From assembly GCF_018991925.1 (NCBI RefSeq), contig NW_024738608.1:2360787-2424786 (forward strand): a stretch of DNA of 64,000 nucleotides, written 5' to 3'. The DNA comes from Homarus americanus. Its lineage: Eukaryota; Arthropoda; Malacostraca; Decapoda; Nephropidae. The notes beneath the pieces are model-generated. The model saw only the letters and a list, made by a program, of their open reading frames with translations. It had not been told where the DNA came from and made no database searches. Below, one piece after another: positions 1 to 64,000 of this stretch; the first letter of the stretch is position 1; every line of letters begins with the position of its first letter. The position numbers and the translations under genes are program-made.

Positions 1-917
1 CAGCAAGTCATTGGGGGTAAAATGCTCAGTTGAACAGCCATTGGACTTGGTGAGAATTTTGCTTATCTCGATGCACAAGTTGCACAACAGCCAGCAGACA
101 TCACCTGTCAACAGATGTCAGCACTGTGATACAAAAACATTTCTCACACCCATGAGCAAATTATTAAATACTTTATCCACTAACTTGGCATCTCCCTCTC
201 TTAAATGCTGCGTTGTGACAAGATTTAAGTAATAATAAATGCTACGAAGTATTAAGAAGTAATGTACAGGTTTAATATTTTCATCCTCTGTCATCAAGTA
301 TCAAGAAATTTGGTGCAAATGAATGAAAATCTCAGTCAATGATGGACAAGGTATAGCAAATTTGTGTCATAGTATTCTTATGCGAGCTCTACCATACTGG
401 CAGTTCGAGTCAAGTGTCCAGCTAATCTCTCAGACTGTCAGCTGATCACCCCGTCGATGTGGCCGCCAAGTCCAACAGCGTTCCCCGAGTGTTTTACTTC
501 CCTGCAGACTGCGTGTATTTATTTCAAATTTTATCAGTTATATAAATGATCTGGGATATATCCAGCCATTCAAACTAGTTCACTGCCTATTGTGCTATAT
601 GTTTGGTATCATTTGTTTCTGTTTACTTTATGTTTGGTACAAAATAAAGAAATAATGAAAAGACTTCATTCAAAAGCGAATTTCATCTTTGACTTCGACC
701 TTTTATGATAAATATTTAAAAAATTTTAACATCCTCTCTGAAGTGCTAATGCCTTGATATCATTTGAAATTTGATATTCCAGATATTTAACATTATTTTA
801 GAGAATAACGGGTTTGAATAAATGGACAGCTACAAGAACATTTTCTATGAACCAATCAGCTATTTGTATCTATAGATGGGGGTGTGGCTTATGAGCCAGG
901 TTAGTGTGAAAATACTA
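1..917. other. AT-rich non-coding stretch
   Basis: I see no protein-coding similarity, RNA gene or element ends here. The longest open frames are short and lack recognisable motifs. If the left contig is inverted (see EMC5), this end would lie next to the assembly gap inside EMC5 intron 2. Confidence 0.4.
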
Positions 918-919
918 TA

Positions 920-1633
920 CAGTCAACCCTCGCTTTACGCGGTCCCACATTCCGCGTTTCCACGTTTACGCGGTACCCTGCCGAAACCGGAATGCTCACA
1001 TTCCGCGGTGCGTGTACCCCTTTACGCGGAGAGCGGCTGGCGAGCCGCGCCATTTTTGGATCCAAGCCTCCCGCCATCTCTCCTGCCCTCTCCTGCCATC
1101 CGCCATGTTGTGTAAGCGGCGCGAGCTGGGTGTGCACAAGGTCGCCCAGTCATCAAAACATTACCGAGTTCTTCACCCGCCACCCACCACAGCCGGCCCA
1201 AGTCAGTGATAGTGATAATTATAGTGAGGATATGGACTTATTTGGACTTTGAGGGGTTTGACAAAGAGGCCCTGCAAGCCTCTGTGGTGGATAGTGATAC
1301 AAGTGATACAGGTGAGGGCCAATAATCTGCCCTCTGCCTGGGAACCAACCCCCCATCCCCGTGTGCCCAGCCATCTTTTCTACTAATGTAAGTGTTAAAA
1401 AACCTAATATTATTGATATTTCTCTTAATTATTAATTGTGTGTGCATACCATCATAAAATTAAGAAGTTATTTTTACTACAACGTAGGTATTGTGTCTGA
1501 AAAAGTGGAGTTTGGGGGTCGGCCCGGTCTCTATTTCAATTAATCCCATATGTTATGTTGTTCACTTTACACGTTTCTCACTTTCCGCGGTACCCTGTGG
1601 GTTGAATTAACCGCGTAATGTGAGGGTTGACTG
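920..1633 (+). mobile_element. Tigger-type non-autonomous element (TTACGCGG family)
   Basis: The left end reads CAGTCAACCCTCGCTTTACG and the right end is its inverted counterpart, finishing GGGTTGACTG. TA flanks both ends (918-919, 1634-1635). The word TTACGCGG or TTCCGCGG recurs several times just inside each end, like repeated transposase-binding sites. The interior around 1150-1320 still encodes the tail of a Tigger transposase (ITEFFTRHPPQPAQVSDSD), matching the C-terminus of the near-intact copy at 27219-29917. It is therefore an internal-deletion derivative, not an unrelated MITE. Confidence 0.88.
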
Positions 1634-1635
1634 TA

Positions 1636-2116
1636 GTTATCTGTTTCTTATCATAAGGTTGCTGTAGATGTTGTGTGGTAAATATATTGCACATTGACTC
1701 TGCTAAATATTTTATCACTTTTAAAGGCATTACAGTGCAGTAATCCCTTAATTTAAATCTGAAAATGAAAGTAGCTTAGTCCCATAGGCAGGACTGTCCC
1801 TTTAAGAAATGTTCCTCCACTATTTTTAACGGAATAAGAGATACCCCATACCTTTTGTCTTGGCTTATTGCTTTTTACTGATGACTTCTTTGGTATGTGC
1901 TTCTATCTTGACTGAAGTTTGGCTGAAAAATACTATCTGTGTAGCAGATACCATGGTTGATAATATATAAGAGTCCTCTTTTACCTGTACTGTACTACAG
2001 CTACACTTGCTACAAACAGTATCTGCAAAAACTTTTGCTTGACAGTGACACAAAGAATGAAGGATTTTGACAACCCTACAGAGATAACAGGAGTCACAGT
2101 ATTCAATTTGCAAATA
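1636..2116. other. Unassigned non-coding sequence
   Basis: AT-rich, between two pogo-type elements. An open frame on the minus strand (1865-2185) runs into the neighbouring repeat and has no family resemblance. Confidence 0.3.
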
Positions 2117-2520
2117 CAGCATGCCCTTAAAATTCGCGGGGGTTAGGTTCTCAAAATGAACGCGAATAGCCAAATCCGCGAACAACGTCTTCTGACAAGA
2201 GGGGGTTTATTTTTACTCGTGTGCAAAGAAATATATGTTCCCTTCATGTATGTGCCCTTAAGGCAATTATTTCTTTTACCTGTATTGTATATATGTGTAT
2301 GTGTGTGTGTGTCTCTACACACACACACACACACATATATACAATACAGGTAGAAGAAATTACTGCCTCTAGAACGAATGGCTCCCTGTCCTGGCCACGA
2401 AAATGCCAGCAACTTTAAAACTACCCTTAGAGATTCTTGGGTACATCCAGGGTGTCATTCACGAATAATCGAGGTCTGCGAATTAAAAATACTTGTACAC
2501 AAATTGTTAGGGCAATGTTG
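2117..2520. mobile_element. Pogo-type MITE (AATTCGCGG family), copy 1
   Basis: Starts CAGCATGCCCTTAAAATTCG after TA and ends in a degenerate AAATTGTTAGGGC...TTG before TA. The centre is an inverted microsatellite: ACCTGTATTGTATATATG, then (TG)n, then (AC)n, then CATATATACAATACAGGT, which can fold into a hairpin. The same architecture occurs at 3549-5941 and 12796-13663. Confidence 0.75.
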
Positions 2521-2622
2521 TATACACAAGTACATTTTCTATGACCTTTCAACACAGAAGCTTAGATTGGAATTAAATTTATCAAACAAACAATTACAAG
2601 AACTTGAGTTACATAATTATAT

Positions 2623-3130
2623 TCAGTAATCAAAGTTGAAAATTCTCAAAATGTAGTTTAAAAACATGAGTGTTTCACCAGTGTCAGCATTAATAAGACT
2701 TTGATGTGGAGTGTATACATTACCACCAATGCTGAATAATCTTTCACTTTCCACCGATGAGGGTGGAGAAGAAAAAGGCTTGTTTGCAAGGAGAATTAAT
2801 GTTAGAAGTACTATGTTCTTATTGGTTTTCCACCAATCTAAAGGAGTTCCATCACATGCTTGCAATTATAATATCTGGTATCTGTCCATTTGAGCTCTAA
2901 TGATTGAAGTTGATACACAATGTTTTTTACTCGAACTCCTTTAATTAATTTTGTTTCTATAGATTTTATTTATCAAAAACAAAGTCCCTAAAGTCATCAG
3001 TTTGCCTTGATGGCAGTGAGAGTATTGCCTAACCCAAAAAATCCGAGCATCTGCTGAGGCTTCAGTTTGAACATTTGAAGAAACTTGATTTGAGGAATTA
3101 TCTCTGAATAGTTCATGATCTTTCATTCAA
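2623..3130 (-). pseudogene. hAT transposase C-terminal fragment
   Basis: The minus-strand frame 2623-2865 reads PLDWWKTNK, then SSVESERLFSIGGN, then LNADTGE-like sequence. This is the dimerisation region of hAT transposases of the ZBED type, which carries the conserved S-x-x-S-E-R-x-F-S block including the catalytic-region Glu. A related frame upstream (to about 3126) is separated by stops. No hAT ends or 8-bp duplication were found. It is a dead remnant of an element whose N-terminal DNA-binding and catalytic parts are missing. Confidence 0.75.
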
Positions 3131-3548
3131 CTGAACAGTGGTCTTGTGAAACATTTTCAATAGAGTAGAGAGTTTCCCAATCGTGTTCCATTTGTTTGCA
3201 TCAAACACAGGGAGGTTTGAGGCTTCAAGGCATAGTTTGCAATGGCAGTTTTTTGTTCAAATATGCTCTCTCAACATGAAATACATGCTCTTGCAACGAG
3301 TGGGGACATCTTGTATTAATATTGTACATTGAACAAGATAGAACACATTTATTAACCCAAAATATTTAATATATTTTAGAGAAAATATGACAGCTAGTTG
3401 TATTCCAGAGCAGTTCACTCACAGTAAGATATGCCATATGTGTAATAATGAAAATTGGTAGTACAGGTATTGGCTGCCAGAGACGAAAATTAAAGAAATA
3501 AAATTATAGGTAGTATCGGCTGAAAACTGGCCACTGCTGATACCAATA
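3131..3548. other. Unassigned non-coding sequence
   Basis: AT-rich, no recognisable coding or repeat signature beyond possible decay of the adjacent hAT fragment. Confidence 0.3.
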
Positions 3549-5941
3549 CAGCATACCCTTACAATTCGCGGCCTTCGATTATTTGCGGATGACACCCTGG
3601 ATGTACCCAAGAATGTCTGCAAGTTGGTGGCATTTTCACGGCAGGGACGGGGAGCCCACGAGTTTTATGACAGGTTAAACACTTGTCCGTTTCGCTCTTG
3701 TGCTACTCTGCTCTCTTAACAACCGTGCTCCTTGTGCTTGTGATAGCTTCCAAATGCCCTCAACCACCTTCATCCAGCCGCGAGAAGGTGCCCAAACAAG
3801 TGAAGAGAGAAAAGAAGGTCATGCATTTCTCCTACATGTATGCCTGTCTATGCCTAGGAGTGGGTAAGGGGAGTGAGTAACTGCTAGTTAGCGTGTCTTT
3901 TGCAGTTGTATCTTGCCTCACTCCCTGCCATATTTCGCTGGATTTACTGTTATTACAAGGTTTACTGATAGAATTTTGTTTAATAGTCATTACTCATGGC
4001 ATTGTAACCACCAGGCTACTGGGCCAAGCTGTGAGGTGTTATGGGTTTTCAACTTGTATTTTCAGGTAAAGTATATATACATAACACTCTCCATTTATTT
4101 TTCTCTGTTACATGCACACACCATCTTAAATACATACAGTAATGTGAAAAAGGGTAAAAGAATTAATTGTCCTAAGGGCAAGCACATAGCGGAAGGAGAG
4201 CGCAGAGTGTAGGGGGTGGGGAGCGTTCCTAGGGAATCAACGTCTCATCTGATCTTCATTACTGTGGTGGAGTAGGGAATGTATGCAAATGGTGACTGTG
4301 TTAAACTTTCATAGGCTTTTATTTACTGGTTTGGCAATAGTAATTTTTTTTTTTTTTTTAACTTATTTATTGGTATTATTTGCCATATAGCAACCCAACC
4401 AACCCAACTTTAATAACAAAGCATGGAGTTGACTTGAGGGTAGACTCTTACATTTTTTTCTACATTTCGATACTTTTTTTTTTTATTATATGTGAGAGGA
4501 TTTTCCCATCATTATTTGTGTGTGTGTGTGTGTGTGTGTGCGTGTGTTTTTGCTACAGACACACATTTACAGTACAGATAAAAAGAAATAATTGTCCTAA
4601 GGGCAAACACATAAAGGGAATACAGTTGTACCCCACTTAACGCGGTCAATTGAACCCAGAGGGTCCCGCGTTAAGTGAAATCCGCGTTAAGTGAACAACA
4701 GAACATATGGGATTAATTCCAATAGAAACCGGCCCGACCCCCAAACTCCACTTTTTGAAGGCACATACCTATGTTGTAGTAAAAATAACATCTTAATTTT
4801 ATGATGGTACATGCACACAATTAATAATTAAGAGAAATAGAGAAATACAGTCGCCAAGTTAATGTCCATTCAAATAATGGACTCAACTCCCTCCCCCTCT
4901 CACACTACACAGCCGGCTAACAGATGGTCGGTCGGTCCCTCCCTCCCCCCCCCACCCCCCACCAACCGTCCCAAGGAGATGTGTGGGATAACCTCAAACT
5001 AAAGTTAGGAAAATATAATTGACATTGCTGGATTCCTTGTAAGACCAGGAATATTTTGAATATAAATGTCATATATTTTGCACAAAAGATAACATAGTAC
5101 CTAGAGAAAAAATTTTATCTAAAAATTGTAAGTTTAAAGCAAAATATATGATGTTTATATTCAAAATGATCACCAAATTATAAGAATTCCAGCAATGTAA
5201 ATTATATTCTGACCGGGTAATTTGTATGAATTTTATGAGCTAAAACAAATATCTTCAGTTAATAAAAAAAAATAATAATTCTTCACAGGGTAACAGATGG
5301 TCGGTTGGTCCCTCCCTCCCCCCCACCCCCCACCAACCGTCCCAAGGAGATGTGTGGGATAACCACTAAATTTTAATAAATAATACCTCAAACTAAAGTT
5401 AGGATAATATAATTGACATTGCTGGATTCCTTGTAAGACCAGGAATATTTTGAATATAAATGTCATATATTTTGCACAAAAGATACCATAGTTACCTAGA
5501 GAAAAAATGTTTCTAAAAATTAAAAATTGTAAGTTTAAAGCAAAATATATGATGTTTATATTCAAAATGATCACCAAATTATAAGAATTCCAGCAATGTA
5601 AATTATATTCTGGCCTGGTAATTTGTATGAATTTTATGAGCTAAAACAGGCAGTCAGGCAGGGTGGCGGGTGGGGCAAATCTAAAAATAGCGTCTCGGAC
5701 ACTCACCGCGTATATGTGGAAAAAATCCGCGTTAAGTGAAAGTTCAGCTTTGGCAAGGCACCGCGTATATGCGAAAACGCGTTAAGTGAAACCGCGTTAG
5801 GCGGGGTAAAACTGTATACATTTCTTTTCACACGAGTAAAAATTTAATCCCCTCCCCCCGATCAACAAATGATATTTGCGGTTTTGGCAATTCGCGGCCA
5901 TTTTGAGACCCCAAACCCCCGCGAATTTTAAGGGCATGCTG
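3549..5941. mobile_element. Pogo-type MITE (AATTCGCGG family), copy 2, split by a Tigger-type element
   Basis: The left end is CAGCATACCCTTACAATTCG and the right end is CGCGAATTTTAAGGGCATGC followed by TG and TA. Between them lie the family hallmarks: CCTGGATGTACCCAAGAATG, a (TG)n tract near 4518, and ATAATTGTCCTAAGGGCAAA. A second element (4623-5814) interrupts it, so the host MITE is older than the insertion. Confidence 0.78.
4623..5814. mobile_element. Tigger-type non-autonomous element nested in a MITE
   Basis: The ends CAGTTGTACCCCACTTAACG and GCGGGGTAAAACTG are inverted partners flanked by TA. CGCGTTAAGTGAA words recur at both ends. The interior holds a direct duplication of roughly 320-360 bp (about 4920-5243 and 5287-5648). 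Each copy starts with AACAGATGGTCGG and a C-rich tract and ends at GAATTTTATGAGCTAAAAC. Apart from small indels the two copies look nearly identical. Confidence 0.85.
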
Positions 5942-5984
5942 TACTCTAAAAATAGACCAATACCGATACTTGGTACAATCCCTA

Positions 5985-6485
5985 GTGTGTAGTGCACCAA
6001 GATGGTTGGGACATACCTTTCAAAGAAAATGCTCAAGTTTTAGCCTGGAAGACAGAAAATGTGGGTATAAATGAGATAGCAAGACCAACAGAAAGGAATC
6101 ATGCCATCGTTCACTGGCTTCTGGCAGCTGCTTGTGGCCTCCCACCCGACATATCACCTCCACATAAACCCATCCCTGGAAGGCCAAGGAAGACTACCAG
6201 GAACACGGACAATCTCCTACGGCATGAGGTGCTCAAACAACCACCACTGTCTGCCGCAGAACTGAAAAGGGCAAACCCAAAACTGCTCAGAAATGTGTGT
6301 ACATTTCCAAGCAGTTTTGGGTTTGCTTTTTTCATCAGCCACCAGAAGCCAATGAATAGTAGCACGATTCCTTCCTGTTTGTCTTGCTATCTCACTTATA
6401 ATTGCATTTTCCGTCTTCCAGGCTAGAATTCAAGCTTTTTCCTCCTTTGCCAGGCACATTCCAACTATCTCGGTGCACTACACAC
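5985..6485. mobile_element. Palindromic (foldback) Tc1-like fragment
   Basis: The left arm begins GTGTGTAGTGCACC and the right arm ends GGTGCACTACACAC. Both arms encode the same N-terminal helix-turn-helix region of a Tc1-type transposase: plus strand NEIARPTERN...HKPIPGRPRKTT...LSAAELKRANPKLL, minus strand a diverged, internally deleted version. The arms meet near 6298 around AAATGTGTGTACATTT. No catalytic DDE domain is present, so it is non-autonomous. Confidence 0.8.
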
Positions 6486-7666
6486 ACAAATATAGAGCAA
6501 GTCGGTAATACACATGAAATTAGGGGGCCGAGTTGTGGAGTTGTGCTGTTCAGGGTACACTGAGGCGGCCAGCTGCTGCCTTCTACCTTACTCACACCTC
6601 TCCGTGTCACCAGGCGTATGATCATTTGAATTTGTGATACATATACAGTAGGCTAATTTAACAAAATATTTTCGCGAAATGTCATTGAGCGCAAAAACAT
6701 AGCCCTGTTGCAGGGTTTTTTGCAGACACTGTCCGTTAGAGATTTTTCGTTGATACAGTATCATAGGAAAGCTGAAATTCTAACATTTTTTTATGTATAA
6801 TTCATTTTAGAAATACTGCAGTGTTTTATGTAATCAAATTGTAATTTGATTGAAAATGTAATGATGAATTTCAGCTTGTACTTTCCAAAATACAGGTATG
6901 CCTTTTTTGCATATTTTTTATTTGCTTATGTGATTCTTTATACAATTTTGGATATAAGTACTACAGTACTGTATAGACATTGTTAAAATACCATAAATGT
7001 CAATGCGCAGTAGGAAAAAATTTTCAGTGAAAAGAAAAAACTATTTTGCTAGCTGGCCAATATCCCCAATTCAGGCCGACTGTGGGTCATGGGCTGGGAG
7101 TCAAGAGGATTACCAACAGATCTATGGCATTTCTTCTCTTAAAGATTTTTTATATTATTATTCCCTTTATGGGCTCTTTTTTGCTTTAGTGTAGGGTGTA
7201 CACAGTGAAGAGTAACAGCTTTTTTCATTTGCTGTCATTCTAGCTGTTGTAACAGTTGTGTTCAGCAATGGTGTACAGTACAGTTCTCCCTTCCACAATA
7301 GATCCTTACAATTTCTGTCTAGTTCTTCTTACATTTGACTATAATACTGTGCATCAACACCAAGTAATTCCCTGAAAATCACTTGATGACACACTTACTA
7401 CTGTAATCATTTACACACACCTCTGATTTCCGGAAGCCCATCTCCCTCACATCAGGTACTTCTCTCACTTCATCCGTCCATATCTTCTCAGTCTTTCCCT
7501 TTTCTCTTTTATTATTAATTTTACATTGTCTAGCAATTTTTTTCTCCCCATACTACCATAACAGACCCTAGCTGGCTCTATCCACTACTCCTTTTACTTT
7601 CATATTTGCTTTTATAATAAGAATAACAGATAGGTTTTGTGAACGAGAATAGTAGAATATATTATA
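6486..7666. other. Unassigned non-coding sequence
   Basis: AT-rich. No coding similarity, element ends or structured RNA seen. Confidence 0.3.
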
Positions 7667-7978
7667 CAAGGTACTCCTTGACTTACGACCACCCGGACAC
7701 TCGGCCGCCGCAGTCGTACAATTTTTTTTTTCAAATTATGTATTTTCGAGTCCCGACGTTAGTGATCGCGCTGTGTACTGACAAAATTTTTGTTTGTAAT
7801 TCCCTTTAAAATGGCTGGCAAGCGTAAAAGTGAGAGTTCTCGTGGTGCTGAGAAGAAAGAGACACTCATTTTAGATTTTCTAAGTACCGGTATTATTTTC
7901 GCATTTTCGACTTACGACCAATTCGACTTACGACCTGGTCTTCAGTCCCTAACCCTGTCGTAAGTTGGGGACTGACTG
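7667..7978. mobile_element. Pogo-type MITE (CGACTTACGACC family), copy 1
   Basis: About 310 bp between TA dinucleotides. It runs from CAAGGTACTCCTTGACTTAC to an inverted CGTAAGTTGGGGACTGACTG. The word GACTTACGACC recurs inside both ends. The core includes AAATGGCTGGCAAGCGTAAA and CGCTGTGTACTGACAAAA, shared with the copies at 9675, 12973, 26640 and 30734. Confidence 0.88.
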
Positions 7979-8594
7979 TATGTGTAAAAGATCACGCAAG
8001 TGGAACATAAAGAAGTTAGATGAAGGGAAGAATTACGATGACAGTTTTGTGTGGAGAGATTTTGCAGAAAATACCTTCTTGTATTGTAAGGATCCATAAT
8101 ATGGTACTGTACAGTACTGTATTATACACAGAAGTAGACCAGTGCCATATAGGTTTGGTAAGCACCATTTGTGCTGTCACAGTATGAGAGACATGGCCAA
8201 GAAACCCTTCAACTCATGCTAAAAGTAGCGAGGGGCCTCCCCAAGGTATTAGCTCAAGTCCCACAACTGCCAGCTCCCACAGCTTAGAGTAGGATAAACT
8301 ATTCAGTTGTTAGGGTGTGTAATCAGTTCTTGGTTGCTGACTCTCAATAGTCTAGCAGCATTTTGCCTCACAACTTGGTCATGAGTACAGTATATGTGTG
8401 TATCTGGTGGTAGAGCTGTTATGCTTTGACATAAAGAGTAATTTAGACATTTTTTAATCATAAAAGCAAGGCATTAGCTAACAAGCTCAAAGGTGAACCT
8501 CCATCCAGGGATAAAGATCTGGATCCACGAGTTATTGTTTGATTGAACAGTGAAATTACATTAGTGGAAGTGCTTGGATATTCTCCATAAAAAG
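7979..8594. other. Upstream region of the GFRP-like gene
   Basis: No recognisable repeat. A possible splice acceptor (TTGTTTGATTGAACAG, ending about 8550) lies 45 bp before the ATG, so the mRNA may have an upstream non-coding exon. I found no clear TATA box. Confidence 0.3.
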
Positions 8595-8921
8595 ATGGCA
8601 TATGTGATTGTACGAGGTACTCTGGGTCATGCAAGCGTAGAAGTGGAAGGTTTGGACAGTGCACTGCACAAGCGAGAAGACATTTATAGCAACATCCTAG
8701 AGGCCCTAGGCTTCACCATTGGAGAAGGAGGTGTTGTGTTAAAGAAGCCAGGTTCATATGGAGTGTGTGATACATTACGTTGTGGGAAACGAGTTCTTGT
8801 CTTACAACCATACATGTTTCCAACTGACGTCCTAAACAAACTCAGGGAAGCAAGCTTCAAAGTTGTCACTTCTGCTGCACTTGCCTCTGGTGCCATTGTT
8901 TGGACTCTTGAAAAACACTAA
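8595..8921 (+). CDS. GCHFR: GTP cyclohydrolase I feedback regulatory protein-like (GFRP)
   Basis: The 108-codon ORF starts MAYVIVRGTLGHASVEV and ends VLNKLREASFKVVTS...GAIVWTLEKH. In animals GFRP binds GTP cyclohydrolase I and mediates BH4 inhibition and phenylalanine activation of tetrahydrobiopterin synthesis in the cytosol. The resemblance is clearest in the C-terminal third: the pattern V-L-x-K-L-x5-F-x-V then V-W-T-L-x-K is the family's last strand-helix-strand. The N-terminal MxYV start also fits. The ORF is longer than the usual 84 or so residues and its middle (about 35-70) does not align well, so the call is tentative. I chose the ATG at 8595 because it has a good Kozak context (AAGATGG) and matches the family start. 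The coding part has no intron, and AATAAA follows about 400 bp downstream. A retrocopy is possible. Confidence 0.55.
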   Translation: MAYVIVRGTLGHASVEVEGLDSALHKREDIYSNILEALGFTIGEGGVVLKKPGSYGVCDTLRCGKRVLVLQPYMFPTDVLNKLREASFKVVTSAALASGAIVWTLEKH

Positions 8922-9674
8922 GTCACTGAAACTACTGCTTAATCAATCCAGGCAAACTGACTGAACAGTACAGCTTGTAATATGTAAGTGTACAATTATC
9001 TGTAGTAGTCGTGGAAAGATTGGGTTAGTTTGGTTGTAATTTAGAACTTTTTGTCATCATTTGTTAGTTCACAATTATAATGAAGAAAACTGCAATACCC
9101 CTGTATTTCAGAATCATTGCTGTTTTAGTTTTGTAATAACAAAAAATATGTGCTTACTTTTTTCTGAAAAAGTCACAGATTCATCCTTACTGTATCACTG
9201 TTTTATGATAATTTTCCATGCTTGCCAGGGTTAGATGCAGCTACCTGATGACATGGTGTCTTGCTTGCCCTTGGCCAAATTTTAAGCAAATATTTCAGCT
9301 ATGACATATTTTACCCAATCAATAAATCAGTCAATCAATATTACAGCTGAATGCCCTTCGTAGTGCCATCCCACTTTTACAGAGTGGGAACTGGGCATTA
9401 TATGTAGGACTTTCAAATGCCCTCTCAGCCAGCAAGGTAGGATCACTACTCCCTGGGATAATCAAAGTTTACCCACCTACCGGTACCTATTTTTTCTTGC
9501 CTGTGTAAAGGGATGTCAGTTCTGAGTCAGTTAAAATGTAGTGCTGTATGTTTGGATCTCATTTATTATGCATAATTGCTGGCTGTGTCTGATCATAGGA
9601 AAATTATATGCATCAAAGGAATCAAATCTCATGAAATGGAGGCTGTTGTAAGGTATAGCAGAACAAGAAAACTA
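8922..9674 (+). other. 3' UTR and downstream sequence of the GFRP-like gene
   Basis: AT-rich and non-coding. It contains a canonical AATAAA at 9321-9326. No repeat family was recognised. Confidence 0.4.
9321..9326 (+). promoter_or_regulatory. Candidate polyadenylation signal
   Basis: AATAAA, the first canonical hexamer downstream of the GFRP-like stop codon (about 400 bp). Position and strand fit; nothing else supports it. Confidence 0.35.
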
Positions 9675-9978
9675 CAGCTACTCCTCGACTTACGACGTAC
9701 TCGACTTACGACCACCCAGACATACAACCGCCCCAGTCGTACCAAAATTTTTTCAAATTACGTATTTTTGAGTCCCAACGTTAGTGATTGCGCTGTGTAC
9801 TGACAAAATTTTCGTTTGTAATTCCTTTAAAATGGCTGGCATGCTTAAAAGTGAGAGTTTTGTTGTGCTGAGAAGAAAAAGAGACACCCATTTTAGATTT
9901 TCTATGTATTATCTTCGCATTTTCGACTTACGACCTGGATTTGGGTCCCTAACCCCGTCGTAAGTCGAGGAGTGGCTG
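9675..9978. mobile_element. Pogo-type MITE (CGACTTACGACC family), copy 2
   Basis: Starts CAGCTACTCCTCGACTTACG after TA and ends CGTAAGTCGAGGAGTGGCTG before TA. Same core as copy 1. Confidence 0.88.
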
Positions 9979-10618
9979 TATAGAGAGTAATACAGTAGAA
10001 ATAATCCTAAACAAGAAGCAGAAATACTCACTATGAATATATTTTCAGTATGTTGTATTTGTTATATAAATTGTCTTTGATGAATTAGATGTTAGTACAG
10101 GGTATGTGTGAATGTTAACCTTTATTTCAGAAGATATGATCACATGATAATATTTGTAACTCAAGTGTAAAATGGTATTTTGGTGAAATGCAATAGTAAA
10201 ATCTGCTAGTGGTTTGATTTGCATTTTTCATACCTTGTGTGAGGAATTCGATAATGAAAACAGACCTAAAATAGTGTGCAAGTTGGGTTTATGTATCATT
10301 TTGAAAAAAAAAATAAATAAAAAAAGTACAATATATAGTGCCACAGAATATTTTTGTAATTATCTAATCTTGATGTAAATCCATGATAGAATATTCATGT
10401 CAGTGTCTGTCTATTATTATATTTACTCATCTGCATTTATCATGGTGAATATCAATAATTTTTTTTCTTCAGGCATTATCGGACAAGAAATCTTTAGATC
10501 TCAGTACGTGTGGTATTGAGCATGACATTAGTACTTTATATAATTTATACTGGATATCACTGATACATTTTGCTGTCAGGTAGTATATTGAACACTGAAA
10601 ATAAGTCTTGTGTTGCAG
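9979..10618. other. EMC5 intron 2 sequence (right-hand part)
   Basis: AT-rich, non-coding. A pyrimidine-rich acceptor at about 10472 (TTTTTTTTCTTCAG) followed by a GTACGT donor 31 nt later could mark a microexon. It does not fit the EMC5 protein in any frame or phase, so I do not call it. Confidence 0.35.
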
Positions 10619-10722
10619 ATTGGTGTGCAGGGCTTGTTGAGTCTACTTCTGGCAATGTATGGCATCCTACACATTGCTGGGGACTTTAAGGAAATTCGAG
10701 CAAATGTCCAGCTCCAAAATAA
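10619..10722 (+). CDS. EMC5: ER membrane complex subunit 5 (EMC5/MMGT1), exon 3
   Basis: Encodes [15 protein letters not shown], then [13 protein letters not shown], then NVQLQN. This is the second transmembrane helix and following loop of EMC5, a small two-helix subunit of the ER membrane complex that inserts tail-anchored and multipass proteins (also described as a magnesium transporter, MMGT1). The acceptor is TGTTGCAG before 10619; the donor is GTGGGT after 10722. The exon starts in phase 0, as in human MMGT1 where exon 3 begins at the equivalent Ile, and ends in phase 2 (AA). Exon 4 supplies the G that completes Lys. Exons 1 and 2 are not upstream on this strand. They are on the minus strand across the gap (37330-37408, 23605-23657), in exactly compatible phase. 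Confidence 0.92.
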
Positions 10723-10771
10723 GTGGGTTTAATTTGTTTCCTCTTTTGGATACCATAATGTGTTATATACA

Positions 10772-11018
<247 letters not shown>

Positions 11019-11081
11019 TACAGTATAAGTGAATAATATTGTTTGTCAAGTCATAGTGATTTTTTTTATGAGCAAGGTATA

Positions 11082-11712
11082 CAGTCAACCCTTGCTTTAC
11101 GCGGTCCCACTTTACGCGTTTCCACGTTTACGCGGTACCCTGCTGAACACGGAATGCTCACTTTCCGCGGTGTGTGTACCCTTTTACGCGGAGAGCGGCG
11201 CAAGCAGGGTGCGCACAAGGTCGCCCAGTCAACAAAACATTACCTAGTTCTTCACCCGCCACCCACCACAGCCGGCCCAAGTCAGTGATAATGATAATGA
11301 TAGTGAGGATATGGACTTATATGGACTTTGAGGGGTTTGACAAAGAGGCCCTGCAAGCCTCTGTGGTGGATAGTGTTACAAGTGATACAGGTGAGGGCCA
11401 ATAATCTGCCCTCTGCCTTGGAACCAACCCCCCATCCCCGTGTGCCCAGCCATCTTTTCTACTAATGTAAGTGTTAAAAAACCTAATATTATTGATATTT
11501 CTCTTAATTATTAATTGTTTGTGCATACCATCATAAAATTAAGAAGTTATTTTTACTACAACGTAGGTATTGTGTCTGAAAAAGTGGAGTTTGGGGGTCG
11601 GCCCGGTCTCTATTTCAATTAATCCCATATGTTATGTTGTTCACTTTACGCGTTTCTCACTTTACGCGGGCCGCCGTGGGTTCAATTGACCGCGTAAAGT
11701 GAGGGTTCACTG
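11082..11712 (+). mobile_element. Tigger-type non-autonomous element (TTACGCGG family) in EMC5 intron 3
   Basis: CAGTCAACCCTTGCTTTACG at the left, AAGTGAGGGTTCACTG at the right, TA on both sides. It is nearly identical over much of its length to 920-1633, including the residual coding stretch ending in a Tigger C-terminus and the shared segment from GAGGGGTTTGACAAAGAGGC to the right end. Confidence 0.9.
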
Positions 11713-11972
11713 TAGTGTACATTTTATAATAAGCCTGTAAGCTAGATTTAAATGACCAACAGTCACATTAAAATTAAAAAAAAAAATACTTTCTTGCTTG
11801 ACCAAAGTACTGGTCACTTTATTTTTGCATGTTACAATCTTCGTAAGTACCCAGACAGTTTACTGGGATATTTCAGCAATAATGGGCTGCAAAGGGACAA
11901 CTAAAGTAGGGATATGGTAGAAATAGTTAGCCATGAAGAATAATATTGAAAATAGAGAAAAGATGATATTAA

Positions 11973-12723
11973 TCCCTACGCCCAGGGCTTGGGTGCCACT
12001 GGCCGTATCTCCCACGTGGGGTAAATCAAGAAAAATCAACTTTTCCAAAAGTAACTTTTAACCTTTTTAATTGATAAAACAATAAAAAATAAGTAAGAAA
12101 AAATATATATTGACCATCTAGAAACAGTGTTGCTTTGACGGCTAACATTCGTGGTCACTACGCACTTAGTGGCCATTTTCTGCTTGCCTTTGTGTCCAGG
12201 ATGGCCAGTAGTGCATATATTTACTGATCATAATACTTATTTCCTATAAATAATTAATTTAGAATATTTTATTTGCATTATTTTTCATAAAAAAGTGCTT
12301 GGCAACACACACGCAGTCTGTCACCAGGCTGTCTGGCTGTCTTTGTGTTTGGTAGAGCAAGTAATGCATATAAATGATTATCGGAATACTAATTTCACAA
12401 ATAAATAGGTTTATAACATAATCATAGCATTATTTTCCATTAATACTACACTACAATACAACTACAGTACACTACTTTTAGCAATATTACTTTGATACAA
12501 CATGATAAAATGGACAAACAATGAAAATGAAACAAATAAAAGTAGGTACTTACATTCAGGAAGTTTCCCTGTGGCCGAGCGTGTGGTGTGACAGGCAAAT
12601 AGTAACATTGGAAACTGATAACCCACGCTGGGCATTCGAACAATGCCGAGAAAAGGCGCGCGTTCCGGAACGTCAGCCGAGGCGCCCTAGATGGACATTC
12701 TGGAACGTCAACTGAGGTAGGGG
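11973..12723. mobile_element. Possible piggyBac-like MITE
   Basis: TTAA occurs at both ends (11969-11972, 12724-12727), with short inverted ends TCCCTACG and GTAGGGG. There is no coding capacity. TTAA targets and CCCT-type ends fit piggyBac-like elements, but the terminal match is only about 7 bp and further similarity is weak. Confidence 0.35.
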
Positions 12724-12795
12724 TTAAGAGAGGGATGATACTAATGTAACTTTAACTGACCTGTAAGGACTGTAGGAGTCAATGTGAATTAAATA

Positions 12796-13663
12796 CAGTA
12801 TGCCCAGACAATTTGCAGATTTTTATTTCACGGTCCTCTATTATTTGCGGATGAAACCCTGGATGTACCTAAGAATGTCTGTGGGTAGTTTAAAGTTGCC
12901 AGCTTTTTCGCGGCCAGGACAGGGAGCCATTTGTTCTAGAGACAGTAATTTCCTTTACCTGTATTGTATATACAGTCTCTCCTCGACTTACGACAGGTTC
13001 CGTCCCGACGACCAGGTCGAAAGTCAAATTGGTTGTAAGTCGAAAATGCATAAGTAATACGTACAGAAATTCTAAAATGGGTGTCTCTTTTTCTTCTCGG
13101 CACCACAAGAACTCTCACTTTTACGCTTGCCAGCCATTTTAAAGGGAATTACAAACAAAAATTTTGTCAGTACACAGCGCGGTCACTAACGTCGGTACTA
13201 GAAAATACGTAATTTGAAAAATATTTTATACGACATCGGCGGTCATATGTCTGGGTTGTTGTAAGTCGAGGAGTACCTGTGTAAGTGTGTGTGTATACAC
13301 ACACAAAACACATACAGATAAATAATACTGTAATGGGAAAATCCTCTCACAAATAATCAGAAACAAATGTAGTACAGTATTAAAAATGTTGAGTCTACCT
13401 TCAAGTGTACTCAGTGCTATATTAATAACAAAACACAGAGTATACTTGAGGATAGACTCAATATTTTTGACACACACACACACGCACACACATACATATA
13501 TATACAATACAGGTATAAGAAATAATTGTCCTAAGGACAAACGCTTAAAAGGAATATAAATTTTTTTGTACACAAATAAAATGTAACCCCCCCCCCCCTG
13601 TCAGCAAATGTTATTCGCGGCCATTTTGAGAACCTAACCCCCGTGAATTTGAAGGGCATACTG
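12796..13663. mobile_element. Pogo-type MITE (AATTCGCGG family), copy 3, with nested MITE
   Basis: Left end CAGTATGCCCAGACAATTTG after TA; right end GAATTTGAAGGGCATACTG before TA. It contains the family's CCTGGATGTACCTAAGAATG segment and the central (GT)n/(CA)n hairpin. It is interrupted by 12973-13279. Confidence 0.85.
12973..13279. mobile_element. Pogo-type MITE (CGACTTACGACC family), copy 3
   Basis: Starts CAGTCTCTCCTCGACTTACG and ends CGTAAGTCGAGGAGTACCTG. The left flank is TA; the right flank reads TG. It is inserted exactly in the central hairpin of the older MITE 12796-13663. Confidence 0.85.
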
Positions 13664-13811
13664 TACATCCATATCTGAAAAATAATTATCTGTATGGAAA
13701 TTTATAATCTCATCAAAGCCCTACCTGAGATGTGAAGGTGTGTGACTTTTTTGTTTTTGTCTTTTATCCCATCAAATAGTTTACTCTTTTAATTTACTGC
13801 ATCTTTTCCAG

Positions 13812-13941
13812 GTCCTGGGAGACTGTGGGAAACAGACCGACTTTCTATACTTTTGCCCATCGAGGTCGAGCACTAAGCCCTAACTACACACCACCCAAAT
13901 CTAAAAGTTTGTTGGATAATGTAGAAAATATCACAACCTAG
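13812..13941 (+). CDS. EMC5: EMC5/MMGT1, exon 4 (terminal)
   Basis: The acceptor is CATCTTTTCCAG before 13812. The first base G completes the exon 3/4 Lys codon. Then come SWETVGNRPTFYTFAHRGRA and 22 more residues to a TAG at 13939-13941. The W-x-T-x-x-N-x-P-(T/S)-F-Y-x-F-x-H-R-G-R block is the signature cytosolic C-terminus of EMC5/MMGT1. Joined to the other three exons, the protein is 121 residues, close to the 131 of human MMGT1. No other EMC5 copy is seen in the window. Confidence 0.93.
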
Positions 13942-15290
13942 TGATGATGGTGTTTGCAAAGGAAAGATTTTTTATGGAATTGTATATGATTTTTTTTTTT
14001 TTTTGAACCATGTTTGTGTTTTTGGAGTACAGTGATGCACCGCTTGCATACAGCCACATCAAGAAGTAATAGCATTAGTTGGTAAATTTAGTACAGTACT
14101 GTAACATTCAGCTGGTGGAATCAGACCTTTCTTGTTTTAATTTTGAGGAATCAGAAGTCAAACCTCCAAGTCACAAGCCATAGATTAAAAGGATTTTCTT
14201 GGTAGATATTAAGGCATCTACAGTGTATTGAAATGTATCATTATGTATATTATTTGTAATCATTCATGAATTAAATGAAAAAATTGAGCAATTGCTTATT
14301 TATTATTGTTGATATTTCATGTTTTAGAAACTATTGTAGTAGTAAGTCAGGAAATTAATAGATCTTATTAATAATAATGACTTAATTTCTTTCAATTTTT
14401 TCTTCGTTTCTCAGTTTGTTATTCATCCTCATTCAAGAGTTAAAGTCTTATCTTTTTTTTTCTCATTAGTTTAGATTGTTCAAAGTGTTACTCATCTTCA
14501 TTCAAGAGTTAAAGGCTATCACCATGCAGACTTATTATTATAACTACAGTTCTATTAAACTGTTGACAAATTGAAAATTGCATGAAATTAGATGTAGTAC
14601 AGTACAATATTTATAATTGTGATGTACGTATCCTATTCCCAATTTTCACCTGAAAGTCAGTTTGTTTTCTGACAAAATCTGCTGTGTATTGTGATGATGT
14701 GAATCTATCTTTCACTTAGAACACATTTTAACAGCATTTTACTGACAGGACAACACCAACAATACCCTTTTGTTATGAACTGGACTCGCAGGCAAAAATT
14801 TGGCTTAAAGGGCATCGATACAGTAAAATATCTACTTAAATCAATTCAGACATTGTCTTTTGTTCAAATGTGTTTTTATGATGGGCTAATCTACTTTGAA
14901 GAAGACAACAATAATACTAAAGATGCATGGTAATAACAGTTAAGCTTGAACTGTGTCAAAGCATTAAGACTTCTGATGGAAATATTTGGTGTTTGATAGT
15001 TACAGCTTGATATCATAATTAGTAATTCATATTTTTCTTTCAAAAGAAATTTAGTAAGTCAACTTAGGAAATTAATTTTAATTACTTTTATGGCACTGTA
15101 TTTATGTTACCTGGAAGTTTATATTACAATTGTTAGAAACATATAATTATGTCAATACCTATAATCTTTTTTACTTCTAACCCTCTCAATTATTTATACT
15201 GTATACTGTACTCTGTACTGTACTGTCTTTATTAATTTATTTCCAGTGAAATGAGGAGTAGTTGCATGAACACTCACAAAAAACTGCAGT
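13942..15290. other. EMC5 3' UTR and intergenic sequence
   Basis: AT-rich, non-coding. ATTAAA near 14271 is a possible polyadenylation signal for EMC5. Otherwise I see no repeats or genes until the transposon at 15301. Confidence 0.35.
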
Positions 15291-15300
15291 ACAGTGTATT
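15291..15300. repeat. 10-bp target-site duplication, left copy
   Basis: ACAGTGTATT abuts the element end AGGGGGCAG. The identical decamer follows the other end at 18859-18868. Confidence 0.88.
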
Positions 15301-15321
15301 AGGGGGCAGGGAAAAAACACT

Positions 15322-15327
15322 TTTATT
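15322..15327 (-). promoter_or_regulatory. Polyadenylation signal of the transposon gene
   Basis: The minus strand reads AATAAA here, about 240 bp past the stop codon and only about 20 bp from the element end, inside the terminal inverted repeat. This is well placed to end the transposase mRNA. Confidence 0.5.
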
Positions 15328-15566
15328 TGAGTTGCAGGCTGCACTTTTCAGGCATCGTTTGTATGGCTGTAACAAACACCTGTGCAAAATTTCATGCCAT
15401 TTCATGCATACTTACCCTGCCGCATCGCGAACGACTTTTTGTCAACTTTTAGTGTATACCAAAAATTAGGTGTCATTTAATGTTTTCCAGGATAATGATA
15501 AATTTTACATGGGTGACATCGATTTAATTCACATGTTATTTTACAGGTACACCGTATAGAAAATCA

Positions 15567-17963
15567 TTACAAGTTCATATTGAAATTCTTTTTTGTGCGG
15601 AACCTTGGCATCATTTTCCTAGACAATAATCTTTGCCTAATATATCCATCTCTCGATTCGTATCCCGTCACTTCAGTGCAAGCTTCAGTCATCACTTTTA
15701 TGCCTCTCTCGACCGCCTGAGTGCTGTTTGGCCACTTGGGCACCACTAATGGTGTCTCAAGAATGTCATTAACCTGTAGATTTGACAGAGAAGCAATGTA
15801 AGGAGGCTCAGTCTTGAGTTCATTCCTCCAGTTAATCATGGGATGATAGTTTTTTGCTTGCCACTTTAGTTTCGGAGTCACCACCTTTCTCATGTTGACT
15901 ACAGGAGGCACATCCTCATTCCCATCTCCATCTTTACCCTCCTCATCAGTATAGTTTAACAAATTCTCGTCAACAGCAGCATCAGAATCTTCCTCCTCCT
16001 CTTCAGATCTGCCAGTGCATTCTTCCTTTTGCTGATTCTCCTCTCTAATTTTTCTTATCATTGAGACAGCTTTTTCTCGAACAGTCATGTCCTCATCTGC
16101 ACACATACCAAGAAGAAGTTGATCTGTGTGGGCGAAGTATGCATTTCTCTGAACAGCCTTCTTCACTATCGTCTCCTCCTCACTATTCAGGTGTTTCATA
16201 TATAGCAGGGACTGGAATACGTTCCTTGAGCCGTGTGTTACGTAAGGGTGTATCTTGATGTAAAACCACATTGGAGCACTGAACTTTATTATTGTAATGA
16301 CAATTCTTTTCAACTCATGGCTGGGTCTTGATGTTGCTACATACAGCCTGAGGATTCTACTCCATAAGGTGTTCCACCTTGACACACAGGGAGGACCTGG
16401 CTCAATAGCAGCCAAGTCATCTTCAACAACACCTGTGATAACTCCTTTACAAATCCTATACAGGTATTTCTGATCCCAGGACAGATCTTTCTCCACTTCA
16501 TCATTAAACACAGGGAAATCAGGGAAACTGACTGGCTGGAAGGCGACAACTGGAAGCTCAGACAAAGACTCCTTGATCTGCTTTCCAATGGGACCACGCC
16601 AATGCTCAGGACCACTTGGTTTACCATCATAGTGATAAAAAACTGCGCGGAAAGGCAGCTCATTTCCGTGAAGCTGACATATGAAATAATGGAGCGGGTG
16701 ACCAAGTAACATTTCAAGATGATGAATGACTCCATTTTCTGATCCTACATTTACATTGGTTCCATCACAACCAACACACACAATGGGCTGCTGGGTTAGA
16801 TTTTTCTCCACCAGAAACTCGTGAATAGTTTTGGCAATCTGCTTTCCGTGTCCAGTCTTGGGAGTCACATGTGTGAGATATTCATTGCCAGGCTCAACCA
16901 TGATGACATAATGATCTTTCACCATCATCCTCGAACTCCATTTCTCGGTCTTCTCATTCTTTATCATCACACGAGTGGCGGTCTTCTTACCATCAAAATA
17001 GAGTGACGTCAAATTATCTAAACTAGCCATCTCAATTTCTTGCCTCTTAAATCGGTATTTTTGTCTCGCATCCCGCAGCTTATGTGGTCCAATAACCTGA
17101 CTCTTGTCATCCTTTGTGATAATGCCATAGTCAGTTAAGGTGGCAGTAGCAATGGCAGCTCCAGCATAATCACTAATCAAGTATCGGTCACAAGCGGCAG
17201 CCAGTGTAGGGAGTCTTGTCCGGTTCTGTGAACTGGTGTCTGTCAGAGCCCTTGGATCAGGGACAAAATCAGCATCAGTATTGACGAGAGGAATATCTCT
17301 TGAATCATCTGAATTATCCTCAACATAAGGAATATCTCCAGCTACCAGATATCTATGTTTATGCTCAAGCTGTCTCCTAACTCTGTCCGCATCATGCTTC
17401 TCTCTTGCCTTCACTCTGTCCCACATCTTCGTCACTTTCATGTCAACCCCTGCAATCTTCATCTTCCTATCACCCCGCTGGTCAAGGAGAAACTGCACCT
17501 CACGTTTGGGAACTTTTATAACACAATTACATGCCAGGTGATATCCGTCACACTCCTTAACTATGCACCTCACATCCTGACAGGAGGCAAGGGGACAATA
17601 ACAGCTACAGATATCAAACAACTCTTTCATTTCTACCTGAAATGCAGCTTTTTTGCCTACATTCTTGTTCTTATTTAGTTCAATTCCTCTACTGTACAAT
17701 TTTCTCAACCTTTCCTCAATATTTTTTTGGCTAAGAAGAGGAACATTCTGCCTATCTCCAATTGCTTTTTCCCATATTTGTGAACAGTCCTGGGCGGCCA
17801 TCTTTATAATCATTGAGACATCTGCAAACTTTCCGTCATCACATTTATATCGCCAGCAGTTCTTTAACATCTCGCCTTTCGAGGGAAGCTTGTCCACTGG
17901 AAGAACACTTGCAGAGCCAAACAATGCATGATCTGTGGCTGCCCTCGTTAATACAGTAGCCAT
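15567..17963 (-). CDS. DDE-type transposase of unrecognised superfamily (798 aa)
   Basis: Single exon ORF starting MATVLTRAATDHALFG. Residues 30-90 form a helical region (W-x-Y-K...I-W-E-K-A). Residues 119-147 hold eight cysteines (C119, C121, C123, C128, C133, C138, C145, C147), probably a zinc-binding DNA-recognition module, followed by KVPKREVQFLLDQRG. The catalytic-looking core has LYFDGKKT (D324), CVGCDGTNVNVG (D400), then FICQLHGNE, a C-x-x-H motif (C429, H432) as in hAT, Mutator, P and Kolobok transposases. A long, mostly helical insertion with an acidic stretch (poly-E/D) follows, and TQAVERGIKVMTEACTE supplies a candidate third acid (E752), positioned like the hAT C-terminal Glu. The ending SRDGYIRQRLLSRKMMPRF looks conserved. 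I have seen related multicopy 'uncharacterized' arthropod proteins, but know no firm name. Its position inside matched terminal repeats argues for a transposase, not a host gene. Confidence 0.85.
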   Translation of the reverse strand: MATVLTRAATDHALFGSASVLPVDKLPSKGEMLKNCWRYKCDDGKFADVSMIIKMAAQDCSQIWEKAIGDRQNVPLLSQKNIEERLRKLYSRGIELNKNKNVGKKAAFQVEMKELFDICSCYCPLASCQDVRCIVKECDGYHLACNCVIKVPKREVQFLLDQRGDRKMKIAGVDMKVTKMWDRVKAREKHDADRVRRQLEHKHRYLVAGDIPYVEDNSDDSRDIPLVNTDADFVPDPRALTDTSSQNRTRLPTLAAACDRYLISDYAGAAIATATLTDYGIITKDDKSQVIGPHKLRDARQKYRFKRQEIEMASLDNLTSLYFDGKKTATRVMIKNEKTEKWSSRMMVKDHYVIMVEPGNEYLTHVTPKTGHGKQIAKTIHEFLVEKNLTQQPIVCVGCDGTNVNVGSENGVIHHLEMLLGHPLHYFICQLHGNELPFRAVFYHYDGKPSGPEHWRGPIGKQIKESLSELPVVAFQPVSFPDFPVFNDEVEKDLSWDQKYLYRICKGVITGVVEDDLAAIEPGPPCVSRWNTLWSRILRLYVATSRPSHELKRIVITIIKFSAPMWFYIKIHPYVTHGSRNVFQSLLYMKHLNSEEETIVKKAVQRNAYFAHTDQLLLGMCADEDMTVREKAVSMIRKIREENQQKEECTGRSEEEEEDSDAAVDENLLNYTDEEGKDGDGNEDVPPVVNMRKVVTPKLKWQAKNYHPMINWRNELKTEPPYIASLSNLQVNDILETPLVVPKWPNSTQAVERGIKVMTEACTEVTGYESRDGYIRQRLLSRKMMPRFRTKKNFNMNL

Positions 17964-17988
17964 CTTGATAGCAAATTGATCAGATCAC

Positions 17989-18372
17989 CTGAAAAGAAAA
18001 AGAAAAAGTTAGTTATTAGAGCAATTTCTGAAAACACATCATCAATAGGCTTCTTGTGCATTAGTAAATAACGCCAAAATTAGTTAATCAGATATATAAT
18101 GTAGCCTAATTCAAATAAATGAAAATGGAAAGTATGTAACTAGTACTGTGCCGCCAACTTGCCCCATTTTTGTTGAGCCAACTTGTCCCAGCCGTACCAG
18201 TGATCATAAATAAATTATTTTGGTATATATCAAGAAGCCTAACATGAACTGTTTCATGGATAAACAATCCTTAAGCGCTAAGTTGAATTATGGCTAAATT
18301 GGATACTACAGTACTTGTCTATAACCTCACACATGTTACAGCAAACCTTATAAGAGAATAAAATTTACTTAC
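17989..18372 (-). other. 5' UTR intron of the transposase gene
   Basis: On the minus strand a donor TG|GTAAGT (first intron base 18372) and an acceptor CTTTTTCTTTTCAG (last intron base 17989) bracket 384 bp. The start ATG follows 26 nt after the acceptor, so the first exon is non-coding. Both sites are near-consensus and correctly ordered. Confidence 0.65.
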
Positions 18373-18858
18373 CAGCATCAAAATCAATTTTCCCCCACTC
18401 TAATCAAGACGTGCGGCGTCTCAGAATGACTGCTTATGGGTGACTGAGGAAGCACGTGGTGATCCTGCGGTGTGAACTGCTTAACGGTAACTATTTGAAT
18501 AATTTCAAGTGCGCCAACTTACCCAGGTCTCCCCTACATTACAGTACAGTAACACAACATTGAGAAATGAAATGAGAAAAGGCTGATAATCAATATAGAC
18601 ATAGCACCATACTCATCTGCAACAAGACAACTTAAATGAAATAAGAGATATGAAAAAAAAGTTGATAAACACTGAACAGAACATTGCACCGCCACAGCGG
18701 CTGTTTGGCTAGTACTGTAGGTAAATTTAAAAATTTCAATAGAAAATGCAGCAGACTAAACCTCGACATATCAGCTTCAAATTTGGCATGGAGTCTTAGA
18801 TATGTATAAGGAACAATGCCTGAAGAGTGCAGCTTTGAGCAAAATTTCACTGCCCCCT

Positions 18859-18868
18859 ACAGTGTATT
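18859..18868. repeat. 10-bp target-site duplication, right copy
   Basis: ACAGTGTATT immediately after CTGCCCCCT, identical to 15291-15300. The T before each decamer also matches, so the duplication could be read as 11 bp. Confidence 0.88.
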
Positions 18869-19210
18869 CACAAATTCATAATTAGTGTTGGGATGTGCCA
18901 ATAGAGTGGACCACAGTGAACATAAGAATATAAGGATGGAGGAAACTGTGGCGGGCCTATTGGCCCATACTAAGCAGTCCCATTACACCCAACCCCTATT
19001 GCTCATATATCCATCCAACCTATGTTTGAAGCTATCCAGCATATTCGAGTTAATGATGATATTTGGTAACTTGTTCCACTCATCCACTATATTTCCAAAC
19101 CAATGTTTACCTATTTCGCGCTTAAATCTAAATTTGTCAAATTTAAAACCATTGTTACGAGTTTGCTCCTGATTGTAATGTCCCCTTTGTTTAGCCTTGA
19201 CTTCCATTTA

Positions 19211-20072
19211 CAGGTAGTTCTGCTATAACGCGATAATTGTGTTCTTGTAAAATATCGTGTTATAGAAAATCGCGTAATAGAAATAACAGGGCTTATGGAG
19301 AAAATAGGGTTAGGTGCAGATTACTCGAAATCGAAAAAATTTAGTAGTTAGCCTAACACAAAGGATAGCACAGTCTAAATAAATGTTACATTCATATCTA
19401 ATAATGAAATCATACAGTAAATGTAACACTTTACTTGATGGGGGAGAAGGGTGATTTTGAGGTTGATAAAATCGAGCTTCTCTTCAAGTGTTATATCCTT
19501 TCTTTTACGATCATCACCGGGAATTCTATCACCAGAACGCTTCTTGTTGATATTCTTCTTTACTATATTCACAGTTAATACAGTGGGGTATGCTATAACG
19601 AACGGATCCTACTACGAATATTCCTATAACGAACGGTTTTACCTATAAAATTGAGAATGCTATAACGAACGAAACTCCTACAACGAACATTATTTAATTT
19701 TTTTTTTCTAATTTATTGTTTTTTTATTACAAATATTAATGATATTCTTTATTTCAGGGGTTTAGATGCATATTTATGCACTTTTTTACAATTTTTACAA
19801 TTTTATATTATATTTTTCAGTGTTAAGTGGTTGTATTTGGGGGCCTGGAACGGATTAATCCTGTAACGAACGAATGCTATAAGGAACAAGGTTCTAGAAC
19901 CAATTAGATTCGTTATAGCATGCCCCACTGTACCACAAAATTGGAGAAATAGTAAGCAAAAATCGCGTTATAGCAAACAAGCGTTCGCGTTATACAAATA
20001 TCGTTCCTAATTCATAAATCGCGTTAGAGCAAATTCGCGTTATCAAAACACGCGTTATAGCAGAACTCACTG
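19211..20072. mobile_element. Pogo-type MITE (GCTATAACGCG family)
   Basis: Ends CAGGTAGTTCTGCTATAACG and CGTTATAGCAGAACTCACTG, with TA duplicated. CGCGTTATAG-like words repeat many times inside both ends. The related CR1 copy at 60150-60160 keeps the uninterrupted site (CATTTATACACC), proving the insertion point. It contains the younger element 19581-19930. Confidence 0.9.
19581..19930. mobile_element. Pogo-type MITE (CTATAACGAACG family)
   Basis: 350 bp with ends CAGTGGGGTATGCTATAACG and TATAGCATGCCCCACTG, flanked by TA. CTATAACGAACG recurs internally. It is inserted in the MITE 19211-20072, with which it shares a similar but not identical terminal word. Confidence 0.88.
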
Positions 20073-20530
20073 TATACACCTCTACCATATCGCCTCTCAC
20101 TCTACGTCTCTCGAGGGAGTGCAAATTAAGATGCTTTAACTTGTCTCTGTACTCAAGGTTCCTAATGCCTGGGATTAATCTTGTCATTCTCCTCTGAATT
20201 CTTTCCAAGGATTCTATATCAATTCTGTAATGTGGTGACCAGAATTGAACTGCTTAATCCAAGTGAGGTCTCACAAGCGCAAGATATAGTTTTAGGATGA
20301 CCTTGCTAGAATTGTAACTAACAGTTCTTTGTATGAACCCAAGTACTTTATTAGCCTTGTTTCGAGCAAATACACGTTGTTTACTTGGCTTAAGATTCCT
20401 ACTTATCATTACTCCTAAATCTTTCACGCAGTCGGATTTCTCTATAACATCATTGTTCATCTGGTATCCGGTTACTCTGTTTACATCTAGACTGAGTACT
20501 TTGCATTTGTCCACATTGAATTTCATCTGC
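20073..20530 (-). pseudogene. CR1-like RT thumb/C-terminal domain fragment
   Basis: Minus-strand frames give KFNVDKCKVLSLDV, then EKSDCVKDLGVMISRNLKPS, then ERIQRRMTRLIPGIRNLEYR, HLNLHSLERRRVRGDM. This is the usual order of motifs after the RT active site in jockey/CR1 LINEs. Frames change at least twice, so it is not functional. Confidence 0.85.
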
Positions 20531-20763
20531 CATTTTTCAGACCATTCAAAAAATTTGTTTAGATCTTCCTGTAGTTTTGCGGAGTCCTCATCAGATTTTA
20601 ATTACTCACCCTATTTTAGTGTCATCCGCAAATTTACTTATGTTGCTGTCTATGCCGATATTTATGTTGTTTATGTATATAACAAATAATATGGTCCAAG
20701 TGCTGAGCTTTGGGGTATTACACTAGTGACGTTGCTCCAATCGGATTTAAAGTAGAGATATAC

Positions 20764-21322
20764 TGTAGAGTTACGTGAGATGTTTCTCCTCCATCCTGTG
20801 TGAGTGCGAATCTCCGGGGGTCACCATTTGTAGGGGTACGTGAGGCTATGTTGTCTAGCACTCAGGATGGGATGGATGGAAACTAGGTGGTGGTTTTCTT
20901 ATATAAAATATATTATGTACAAGACAGTCTGGTGCTGGAGATGCCGTGTGGTGAGAAGCTTGCTCATGAGACACGTTCAGTGAGTATCGTGCTTGAGGAG
21001 GTATCTGTGCAGGAGCTTTGTTAGAGGAGATGTTGCATGTTGCTGTCCTCCAGGTTGAATGAGAGCTGGAGGACAGTGAGGAGCTTGCTCGGAGGAGGTG
21101 TTGCGTGTTCAGGAACTTAGGGCAGAATGCCTCTCAATGGTGAGACTGAGAGCTTAGTATATACACAGCAGCGGGAAGTAAACCCCTGGAACTCACCGGT
21201 TGATGGGCTCTGTTGCTAGGGCAAACGTCGCAGGTGGCGACCCCCGTGAGCAGCTCGCTGCTTGCTAGGATACTGTCGCATTGGAATGCGGCTATGCAGT
21301 TGTAGGGGAGAGATCCACTACA
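20764..21322 (-). mobile_element. LTR retrotransposon remnant inserted in the CR1 copy
   Basis: It begins with a 22-bp scrap of LTR (TGTAGAGTTACGTGAGATG), then about 45 bp of internal sequence and the primer-binding region (minus strand TGGTGACCCCCGGAG), then a complete LTR 20829-21322 starting TGTAGGGG and ending TCCACTACA. A 4-bp duplication ATAC flanks it (20760-20763, 21323-21326). The CR1 copy at 63150 shows the unoccupied site GAGATATACCACATC. One LTR has been almost entirely deleted. Confidence 0.82.
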
Positions 21323-21758
21323 ATACCACATCATAATTGTGCCCTTTGTCCACCATTTCGAGAACAGTTGAAAAGAATGTTAATAGATTAGTTAGACATG
21401 AACGCCCACTTGTGAAGCCATGTTGGGAATCATTGATCAATTTGTACTTCTCCAAGTGATTTTGAATAGAGTTTGAAATTATTGCTTCCAGTAATTTGCC
21501 GACAATTGATGTTAAACTGATTGGACGGTAGTTAGAGGATAGTGATCTATCTCCCTTCTTGAAAATCAGTATTGCATTCGCTATCCTCCAGGATTCTGGT
21601 ACTACACCTGTTTTTAAGGACATGTTAAACAACTTTGCTAAGGGCATACTAAGTTCTTCCTTACATTCCTTTACTACTTTGGCAAATATCTCATCGGGAC
21701 CTGGTGACTTATTGGGCTTTAGTTTGTCTATTTGCCTACTAACATCATTACTGGTCAC
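21318..21758 (-). pseudogene. CR1-like reverse transcriptase core fragment
   Basis: Open for 146 codons: KLKPNKSPGPDEI, then ESWRIANAILIFKKGDRSLS, SNYRPISLTSIVGKLLEAII, NDSQHGFTSGRSCLTNLL. These are the fingers and early palm blocks of LINE reverse transcriptase. The frame stops before the FADD-type active site because of the LTR insertion and a local deletion. Confidence 0.9.
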
Positions 21759-21810
21759 TACTATCTCGCTTAATCTATTTTCTTCACTAACTGTATTTGA
21801 AGGAAAATGT

Positions 21811-22001
21811 GTTGTCTATGGTAGACCCTGCAGCCACATGGCATCACAAAAATTTTGACCAAGTCCCAGGTTGCTAATCTAACTTTCTGCCTCATTTACA
21901 CACAATTGCAGGGTCTCAATTGTTTCTCTTACTATTGACAACACAACATACATATATTGTTTCTCACTTTTTTTTTTTCATTTTGTATTTCTTTATGGTT
22001 C

Positions 22002-22048
<47 letters not shown>

Positions 22049-22127
22049 ATTTTCGTCCCCCAGGCCCCGATGTGGGTCAGTGACCTGTGCCTGGGTGGGC
22101 TAATCCCCGTAAAAAAAAAAAAAAAAG
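21811..22127. mobile_element. Insertion of unknown type in the CR1 linker
   Basis: The CR1 protein reads IPKAPTFPSNTVSEEN across this site if the segment is removed, so about 317 bp are inserted. The segment has (ATT)n at 22006-22046, a block CCCCAGGCCCCGATGTGGGT, and a poly-A run against the right junction. That suggests a SINE or a small retroposed piece. No tRNA promoter boxes are obvious. Confidence 0.5.
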
Positions 22128-22857
22128 TCGGTGCCTTGGGTATCATATTTAAATTTTCGGTGGTGAAAACTGTTGAAAAACATTTATTCAGATTATTGCT
22201 CATTTCTCCTTCGTTATCAGTTAGCTCGCCGGTATCTGACTGTATTGGTCCAATCTTCATTAGTTTGATACATTTGAAAGATTCCCTTGGGGGTTGACTT
22301 TGCCTCTCTTGCTACCTTCAGTTCATTATTCCTCTTTGCTTTTCTTATTTCGATCGTAACCCTACTGGCCAATACCTTATAATAATCTCGGAGGTAAACT
22401 TCACCACGATTTATTCTCCTACCTATAGCCTTCCTTTGTCCAATAATATTCTTTAAATAATTATTTATCCATTTAGGGTCATTTTTGTTTGACCTGATTT
22501 TTCTGTATGGTATTTTCTGCCATTGTGCATTGAGTAACTCATTATTTAAATTGTTGTGGAATTCGTCAACCTTAGATCTCGTGATCAGGTATCATCAACC
22601 GTCATATTTTGTGAGATTATCGTTGTCAGGTCCCCAGGTAAGGTGAGGTCGCCCTTTGTGGGTACATTGTGTGAGGTCATGTAATTCAACCCCAAGCGTG
22701 ATACCCCTTCTCTCAGCTGCCTCTTCAAACTATCAAAGTTTGCCCTTCTGAAATCTGGGACCTTAATGGAATTTTCCTTGCGACTACCCTCAAATTCTAA
22801 TTGGAATCTTATTTCTTTGTGATCACTGTTAGCAAGTTCGTTCCCGACCTCGACATT

Positions 22858-22957
22858 NNNNNNNNNNNNNNNNNNNNNNNNNNNNNNNNNNNNNNNNNNN
22901 NNNNNNNNNNNNNNNNNNNNNNNNNNNNNNNNNNNNNNNNNNNNNNNNNNNNNNNNN
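22858..22957. other. Assembly gap (100 N)
   Basis: Exactly 100 Ns, the usual placeholder for a gap of unknown size. Repeats flank it on both sides (CR1 left, Tigger-type element right). The EMC5 exons show the two sides are in inconsistent orientation. Confidence 0.99.
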
Positions 22958-23147
22958 GCATACCATCATAAAGTTAAGATAATATTTTTACTACAACATA
23001 GTTGTGCGTCGTCAAAAAGTGGAGTTTGGGGGTCGGCCCGGTCTCTATTTCAATTAATCCCATATGTTATGTTGCTCACTTTACGCGTTTCTCACTTTCC
23101 GCGGTACCCTGTGGGTTGAATTAACCGCGTAAAGTGAGGTTTGACTG
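22958..23147. mobile_element. Tigger-type element, right end only
   Basis: Matches the right-hand 190 bp or so of the TTACGCGG family (CAAAAAGTGGAGTTTGGGGG to GTGAGGTTTGACTG, then TA). The left part is lost in the assembly gap. Confidence 0.85.
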
Positions 23148-23604
23148 TATATTATTTTAAGAAACTATGGCTGCTAACATGGGAGGTGCGTCTTATATGC
23201 TGTAAAATACGCAAACAAAAAATTCTTTTATTTATTTTTGTTTTACTTCATACACAAATTTGCATGTGAAAACCCTTAAGCAATAATTAATACCATATGC
23301 AATTTTGCATATGAGAACCCCAAGAGTGTTAATACTGATAAAAAATAATAATGCAATTTTTACATTTAGTTTCTTTACCTCCCTATTACTCTATGAAAGA
23401 AATCAAAGAAAAATAGTAAAAAAAAATATTACAGCTTGAATCACAAAAATAACTCAAAATTGTACACATTCACAGGATAACCTGGGACAAAATGACTACT
23501 GTATAGAAGAAAATCAATAAGTCTTTGGGCCCTATCTTCTTCTTTAATCATGTTAGACCAAATACTGCATACCGTATTCTTTACATCAACCATCAGATAC
23601 TTAC

Positions 23605-23657
23605 ATCAGTTGGTAAGGAAGTAAACTCCTGTTCTGTGACTCTCATGTAAGTTCGAT
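23605..23657 (-). CDS. EMC5: EMC5/MMGT1, exon 2
   Basis: The minus strand reads acceptor TTGTTGCTGTGCAG, then 53 nt encoding (H)RTYMRVTEQEFTSLPTD, then donor GTAAGT. In EMC5 proteins the stretch Q-H-R-x-Y-x-R-x-T-E-x-E...L-P-x-D links the two transmembrane helices, and in human MMGT1 it is a separate exon with the same borders. The exon begins with AT, completing the His codon started by the C at the end of exon 1, and ends in phase 0, exactly what exon 3 at 10619 requires. It lies about 650 bp from the assembly gap. Confidence 0.93.
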
Positions 23658-23764
23658 CTGCACAGCAACAAGCATTCAAGAGAACATCAGCATCATGAAA
23701 AAAAAAATACAATTTAGATGGATATTAAAATGTGCAAAATTGAGCAATGTAAGTGGTGAAAATA

Positions 23765-24710
23765 CAGTGGTCCCTAGATTAATGAACACAATTGGTTCCA
23801 CAGAGTCAGTTGTTAACCGAAAAATTTGTTAACTGAATCTATTATTTCAATGGGATATTGGGTAACTGGTTCCAACTCACAAAAAAAGTATATACAAAGT
23901 ACAGTACTGTATACCGGTAATAGAATTAACAAAACATTAAATATAAACTAAATACAGCACTGTACTGTACAGTATACTGTACAATAATAAATTAAAAACA
24001 ATAGAATACTGTACTGTATTTTAACTTACTTTGAGGTGTGTATGTCGTATTACCAGCAGCTTTGTTTATATATAAAACCGCTGATTATAGACAGCAACCT
24101 TGTTTACATATAAAACAGCTGATTATAGAGGCAGTCGATGATGACATGCCATATTCTTTACAGAGTGCATTGGTTCTAATGCCTTCTTCATGTTTCATAA
24201 TAATTTCTGTACTGTATATTATCAATATGTTAACTAAATTTCAGAATGACCAATAATTTTAATGTAAAAATGCAAAAATATTCAAGAGACCAACAAACTC
24301 GGTGTTGACTCCACTGTAAACAAAGTTAAACTGAGATGTGACACGGTCAAGTGTTGGTGGGTGATTCAATAAAGCTGAAGGGCACACAAAAACTGTTCCC
24401 TGTACTGTATATATTATCAATATGCTAACTAAATTTCAGAATGACCAATAATTTTATTATAAAAATTGCAAAAATATTCAAGAGCACAACTTTCTTGATA
24501 TTTACTCCACTGGAAACGAATGTAATCATAGAACCAATTACTGTACTGTATTTGCAGACAAGTCGATCAGCTGATGCGCACAACAAAGTATTTCTCGTAA
24601 GGCTGTCGTTAATCAAAGTTTTGTTCATTAATGGAACTGATAATCCTTGAGGGCTAATTCGTTAACCAAAATTTCGTTAATTGAACCATTCGTTAATCGA
24701 GGGACCACTG
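23765..24710. mobile_element. Pogo-type MITE (GGTCCCT/GTTAAC family), copy 1
   Basis: 946 bp between TA dinucleotides, with ends CAGTGGTCCCTAGATTAATG and TTAATCGAGGGACCACTG. GTTAACCGAAAAA and TTCGTTAA words repeat at the ends. There is an internal duplication of TTTCAGAATGACCAATAATT (about 24240 and 24435). No coding capacity. A second copy forms the outer shell at 31725-34563. Confidence 0.9.
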
Positions 24711-24935
24711 TAAAGTACAGTACAGTACCTATAATATAATCCTAGTCAAATTATGAAGCACAAAATTCATCCTGCTTGTTCTATTTATTAAGGAACAGAG
24801 TATTAAGAAAGTACAGTACAGTATACAGTACAGTACAGGTATTTTGATTTTTTGTAACAAAAAATCACAGACCATGAATAAAACCTACACCCCTGAAAAT
24901 TGCATAATACAAATATATAAAAAAATTGAATTTTT

Positions 24936-25363
24936 ATTGTTAAGAGTGCGTGGCTTACTGACCATAACTGATACAGAAGCCACGAGAAAACACAAATCGT
25001 ACAAAAAGGTAAGCTCTCCACACTGAGAAGCAGGTCACTGTACTGCCGAGTGATGAATATACAGTGCAATAGTTAAGCAACACCCATTAGTAACACAAAG
25101 GGAGTTAAAGTACATGTCACCTGCACTTTTACCTGACACAGTGGCTGGCACATTATATTACAAGTGGCAACCAGGAATGCTTATCTAGCATCCTTAGTCT
25201 GGCCATTCTGGGATTTTTAATATACGTACAATGTAAACAAACAGAATCACTCAGCGGTACAGTGACCTACTTCCCAATGTGGAGAGCTTACCTTTGTGTA
25301 TGACTGTGTTTTCTCACGGCTTCTGTATAAGTTACGGTCAGTAAGCCACGCTCTCCTAACAAT
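24936..25363. repeat. Foldback inverted repeat with about 120-bp arms
   Basis: The left arm 24936-25054 and right arm 25248-25363 are reverse complements with scattered mismatches. They share GCGTGGCTTACTGACC, ACAGAAGCC and GGTAAGCTCTCCACA. The loop is about 190 bp. No protein similarity. It could be a foldback transposon or an arrangement made by inverted duplication. Confidence 0.8.
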
Positions 25364-25944
25364 GAAAGTGAGGAAATCCTTTGCTTTAAGATTTCATATA
25401 TATTAATTTACAGGAAGCAAATTTAAAACCATAGGTAAAGGACATAGGCATAAATGAATGCTACTATTTATGAGACATAAGAAAATAACTCTGGATTAAA
25501 AATATATGCCCTACTTTACAAGGTGAATCACAATTAAGAGTAATCGTGGTGAGAGGTTCAACTGTTGCACTAAAGCACCATCAAAATTTTATTTGTACCT
25601 GTACTCGGATCCATTTAATCATTCATCTACAATTATTCATACAGGTATCTTCAGGTAATTAAATAGTAACTTGTTATACACTTAGGATTATCCCATAAAT
25701 TTTACAAAGCTATATCAGCACTAAATATGCAATGGTAAAGTGCCAGTCACATTTGACATAATAGGTATATAATTAAGCGACTGTTTTCATTGGCCGCCAG
25801 GCAAATTGAAGTGATTATACAATAACAAGCAAGATGTGTTTCCGAAAATGTTCTTCTTAAATGACTTTCGTAAACAGGACTCATTTTCCTATAGCATCCC
25901 ATATTAAAAGCTGAGATACATTCCAGTCCAAAATCTTTCAACCG
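25364..25944. other. Unassigned non-coding sequence
   Basis: AT-rich. Nothing recognised. Confidence 0.3.
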
Positions 25945-26276
25945 TGCTTTGCTATTAATAAAGCACGGAGTGGACTTGAGGGTAGACTCAACATTTGTAA
26001 TAAATTTCTTTGATTATTTGTGAGAGGATTTCCCATTATTATTTATTTGTATGTGTTTTGTGTGTGTTTGTCTACACACACACACACACTCACATATACA
26101 ATACAGGTAAAGGAAATTACTGTCTCTAGAATGAATGGCTCCCTGTCCTGGCCGCAAAAATGACGGTAACTTTAAAACTACCCACAGACATTCTTGAGTA
26201 CATCCAGGGTGTCATCCGCGAATAATAGAGGACCGCAAAATAAAAATCTATGAATTATCCAGGCGTAGTGAATTAT
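25945..26276. mobile_element. Pogo-type MITE (AATTCGCGG family), partial copy 4
   Basis: Contains the family's GACTTGAGGGTAGACTCAAC, the (GT)n/(AC)n hairpin, CCCTGTCCTGGCCGC and ACATCCAGGGTGTCATCCGC. The left end is missing and the right end (GAATTATCCAGGCGTA) has diverged. Confidence 0.75.
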
Positions 26277-26639
26277 AATTACTATAACTATAAAACAAAA
26301 GAAAGTAAGAATATAATTGATGTATTAAATCAATGCCCAGGTTATTATTTTCCTAATTATATTTTACTTTAATATTTGCAGGATAATTCTCCCGTCCACA
26401 CAGCCAGAATCGTCAGACATAAAACTTCTGGAGTGGCTGAGCAAAGGGTGCGTATGGGTAGTCATCGTTAGGTTGTGGGAGACGGACAATAACCAAACAC
26501 CACAACAACTCCAACACACGAAGGAGTGGGGTCGTTTTCGCATACCAGTAAATCGGCAACAAATTCTGTATAATAGTGTAGCCTCTTTCCCAAACAGATT
26601 GCGAAAGGTAATTGCTAAGAATGGTGGATGGACAAAGCA
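26277..26639. other. Unassigned non-coding sequence
   Basis: No family recognised. A minus-strand open frame crosses into the MITE to the right and has no independent support. Confidence 0.3.
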
Positions 26640-26960
26640 CAGTCTCTCCTCGACTTACGACGGGGTTCCGTCCCGAAGACCAGGTCATAAGTCGATTTGG
26701 TCGTAAGTCGAAAAGGCTAAAATAATACATAGAAATTCTAAAATGAGTGTCTCTTTTTCTTCTCAGCACCACGAGAACTCTCACTTTTACGCTTGCCAGC
26801 AACTTTAAAGGGAATTACAAAAAAAATTTTGTCAGTACACAGCGCGATCACTAATGTCGGAACTCGAAAATACTTAATGTGAAAAATATTTTATACGACC
26901 ATGGCCGTCGTATGTCCAGGTTGTCGTAAGTCGGACATGCCATAAGTCAAGGAGAGACTG
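26640..26960. mobile_element. Pogo-type MITE (CGACTTACGACC family), copy 4
   Basis: CAGTCTCTCCTCGACTTACG at the left; CATAAGTCAAGGAGAGACTG then TA at the right. The left flank is CA, not TA. The core is shared with the other copies. Confidence 0.88.
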
Positions 26961-27218
26961 TACTAACGTTGTAACTGGCTGTTCAACCACCCACCTCCCT
27001 CACGCACCCAAGATTCATGTAAGACGGTACTTCGCTCCTTCCACTTATGACCTGGTTAGTATTGTGACACTAAATAAAGCATAACATAAATAATTGTTGT
27101 CTTTTGTAATTTATTTTATCCTATTACATCTTAATAGATTAATTTATTTAAGTATTAACTATAAAACCTGAAATGTTTAATATATGAACTTGATAAATCT
27201 AATAAAATCGACACGATA

Positions 27219-29917
27219 CAGTATTACCCCGCTTTACGCGGTTTCACTTTCCGCGTTTTCTCATTTACGCGGTGCCTCGCCAGAACCGAACTTTCACTTT
27301 CCGCGGCTCATCTACCCATATACTCGCAGAGTGTCCGGCTCGACGCTATTTTTAGATTCGCCCCACCCGCCTGCTCCCGCCTCCTCCCTCCTACGCCTCC
27401 GCCTGGCGAAGCCGCGCGGTAAGGTTGCGCAGTGCATGTCTCTGTTGCGTTATCACTGACGTCATATGACGTATCGGACTGTGATTGGCCATGCATCCCT
27501 ACCTCCCTCCGCTGCTAGCTATAATTGGTTTAAAGTAATATGACGTGTCCACCTGGAGGAGGGAGGGAGGGAGGGAGGGAGGGAGGGAGGGAGGAAATAC
27601 AACGCTTGACCTAGCCGCGGCAGTTTCATCCCTCCAGGCCACATCGTGTATACGTGCATCCATTGTTCTGTGAAATGGCTTCCGCCGGACCACCGCCACC
27701 AGAGAGAAACCTTTCCTTACCTGGACCCAGGCGCCCTAAGCCAAAGAAGATACGACGTTCCCTAAGCTACGAAGTGAAATACCAGATAATTCAAGATTTG
27801 GAGAAAGGAACACGTCAAGCTGATCTCGCACGCAAGCATGGAGTCAACGAATCTATGATTCGTACTATTAAGAAGGATGCAGCCAAGATCAAAGCGCACA
27901 TGAGAATCACAAAGTCTGCAGGTGCTTCAATGATCAAGTATTGCCAGAACAAGGTGCTGCTAAAGGTGGAAAATTTGCTGGTGAGTTATTTGATTCGTCA
28001 GGCGCGACGCAACATGGCGGTGGACACGCGATCCGTTCAAAAGTACGCACGTGAACTGTACGCAGCAGTGTCACGTAAGATGGGAATTGCAGAGCCCAAA
28101 CCCTTCAATGCTTCCTCTGGTTGACTGCATAGGTTTAAGATGAGGAACAATATCACCAACATCAACATTGGTGGTGAAGAAGCGAGTGCTGACCGTGTGG
28201 CGGCAAGAGATTTTCCTCCGTTCTTAAGTGAGGTTATGGAGGAAGGGCAGTACACTGACGACCAGGTGTTCAACATGGACGAATCCGGCCTATTTTGGAA
28301 AAAGCTGCCTACCAAGACCTTTGTTGTCCAGTCTGCCAGCAAGGTTCGGGGTCGGAAGTTGCAGAAGGAGCGCATCACCGTCCTCTTTACCACCAATGCC
28401 TCCGGTACCTGTAAACCAAAGTTATCGGTGATTCACACAGCCCGCAAGCCGCACGCCTACAAGAACGTGGACATGAGCAAGATTAATGTCCACTGGCTGA
28501 CCGCACGCAAGGCGTGGATGTTCTCTGCTCTGTCACTCTCCTGGTTTGATGACTGTTTCATTCCTGACGTGAAGAAATTCTGCGAGCAAAAAAATGTTCC
28601 ATTCAAGATTTTGTTGCTCCTTGACAACGCACCAGGACACTCGCCCCAACTTATGGATCATCACCCCAACGTAAAAGTGGTCTTCCTTCCTCCCAACACT
28701 GCGTCATTAATCCAGCCCATGGACCAGGAGTTGATCTGCAATGTTAAAGCTGCATACTCGGCAAAGAAATTCAAGATCCTGAAAGACTGTACCAACACCA
28801 AGGATGAGTTGCGTAAGCTGGGTGACACCGACAGCGAGAGTAAAAGCGACGAGGACAAGGAACAAGAGGTGGTGACTCAAGAAGTTCTCGTCAAACAGTT
28901 TTGGAAGAAATTTAACGTCAAACAAGCTGTAGACTTCTTGGTGGAGGCATGGGATCAGCTGTCTATAGCTACGATTTGTCACGCATGGAGGCATGTGTTG
29001 CATGGCATACCAGGTGAGAGGCGGAGTCAACCTGTGACTGGTTTGGTTCAGTCTGTGACAGTGGCATTGGACCTTGCAAGAGAAGCTGCGCACAGTATTA
29101 CAGCTGAAGGCTTCTCCGAGACCACCAACGAAGACATCCTGGAGGTGATCAGAGATCCTGAAATGACTGCCGACGAGATGTTGGAAGATGATAATGTCAG
29201 TGAAGAGGAAGGTGGTGCGTCAATCCCAGAAGAACACAAATTAACGCATAGTAATATTAAGGGTGCCATCGAGTGTGCAGATAAATTACAGCTCTTCCTT
29301 TCCAACGACTATGACGATGACCGCTACGAAGTCTTCCATACCCGGCTGGTGCAGGCTATGGAGCCGTACATCACGGTGTATCAAGATAACATCAACACTA
29401 GCCGTCAAAAAAGCATTACCGAGATCTTCGCCCGCAACCCACCACAGCCAGCCAGAGCCAGTGATAGTGACATTGAAGGTGAAGGTGACTTTGAGGGATT
29501 TGTCAGGGAGGCCCTGACAACTATAACGGATAGTGATGGTGATTCACCTGGTGATGGTGATTCACCTGAGGGCCAGTAATCTGCCCTCTGTCTCAGAACC
29601 AGCCTCCATCCCCGTACGCCGACCCATCTCTTCTACTAACGTAAGTGTTCAACCTAACTTTTAGTTTTCCTAACCTAACCTTTATTTTTCCTAACTTAAC
29701 CTTTATTTTTCCTAACCTAACCTCTTCTATATTACTTGTTTGTTCATACCATCATAAAGTTAAGATAAAATTTTTACTACAACATAGTTGTGTGTTGTCA
29801 AAAAGTGGAGTTTGGGGGTCGGGCCAGTCTGTATTGGAATTAATCCCATACGTTCTGTTGTTCACTTAACGCGGTACCCTGTGGGTTCAATTGACCGCGT
29901 AAAGCGGGGTACAACTG
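27219..29917 (+). mobile_element. Tigger element, full length, nearly intact
   Basis: 2,699 bp flanked by TA. It starts CAGTATTACCCCGCTTTACG and ends AAGCGGGGTACAACTG. TTACGCGG words repeat inside the ends. The 5' leader holds a (GGGA)n run near 27560, and the 3' part carries short TTTTCCTAACCTAACC repeats. It encodes one transposase frame broken by a single stop. It is the likely parent type of the shorter copies at 920, 11082, 22958 and 31866, which share its ends. Confidence 0.93.
27675..29579 (+). pseudogene. Tigger (pogo/Tc1-mariner) transposase with one in-frame stop
   Basis: The frame starts MASAGPPPPERN, with a Kozak-like GAAATGG, and runs 634 codons to TAA. Residues about 25-75 form the psq/CENP-B helix-turn-helix (YQIIQDLEKGTRQADLARKH, then GVNESMIRTIKKD); about 85-150 form the second DNA-binding domain. 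The DDE core has NMDESGLFWKKLP (D202), LLLDNAPGHS (D317) and NTASLIQPMDQE (D350), the DDD type expected for pogo/Tigger. The tail is acidic. Codon 150 (28122-28124) is TGA where related proteins have Trp just before LHRFK. The frame is otherwise open on both sides, so this one substitution is the only visible lesion. The element could still be moved by an intact relative. Confidence 0.93.
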
Positions 29918-30334
29918 TAATAGGAAACAACCCTATCATTCAGTTCCCTAGCCACACAAGAGTGTGATGTTGCCACATGAGCAAGGAAGGCTTGGTAGGA
30001 GGTAACATTACACCTGAAGACGACTGTACAATGTCATGGTCCCGATTTGACTTATTTCGTTTATTTCTTATGGGATTAATTCCTCATTTTAAGTGGATTC
30101 ATTCTCAGAGGCATTTTTCCGGTCCCAATTAGGAGAGGATAATGAGGACCCCCTGTATATACTAATGAATGCAACTTTGTTGAGGAGTCATGGTGTAATT
30201 TACGTTATTTGTGGAGGTGAGAGTATGCTATGACCGAGCGGGTCGGTTGTAAACAAACACATGACATGCGGTGACTCAGCAGATTTTATTAGGAGTATTT
30301 ACGGCAAATAATATTTTTTTTATTAATGGACCAA
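29918..30334. other. Unassigned non-coding sequence
   Basis: No coding or repeat signature seen. Confidence 0.3.
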
Positions 30335-30539
30335 ACTGGGCAATCCTGTTTACACCCAACCCCTATCCCACATATATCCATCCAACCTATATTTGAAGCT
30401 ATCCAGCGTGTTCGAGTTAATGATTATGTTTGGTAACTTGTTACACTCATCTACTACTCTATTTCCAATCCAATGTTTACCTTTCTCTTGTATGAATCTA
30501 AATTTGTCTAATTTAAAACCATTGCTACGCGTTTGCAAT
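30335..30539 (-). mobile_element. CR1-like LINE 3' fragment
   Basis: The minus-strand frame encodes RSNGFKLDKFRFIQEKGKHW, then VVDECNKLPNIIINSNTLDS, ending GYMWDRGWV. This is the extreme C-terminus of the same CR1 protein as at 18983-19207. Confidence 0.88.
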
Positions 30540-30540
30540 T

Positions 30541-30715
30541 AACCCTTCACTCCCAAGTTTGTTAGAGGAGAGGGGGATGAGGTGATAACTCAAAAATGAC
30601 TCATTTCTGAAGGAAATGAAGGTCAAATTCAAATGAATCATACCAAATACAATGGGGGAAAACCTAGATTTTTGGTGAAAAACCAATTGGTAGTGAAACT
30701 GCAATTTTCAAAAAA
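30541..30715. repeat. Diverged copy of the MITE at 31345-31508
   Basis: Shares CACTCCCAA-TTTGTT, TGATAACTCAAAAA, GACTCATTTCTGAAG and AGTGAAACTGCAATTTT in the same order. The left end has decayed. Confidence 0.7.
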
Positions 30716-30733
30716 TTTGCTCTCTTTGGTATA

Positions 30734-31041
30734 CAGTCAGTCCTCGACTTAAGACAGGGCTAGGGACCGACGACCAGGTCGTAAGTCGAATTGGTCGTAA
30801 GTCAGAAATGCGAAAAAAATACAAAGAAAATCTAAAATGAGTGTCTCTTTTTTTCTTCTCAGCACCACGAGAACTTTCACTTTTACACATGCCAGCCATT
30901 TTAAAGGGAATTACAAATGAAAATTTTGTCAGTGCACAGCGCGATCACTAACATCGAGACTCGAAAATAAGTAATTTGAAAAATATTTTATACGACTGTG
31001 GCGGTCGTATGCCCGGGTGGTCGTAAGTCGAGGAGTACCTG
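30734..31041. mobile_element. Pogo-type MITE (CGACTTACGACC family), copy 5
   Basis: CAGTCAGTCCTCGACTTAAG after TA; CGTAAGTCGAGGAGTACCTG before TA. Typical core. Confidence 0.88.
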
Positions 31042-31042
31042 T

Positions 31043-31241
31043 AGTTGCAGAAATGTGTCACTAAACGGCCAACCTATATGACCTACAGCAAACCTATCCA
31101 CCAATCACGTCCATTTTACAAGACCAATACCCATTCATTCATAAATCATAAATAGTGATACTACTACTACTACTGCGAAGCTGCCATTTGGAGACACGGG
31201 TTACCACATGGGGTGTAAGAACACATTTCTGCAACTGAACC
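31043..31241. repeat. Small element with 15-bp inverted ends
   Basis: Left AGTTGCAGAAATGTG and right CACATTTCTGCAACT are perfect inverted partners about 200 bp apart. The interior has a short (ACT)n run. No clear target duplication, since the left end abuts the neighbouring MITE. Confidence 0.6.
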
Positions 31242-31344
31242 AGATCTAAAAAAAGTACTTTGTTTAATATGGCCAAGGGGTCTGCCCTTCGACAGGGAAG
31301 TTAAATAAGGTAAGGTAGGTTTCTTTGGTTGGTAAGGTGGTATC

Positions 31345-31508
31345 ATTGCAGTTTCACTCCCAACTTTGTTGGATGGGAAGGGGGGTGGAGTGATAACTCA
31401 AAAAGACTCATTTCTGAAGAAAATTAAGGTCAAAATCGAATGAATCACACCAACTACCACTGGAAAACCTAGATTCTGATCAAAAACCAATCATAGTGAA
31501 ACTGCAAT
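31345..31508. mobile_element. 164-bp MITE with perfect 14-bp inverted ends
   Basis: ATTGCAGTTTCACT at the left and AGTGAAACTGCAAT at the right. Non-coding. A diverged relative lies at 30541-30715. I could not settle the target duplication. Confidence 0.72.
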
Positions 31509-31724
31509 TTTACCATTAATTTTTTCATGTCCAAAGCATGTAGAAACATAATTTTTTGTGTCATTTAATCAGTTTTTCACTGTGTTTTACCCAGCCCACT
31601 ACAGGTTATTTATGATCGTAGAAAGAGAAAAACAAAATAAATAAATCACAATTAAAATATTGTCGCCTCTTTTAAAATACTTACTATAATGATAAGAAGA
31701 TCTGTGAAAAAAATAAAGTAAATA
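31509..31724. other. Unassigned AT-rich spacer
   Basis: Nothing recognised. Confidence 0.3.
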
Positions 31725-31865
31725 CAGTGGTCCCTCAGAGTCCACAGAGTCGTTCGTTAACCAAAAATTCCGTTAACCGAATCTATTATTTCAATGGGAT
31801 ATTGGGTAATTGGTTCCAACTCACAGAAAAAGTAAACATACAAAGTACTGTACACCAGTAGTGTA

Positions 31866-32740
31866 CAGTTAACCCTCACTTTACGCGGTCCCGCATTCCG
31901 CATTTTCACGTTAACGCGGTGCCTTGCCAGAACCTCACGTGCTCACATTACGCGGTACGTGAACCCCATTACGTGGAGCGTGTCCGGCGCGACGCTATTT
32001 TTAGATTCGCCCCACCCGCCTGCCTGCCTGCCTCTCCCTCCTCCTCCCTCCGCTTGGGCAAGCGGCGCGGTAAGGTTGCGCAGTGTGTGTCTTTGTTGCG
32101 TTATCACTGACGTCATATGACGTATCAGACCTGTGATTGGCCATGCATCCCTACCCCCCTCTGCTGCTAGCTGTAATTGGCTTAAAGTAGTATGACGTGT
32201 CCACCCGGGGGAGGGAGGGAGGAAAGACGACGCTTGACCTAGCCGCGGCAGTTTCATCCCTCAAGGCCACTCCGTGTAAACGCGCATCCATTGTTCCGTA
32301 AAATGGCTTCCGCCGGACCACCACCCCCAGGGAAGCCCTGACAACTGTAAGTGACAGTGATGGTGATTCACCTAGTAATGGTGATTCACCTGAGGGCCAG
32401 TAATCTGCCCTCTGCCTCGGAACCAGCCTCCATCCCCGTATGCCGACCCATCTCTTTTACTACCGTAAGTGTTACACCTAATTTTTAGTTTTCTAACCTA
32501 ACCTTTATTTTTCCTATGTTAACCTTTATCTTTCCTAACTTAACCTCTTCTATATTACTTGTTTTTTCATACCATCATAAAGTTAAGATAAAATTTTTAC
32601 TACAACATAGTTGTGTGTCGTCAAAAAGTGGAGTTTGGGGATCGGCCCGGACTCCATTTCAATTAATCCCATATGTTATGTTATTCACTTTACGCGGGAC
32701 CCTCCGGGTTACATTAACCGCGTAAAGTGAGGGTTAACTG
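31866..32740 (+). mobile_element. Internally deleted Tigger element
   Basis: Ends CAGTTAACCCTCACTTTACG and AAAGTGAGGGTTAACTG with TA on both sides. It keeps the 5' leader and the first codons (ATGGCTTCCGCCGGACCACC) of the 27219 element, then jumps after about eight codons to the last part of the coding region (GGGAAGCCCTGACAACTG) and its 3' end. Thus about 1.8 kb of transposase is missing. Confidence 0.92.
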
Positions 32741-32893
32741 TAATAGAATTAACAAAACATTAAATATAAACTAAACACAGCACTGTACTGTACAGTATAC
32801 TGTACAATAATAAATAAAAAACAATAGAATACTGTATTGTATTTTAACTTACTTTGAGGTGTGTATGTCGTATTACCAGCAGCTTTGTTTATA

Positions 32894-34156
32894 CAGGTTG
32901 TACCTCTCTAGTCCGGCAACCTCGGGACCTGACCGGTGCCGGACCATGGAAATTGCCGGACCATGGAAATTCACCCTTTTCCTGGATAGATAGTGACTTG
33001 TGCTTATGCCTGGAAGCACCAGCACCACTTTCTCTTCGTCATGGTCTCTTTGGAGACATATTGAAGGGTTAAATGTCGTATAGTAGCTTCTCAAATTTCG
33101 CGAGTTTTTAATTCTTAACGTATTTTATTGGAACACACACAAAAATAAATAAATAAAAATTTTGACGGCGGAAACTTGAATTTCGATGGGTTTGAACGGC
33201 CCGCCAACGTGCAGACGACGTGCATAATCGTGTAAACAGCGTCATTTCTCTTATGTACAAAAGATTCATTATTGTTTATTACTGAATGTCTTTTTTATTG
33301 AATTAATGTTTATGTGTGCAAAATGAGCAATACAATTCATTAATAATACGTAGAATATTAAAACACACAAGGAAATGACACAGCATTGTTTTTGTTGATT
33401 ACAAAACCAGTGACTGACTGGTTCTACATATAAAACTGAAGAAAATAAGACCTTGGTTGTAGCTGTAGTAAAATTAATATGGTTGTTTTAAGTAATGATA
33501 TTTAATGTTAATAAATGGAACAATAGAAATAGCTAACGATAATGGTAAAGAAAAAGAGAGATCGCATATGTAAGTGCGCATGCGCACACGTGAAAACATA
33601 TCGTCATTACTTTACATAAGAATATGAAAGCAACACTTATTTACTGTTCATATATATTCTAATTAATGTTTCTGAATTTGTTTTTATTGTATTAATGTTT
33701 GTGTGTGCAAAATTAACAATACAATTTATTAATAATACGTGGAATATTAGAGGAGACGAGACGGCTGCCGGCATTGTTTATGTTAAAGCTTACGAAACCA
33801 GTGACTGATTGGTTCTACATATAAAACTGAAGAAAATAAGACCCTGAGTTTAGCTGTAGTAAAATTAATGTAAAATATGAATATGGTTGCTTGAAGTACC
33901 TGTAATGTTATTTAATGTTAATAAATGGAACGATATAAGTAGCTAACCATTAATGGTAAAAAAAAAAGTGAGACTGCTCATATGTAAGTGCGCACATGTG
34001 AAAATATATCTCATTACTCTACATAAGAATATGAAAGCAACACTTATTTACTGCTCATATATATTGAAGGGTTAAATGTTGTACTCTGTATAAACAAGCA
34101 GAGAGAGAGAGGGAGTTTCCGGACCACAGAATGCCGGACTAGAGAGGTACAACCTG
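32894..34156. mobile_element. Pogo-type element (CCTCTCTAGTCCGG family)
   Basis: 25-bp inverted ends: CAGGTTGTACCTCTCTAGTC at the left, GACTAGAGAGGTACAACCTG at the right, with TA flanks. Inside is a direct duplication of about 380 bp (about 33300-33670 and 33690-34060), each with TACATAAGAATATGAAAGCA near its end. Non-coding. Confidence 0.9.
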
Positions 34157-34563
34157 TATATCAAACAGCTGATTGTAGAGGTAGTTGATGATGACATGCC
34201 ATATTCTTTACATAGTGCATTGGTTCTAATGCCTTCTTCATGTTTCATAATAATTTCTGCACTGTATATGATAACTAAATTTCAGAATGACCAATAATTT
34301 TAATATAAAAAATGCAGAAATATTCAAGAGACCAACTTTCTTGATATTTACTCCTCTGGAAACGTATGTAAGCATAGAACCCATTACTGTATTGGCGGAC
34401 TAGCCGATCAACTGATCAGCTGATGCGCACAACAAAACGTGTTTGTCGTAAGGATTTCGTTAATCAAAGTTTTGTTCATTAATCGAACTGAAAATCCTTA
34501 TGGGAGCTAATTCGTTAACAGAAATTTTGTTAATTGAACCATTCGTTAACCGAGGGACCACTG

Positions 34564-35456
34564 TATTTAGAAGTTGCCAACACCTACTTATATACCTTGT
34601 CTTTGTGTAAAAAAAACATAAAAAAACATAAAAAACACAATTAAAACCAACCAACCCACCAAACCAAACCTAGCCTAGCCTAACCCCCCTTTATTCATGC
34701 CCCCACATCTTACCTTTATCTGAAGAAGAATCAGGTTCATCTGGGTCATCACTGTTTGAATAAATTTGAACGTTGTTTGGTAATACACAGTGTTTTCTAA
34801 AAAAAATTAAATGGCCTCACTATTTTCTGATGAAAATGGGCGGTAGACGTAAATAATCTCTATCACAATGTCGGCACAGCTCTTCAACCTGTTCAGACAT
34901 ATCTGGCACTGAAAATTCAATTCTCTGCTCCCAATGCACCCACTCATTGTTCATTTGCCAAGACAAAAAACTCTTGCCCAATAATAAGTCTCCTCTCACT
35001 ATAGCCAATAACGAACTCCCACACCACCCCTGCACATGCGCTGTAGACGCTTAAGAAGCGAACACGAAGGTAACGGAGCACTGGGTGGGGGGGTCAAAGT
35101 TTCTCCGCGAGACATAAACAACAAATAGCGAGATTTGTGACTGACCAAATCTAATAATATTGAAAAATTAATATCTCGGTTATCATTAATTTCCGGCGGA
35201 AATATCATAGAAGAAAAATGTCTTGGAAATGTTTAAACATTTCGAATATATATTAATAACAGCAAAAGAAGACCGGTATTTTACTATAAATTCACCGGTA
35301 ATTTTAGGTCATTTACAAAGGAAACGTCATAGAACAAGTGTCTTAAAATTGTCTAAACCACCGGAAAAACAAATTAATCAACTCGAGAGTCACGGTTGGT
35401 CGAATCTACAAATTTACTTTTTGTAAATTTTTACTTTAGGACATGAGTACTTAGGG
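34564..35456. other. Mostly unassigned; one exon-like segment
   Basis: On the minus strand 34714-34796 is bounded by acceptor TTAATTTTTTTTAG and donor G|GTAAGA, and reads HCVLPNNVQIYSNSDDPDEP in one open frame. The Ser/Asp/Glu-rich sequence belongs to no family I know. Another open minus frame (34820-35035) has no support. A short (CCTAG)n/(CCTAA)n run lies near 34660. Confidence 0.25.
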
Positions 35457-36199
35457 CAGTGATTTTAAACCTTTTTCATCTCACGGCACAGTGAGCCAGG
35501 CATTAAAATGGTCGAGGCACACCATCAGTATTTAAGGATAGATTTGATCATTTAAAAGAAAATGAATGATAAGAATGTGTTCATAATTTAAAAAAAAACC
35601 TAATAATATATTAATTTTAATGCCAAAAGTATATTGTTGATCATGGTTTTCAAAATAATTTGAAAGTTTTATGCATATTTGTTATTACTACACATTGAAA
35701 CAAGATGTCATTGAAAAAGATGCCATTCATGAAAAAATAATATGAAACTTTCAGATATAGATTGTATTCAAATACAAACATGAGTAAAAATAAAAGGCCT
35801 TTGCTTACATAACAATATCAGTGGGAAACCTGTGCTTGGTGTTGTCTCATGTTCCTTGTCCGAGGTCGAATGGTTGACAGGCATGCCCTCAAGTCCTCCT
35901 CCAGTGTTTGAAGCAGCGACCTGTTCTTGCTTTTCATTGTGTTCATAGCAGAGAAGCCAGCTTCACACAGATACGATGTTGAAAAAGGAAGAAGTGCTTC
36001 AATTGCATTCTTTGTAATGATGGGGTATTCCTCTCGAAGGGACAACCAGAATGAAGTCATATCTGTTGATAGGTGCTTCAGTTTCAGTCCTCTGTCGTTT
36101 CTGATTTCCATCAGCTCATCCTCTTCGGCAACAGTTAATCCTGCTGACTGCCGCGGCACACCTACAGATGCTTCGCGGCACATTGGTTGAAAATCGCTG
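35457..36199 (-). mobile_element. hAT (Charlie-like) deletion derivative
   Basis: Left end CAGTGATTTTAAACC and right end GGTTGAAAATCGCTG are inverted partners of the CAGNGATTTTCAACC kind known from hAT-Charlie elements. The 8 bp on either side (ACTTAGGG, CCCTAGGG) agree at 6 of 8 positions. Only the 3' part of a transposase remains. Confidence 0.8.
35818..36183 (-). pseudogene. hAT transposase C-terminus (ZBED5/FAM200-like)
   Basis: Open for 121 codons to a stop: LSTDMTSFWLSLREEYPI, then ALLPFSTSYLCEAGFSAMNT, MKSKNRSLLQTLEEDLR, ACLSTIRPR. This is the dimerisation domain of hAT transposases; the S-x-x-C-E-x-x-F-S block contains the third catalytic acid. The DNA-binding and first catalytic parts are deleted, so it is non-functional. 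Confidence 0.88.
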
Positions 36200-37329
36200 C
36201 CCTAGGGGTTGACCAATACGCTTTTCCGTGTATTTTAAACGAACCTGACCTTCATTTTTGTCGGAAATTGCTAGTTTTTGCCCCCCCACCTAAAAAAAAA
36301 AACAATAATGAGGGAGAGCCTGGGAAATCGAGATTTTTGGGTGGGGGAGAAAATGAAAACGAGTCATCTGACCCAACAAAACCTAACGTAACTCCTAGAC
36401 AGGGGCTCTGCCCCCGGACCCCGGAACGCCTAGCTTAAACTAACCTAAATGTTTCAGTAGTAAAAACTTTGGGGCGCGCCATATCCAAAAGTACAATACC
36501 TTAGTTAGAAGTGGAAGAACCAAGGATACGTAAGAATTGGAGAGAATGATCGTCTTTCTCGTAAAACTCGGCAATAAACTTAAAATAATCGTAGGAGAGT
36601 AAATGGCAACCAACCTCCACCACGGCCATTGTGAGACTGGTCAATATATTACTCAGGCTGCTTCCTTTGAAAAAATAAAATGTGATTGGTCGAAAAATAA
36701 TTTGCGTGGTGATATCGATACCTCATTGGTTCACGACTGGATGATGTCAGTCAACATTGAGCATGCGTGAAGTGCAGATATCATCTCCTCACAGAGACGA
36801 AGACTGAAAACTACTTAAAATCCACTAAATTCAAATGTGTCGCTATTATCCATTTAAGCCATGTATAAATGGGGTTCAAAATTCTCAGAAAAGCGAGATC
36901 TAAATGTTTCAGTACTTAATAACTTTCGAGACGCTATGTCCGAAAGTAAAATAATACCTTACTTTTTTATTATTTTACCCCACATTTTCCCTCTACTTCA
37001 AAGCTCTGCCCACTTTGAGCAACCAATATTGTGGGTAATTTTATTGGTTCCTGGCTGAAAATAATATAATACCGGCAACTTCTAAATATTAACCAAAAGA
37101 AAGGAAAGGAACACCCCCCTCTGTAGTAGTGATTTCCCCATAAATTACCCAAAATTGTGTGCGACTTCTAAATAAGGCAGATATAGTAAATACAGTATAT
37201 GGTTATGTCCGAGCAGTAAACCCGGCAACCTGTCACCATACACAATTTCATATTCTGCTTCATCTTGGTCTAAGTTTTACACGGCTGAATGACTAAATTT
37301 AATAAGTACATAGGTAATACATTACTTAC
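36200..37329. other. Upstream part of EMC5 intron 1; no confirmed gene
   Basis: A 42-codon minus-strand frame (36501-36629) starts MAVVEVGCHLLSYDYFKFIA and ends in TAA overlapping a possible donor (TAAG|GTATTG). It looks protein-like but I cannot assign it. The rest shows nothing recognisable. Confidence 0.25.
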
Positions 37330-37408
37330 GTTGTGCAGCTGAGTAACCAGCGTGAAACAGTGACAGAATTCCTGCCATGAAAGCCAATCTAACCCACATC
37401 ACCGCCAT
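37330..37408 (-). CDS. EMC5: EMC5/MMGT1, exon 1 (start)
   Basis: The minus strand reads ATGGCGGTGATGTGG onward, encoding MAVMWVRLAFMAGILSLFHA then GYSAAQ, followed by C|GTAAGT. The hydrophobic stretch is the first transmembrane helix, and H-A-x-Y/F-S-A-A-Q is the conserved end of exon 1 in EMC5. The final C begins the His codon completed by exon 2. The ATG context (CAAAGATGG) is good. Downstream exon 2 (23605-23657) is on the same strand; exons 3 and 4 are in the other contig with opposite orientation. Confidence 0.92.
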
Positions 37409-37520
37409 CTTTGTTTGGTCGCTTAGTGAGGCAACACTGACTAACGAGTTTATTGATATATCCTAGTGAGTACAATAATTATTCTCATACCGTATGTTTA
37501 ATGTAATGTATATCTAGCAC

Positions 37521-37581
<61 letters not shown>

Positions 37582-37849
37582 TCATCTATTTCACTCTTGT
37601 TATCAGAGTAGAATAAATGTAATTGTACTCGATTTGGTAAAAATTTATACGCATATACGTAGGCTATAAGCGAAGTATTAAAACTATTAAAAAAAATATA
37701 TGCCTACTTTGTCTACTCCCACTTAATTTTTTGCCACAAATTCCATTTCCTCTACACCTGGGTTCCTAGTTCGTCTACAGTGAATATATGGCATATATTC
37801 CCAGAATGACTACTGTCAGTTAATGACCCCACGAGAGGCTGAAAATTAA
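37409..37849. other. Region upstream of EMC5 exon 1
   Basis: Presumed EMC5 promoter side. No TATA or other defined element identified. Contains a (TA)n tract (37523-37578). Confidence 0.35.
37523..37578. repeat. (TA)n microsatellite
   Basis: About 56 bp of pure TA. Confidence 0.95.
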
Positions 37850-38432
37850 ACTGGAAGGGTACGAGATTCGGAAAAGTGTCCAAGCGAGGATCGGAGACTC
37901 CGTGACCGCAAGCAGTGTGTGGTGATTAATGGCACGAAATGGTCCTGTGTACCCGTCACAAGCTGGGGTACCACAGGGCCCGCTGTTGTTTGTTGCTTCA
38001 TAAATGATATGCCAGAAGCTGTACATTCGTCCATACAAATGTTTGTGGATGATTACAAGTTATTTCTGGAAATTAAGAGCCAAATAGACTGTGAAGAGCT
38101 GCAGAAGGATCTTTGTGAGCTTAAAAATTATCGAAACAAAAATGGTTGCTAAGATTCAATGTCACGAGTGTAAGAGGTTGCACCTGGGACGTACCAACTG
38201 TAAGGAGGCGTATCATATGTCCCAACAGGATGAAGAAACTGCATTAATTGAGACTGAATGCGAAAAGGACCTGGGTGTGTATGTTGACAATGAACTGAGG
38301 TTCTCGGGCCATTGTGAGAAGGTGAATCAATCAACTAAATTATTTGGTCTTATAAGAAAGTCGCTCAGATATCTAAATGGTCCGTCCCTCGTAACGATCT
38401 TCAAGAGTGAGGTGCTTCCCCGTCTGGAGTAA
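37850..38432 (+). mobile_element. LINE reverse transcriptase fragment (jockey/CR1 type)
   Basis: Several plus frames give, in order, VPQGPLLFVCFINDMPEA-like sequence, FVDDYKLFLEIKS (the F-x-D-D active-site block), NVTKCKRLHLGR-like sequence, ETECEKDLGVYVDNELRFSG, and LIRKSLRYLNGPSLVTIFKS ending VLPRLE. Frameshifts and stops break it. It differs in sequence from the CR1 at 18911. It stops abruptly at 38432 where the strand of the LINE reverses. Confidence 0.82.
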
Positions 38433-39310
38433 TTTTACTTTTATTCTCTTCACCACTGATCGGCTCGTTAACCGCTTGGGCGATCGGTTACGTCTCTGTT
38501 ACGCACTGTTGGCAAGAACTGGGCATGCACTGGCTCCTGAATGTACCTGAACCAGCTCCAGTACTTGTCAGTCTGGTCTTGAAAGAGCTTGTGGGGTATG
38601 GGTTGTTTGGGTTCACACTCAGGATGGGATGGAGAAAGGAAACTCACAATGTGCTCTCTATATACATGTTGTATTGGATGTACAATGCAGCTTGGTGCTG
38701 GGAAGTGGCAGCGTGGTTACAAGCGTGATGTAGAGAGAGCTGGTTGGTGAGGGTGCTCAGAGGAGGACCAGCTTGTGGGTCGCCATGCTCGCCGGCGGGA
38801 GCGAGGGCCGCCAGGCAGCGGCGGAGGAGGTGGTGTAGCTTGCTGCGGCTGTAGCTAGAAGAGAGTGGTCACCACGAGGTCAGGTCTTTTATAGCAGAGG
38901 TAGGCGTGGGTAGATAGTTGACCCCCGCTCCGTGGGCGGCGCTGGTTGACCTAGACCACGAGGCATACAATGTGGAATTCGCAGGGTCGGCTACTCAGCG
39001 ACAAACAGCGTTTGTAGGGGAGAAATCCACTACAAGCTCACACTCGGCGCCGTCACAACAGTCTGGCAGATTGTTCCATGAGTTCACAACTCTCACTCGG
39101 AAAAAGATACCTCTCACAGTTTTCTGGGCTCGAGGCTTCTTTAACCTAGAGTTGTAACCCCTTGTGTGTCCAGCATCCGTCAGCTCCAGGTAAGGGCACT
39201 CGATTGAGTAGTGCCCTTTGAGTGCTTGTACACCTCAATTAGATCTCCCCTCGCCCGTCTGTAGTATAAGCTAAGCAATTTGAGGTGCTCTAATCTCTCA
39301 GCCATCACCT
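38433..39310 (-). mobile_element. LINE 3' end, opposite orientation, split by a solo LTR
   Basis: The minus strand from about 39305 reads RLEHLKLLSLYYRRARGD-like sequence, HYSIECPYLELTDAGHTRG, KKPRAQKTVRGIFFRVR and NSWNNLPDCCDGAECE. After the LTR it continues with SFKTRLTSTGAGSG-like sequence to about 38435. It belongs to the same LINE type as the fragment on its left, placed head-on. Confidence 0.78.
38590..39034. mobile_element. Solo LTR with perfect 4-bp target duplication
   Basis: 445 bp, starting TGTGGGGTATGG and ending AAATCCACTACA, flanked by AGCT on both sides (38586-38589, 39035-39038). Shares CACTCAGGATGGGATGG and the terminal GTAGGGGAGA-ATCCACTACA with the LTRs at 20829 and 41969, but the middle has diverged, so it is a sister subfamily. 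Confidence 0.82.
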
Positions 39311-41428
39311 ACCCCCACAAACAATCACAGCCACCACCTACTCCCACAAACTGTGCGTGTGCGTGTGTGTGTGTGTGTGTTTTGTGGTCTCTTCTGACGA
39401 TTAAGTAGTAGTTTTTCCTGGTCGAGCAGTGGCCCAGGATCCACACTTGTTCACTCAAGAGTCGAGATGCATTTCCACTCTGCTACTGGTGTGTCTTCTA
39501 CTATCATGCAATAAGTACTGTATCTCTAGAAATTTTGGTTCTATTCCATAAGTTTTTTGTACTGCTAGCATAACCTGGAATTGGAATTTACTAAGGCAAC
39601 TTCAAGGATAGAGCCAGCGAACTATAACCCTGGCTGTTGCGGTGCTAAGATGATATTCATAACCACGATAAGGTGGTTCCCAGTTGAGGGGGGTTGAAGT
39701 CCAATGATCTGGTGAGCTGGTCCAAGGAGGGGGGTTCCCCCCATCCCCTGTTGAGGGTCAGGGCTGGGCTGAGAAATGCAGAGACCTGATAGTTGTATTA
39801 AAGAGAAATCTAATTAAACTATTGCAAGGATCTTCATTGTTATTTTATTGGGTAAAATTGCATTTTCAACCACACACCTCTTTCAGCATGGATTTTGTGT
39901 GTGTTTTTATGGGTATCAAACGATTTTGACCTTCATTGCATTGGCCCCAAATCATAACGTTATTAAAAACTAGTTTTTAGTACTATAACCGTGTTTACGT
40001 AAATAAATTATTTAATTTCCGACGCTATTATGCATTTGCAACGGAAATGGTATAGATTACAAGTTTCTTATAATAGCCTTTTAAGTATGTTACACAAATA
40101 AAAAATTTCGATTCTATGGTTGTGAAGAACTGCAATAATACCATTCACCTTATTTTGGGCCAAGAATATGAAAGAACACACAAAAAGGTCTGTGATTAGG
40201 GGCAAACTCTCTAATAATACCCATTTCTGGTGTAAATCATGATCCTACACCCTTCTAAATAAGCTAACTCACTGGGGCTATCCGCTATGGAACTATTTCT
40301 CGACCACATAATTTACTAAACTAAACTAAACCTAACCTTGTCCTAATGGTTGGTAGGGTTAGGCCCTAACCTTACCTCATATGAGTGATGCATAAGATAA
40401 AAATAATGTGGTTCAAAACGCAATAATACCGTTTATTTTCCTCATTTCACTTACCTCTGTTGCTCCTTTGGGAAGGCTAAAAAATGTTGAAAGGGATCCT
40501 ATATCGAAATAATTATACATTTAATTATTTCACCCTACAAACATTTTATTCGTGGATAACATATCTTTAGTTCATGTTTACTAAAAACAAAATATAATTC
40601 CTATATTTAACATTAAAAGTTTTCTCAGGGATATGCCATTTAAGATAAACGATGGTGCTGCCCTCTGTTGAGTGAGAAGATTACTAAAATGGTCGAGTAA
40701 TCAAACGCCAAATAAGGCCTTCATTATTCCCTTCCACTCATTCTTAAACCCTCATTGTTCAGGGCACAGGCGCTACCACAGTAGTTAAATAAACTAACCT
40801 AGCTAAACTAATATAGACGTTAAAAATAAGACATGATAAAAAAAATGTATGATTAGATTATCTAAATTGAATGTACTATGGATCTACTGTAAGGCGTGGC
40901 TGGAGGGTAACATATAAAAAGGGGTATACAGGTAATGCAAGGTGTACGGATTCTAAGCTGAACCCCGTTTTGATGAAACGCGCAAACAAGCTAACGAACC
41001 AATCCCCTAAAACCCGCTACTCAGACAGGAAAATATAAGTTACGATTATTTCTTCCAGCGCCTACATCAAAATGCTACATAATCATAACAATGCAATAAA
41101 CGGACAAAGGGCAATGTCTATGATTTAAAAAGAGGATTAACACCAATAACACATCATATGACAGTTGGAATTGAAACATTACAGGTGCTAGATAGCGAAC
41201 ATAAAAACCAACAGAATTAGTCCATGAAAGTTAGTGAAATAATCAGGAAAAATCATGTACACGTGTCAACAGAAACCTCTTGAGGACTGTCATCATCCTC
41301 CACAAAGTACATTACTTGCCATACGTTACCGAACACGACGCGATAACAATGCTATTGAAAAACATCCAATTATACTCCCAAGAAATTGGAAATATACCCA
41401 AACCCTAAATATGGGAATCTAATCCAAC
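39311..41428. other. Long stretch without recognised genes
   Basis: Contains a (GT)n run near 39360 and short CCTAACC motifs near 40320. No coding similarity or element ends were seen. Confidence 0.35.
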
Positions 41429-41827
41429 CAGTGGCGTATATGGGGTTGGGGCATGTGGCCATTGCCATCGACCCCCCCCCCTTTTGCTACTGCCCTAAAG
41501 CCAATCAACCCAACGCAACCAGTTCTCAAGAACGTATATACTTAGAAATTAATTCATACCCATAATCAGGGGAAAAAAAGCCTCCAACAGAAGTTCTAAT
41601 ATACCTGTATGTATTGGCCATAAACTATGTCCTATTATTCATTGCAGATGGCCTCAAATAGTCCATGAAATTGGCAATTTTTTAAAATTTCCTGGGGGGG
41701 GGGGCGGCTCTCCAGCTGTATGGGCTCGCTACGCTCGCCCCCTGCTTACACCATTCGATGGAAATAGAATAATCTCCCTATCTTCAGGACTTGTAACCCC
41801 CTTTCCAGAAACTTATATACGCCACTG
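41429..41827. mobile_element. hAT-type MITE with perfect 8-bp duplication
   Basis: 399 bp, starting CAGTGGCGTATATG and ending TATACGCCACTG. The octamer AATCCAAC flanks both ends (41421-41428, 41828-41835). Interior C-rich and G-rich runs, no coding capacity. CAGTGGCGTA ends and 8-bp duplications are typical of hAT. Confidence 0.9.
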
Positions 41828-41968
41828 AATCCAACTACAGCATATGATTCTCATCCTTTATACGAAGAATAGGTTTTAGAACCTATTGCGCCAAAAAGGG
41901 GGTTTGTGCAAACCAATAGACTCACAAACTGGATAATAAAGCCTGTAACATTAAAAAAGAATAGAGCC

Positions 41969-42622
41969 TGTAGGGGTATCGAGATATTAATGTTGTCTAG
42001 CACTCAGGATGGAAGGAAACTCTAATGTGGTTTTCTTGTATAATATATAAGTTATATGATAGACAGTCTGGTGCTGGAGATGCCGTGTGGTGGGGAGCTG
42101 CTCAGTAGAAGACGTTCGGTGAGTAGCGTGTTGAAGGAGGTAGATGTGCAGGAGCTTCGTTAGAGAAGATGTTGCCTGTTGCTGGCCTCCTGGTTGAAAT
42201 AAATGTTAACAGCGTGGAGCTTGCTGGAGGAGGTGTTGCTTGTTCAGGAAGATGGGCAGAATGAGAGTTGGTTGGTGAGGAAGCTCAGAGAGGACAGCTG
42301 GTGGGTCGCCATGCTCGCTGGCGGGAGCGAGGACCGCCAGGCAGGCGAGGAGGAGCTAAGGCAGCCAGGCAGCGGCGGAGGAGGAGGTGTTGCTTGTTCA
42401 AGAAGAATGGTCTGAATGAATCTCAATGGAGAGACAGAGCTTATATACCCAGCAGCAGCCGCCAGTCCTCTATGAATCATGTTGGGAAAACCCAGAAAGT
42501 TGCCGGTGACTAGTTTCGTTGCTAAGCAACGGTAACATCTGGTTGGTTGCTAGGGAAGGCGGTAGCAGCTTGGTGACGCCGCTACGCAGTTGTAGGCAGT
42601 TGTAGGGGAGACGTCCACTACA
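41969..42622 (-). repeat. 3' LTR of the TRIM-like element
   Basis: On the plus strand it starts TGTAGGGGTATCGAG and ends GACGTCCACTACA. It differs from the partner LTR by only about five substitutions or single-base indels that I could see, so insertion is recent. Confidence 0.88.
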
Positions 42623-42640
42623 ATACTCCCCCTTCCCTCC
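42623..42640 (-). promoter_or_regulatory. Polypurine tract
   Basis: Minus strand GGAGGGAAGGGGGAGTAT directly before the LTR TG, the expected plus-strand primer site. Confidence 0.75.
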
Positions 42641-43214
42641 AGGCGGTGTAGGAGACTTGTTGTCGGTAGAGTTGCTTAGCACATGTGAGGCAGACCGGGC
42701 GGTGCATGCCTCATGTGAGACAACGGCGATGGCGTGATGAGCCGATCGCTGAAATACAACTGTCTAGATACACACTATCTGTGGGAGAAGGGAGAAAAAG
42801 GGTGTATGGAGGCGATGATTGGTGTGCTTCCCTCACGACAGGTACAGGGTAGTCAGATGCGCCTGCTGGGGTGTGTGGGCCTGGGTCAGGAGCAGGGGCT
42901 GCGTCAGCAGAAGCAGATTCGGGCTCGTGACAGCAGCTGGGTCCACGACAGCAGCAGGGTGCAGGACATTAGCAGGGAGTACCTGAGGGAGAAAAGAGGG
43001 GGTGTGGAGGCGATGGATGTTGTGTGCTTCCCTCACGGCAGGTACTGAGTCGTCAGATGCGCCTGCTGGGGTGTGTGGGCCTGGGTCAGCGTCTGAGGCA
43101 GGACGGGTGTGCTGGGGTCGTAGGATGTGGTGCTTGGGGCAGGAAGAGGAGCCGGTGTCTGCTTGAAGACTGGGAGCGTGATCAGTGTCTCCTCCATCCT
43201 GTGTGAGTGCTAAT

Positions 43215-43229
43215 CTCCGGGAGTCACCA
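43215..43229 (-). promoter_or_regulatory. tRNA primer-binding site
   Basis: Minus strand TGGTGACTCCCGGAG one base inside the 5' LTR. It starts with the TGG that pairs with a tRNA 3' CCA. The related remnant at 20764 has TGGTGACCCCCGGAG. The tRNA was not identified. Confidence 0.7.
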
Positions 43230-43230
43230 T

Positions 43231-43884
43231 TGTAGGGGTATCGAGATATTAATGTTGTCTAGCACTCAGGATGGAAGGAAACTCTAATGTGGTTTTCTTG
43301 TATAATATATAAGTTATATGATAGACAGTCTGGTGCTGGAGATGCCGTGTGGTGGGGAGCTGCTCAGTAGAAGACGTTCGGTGAGTAGCGTGTTGAAGGA
43401 GGTAGATGTGCAGGAGCTTCGTTAGAGAAGATGTTGCCTGTTGCTGGCCTCCTGGTTGAAATAAATGTTAACAGCGTGGAGCTTGCTGGAGGAGGTGTTG
43501 CTTGTTCAGGAAGATGGGCAGAATGAGAGTTGGTTGGTGAGGAAGCTCAGAGAAGGACAGCTGGTGGGTCGCCATGCTCGCTGGCGGGAGCGAGGACGCC
43601 AGGCAGGCGAGGAGGAGCTAAGGCAGCCAGGCAGCGGCGGAGGAGGAGGTGTTGCTTGTTCAAGAAGAATGGTCTGAATGAATCTCAATGGAGAGACAGA
43701 GCTTATATACCCAGCAGCAGCCGCCAGTCCTCTATGAATCATGTTGGGAAAACCCAGAAAGTTGCCGGTGACTAGTTTCGTTGCTAAGCAACGGTAACAT
43801 CTGGTTGGTTGCTAGGGAAGGCGGTAGCAGCTTGGTGACGCCGCTACACAGTTGTAGGCAGTTGTTGGGGAGACGTCCACTACA
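43231..43884 (-). repeat. 5' LTR of the TRIM-like element
   Basis: Same length and ends as 41969-42622. Small differences include GAAGGACAGC for GAGGACAGC and CTACACAG for CTACGCAG. Confidence 0.88.
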
Positions 43885-45109
43885 GAGTCTTCAGTTATGA
43901 GGTGAAAGAAGATTATTAGGGGTTGAAGGAAAAGTGGTGAAACTGAAATACAGTAGGAGTAGAAAGAATCTGGGCTCAACCAGATCGCTTCATCTTTCCT
44001 ATTGGTGTTTTATCTTTGTTTTGCTCCCTTGGGTCGTCAGACCTTTGTATTAATATTGGTTTATTTATATAGTGCTGCTTATTATTATTATTTTTTATTT
44101 ATTGTTGGAGTTAGTGAGCCCGCCCAGGTCGACTGACTCCACTAGGCAGAACGCGGCCGCTTATATATAGTTCGTCAGCCGCCAAGAGCATTCCAGGGAT
44201 GTCAAGACGCGGGAGGTCGGCTAGCGACACGCCTGGAGAATTCTAAAATGATCTAAGCTTACAATAAGCAGTAAATCATAAAAAAAACATGCAATACATT
44301 CCAGAACATTCTTACATAATTAATACATCAATATATACACGGAAATTTCACAAAATTTGCCAAAATAACTGCTGCATAGGACAGAAAACAATCAAAACAT
44401 CTAGTTTACAAAATTATAATACGAAATTATGCCTAGGCATAACAGGTAGTTATCTCTCTCTCATCTTGAACATTAAGTCGTTGAGCGTCATGGAAGAAAA
44501 ATCACACAGCTTATTCGATGTGGTTGACTGCCGGCGCCGGAGTTACTGACCTCAATGTATACACACCCAGCCGATGGTGGCGCCTGGTGGATTGCGGAGG
44601 CACCAGTCGAACAACATCTACCACACTCCCTTGTTTCACCTATCGAGTATTTCTTCAAACTATTAAGAGGAATGAGCATGCATCTGAACACTTGCAGCTG
44701 TTATAATCGTCTCGGGTGGTTCGTTATTTGTGGTGATAAGATGACAGCTGAGGAGAGGAGGAAGACTTCGCAAGTCAGTATCTGAACGAGCTGTGGTGAA
44801 TGTTGTTTTGTCATGTTTTATGAGTTGTAAGTTTAACAATAATGATACAACCACTATTACTACTATTATCATGATATCATTATCATTTGTCACTACTACT
44901 ACTATTACTTACTACTAATACTACTACTAATAATAATGGTTGCCCCTCGTGTAACAAGGATGGCGAACCCAAGGGCCACAGAGGCGTGAATTTGTTTAAA
45001 GTGTAGAAGCTGTCGCCAACACAACAGCCACACCCTGAGTTAACGAGTTGCGTGATCCAGTGTCAAGGAATAGTCCGAGAAGACCGGACAACTCACTAAC
45101 TGCACTGGC
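43885..45109. other. Unassigned sequence with simple repeats
   Basis: A GC-rich block at 44110-44240 (TATATATA near 44163, CGCGGCCGC, inverted CGGCTGAC-like words) could be an old LTR or promoter but has no partner. (ACT)n-like runs lie at 44850-44935. No gene seen. Confidence 0.3.
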
Positions 45110-45292
45110 TAACCACTACCCAGAAACACGATCCGCAAATTGATTAACATCCAGGTCCTCAAAAACTGCTGGGTAGACAGAGGCAAATGGCGTAAAGAAA
45201 CTTACCCATGGTTTCTCCCTGCCCGGAGATCGAACCCGGGGCCACTCTCTTGCGAGGCGAGCATGCTGACCATTACACCACAGGTCTACTAC
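45110..45292 (-). mobile_element. tRNA-derived SINE
   Basis: The minus strand begins with a tRNA-like head: GACCTGTGGTGTAATGGTCA (A box region), then a B box GGGTTCGATCTCC and a T-arm (CCGGG/TCCGG). The tail GTAAGTTTCTTTACGCC...CTCTGTCTACCCAGCAG resembles a widespread decapod SINE body. The acceptor stem has two mismatches at its end and the anticodon stem has one, so it is not a functional tRNA gene. Confidence 0.7.
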
Positions 45293-45899
45293 TGCTACTA
45301 CTTTTTTTTTTAAACGTGGCCTCCAGCCTCTCCCAAGAGCCACACCTTCGCCGCCATTTTATAACCTTAAAATTAACTATCCTAATACATAAGTAAGCTA
45401 CCCTGGCTATGTTGAGTTAGTTAAGCAGCAGATCTCTGCGGCATTCAGTGACTGAGCCTCAAAGTCGATATCTGCGACTGTTGTCGACTTTGGAGCTGAT
45501 GCTCTCGTTCCCCTGAGGAAAAGCAATACAGAACTAAGCAGAGAGAAGGACAGTCGACATCTCAACCAAGCTGTAACATAACTTCTGGGCTGCTGCTTCC
45601 GTTCAGATAACACCTCCGCGAGTCTAGCTTAGAAGCATCTTGCACTTGGTCCCATCCCACCAGAGGTTGTGAACACCAGAGGAGTGAAGCTGCCTTGATC
45701 AATGTTCTGAATTCTCTCCCCATATGCCCTAATCTTGTCGTTCTCATTCCTCCTGTGTGCAGCATCGAGAGCTAAGTTGCGGTGACATGCAGCCATGGGA
45801 TAAAAAATCCTTATGTCAAAAAAGGCTCGCTGTCCCTGCGTCCAGAATCCTCGACCACTGACGTCTGCAGGGCCGGATTTACCTACTTGTGGGCCCCAG

Positions 45900-48112
45900 G
45901 CCAAACTCATCAGTGGGCCCCCAAATTTGTCAATGATACTGTTTGTGTCAAGGGATTGTAGGAGGCCAGATTCAATGCATAATAATGAAAGTGAGTTTAA
46001 TCTGGATTGTCCCATGGTAGACCTCAGGTGATTTTTCACCCTAGATAGAGTAGAGAAAGGCCTCTCTCCTTCACAATTTGTAATGGGGATGGTAAGGAAA
46101 ATTCTTACCAAGATATTAATGTTTGGAAAGGCAGTTGTCAAAATACCATCTTTGGACCTCAGCAAAGTGGAGATGTTTGTCACTGACCTGTCAGATTCAG
46201 AAGACAAAATGTCTTTAAATTGCAAAAACTCCTCTAGAACAGATGCTTCCACGTCAATGGAATAGGTACTGACAACCAATTCCAGTTGGGCTTTGAGATC
46301 ATCATATTTCATACTATCATACTCCGTTAAGAAGCTAAACAGCTTCTTTATTTCTGAGTAGGCATTCACTGTGCTCTAATTCATCCCTAAGGCAATCTAA
46401 TATGGTGTAGAAATTATCCACCTTGAACTTCTCACGTGGATCAAGTTGAGTTTCAGTGCCAACTGATTCATCAAAGAAATTTTTTCACTTTTTTGTTCTT
46501 TTTTTTGTCTCTGTGTAGACAGGCTCAGCAAAAGCCCTAGCCTGATAACTTCTATTTCATCAAACTGACCCCGTCTCATTTCTGAGACGAAGGAGATCAA
46601 ACTCTCATACAGTTTCACAACTGACAGAAGGTCGGTCTCAACTTTTTGAAGTGATAAGCTGGTTGCATTAAACCTTGTCAAGATTTTATACCATATTACA
46701 GTAAGAAGTGGTTTCAAATGCTTCCATTTGTCTTATGAGGCCTTCACCTTCAAGCTTTGTAGCCACAGTTTGTCTACTGTCAGAACATATGTTCTCCAGT
46801 GCTGACTTTATCTCAAGGTAATGTAAAAACACTGCTTTAACAGCATCAGCCCTCGCACTCCAGCGAGTTTCTGAAAGGGATTTCACTACAATCCCTTCAG
46901 CAGGTAGTGCAGCTTTCAAGTGATCTCATCTATATGTGGAGGCTGAGAAGAAGTTGTATGAGGCCTTCACCTTCAAGCTTTGTAGCCACAGTTTGTCTAC
47001 TGTCAGAACATATGTTCTCCAGTGCTGACTTTATCTCAAGGTAATGTAAAAACACTGCTTTAACAGCATCAGCCCTCGCACTCCAGCGAGTTTCTGAAAG
47101 GGATTTCACTACAATCCCTTCAGCAGGTAGTGCAGCTTTCAAGTGATCTCATCTATATGTGGAGGCTGAGAAGAAGTTGTATAAGGCTTGCAAAAATCTG
47201 GAATAAGAAACAGACCCAAGGCAACTGCTGGCAGCTGATGTTTCTACAAGGTTCAAGGAGTGACCTGCACAAGGGACATAATATGCCAGGGGATTCATAG
47301 CCTTTATTCTGTCTTGGAGAGCAGTGTAAATGCCTGACATATTGGCAGCATTGTCATAACTCTGCCCTCTCATGTCACTCAAATCAAGACCAACATCTTT
47401 AATTAACTGTACAACAGTTGAGGCTATGCTCTCTGCACCATGGTTATGTATGTCTATGAACTTTAGAAATCGCTCAACAGGTTTGCCATCAGGTTTGACA
47501 TAACGAACTATGAATGTAAGTTGGTCAGTATGACTAACATCCGGTGTGGAATCTACACTAACTGAATAATATTTGGCTTGTTTCACTTCACTTATGATAA
47601 TTGAGTGAATTTCGTCAGCCATCAGATTGACCATTTCCTCACAAATCGTTTTTGAGAGATATGAAGTCTTCTACTACCTACAGCACCATACTTCTCCAGA
47701 TGCTGTGCAAGAAAAGGATCAAATTTTGCCAGGAGTTCCAGTACTCCAAGGTAATTCCCATTGTTGCTAGAGCCTATTCTTTCATCACTACCTCTGAGAG
47801 AAAGACTTCTTGATGTTAAAAATAATAGTGATTCAACTATGCGCAATAGAACTTCTTTCCAGTATTTTCTCTCCAATTCTACTTGCAAAGCCAAAGTGGA
47901 ATCAATTCGCCTTGCTGTAATTGCCCTCACACCCCAAGTAGTATCTGAGATTTTATGCTCTTTGCTACTTTCATGTTCAGCAACTCTACGCTGGCAGTTT
48001 TTCCAGTCGCTAAACCCACTAGTAAGCAACGAGACTTGCTTGCTGAATACCACCCCATGGCCCACCAGTTGAAGACCACTGCGGGCCTATACTTATTGTA
48101 CAGGGGCCCCAT
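45900..48112 (-). pseudogene. hAT transposase (TTF/DUF4371, ZMYM1-like), frameshifted
   Basis: Reading down the minus strand: a TTF-type zinc-finger region (GFSDWKNCQRRVAEHESSKE, 47950-48060); SLSLRGSDERIGSSNNGNYL and LLAKFDPFLAQHLEKYG; the catalytic-domain start YYSVSVDSTPDVSHTDQLTF with GQSYDNAANMSGIYTALQDR and the C-x-x-H-like VPCAGHSLNLVE (47149-47634); LSETRWSARADAVKAV; and the C-terminal dimerisation block FLTIPITNCEGERPFSTLSR (46050-46100). Several frameshifts and a 223-bp tandem duplication break it. It is dead. Confidence 0.88.
46734..47179. repeat. 223-bp tandem duplication inside the hAT pseudogene
   Basis: TATGAGGCCTTCACCTTCAA begins at 46734+0 (first unit, from about 46734) and again at 46957, offset 223 bp, and the two units look virtually identical. 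223 is not a multiple of three, so the duplication itself shifts the frame; MKAALPAEGIVVKSLSETRW is encoded twice. Confidence 0.92.
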
Positions 48113-49390
48113 ACTCCGGGCCCTATACCTATTCTACAGGGGCCCTTATGGTTGTGAATATATTATATAATGAAATACTCGGTGTACACTTGAAACAAGG
48201 TTATACGCTGGCATGCTGCGCGACAAATTAGTTTCAGTGGGCCCCCAGATACCGGTGGGCTTCGTTGGATGTGTTTGAAGTCCTGTGACGGAGGTTCTCA
48301 CCGTCTAATGGAAGGAGGGGCGGTTCCACCATGACGTCGTGGCAGATTTCCCTCATTAGATTTGCTGTTAGATCCCTTACTTTGTCATGCCTCATGCATA
48401 CAAAGCCCCCCTTCTTGCACACCATGGCGTGGTCGATGTCATAAGATGAGCCACACACGCATTGGGAGGTTAAACCTTTTACTGGCCTACCGTACCTTAG
48501 AGCAATGGCATCTGTGAATTCTTGTTTATTAAGGATGAAACCTTTTTGCCCTTATTGGTAACGTTGTTAACCAGTTTGAGGCTCCCACCTCCTGTGCTAT
48601 AGCTACTTTTCTTTTCACGTTCGCTGGCACTTGTTGCAATAGTTGTTGCAGTTTATCACTTTGGGTTTGCTGCCGCTCTGTCGTAAGGGACAGTCGAATC
48701 TTGTTTAATTCGTTGGTATTCACCTGACTTGCGGCATTCTGATTTCTTATGTGCTCAGTGAGAGCTGCCGTGAGCTTGACAGAGTTCTGATGTTCTGTAC
48801 GGGCAAGCTCCACTGGATTAGTCAATCCCATTCCTCCTAGTCTCCGTGGTAGTGCAAGGAGTGACCTTTCTGCTGGGGTTAAGTAAGGGTTTCTCACTAG
48901 TTGGGATAAAAGCGACATTGATGGCTTCTTCCAAAGGGAGGGGGAGGGGTCCAGCATCAGGGATAATGCGCATCAGGTAATTCCAGCGATGCTTGACTCC
49001 ACGGGTGAATGCCGCAAAAGCCGCATGTGGCTCTGTTTTAGCAATATCAAACAGAGCTTGGATTTCCTTCACCCACTCATTCACATTTCCCGTTACATAC
49101 TCGGTCTTGAAGTCATTCGTGCCAATTACCGCACCAAGATGTCTTTGGCCATCTTTTGTTATTTTGACCTCACTTCCACCGAACACCTCCATTGCCCGTT
49201 CATAGTGTTCTGGCTTCACAACACAGTGAGGAAGGACTTACTGGCGTTTGGGTGGTACCCTATTTGTGGACCTCGTGATGTTACCAGGTCCCACCACTTT
49301 TTGGTTGTCCTCCACTTTTCCTGCTCCTGTTAGGTCATCAGCGTATGCCACTTGCTTGACCTCGGTTGTTTCATATTTTATTGTATGTTA

Positions 49391-49436
49391 GACTACTACT
49401 ACTACTACTACTACTACTTTTTTTTACTACTACTAC
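49391..49436. repeat. (ACT)n microsatellite between retrotransposon copies A and B
   Basis: ACTACT units with an internal run of eight Ts. Confidence 0.9.
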
Positions 49437-49773
49437 TACGTGGCCTCAAGGCCTCCCCCAATAACCACACCTTCGCCACCATTTAATTACCTTAATATTA
49501 AATATCCTAATACATAAGTAGCTATCCTATCTGTGTTAAATTAGTTGAGCCGCAGGTCTATGCGGCATTCAGTGACAGTAGCCTCATTGTCAATATCTGC
49601 AGCAGTTGTCGGAGTTGGGGCAGAAGCTCTCGTTCCCCTGAGGCAGAGCAAAGCCGACCGGAGGAGAGAGAAAGACAGTCGACATCTCATCCAGGCTGTA
49701 ACATAACTTCTGGGCTGCTGCTTCTGTTCGGAGATCAACTCCGCGAGTCTGGCGTAGAAACATCTTGCACTTG
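49437..49773 (-). mobile_element. RLE-type retrotransposon copy B (3' end only)
   Basis: About 337 bp of 3' end: GGCCACG at the terminus, the 3' UTR, and the last coding part (LISEQKQQPRSYVTAWMRCR). It is 5'-truncated at CTTGG and both ends abut (ACT)n. Confidence 0.88.
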
Positions 49774-49774
49774 G

Positions 49775-49816
<42 letters not shown>
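49774..49816. repeat. (ACT)n microsatellite between copies B and C
   Basis: Fourteen or so ACT units, followed by the T-rich 3' tail of copy C. Confidence 0.9.
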
Positions 49817-49817
<1 letters not shown>

Positions 49818-52124
49818 TTTATTTATTTTTTATTAACGTGGCCTCCAGCCTCCCCCAATAGCCACACCTTCGCCACCATTTATTTACCTTAATATTAAAT
49901 ATCCTAATACATAATAAGCTATCCTATCTGTGTTAAATTAGTTGAGCCGCAGATCTATGCGGCATTCAGTGACTGTAGCCTCATAGTCAATATCTGCAGC
50001 AGTTGTCGGAGTAGGGGCAGAAGCTCTCGTTCCCCTGAGGCAGAGCAAAGCCGACCGAAGGAGAGAGAAAGGACAGTCGACATCTCATCCAGGCTGTAAC
50101 ATAACTTCTGGGCTGCTGCTTCTGTTCGGAGATCAACTCCGCGAGTCTGGCGTAGAAACATCTTGCACTTGGGCCCATCCCACCAGAGGTTGTGAACACT
50201 AGAGGAGTGAAGCTGCCTTGATCAACGTTTTGAATTCTCTCCCCATATGCCCTTCTCTTGTCGTTCTCGTTCCTCCTATGTGCAGCATCGAGAGCTAGGT
50301 TACGGTGACAAGCGGCCATGGGATCAAAAATCCTGATGTCGAAGAAAGCTCGCTGTCCCCGCGTCCAGAATCCTCGAGCACTGACGTCCACACGGGCTTC
50401 GTTAGATGTGTTTGAAGTCCTGTGTTGGAAGATCTCGCCATCCAGTGGAAGGAGGGTCGGTTCTACCATGACGTCCCGGCAGATTTCCTTCAACATATTT
50501 GCTGTGAGATCCCTTACCTCGTCATGCCTCATGCATATGAAGCCCCCCTTCTTGCAGACCATGGCGTGATCGCCATCATAGGAAGAGCCACACACGCATT
50601 GGGAGGGCAAACCATCTACTGGCCAACCGTACCTTAGAGCAATGGCATCTGTAAATTCTTGTTTGTTAAGGCTGAAACCATTTGCCCTTATCGGTAACGT
50701 AGTTAACCAGTTCGAGGCGCCCACCTCCTGCGCTATAGCTACTTTTTTTGTCAAATTTTCTGGAACCTGCAGCAATAGTTGCTGCAACATGTCATTTTGG
50801 CAGTGCTGCCGATCTGTTGTAATGGACCTACGGATCTTATTTACTTCGCTGGTGTCCACTTCCCCTGTTGCATTCTGGGCTATTATGTGGTCAGTGAGGG
50901 CTGCCGTGAGCTTAAGTGAATTTTGATGTTCAGTGTCAGCAATCTCCTCTGGATTAGTTAGTCCCATCCCTCCCAGTCTTGGTGGAAGTGCAAGAAGTGT
51001 TCTTTCTGCTGGGGTTAAGTCAGGGTGTTTCACTAGTTTGGGAATGAACTTGACACTGATAGCTTCTTCCAGAGGGTGGAGGAGGGGTCCGATCTCAGGG
51101 ATGGTACGCATCAGGTAGTTCCAGCGATGCTTGACTCCATGGGTGAATGCTGCAAAGGCCGCATGTGGCTCTGTGTTAGCAATCTCAGACAGAGCTTGGA
51201 TTTCGCTAACCCACTCATTCACCTTTCCCGCTACGTACTCGGTCTTGAAGTCCGTAGTGCCAATTACTGCGCCTAGATGTCTTTGGCCGTCCTTAGTTAT
51301 TTTGACCTCACTTCCGCCAAAAACCTCCAATGCCCGTTCATAATGTTCTGGCTTCACGATGAGGAAGGACTTGCTGGCGTTTGGGTGGTACCCTATTTGT
51401 GGACCTCGCGATGTTACCAAGTCCCACCACTTTTTGATGCACTCCACTTTTCCTGCTCCTGTAAGGTCATCAGCATATGCCACTTGTTTGACCCCAGTTG
51501 TTTCAAATTTTATTTCTTGTTGGAGCACTGATAGGCCAATTGCATACATTGCCATTGCAACGGGGTCCCCCTGTGTTGTTCCCTCGGTCGACTGTAGGAT
51601 GGTATCACCTCGTAGAGCCTTGTTGTTTACTATGTAGAGGTCTGAAGGATTCCTATACGAATTTTCAACATACATCGCAAAGCTTGGACACTTGATCTTG
51701 ATGTTGTGCAGTGCAGCCTTGCGGTTAAGTATGTTGAATGCGTTTGAAGCATCCACCAGAAGAACGGCCTCACAATCACGCTGCTCAAATATCAATCTCA
51801 TGGCGTGAATGGCCGCCTCCCCACCAGCCTGGTGGCCAGCACACACTTGTAGGTTCCCTGCTGCTGCCCTGACATCGTCCTTTACCACCTCCATTATGCA
51901 CTTTCCGATGATCCGCCTCAGCACTTCCCCCACCCCTATAGGTCTACATCCTGGTTTCTTTTCCAGAGGAATAAGGCGGCAGGCCGTCAGGGCCTGGAGG
52001 TGATGGCAGCGAGAGGATGCAAGCTTTCTTGCAAGGGCGGCAATGGCAGTGCAGAGATCGCTTGCTACAGGGCCAAACTTGTTTGTGCTGAGGATGACTC
52101 TCCAACCGTTTGCATCCAGACCTC
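49817..52124 (-). mobile_element. RLE-type non-LTR retrotransposon copy C
   Basis: The longest copy. It is 5'-truncated where the minus strand switches from (TAG)n to GGTCTGGATGC, and ends GGCCACGTTAATAAAAAATA before (TAG)n. It carries a long open frame. All three copies share 3' UTR and flank sequence type. Confidence 0.9.
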
Positions 52125-52125
52125 T
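49987..52125 (-). CDS. Reverse transcriptase with restriction-like endonuclease, 5'-truncated
   Basis: About 712 codons of retrotransposon protein follow the repeat-derived start. Order: GLDANGWRVILSTNKFG; CRLIPLEKKPGCRPIGVGEV (finger blocks); CEAVLLVDASNAFNILNR (motif A Asp); STEGTTQGDPVAMAMYA; QVAYADDLTGAG (YADD active site); thumb with LLALPPRLGGMGLTNPEE; a Cys-Cys-His-Cys knuckle CVCGSSYDGDHAMVC; then RHDEVRDLTANMLKEI and RVDVSARGFWTRGQRAFFDI, a PD-(D/E)xK-like restriction endonuclease. That domain order is that of early-branching LINEs (R2, R4/Dong, NeSL, CRE). The N-terminus is missing. The last 30 or so codons differ from copies A and B because of a one-base difference near 50068. Confidence 0.88.
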   Translation of the reverse strand, partial: RGLDANGWRVILSTNKFGPVASDLCTAIAALARKLASSRCHHLQALTACRLIPLEKKPGCRPIGVGEVLRRIIGKCIMEVVKDDVRAAAGNLQVCAGHQAGGEAAIHAMRLIFEQRDCEAVLLVDASNAFNILNRKAALHNIKIKCPSFAMYVENSYRNPSDLYIVNNKALRGDTILQSTEGTTQGDPVAMAMYAIGLSVLQQEIKFETTGVKQVAYADDLTGAGKVECIKKWWDLVTSRGPQIGYHPNASKSFLIVKPEHYERALEVFGGSEVKITKDGQRHLGAVIGTTDFKTEYVAGKVNEWVSEIQALSEIANTEPHAAFAAFTHGVKHRWNYLMRTIPEIGPLLHPLEEAISVKFIPKLVKHPDLTPAERTLLALPPRLGGMGLTNPEEIADTEHQNSLKLTAALTDHIIAQNATGEVDTSEVNKIRRSITTDRQHCQNDMLQQLLLQVPENLTKKVAIAQEVGASNWLTTLPIRANGFSLNKQEFTDAIALRYGWPVDGLPSQCVCGSSYDGDHAMVCKKGGFICMRHDEVRDLTANMLKEICRDVMVEPTLLPLDGEIFQHRTSNTSNEARVDVSARGFWTRGQRAFFDIRIFDPMAACHRNLALDAAHRRNENDKRRAYGERIQNVDQGSFTPLVFTTSGGMGPSARCFYARLAELISEQKQQPRSYVTAWMRCRLSFLSPSVGFALPQGNESFCPYSDNCCRY

Positions 52126-52148
52126 ACTACTACTACTACTACTACTAC

Positions 52149-52192
<44 letters not shown>
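52125..52192. repeat. (ACT)n followed by (AAT)n microsatellite
   Basis: The target array at the 5' junction of copy C. ACT units grade into AAT units. Confidence 0.95.
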
Positions 52193-52193
<1 letters not shown>

Positions 52194-52772
52194 ATGAATA
52201 GTAAGATAATAATATATCCACTACTTAAGCGTTTTTGGCATTATGACAAACGGAAGCAAAACCATCATTGAAATTAGTTATGACTTCAGCTTGAACAAAA
52301 CCTAAACCAAGTCACTTTTGCCATTTAATTAAAACGGGTCATATCCTGGCTGTATTATTCAGTAACTTAGATATAGGATACAAAAAGATTTCAAAGCGTA
52401 AATATGAATAAAGACGAGAGAAAAAAATAGGTAACAGACCTGAACAAAATTAAGAGGAAACTAAAAACGCCGACATTGTACCGAAGAATATTACTAAGTG
52501 AATAGGTAGAGGGAATGAGAGAGTGGAGAGAAAATATACCATTAGGGTGAACTGCCGACAGAAAAACATTATTGCTATTATTAAAAGTTAGAGAAAGTAA
52601 GCAGAAGAAATAATGGCAAGTGGGGGTAGTGGAACCGTGAGTGATGGAAGACTGAGGGGGAGTGAAAAACAGAAGGAATACGAGATTAACGGATAGATAT
52701 AAAGATATAAACAACTAGACAGAAAAGGAGAAAATGACAACTAAATAAATAAGGTATTTATTATTATTTGTA
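52193..52772. other. Unassigned non-coding sequence
   Basis: AT-rich, purine-biased. No recognised signal. Confidence 0.3.
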
Positions 52773-52777
52773 GCAGC

Positions 52778-52843
<66 letters not shown>

Positions 52844-52858
52844 TATTATTATTGTTAA

Positions 52859-52944
<86 letters not shown>
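52773..52944. repeat. Inverted trinucleotide array (AAT)n-(ATT)n
   Basis: About 70 bp of AAT followed, after a short TTGTTAAT interruption, by about 90 bp of ATT. The halves are complementary and could form a long hairpin. Confidence 0.93.
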
Positions 52945-52945
<1 letters not shown>

Positions 52946-55060
52946 TTTTGTTATCGTTGTTGTTCTGAGTTACGTTATTGTCATCATTTCACCGTAAATA
53001 AATACATTGTTAAAAAAGAAATAGGGCACACAGGAAGTAGTGAATACAAGAATAAAAATTAAACCAGATATTAAACAATGATAGTTCCCATTATGTGTAT
53101 CAACAAATAGAAAACGGATTTCTTCAGTATCCAAGGTAGTGTAGGGCAAGGACTACCTTGGGGTAGGGTACCCAGGTAGAGCATGGCGGGGCAGAGGGGC
53201 GCGCACCTCGTGGTAGAGACACACGCGCACTCTGCACGTCTCTCCTCAAACATGAACCCACACCAACTGAGACACTAACCTCACACTGCAGCTGTTCTAA
53301 TGCCTTTCCTCATGAGACTATCCCTCAAAACTATTCCCTTATGCAGAGGAGATAATGAGAGAGAGGTTGAATATGTTAATGGGTGTGGTAATTGATATTT
53401 TAACGGGGTTTTTAGGCGACTCTTGAAAGAAAATTCCTGTAGAGAAGATGGACTCGCATGGGGCGGTACCTTAGCGGTGAGAGGGGAGGACAGAGTTATC
53501 GGCGCGCGCTATATTCGTCTCTATTTTCCACCAATTATCTTTATTCTTCCACAACTTTTATTATCTCTGAAGGTTTTCGGGTATAATCTAAGTCTTTTAA
53601 CAGTATTTCATAAGGCGGAAGTATATAAGTGTGTGAGCTATAATGATATCATAAAGGTATAGCAGGAGCCTAGTTGGGGGAGGGGGGTGTGTCAAAATAT
53701 AGGCCGGGGGGGGCTCCGAGATCTCCGCCAGAAGCGGGTATTCCACTAGCCTACATTACATCTCTCTGCCGACAACGTCCTCCTCCCATCACTGATTCGA
53801 GCACCGTTTTGTTCTTTTGGTTCTAATCAGTAGTAGGTACGTGTGCTTGTAGAAAATCGCCCAGCAAATTTGATATACATTCTCTCTCTGCGAATTAACG
53901 AACCTTACGGAAAGATGATTCGTGTGTAAGGGACGCATGGCGGAAGTGGTAGTGTGCGTTGTTGTCCGGGAAGGGCTGAGGGAATGAATGGGGACAGGTA
54001 TGAAACAGATGCGGGAAAATATACTCAATAGTCCCACGCAATAGAGGCAATAATACTCTTCTCGACGTCATACTAACAGTGAAAGCAGTACATCTGAATT
54101 ATAGTATAGTCAGTAGATGCATTCATTTTGCCTCTGCTAAAAGAACATTTCCAAGAAGGAAGAAAAACTTTATAAGTGCACCGTGATGGCGATGTGTGAA
54201 CGTCAGCTGTGAAGGAAGATATTCACGTAGTGCTCCGTCGTTCCCACACTCCCTCCCCTGCTTCGACTGACCGTGGGTTCCCTGGGCTAGTTCCTGCTCA
54301 CAATATCTCGCTGAATAGACTGTCAGTCACTCAGCTTGTCGTGTGCATTCGCAGGAACCCGTTTTGATGAGGTAAGTTACCCCATGTCTTGTTGTAAATA
54401 CGTTTGAAATAGTGCTGTGTCGAGTTTGGCCGGAAATACGTCTAAATAAGAGTGAAGTAGTCGTACGTCTGGATAATAATGCATTTCCTACGTATTGTTT
54501 GATGTACGTCTAATTAAGTGACACTGCAGTGGTTTTGTGTAGGAAATGAATATACAGTAGACAAGAGTACAAGACGCAATTTTTAGGGAGAGACGTCGAA
54601 ATATGAGTACAGTACACTCGCTAAGTTTTATCGCAAATATATGTAAGAAAGAAAGAAATTCACCACAAGATACCATTATAAATTATTTACAAGGGGATCT
54701 GTTACGGTAGAAAGGATCAAGTTTAGAGGATCAAGCCCTTAACTAACGTGTTTGTATTCCCTTCACACGTACAGTGAATGTGTCGGACAATAGACATTAT
54801 TTATTCAAGGCAGCGCTCACGGAGAAGTCTGAACAGTGTTGCGTATTCGTTTACCGTCTTAATGAAGTGAATATTTTCCCTGTGTGCATGTTAGTGTGTC
54901 TTAAAAGTAAATTATATAATCTGTGTTTTCATTAAAGAAAATCCATGCAATTATTATATAGACAGAATATTATACATAAGTCCAATAACCCTATATTTAT
55001 CAATAATTTATCATGTGTTATATAAAGAATGAAGTGATTTGGGAGATGACGTCATAGTCT
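52945..55060. other. Non-coding; possible promoter-exon segment
   Basis: Around 54290-54377 a moderately GC-rich segment has CAGTCACTCAG (initiator-like) and TTTTGATGAG followed by GTAAGTTACC, a strong donor. It could be a first exon of a plus-strand gene that continues outside the window. No homology supports this. The remainder shows nothing recognisable. Confidence 0.25.
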
Positions 55061-55880
55061 AGTGAATTCTAGAAACCATTGCTTGTGCATTCTAATAATC
55101 GCTGACTGTGCAGTTTAGAAATAGCTAATCGTTTTCCATACAGTAGACTAGTGACTCCTCTATACACATTATAAAAACCAGTAAATATATAGTGTGCAAT
55201 GGATTCTACAAAATAGAGGCCTCCTCTTTATTTTGTCGAAACCATTGAATATACTCGGAGCGAATTTACTTTTATTTAGATTACATTGGCTGTGCATTTT
55301 AGAAACCAATGACTACATTATGATTTAGACCAGTGATTATACATTTTAAAAACCTAATCCATGCTCACCAGAAACCAATAACTATATAGTTTAGAAACCA
55401 AATATTGCAGTTATAAAAAAGACAATGACTATTTTACAAACTGGAGACAATGGTTCTAATGCGTCTTAGAAACCAGTGACTGTTTTAGACTGACAATATT
55501 TCAGAAAACGGTGATAATATTTAAAAATAACAAATGTTTTAGAAACCAATTACTACTTTAGAAACATGAATATTGCAGTCATTGAGTTTGAAACCAACAA
55601 TTGTATTTTGGAAAAAGTGACTAATTTTAGAAACCACGGATTATTTTACAAACAAATGATTATTGCGGAAAACATTTAGAAACCAACAACTGTATATTAG
55701 AAACCATTTGTTTTAGAAACCGACAAAAACCCAAAATATATTTTGTGTTTTATTGAGTATCTAGAAACTAGTGAGTTTAAAAATCAGTAGGCCTAACAGG
55801 ATTTAGCAGCTGGAGATAGTTTTCGAAACCAGTGAATAGTAGTTTAGAAACCATTGCTGCGCTTTGGAATCGTGACTATA
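55061..55880. repeat. Degenerate array of TTAGAAACCA-type units
   Basis: Words such as TTAGAAACCA or TTTAGAAACCAATGACTA recur irregularly every 20-40 bp, about 25 times. The shared TTAGAAA core suggests it is an older, decayed relative of the regular minisatellite that follows. Confidence 0.7.
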
Positions 55881-57530
55881 TTTTAGAAAAGCCGTTATTA
55901 ATCGAGTGATCTAAACACGTGTGATCTTGGTCATGTGATCTTAGAAAACGAGATCTTGACTGTGTGGTCTTAGAAAACACGTGTGATCTTGACTGTGATC
56001 TTAGAAAACACGTGTGATCTTGGTCATATGATCTTAGAAAACAGGTGTGACCTTGGCCATGTGATCTTAGAAAACACGCGGTCTTGGCCACGTGATCTTA
56101 GAAAACACGCGGTCTTGGCCATGTGATCTTAGAAAACATGTGGTCTTGGTCATGTGATCTTAGAAAACACGTGTGATCTTGGTCATGTGATCTTAGAAAA
56201 CACGTGTGATCTTGGCCATGTGATTTTAGAAAACACGCAGTCTTGGCCATGTGATCTTAGAAAACATGTGGTCTTAGCCATGTGATTTAAGAAAACACGT
56301 GTGATCTTGGCCATGTGATTTTAGAAAACACGCAGTCTTGGCCATGTGATCTTAGAAAACACGTGGTCTTGGCCATGTGATCTTAGAAAAAACGTGGTCT
56401 TGGCCATGTGATCTTAGAAAACATGTGGTCTTAGCCATGTGATTTAAGAAAACACGTGTGATCTTGACCATGTGATTTTAGAAAACACGCAGTCTTAGCC
56501 ATGTGATTTTAGAAAACACGTGTGATCTTGGCCATGTGATCTTAGAAAAAACGTGGTCTTGGCCATGTGATCTTAGGAAACACGTGATCTTGGCCATGTG
56601 ATTTTAGAAACACGTGTGATCTTGGCCATGTGATCTTAGAAAAAACGTGGTCTTGGCCATATGATCTTAGGAAACACGTGATCTCGGCTATGTGGTTTTA
56701 GAAAACACGTGTGATCTTGGCCGAGTGATCTTAAACACGTGGTCTGACCATGTGATCTTAAACACGTGGTTTTTGGCCATGTGATTTTAGAAAAACACGC
56801 GGTCTTGGCCACGTGATCTTAGAAAACACATGATCTTGGCCATGTGAGGCTTAGAAACACGTGGTCTTGGCCATGTGATCTTAGAAAACCGCGGTCTTGG
56901 CCATGTGATCTTAGAAAACACGTGGTTTATGCATGTGATTTTAAACCGTCGTCTGGCCATGTGATCTTAGAAAACATGGTTTTTGGCCATGTGATTTTAG
57001 AAAACACGCGGTCTTAGCCACGTGATCTTAAAACACGCGGTCTTAGCCATGTGAGCTTAGAAACACGTAGTCTTGGCCATGTGAGCTTAAAACACGTGGT
57101 TTTGGCCATGTGATTTTAGAAACACACTGATCTTGGCCACGTGATCTTAGAAAACATGTAGTCTGGCCACGTGATCTTAAACACGCCCGGTCTTGGCCGT
57201 GATTTTAGAAAACGCAGTCTTGGCCATGTGAGCTTAGAAAACACGTGGTCTTGGCCATGTGATCTTAGAAAACACGCGGTCTTGGCCACGTGATCTTAGA
57301 AAACACGCGGTCTCGGCCATGTGATCTTAGAAAACACGCGGTCTTGGTCATGTGAGCTTAGAAAACACGTGGTCTTGGCCACGTGATCTTAGAAAACACG
57401 CGGTCTTGGCCATGTGATCTTAGAAAACACGCGGTCTTGGCCACGTGAGCTTAGAAAGCACGTGGTCTTGGCCATGTGATCTTAGAAAACATGTGTGATC
57501 TTGACTGTGTGATCGTAGACATCTGGTTCT
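55881..57530. repeat. About 31-bp minisatellite, about 50 copies
   Basis: The unit is close to GTGATCTTAGAAAA, CACGTGGTCTTGGCCAT. Length varies from 26 to 33 bp with substitutions such as CACGCGG, CACGTGTGATC and CATGTGG. Nearly every unit has a CACGTG or CACGCG core. Open frames through it are artefacts. Confidence 0.93.
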
Positions 57531-57596
57531 GGAAGCCTCAAAACGAGAGAAAGGAGGAGAGATGAAGAGATACAGTAGACATACAAAGAGAAACAA

Positions 57597-57597
<1 letters not shown>

Positions 57598-57650
<53 letters not shown>

Positions 57651-58135
57651 TGTGTAAGCAGGAAGTGAGTTAGCCATGTTTGGACCACAACCTTAAACAC
57701 ACATTCTTGAGGATGGAGAGAGGGAGAGTAAGGGTGAAAAGGGAGAGAGTCGAAGAGAGAGGGAGAGTGTGAGAGAGGGCGAAGAGGAAGGGAGAGTGGG
57801 AGAGAATTCGGGAGAAGAAGGGAGGGCGACAGAGAGAAAGAGAGCAACGAGGAAGCAAGAAAAAGAGGGGAAGAGATGTAGAGAAAGTAAGAGAAAGAGG
57901 GCGAAGAGAAAGAAAAAATAGGGATGATTGGCATAAGAGAGGAATGACAAGGAAAGAGAGAGTGAGAAAGAACAAGAATGAAGAGAGAGAGAGGGGGGGG
58001 GGCGAACGTAAACAGGAAGAGATAATGAAAAGTGAGAGTGGAGGAGAGAGAGAAAATGGTAAGAGGGAGAAAAGAAGAATGTAAACAGGAAGGGAGTGAG
58101 AGAGGAGGAGGAGGAGGAGGCGGGAACGTGAGGGT
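57598..58135. repeat. (GA)n and purine-rich tract
   Basis: A pure (GA)n run at about 57598-57648, then about 420 bp of almost uninterrupted plus-strand purines (GAGAGGGAGAG-type). The long minus-strand frame here (Ser/Leu/Pro-rich) is a by-product. Confidence 0.88.
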
Positions 58136-58137
58136 AG

Positions 58138-58399
58138 AAGGATAAGGTTCTCTCTCTTTCACCTGGAAGGATAAGGTTCTCTCTCTCTCACCTGGAAGGA
58201 TAAGGTTCTCTCTCTCTCACCTGGAAGGATAAGGTCCTCTCTCTCTCACCTGGAAGGATAAGGTTCTCTCTCTCTCACCTGGAAGGATAAGGTTCTCTCT
58301 CTCTCACCTGGAAGGATAAGGTTCTCTCTCTCTCACCTGGAAGGATAAGGTTCTCTCTCTCACCTGGAAGGATAAGGTTCTCTCTCTCTCACCTGGAAG
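58138..58399. repeat. About 29-bp minisatellite, nine copies
   Basis: The unit is AAGGATAAGGTTCTCTCTC plus TCTCACCTGG, very regular, with one C-for-T variant and small (CT) length changes. Confidence 0.95.
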
Positions 58400-58409
58400 T
58401 TATTTGTAA

Positions 58410-58880
58410 ATATAAGAACCTTTTTTTACAACTACTAGATGTTGTTTTTACAGCTACATGATTTTTTTTACGGCTAAATGGTTTTGTTTACAGTTACAGC
58501 CACATCAAGTTGTTTACAGCAACAGGAAGTTGTTTTAATCGTAAAATTTATACAATAAGTTTTATATTACAATTTACAATTGTATAGTCCTTCATATTTA
58601 CGAGTTTATTCTTTTACATTTGCAATTTGTATACTAGTTTCTTACCCTTCATATTTAAAAGTTTATTGTCTCACATTTACTATTTTATACCTTCAAATTT
58701 ACAAGTTATATTTACACGTTAAATTTACAAGTTTATCAAACGTCGTCATATTTACAAGGTTCCTTCATTTAAATTTACAAGTCAATATCACAAACAATCT
58801 ACAAGTTTACCCTCTTATGTTTACAAATTTCCTTACACTGAGCATCCCCGTCACATTTACATATTTACACACGTGTCAAG
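58410..58880. repeat. Degenerate TTTACAAGTTTAT-type array
   Basis: TTTACA followed by GTT-rich or ATTTACAAGTTTAT words recurs every 20-30 bp. Too diverged for a clean consensus. Confidence 0.6.
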
Positions 58881-58914
58881 GCGCAAACTCACCTCATTTT
58901 AAATATATGACATA

Positions 58915-59250
58915 ACACAAACGCTGACCTTTGTGACGGTGAGACGGGAATATGACCTTTATGTGACGGTAAGACGGTTATATGACCTTTATGTGACGGT
59001 GAGACGGGAATATGACATTTGTGTGACGATGAGACGGGAATATGACATTTGTGTGACGGTAACGCGGGAATGTGACCTTTATGTGATGGTAAGAGCAATA
59101 ATATAACAAAGAGTGACGCTAACATGACCTTTGCGTGACGGTGAGACGGTAATATGACCCTTACGTGACGGTAAGGCGATAAACTGACCCTTGTGTGACG
59201 GTAAAGGCGCCAATCTATCCAAAAGTTACGAGAATACGAACTTTGTGTGA
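58915..59250. repeat. About 29-bp minisatellite, about 11 copies
   Basis: Unit TGTGACGGTGAGACGGGAAT plus ATGACCTTT, with variants (GGTAAGACGG, ATGACATTT) and decay at the right. Confidence 0.88.
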
Positions 59251-59382
59251 CGGGTGAGGGTTACGCCGTCACGTCCACTGAGAAATCGCTCTGTTTTTTC
59301 CTGTCTTGAAGTGAAAGTAAATGATAAGTTTAATGTCACTCGGATGACTCCCAGGAACTGAACCCGAACGTTCACTTGTGTG

Positions 59383-59414
59383 TGTGTGCGCGCGCGCTGC
59401 GTCCATGTATGTCC

Positions 59415-59475
<61 letters not shown>

Positions 59476-59515
59476 GTGCCTCCATGTCTGTCCTTGTGTG
59501 TGTATGTGTGTGTAC
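59383..59515. repeat. (TG)n microsatellite
   Basis: About 60 bp of pure TG at 59415-59473 within a longer TG-rich stretch. Confidence 0.95.
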
Positions 59516-59724
59516 AGTTACGGTCAAAACTCCCTGGACAATCAAGAGATAGTATTTATTGTCGGTTGTATCCTCTTCATTTTATTTACATTATGGCTTA
59601 TGTTTTGTTCTTGTGTTATCCTCTTTACTTCACTTGTATAATGATAAGCAGAGATAGTTATAATAAGTAAATCAGATATACAGTACAAGTCACAGTGACA
59701 TGCTAATGTTATCCAGATTACATA

Positions 59725-60687
59725 AGAACATAAGAAAATAAGGAGTCTGCAATACGGTTGGCCTGTGCATGGCAGCTCCTGTTGAGAGTTCCCACCACTC
59801 TCTATCATCCATGAATCTATCTAGTCTCCTTTTAAAACTTTCCAGCGTTCCAGCAATTTAATATAAGAACATAAGAGCATAAGAATGGAGGAAACTGCAG
59901 CGGGCCTATTGGCCCATACTGGGCAGTCCCATTTACACCCAACCCCTATTGCTCATATAAGCATCCAACCTATGTTTGAAGCTACCCAGCGTATTCGAGT
60001 TAATGGTGATATTTGGTAACTTGTTCCATTCATCCACTAGCAATTTCGCCCCTAAATCTAAATTTGTCTAATTTAAAACCATTGTTACGAGTTCGCTCCT
60101 GGTTGGATAGTTTGAGTACCTTTGTAATGTCCCCTTTGTTTAGCCCTGACTGCCATTTATACACCTCTATCATGTCGCCCCTCGCTTCACGTCTCTCGAG
60201 GGAGTGCAAATTGAGATGCTTTAACCTGTCTCTGTACTCAAGGTTCCCAATGCCTGGGATTAGTCTTGTCATTCTCCTCTGGATTCTTTCCAAGGATTCT
60301 ATATCCATTCTGTAATACGTGCGACCAGAACTGCACTGAGTAACCCAGGTGAGGTCTCATGCGCAAGATATAATCTTAAGATGACCTCGCTAGTCTTGTA
60401 ACTAACACCTTTGTATGAACCCAAGTACTTTATTAGCCTTGTTATGAGCAAAAACACATTGTTTACTTGGCTAAGATTCCTACTTATCATTACTCCTAAA
60501 TTTCTCGCGGTCGGATTTCTCAATGGCATCGTTGTTCATCTGGTAACTGGTTTCCCTTGCTTACGCCTCCTATACTGAGTACTTTTACATTTGTCCACAT
60601 TGAATTTCATCTGCCATTTTTCAGACCATTCGAAAATTTTTTAGATCTTCCTGTAGTTTTGCTGAGTCCTCGCCAGATTTAATTACA
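59725..60687 (-). mobile_element. CR1-like LINE 3' end (two fragments)
   Basis: A short 3' fragment (59725-59860) ends in CATAAGAACATAAGAAAATA, followed by a longer one (59860-60687) starting AACATAAGAGCATAAGAATG. The latter encodes LERIQRRMTRLIPGIGNLEY, HLNLHSLERREARGDMIEVY and SNQERTRNNGFKLDKFRFRG on the minus strand. It keeps the unoccupied site CATTTATACACC corresponding to the MITE insertion at 19211. It resumes at 62872 after the plus-strand LINE. Confidence 0.85.
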
Positions 60688-62871
60688 CGTTCCCGGATTT
60701 TAGGAAGGTTACGTGGCTTAAGGAGAGACCTGCGGGATAACTTTATGGTCAAAAGATTAATCCCCACCTCCGAAACTTTAAGTCAACTTATGAATGTGAT
60801 AACCTTTAATTTAATTTGAAGGGTGCTACTTATGAACAATTTATTGCTAGCAATCAATAATGCCCAAAAATAAACACATATCCCCAAAAGAAAATCAGAT
60901 CGATACGGAACCAACCAAAATGGATGAATAATAGACTTTCAGATCTTCTAGGAAAAAGAAAGGAGTATATAGAAAAGTTAAGAAAGGCGAAAAATCACTT
61001 TTACTTGGTTACTAACAGAACTCAACAAGACAGGTAAAAACAGAAACAGGAAAGCAAAGAGAAATTATGAACTGTAACGAAAGCAAACTTAATCGAAAAA
61101 ATAACCCCAAAGCTTTTTATCAACTGTATAAATCAAAAGGTTAGAGATACAATAGGTCCCCTTAAACCAATATAGGAAATGACTGATGATGAGTTAGGAA
61201 ATAGTAGCACGCAATAGTCATTAGCCCAGATTCTCACAAATGAAAACTTAGCACAGTTTCAGTTCATAAGGTATATAACGACAGTAGAAAGTGTTGATGA
61301 ATATTACTAGTAACGATGTTAAAGTAATTAACAAACTGGCTCTCATAAATCGCCTGGTCCAGACGAGGTATAAGTAGACGGTTAAAAGAATGTAGAGATG
61401 AGTTGGTAATCCATTAGCAGTTTTTGGCTGCATTAAGTCATTAGAATCGCCTAGTGCCAGAAGCTTGGAAACTTGCAAATGTAGTTCCGATTTTCAAAAA
61501 GGGTGATAAATCAATAGCATCAAATTACCGTCCCATTAGTCTTCACGTCAACTTCGCAAGTTGCTAGAGTCAATTATTGCTACAAAAATCAGAAGCCACC
61601 TTGAAACATTCAACTTAATTCATTCTTCTAGCACGGGTTCACCCAGGACGCCCTTGTCTCTACAAATTTGCTTTAGCTTTTTCTCAGAAGTAAATGAAGG
61701 GTAGATAATGATAAGTCATATGATATAATTTATTTAGATTTCAGTAAAGCATCGATGCAGAGTCCTCATGAGAGATTGATATGGAAGGTAGAAGCACATG
61801 GAATAGTATCTTCTGCATAAAATGGATTAGGTCATGGTTAACTGGTAGGAAACAAAGAGTCAGCATAAATGGATTAAAAGCCAGACTGGGGTGTGGTCAA
61901 AAGCGAGTTCCCAGGGATCTGTATTAGGCCTCTGCTGTTTGTTATATTCATTAATGATCTTGATTTAGGCATAACTAGTAGGATTAGTGAATTTGCAGAG
62001 ATGATACCAAAATGGGAGAGGATAACTAGACAGTGACTTTGAACACCTTCAAGAGATTCTAGATACCTTACATGAGTGTCAGTAGACTGGCAATGAATTT
62101 TTAATACTGATAAATGCAAGGTACTACAGATAGGAAATATTTGTAAATTGCCAAACGTTAAGTATAAACTAGGTAACACGGAAATAGAAAACTCAGTTTG
62201 TGAAAAAGATCTAGGTGTATTTGTTAGCAACGACTTGAAACCTAGAAAACAATGTATTAGCGTTCGCAAATAAGGCAAACAGATTCTTGTTCATATCTAG
62301 GTCTGTGAGTAACAGAATCAAGGACGTTATCTTGAACTTTACTAGCATTAGTGAGGCTCACATGGATTATATGTTCAGTTCTGGTGTCCTTATTATAGAA
62401 TGGACATAGATTCTTGAGAGAGTACAAAGAAGAATGACAAAATGATCCATAATATTAGAAACCTTCATATGAAGAAAGCACTGAAAAGCTTAGGCTTACA
62501 TTCATTAGAGAGGCGTAGAGTTAGGGGAGATATGATAGAGGTGTACAAATGGGTAAGTGGGATTAACAAGGGTAAAATGGAAGATGTTCTGAAGCTCAGT
62601 AATAACGAAATAACTAGAACAAATGGCTTTAAATTAGATAAATTCCGATTCAAAAAGGATATAGGCAAGCACTGGTTTGGTAATAGGGTTGTGGATATGT
62701 GGAATAGGCTACCGAGTGCTATAGTAGGATCGGGGACGCTAGGGAGCTTCAAGACGAAGTTGGATAGGCACATGGAAGTGTTGGGATGGGTGTGAAAGGG
62801 ATCTGCCCTGTATGGGCCAGTCGGCCTCCTGCAGTATCCCACTTTCTTATGTTCTTATGTTCTTATGTATT
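60688..62871 (+). mobile_element. CR1-like LINE inserted head-on in another CR1
   Basis: A degenerate plus-strand copy: RT blocks near 61340-61960 with many stops, then an open C-terminus (62442-62795) with LKSLGLHSLERRRVRGDMIE, TRTNGFKLDKFRFKKDIGKH and a terminal HMEVLGWV. It ends CACTTTCTTATGTTCTTATG, an 8-bp TTCTTATG tail as in CR1 elements. Its subfamily differs from the flanking minus-strand copy. Confidence 0.85.
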
Positions 62872-63282
62872 TTAGTGTCATCAGCAAATTTACTTATGTT
62901 GCTGTCTATGCCGATATCTATGTCGTTTATGTATATAATAAATAATAATGGTCCAAGTACTGAGCCCTGGGAAACTCCACTAGTGCCGTTGCTCCAACGG
63001 GATTTAGTGCTGTTAATGCTCACTCGCTGTTTTCTGTCCTGTAACCACGCCCTAATCCATTTTAGAATATTACCTTTAATGCCATGTGCTTCTACCTTTC
63101 TTATATGTCTTTCGTGGTGGACTCTGTCGAAAGCTTTGCTAAAGTCGAGATATACCACATCATAATTCTGCCCGTCGTCCACCGATTCGAAAACTGATGA
63201 AAAGAATGTTAATAGATTAGTTAGACATGAACGCCCACTTGTGAAGCCATGCTGGGAATCATTGATCAATTTGTGCAACTAC
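62872..63282 (-). mobile_element. CR1-like LINE, RT core (continuation of 59860-60687)
   Basis: Minus frame, 143 codons open: LINDSQHGFTSGRSCLTNLL, YDVVYLDFSKAFDRVHHERH, GVSQGSVLGPLLFIIYINDI, SNISKFADDTKIHKN. It includes the FADD active site. It joins the sequence left of the plus-strand LINE: the RT reads across if 60688-62871 is removed. Confidence 0.9.
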
Positions 63283-64000
63283 AAAGTTGCTAAGCTTGTG
63301 TTCGAGGAATTTAGGCCCACAGCTGGACACACGCGTATGTAAACAACACACATACAGTATATATTTATACGTACCTGTACATATATAAATAAATATATCC
63401 ATGAATATGTATGTTCATATAAACATCCCACACACTCAACACACATTGGAGAGCCATACATACAGTACATATATACTTGGACACCGAAGGGTCAAGACGT
63501 ACCTGGCGCTCCTCTGGGAGCAGCCAGGACAACTGTTATGTTGGCCCATACCAACTCCCCCCCCTGAACCCTCCTCCCCACCGGAATATCAACAAGTTCT
63601 CGCCAGAAGTTACTATTTCGTTTAGGAAAGGAATGGAACCAGTGTAGAATAGTGCTTAAGTCAGTGAAAAACAACTCAACAGTAACAGCTGAGTCGTACC
63701 CAAGTTAACCTTCACACAGTGAAGTCCCAGGTACCCAATGATAACATACGAATGAGTGTAGGACAAAAGCCCCCGAGGACAAAGGCCCCCCTAGGACAAA
63801 AGTCGCACAGGAGAAATAATAAGAAATTTTAAAATAATTATTTCATTTTTTACAGTTTATGAACACTTCTCTAACCTAACCTAACCTAACCATCGGGAAT
63901 TCTGTTATAGTTATAAAGAAGTACACAAGGAATGTTTATTAAATCTGCATTGACGAATATTTTGTCTATTGGAGTAATTACTCCCCTGACATTCAATGAC
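63283..64000. other. Unassigned sequence
   Basis: No gene or element recognised, apart from a short CCTAA repeat at 63873-63890. Confidence 0.35.
63873..63890. repeat. Interstitial (CCTAA)n
   Basis: Four units of AACCT/CCTAA, the arthropod telomere motif. Similar pairs occur at 29650-29720 inside the Tigger 3' region. Confidence 0.75.

Follow-up and report, generated by a model that had tools for sequence, protein, structure and literature searches.

The question raised by this locus was whether a complete DNA transposon in the window (the whole 64,000-nucleotide stretch of Homarus americanus DNA analysed here) belongs to an unrecognised superfamily with a 10-bp target duplication, as the initial annotation had proposed, or to a group already described. 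The letters of the window can be read in two ways: as AGGGGGCAG ends within a 10-bp ACAGTGTATT duplication, or as TAGGGGGCAG ends within an 8-bp CAGTGTAT duplication. Perfect AGGGGGCAG/CTGCCCCCT ends are indeed present at 15301-15309 and 18850-18858, and ACAGTGTATT is matched literally on both sides of the insertion. A single insertion cannot settle such a boundary; other copies can.

We therefore turned to other copies and counted the end pattern AGGGGGCAGNGAAA in the window's own genome (2.206 Gb, 34,269 contigs), using the reversed pattern as a control. The pattern occurred 680 + 667 times, far above chance, compared with 20 + 33 for the control. Taking all neighbouring plus/minus end pairs among 100 of the 1347 places yielded 35 copies; 30 unpaired ends were omitted. 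The base just outside the left AGGGGGCAG was T in 34 out of 35 copies, and the base just outside the right end was A in 35 out of 35. Genome-wide, 1273 of the 1347 AGGGGGCAGNGAAA ends carried the T (control counts, 8 and 53). Because the terminal T (15300) and A (18859) are kept across other copies, they are the transposon's own, and the terminal repeat is TAGGGGGCAG, not AGGGGGCAG.

When the ends are taken to be TAGGGGGCAG, the flanks were duplicated over exactly 8 bp in 21 out of 35 copies, over 7 bp in one and over a greater length in none, whereas shuffled flank pairings gave 8 bp in 175 out of 7000. Duplication lengths in other copies, the test that the initial annotation had itself named, thus decided against 10 bp. 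Among further loci from the protein search (see below) that had both ends, 8 out of 14 showed an exact 8-bp duplication, three of the 14 being already among the 35. The 14 copies lacking an exact 8-bp duplication comprised one with a single mismatch, one with two mismatches, the one with 7 bp, and 11 with at least three mismatches in register. Of these 11, several adjoin AT repeats, and some have a target displaced by at most three bases. The outer left base was A in only 5 and the outer right base T in only 8 of the 21 copies with exact duplications, so the A and T flanking the 8-bp CAGTGTAT in the window match by coincidence and mimic 10 bp. One of the 35 other copies, L036, shows the same accidental 10-bp match. 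The literal match reported initially therefore stands, but the real duplication is 8 bp, and the ground on which hAT had been excluded, namely that hAT elements give 8 bp, falls.

The transposon is 3,560 bp long and carries a single intact 798-codon gene, as first described. Its parts are as follows, in positions of the window:

15292-15299, no strand: left target-site duplication CAGTGTAT, 8 bp (from the sequence, register set by the 35 other copies)
15300-18859, minus strand (gene): whole transposon, 3,560 bp (terminal T and A counted in, kept in 34/35 and 35/35 copies)
15300-15314, plus strand: left terminal inverted repeat TAGGGGGCAGGGAAA (inverted-repeat pair, 15 nt, 93% complementary; other copies)
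15338-15359, plus strand: left subterminal inverted repeat GCTGCACTTTTCAGGCATCGTT, candidate transposase-binding site (22-nt pair, 91% complementary)
15567-17963, minus strand: transposase open reading frame, 798 aa (start and end line up with full-length relatives)
17989-18372, minus strand: probable 5'-UTR intron, 384 bp (by eye: GTAAGT donor at 18372-18367, pyrimidine-rich CAG acceptor ending at 17989)
18812-18833, minus strand: right subterminal inverted repeat, partner of 15338-15359 (same 22-nt pair)
18845-18859, minus strand: right terminal inverted repeat, read on the minus strand as TAGGGGGCAGTGAAA (partner of 15300-15314; other copies)
18860-18867, no strand: right target-site duplication CAGTGTAT, 8 bp (from the sequence and other copies)

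Apart from one mismatch, the outermost 15 bases at one end are the inverted copy of those at the other. The extended terminal repeat noted earlier was recovered as the 22-nt subterminal pair, which begins 38 (left) and 26 (right) bases inside the AGGGGGCAG ends; matching the two transposon ends against each other gave E 2e-4 through these subterminal repeats. Judging from the splice-site motifs, the 5' leader of the transposase gene probably contains the 384-bp intron. The right flank of the insertion is a dispersed repeat from about 18919.

The target consensus from 22 exact duplications (21 copies plus the window) was the palindrome nTGTACAn, in which the commonest bases were T2 (16), G3 (19), T4 (18), A5 (13), C6 (20) and A7 (18); the window's own CAGTGTAT has A rather than T at position 2. 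The joined flanks of copy L027 were identical at 158 out of 172 positions, across the junction, to a site elsewhere in the window:

21838-22006, minus strand: empty-site paralogue of copy L027, an uninterrupted repeat that has a single 8-bp target and lacks the T and A

A spanning relative of copy L032 also lies inside the window (84% identity). Copy L017 sits in a short tandem repeat, and the spanning match there is less telling. We looked for an empty paralogue of the window's own insertion and found none.

The 1273 exact ends would correspond to some 640 copies or more. Across a set of 49 loci, of which three duplicate others, mismatches to the window copy amounted to 0.31-1.14% (median 0.52%); judged by this sequence divergence, the family is young and was very recently active. 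When the genome was searched with the protein, 56 of 10,678 first-look candidates were scored, and 57 matches with 97-100% identity were obtained. Residues 1-798 were matched without a stop at four loci among the 56 candidates scored: the window, L046, L047 and L052. The L046 insertion is flanked by an exact 8-bp duplication; at L047, the left end contains an additional G and the 8 bases on either side are identical; in L052, the frame is slightly shorter and the left end is damaged. The low divergence and intact copies bear out the initial description of the transposon as young, and from them we infer that it is possibly still mobile today.

All 35 sampled paired copies carried an internal deletion; the full-length copies L045 and L046 came from the protein search. 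The 35 copies represented 29 distinct deletions, whose breakpoints fell, in element coordinates, at 1347-2421 on the left and at 3118-3395 on the right. The left 1.35 kb was retained in every sampled deleted copy, and none of the sampled copies was shorter than 1.7 kb. Exact microhomology averaged 3.1 bases at the 27 junctions without filler, compared with 0.69 at random junctions (maximum mean in 5000 draws, 1.48), and the remaining two junctions had 1-2 bases of filler. Such microhomology-joined deletions would fit interrupted gap repair after excision.

One near-identical relative, P0002, matches the transposase at 560 out of 561 residues from residue 238 on, and a different part of the element encodes its first 37 residues. 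We rejected P0002 as a splice form: its junction, 18585 to 17252, has no GT donor and coincides with the deletion found in copies L022 and L024 (net 1332 bp, 2-base AG microhomology). Selection for in-frame truncated transposases was likewise unsupported: 11 of the 29 distinct deletions are in the P0002 frame, and no bias towards a frame is seen.

The 798-aa protein has an N-terminal helical domain with CxC...CxC cysteines (about residues 1-210), then an RNase-H-like core with D324, D400 and C429xxH432, a helical insertion with R529-W530, and E752-R753 on the last core helix. Profile searches of Pfam, NCBIfam and PHROGs assigned it to no significant curated family. The element is complete, as the initial annotation had it, and its protein is unplaced by these libraries; the argument for a new superfamily drawn from 10 bp is lost. 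We found 67 relatives among 5.8 billion proteins and 85 with a profile; the sharp boundary of this clade is partly a limit of the tool, as the search requires shared 5-residue words. The named relatives, Caligus rogercresseyi FKW44_018646 and entries from Macrosiphum euphorbiae, Brassicogethes aeneus, Frankliniella fusca and Biomphalaria pfeifferi, were 30-62% identical to the query, with E-values of 1e-53 or better. They are annotated only as uncharacterized, unnamed or hypothetical, and the Frankliniella entry as SNF2L1; four of the six named clade proteins, compared here as proteins only, are shorter than the query (338-632 aa). A genome search with P0018, which is 38% identical to the query, returned only loci of the window transposon's family among the 56 candidates scored. 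No relatives were confirmed in IMG/VR contigs or GTDB genomes.

An alignment was built from the query and 52 of the 67 relatives; the 15 left out, P0002 among them, were mostly shorter. In this 53-member alignment, D324, C429, H432 and R529 were conserved in 53/53 members and D400 and W530 in 52/53. E752 was conserved in 47/47 and R753 in 46/47, six rows being gapped there. None of the 53 members matched hATC (PF05699) or BED at E <= 0.1 (0/53), and none matched THAP, P-element or MULE Pfam domains at the same limit. Weak Pfam matches were hAT-like_RNase-H in one member (E 0.028) and DDE_Tnp_ISL3 in one (0.065). The same Pfam library detected PF05699 in the window's ordinary hAT at 1.5e-10, and the reach of the PF05699 profile may be too short for proteins as diverged as those of the window clade. 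The ordinary hAT fragment matches a Homarus americanus protein at 94% identity over 27% of the query.

Two family consensus sequences gave no transposase match with the limit raised to E 10. By hhalign against hAT, the whole protein scored a probability of 2.7% (E 0.017) and the core 5.8% (E 0.0066), above 40 shuffles; the C-terminal part alone gave no alignment. A precomputed PF27073 match on 1 of the 85 relatives was not reproduced here; PF27073 is carried by 118 of the 120 listed ZMYM1-type hAT matches. Searching the PDB by sequence returned nothing relevant, comparison with a viral fold library yielded nothing at E 0.001, and the model of the N-terminal domain (helical, with the CxC...CxC cluster) had no convincing PDB match. 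The predicted fold of the transposase comprises an RNase-H core and a Hermes-like helical insertion. With this predicted structure, Foldseek placed a P-element transposase first, with Hermes absent among the 50 matches listed, none of which reached E 0.001. Hermes led the 50 matches listed by VIA-align, among which there was no P-element or RAG row, an absence that proves nothing; its fold match spanned the C-terminal region where hATC is expected.

For comparison with known groups, we drew on PMC3942097, PMC8230255, PMC10368747 and PMC6027215. The closest of these groups are the hAT superfamily, with Hermes, hobo, Ac and the ZMYM1/ZBED-type hATs, and the P-element superfamily, with Drosophila P and THAP9. 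The short hAT terminal inverted repeat follows the consensus (T/C)A(A/G)NG, extended in plants to (T/C)AGNGNNG (PMC6027215). The TAGGGGGCAG ends fit the former, and the latter except for its last G. The target preference of Hermes, nTnnnnAn (PMC10368747), is shared by the exact duplications, window included (T2 in 16/22, A7 in 18/22), and the 8-bp length of the duplication is shared with hAT. The catalytic and insertion residues given for Hermes are D180, D248, R318, W319 and E572, and plant hATs have a conserved C and H (PMC6027215). D324, D400, R529, W530 and E752 match the Hermes residues in order, and C429 and H432 the plant C and H; the equivalence to Hermes is based on order, predicted secondary structure and aligned range rather than on residue-by-residue superposition.

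Other features differ. Plant hATs have [F/W] and S directly after the E (PMC6027215), and this was not seen in the window transposase, in which R-G-I-K follows E752. An N-terminal BED zinc finger is described for plant hATs and Hermes; the window clade has no detectable BED and instead carries the helical/cysteine domain, which counts against 'typical hAT' and not against 'works like hAT'. The clade also has no detectable hATC, the query has no Pfam match above the cut-off, and sequence similarity to hAT is marginal. The coding region of the window transposon sits in one open reading frame, unlike that of hAT as compared.

Taking these results together, we read the element as a full-length, autonomous, young cut-and-paste transposon that is hAT-like in its working and most likely a deeply diverged lineage of the hAT superfamily (probability about 0.78). 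The ends, the 8-bp duplication, the target preference, the copy number, the low divergence, the motifs, the predicted fold and the empty-site paralogue are shown by the analysis. Because the TAGGG ends, 8-bp duplication, nTGTACAn target, key residues and fold agree with hAT, we have high confidence that the transposon works like a hAT element. Its membership of the hAT superfamily is held with moderate confidence, since neither a BED finger nor an hATC profile match was found. We found no literature on the transposase clade or on the TAGGGGGCAG/AGGGGGCAG ends in a search that left most subscription papers outside, and it is quite possible that the family has been described earlier under a hAT name.

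In the mechanism that we propose, the 798-aa transposase would bind the terminal and subterminal repeats and cleave at the TAGGGGGCAG ends through a D324-D400-E752 RNase-H active site, with R529-W530 of the helical insertion in the role of Hermes R318-W319. Hairpins would form on the flanking DNA during excision, and the ends would be joined over an 8-bp stagger at nTGTACAn. Gaps left by excision would probably often be repaired incompletely, giving rise to the many internally deleted copies.

The affinity indicated by ends, target preference, catalytic residues and predicted fold is with hAT or a sister group, and two forms of the latter were weighed. One, an animal superfamily sister to hAT and outside the searched Pfam and NCBIfam, would comprise entries from crustaceans, aphids, beetles, thrips and a snail, with a new helical CxC...CxC N-terminal DNA-binding domain and a marked propensity for private microhomology-joined deletions at almost every insertion; we consider it rather unlikely. 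Unlikely, too, is a separate superfamily that shares with hAT the 8-bp stagger, the end type and the fold of RNase-H plus insertion, but binds DNA through an N-terminal domain of its own and lacks a dimerisation region of the hATC type. Against it, the seven hAT positions examined (D, D, C, H, R, W, E) are all conserved and in the same order, the transposon ends and target preference are of hAT type, and the sharp homologue boundary is partly due to the 5-residue-word requirement of the search.

A P-element-like or MULE-like transposon is very improbable. Members of the P-element superfamily have a DDE core with an inserted domain and a [C/D]xxH motif (PMC8230255). The window transposase has such a core with an inserted domain, and the motif as well. 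MULE transposases likewise combine a C/D-xx-H motif with an RNase-H core into which a helical domain is inserted, and 8 bp is also the duplication length of P elements, as the initial annotation stated. However, the terminal inverted repeat and target of the window transposon are presumably unlike those of P, and MULE duplications are mostly about 9-10 bp, whereas the window transposon duplicates 8 bp. An undescribed superfamily with AGGGGGCAG ends and a 10-bp target duplication, favoured by the literal match in the window and in L036, has practically no chance, given the T and A kept in the other copies, the T on the AGGGGGCAGNGAAA ends genome-wide, the fact that no exact duplication read in the TAG register exceeds 8 bp, and the empty-site paralogue without T and A.

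The transposon illustrates that one literal flank match can imitate a new target-duplication length and that the boundary is fixed only by multiple copies. It also points to a broad animal transposase clade that the searched protein libraries miss and whose members are entered in genome records as uncharacterised. The extreme youth of the family, its intact copies and its many independent deletions make it well suited as a natural system for studying hAT-type gap repair and for tests of continued movement.

Among 35 paired-end copies of the element sampled elsewhere in the same genome (L009–L043), we identified 29 distinct internal deletions, which amounts to almost one private deletion per copy. 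The breakpoints fell at element positions 1347–2421 on one side and 3118–3395 on the other, with microhomology at 26 out of 27 filler-free junctions. Every sampled deletion spared at least 1.35 kb at the left end and at least 0.16 kb at the right end. The spared ends of the deleted copies were asymmetric, left versus right.

Target repeats were displaced by 1–3 bases, or a few additional bases separated the end from the target, in four of these copies (L015, L025, L026, and L029), reflecting either imprecise joining or later change. The right flank of the insertion in the window (18919–19017) is a dispersed repeat with many genomic copies at 90–95% identity. The window also contained the following features:

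21318–21758 and 62847–63278: reverse-transcriptase-like ORF regions
27654–29579, plus strand: transposase in two adjacent ORFs, CENP-B_N first and DDE_1 second
45629–48065, minus strand: broken ZMYM1-type transposon, an ordinary hAT (PF05699, PF14291)
46734–47187: 223-bp tandem duplication at the broken ZMYM1-type hAT
48529–52221, minus strand: reverse-transcriptase-like ORFs
49392–50172: 397-bp tandem duplication
55913–57519: 31-bp unit repeated in tandem roughly 52 times

We take the transposase at 27654–29579 to be Pogo/Tigger-like. A domain check confined to 49987–52221 gave an RVT_1 match slightly under the curated cut-off.

Structure modeling of the element's transposase (ORF 15567–17963, minus strand) confidently predicted an N-terminal domain at residues 1–245, within which a CxC...CxC cluster is conserved. 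We found no solved structure convincingly resembling this domain, which is a candidate new DNA-binding fold.
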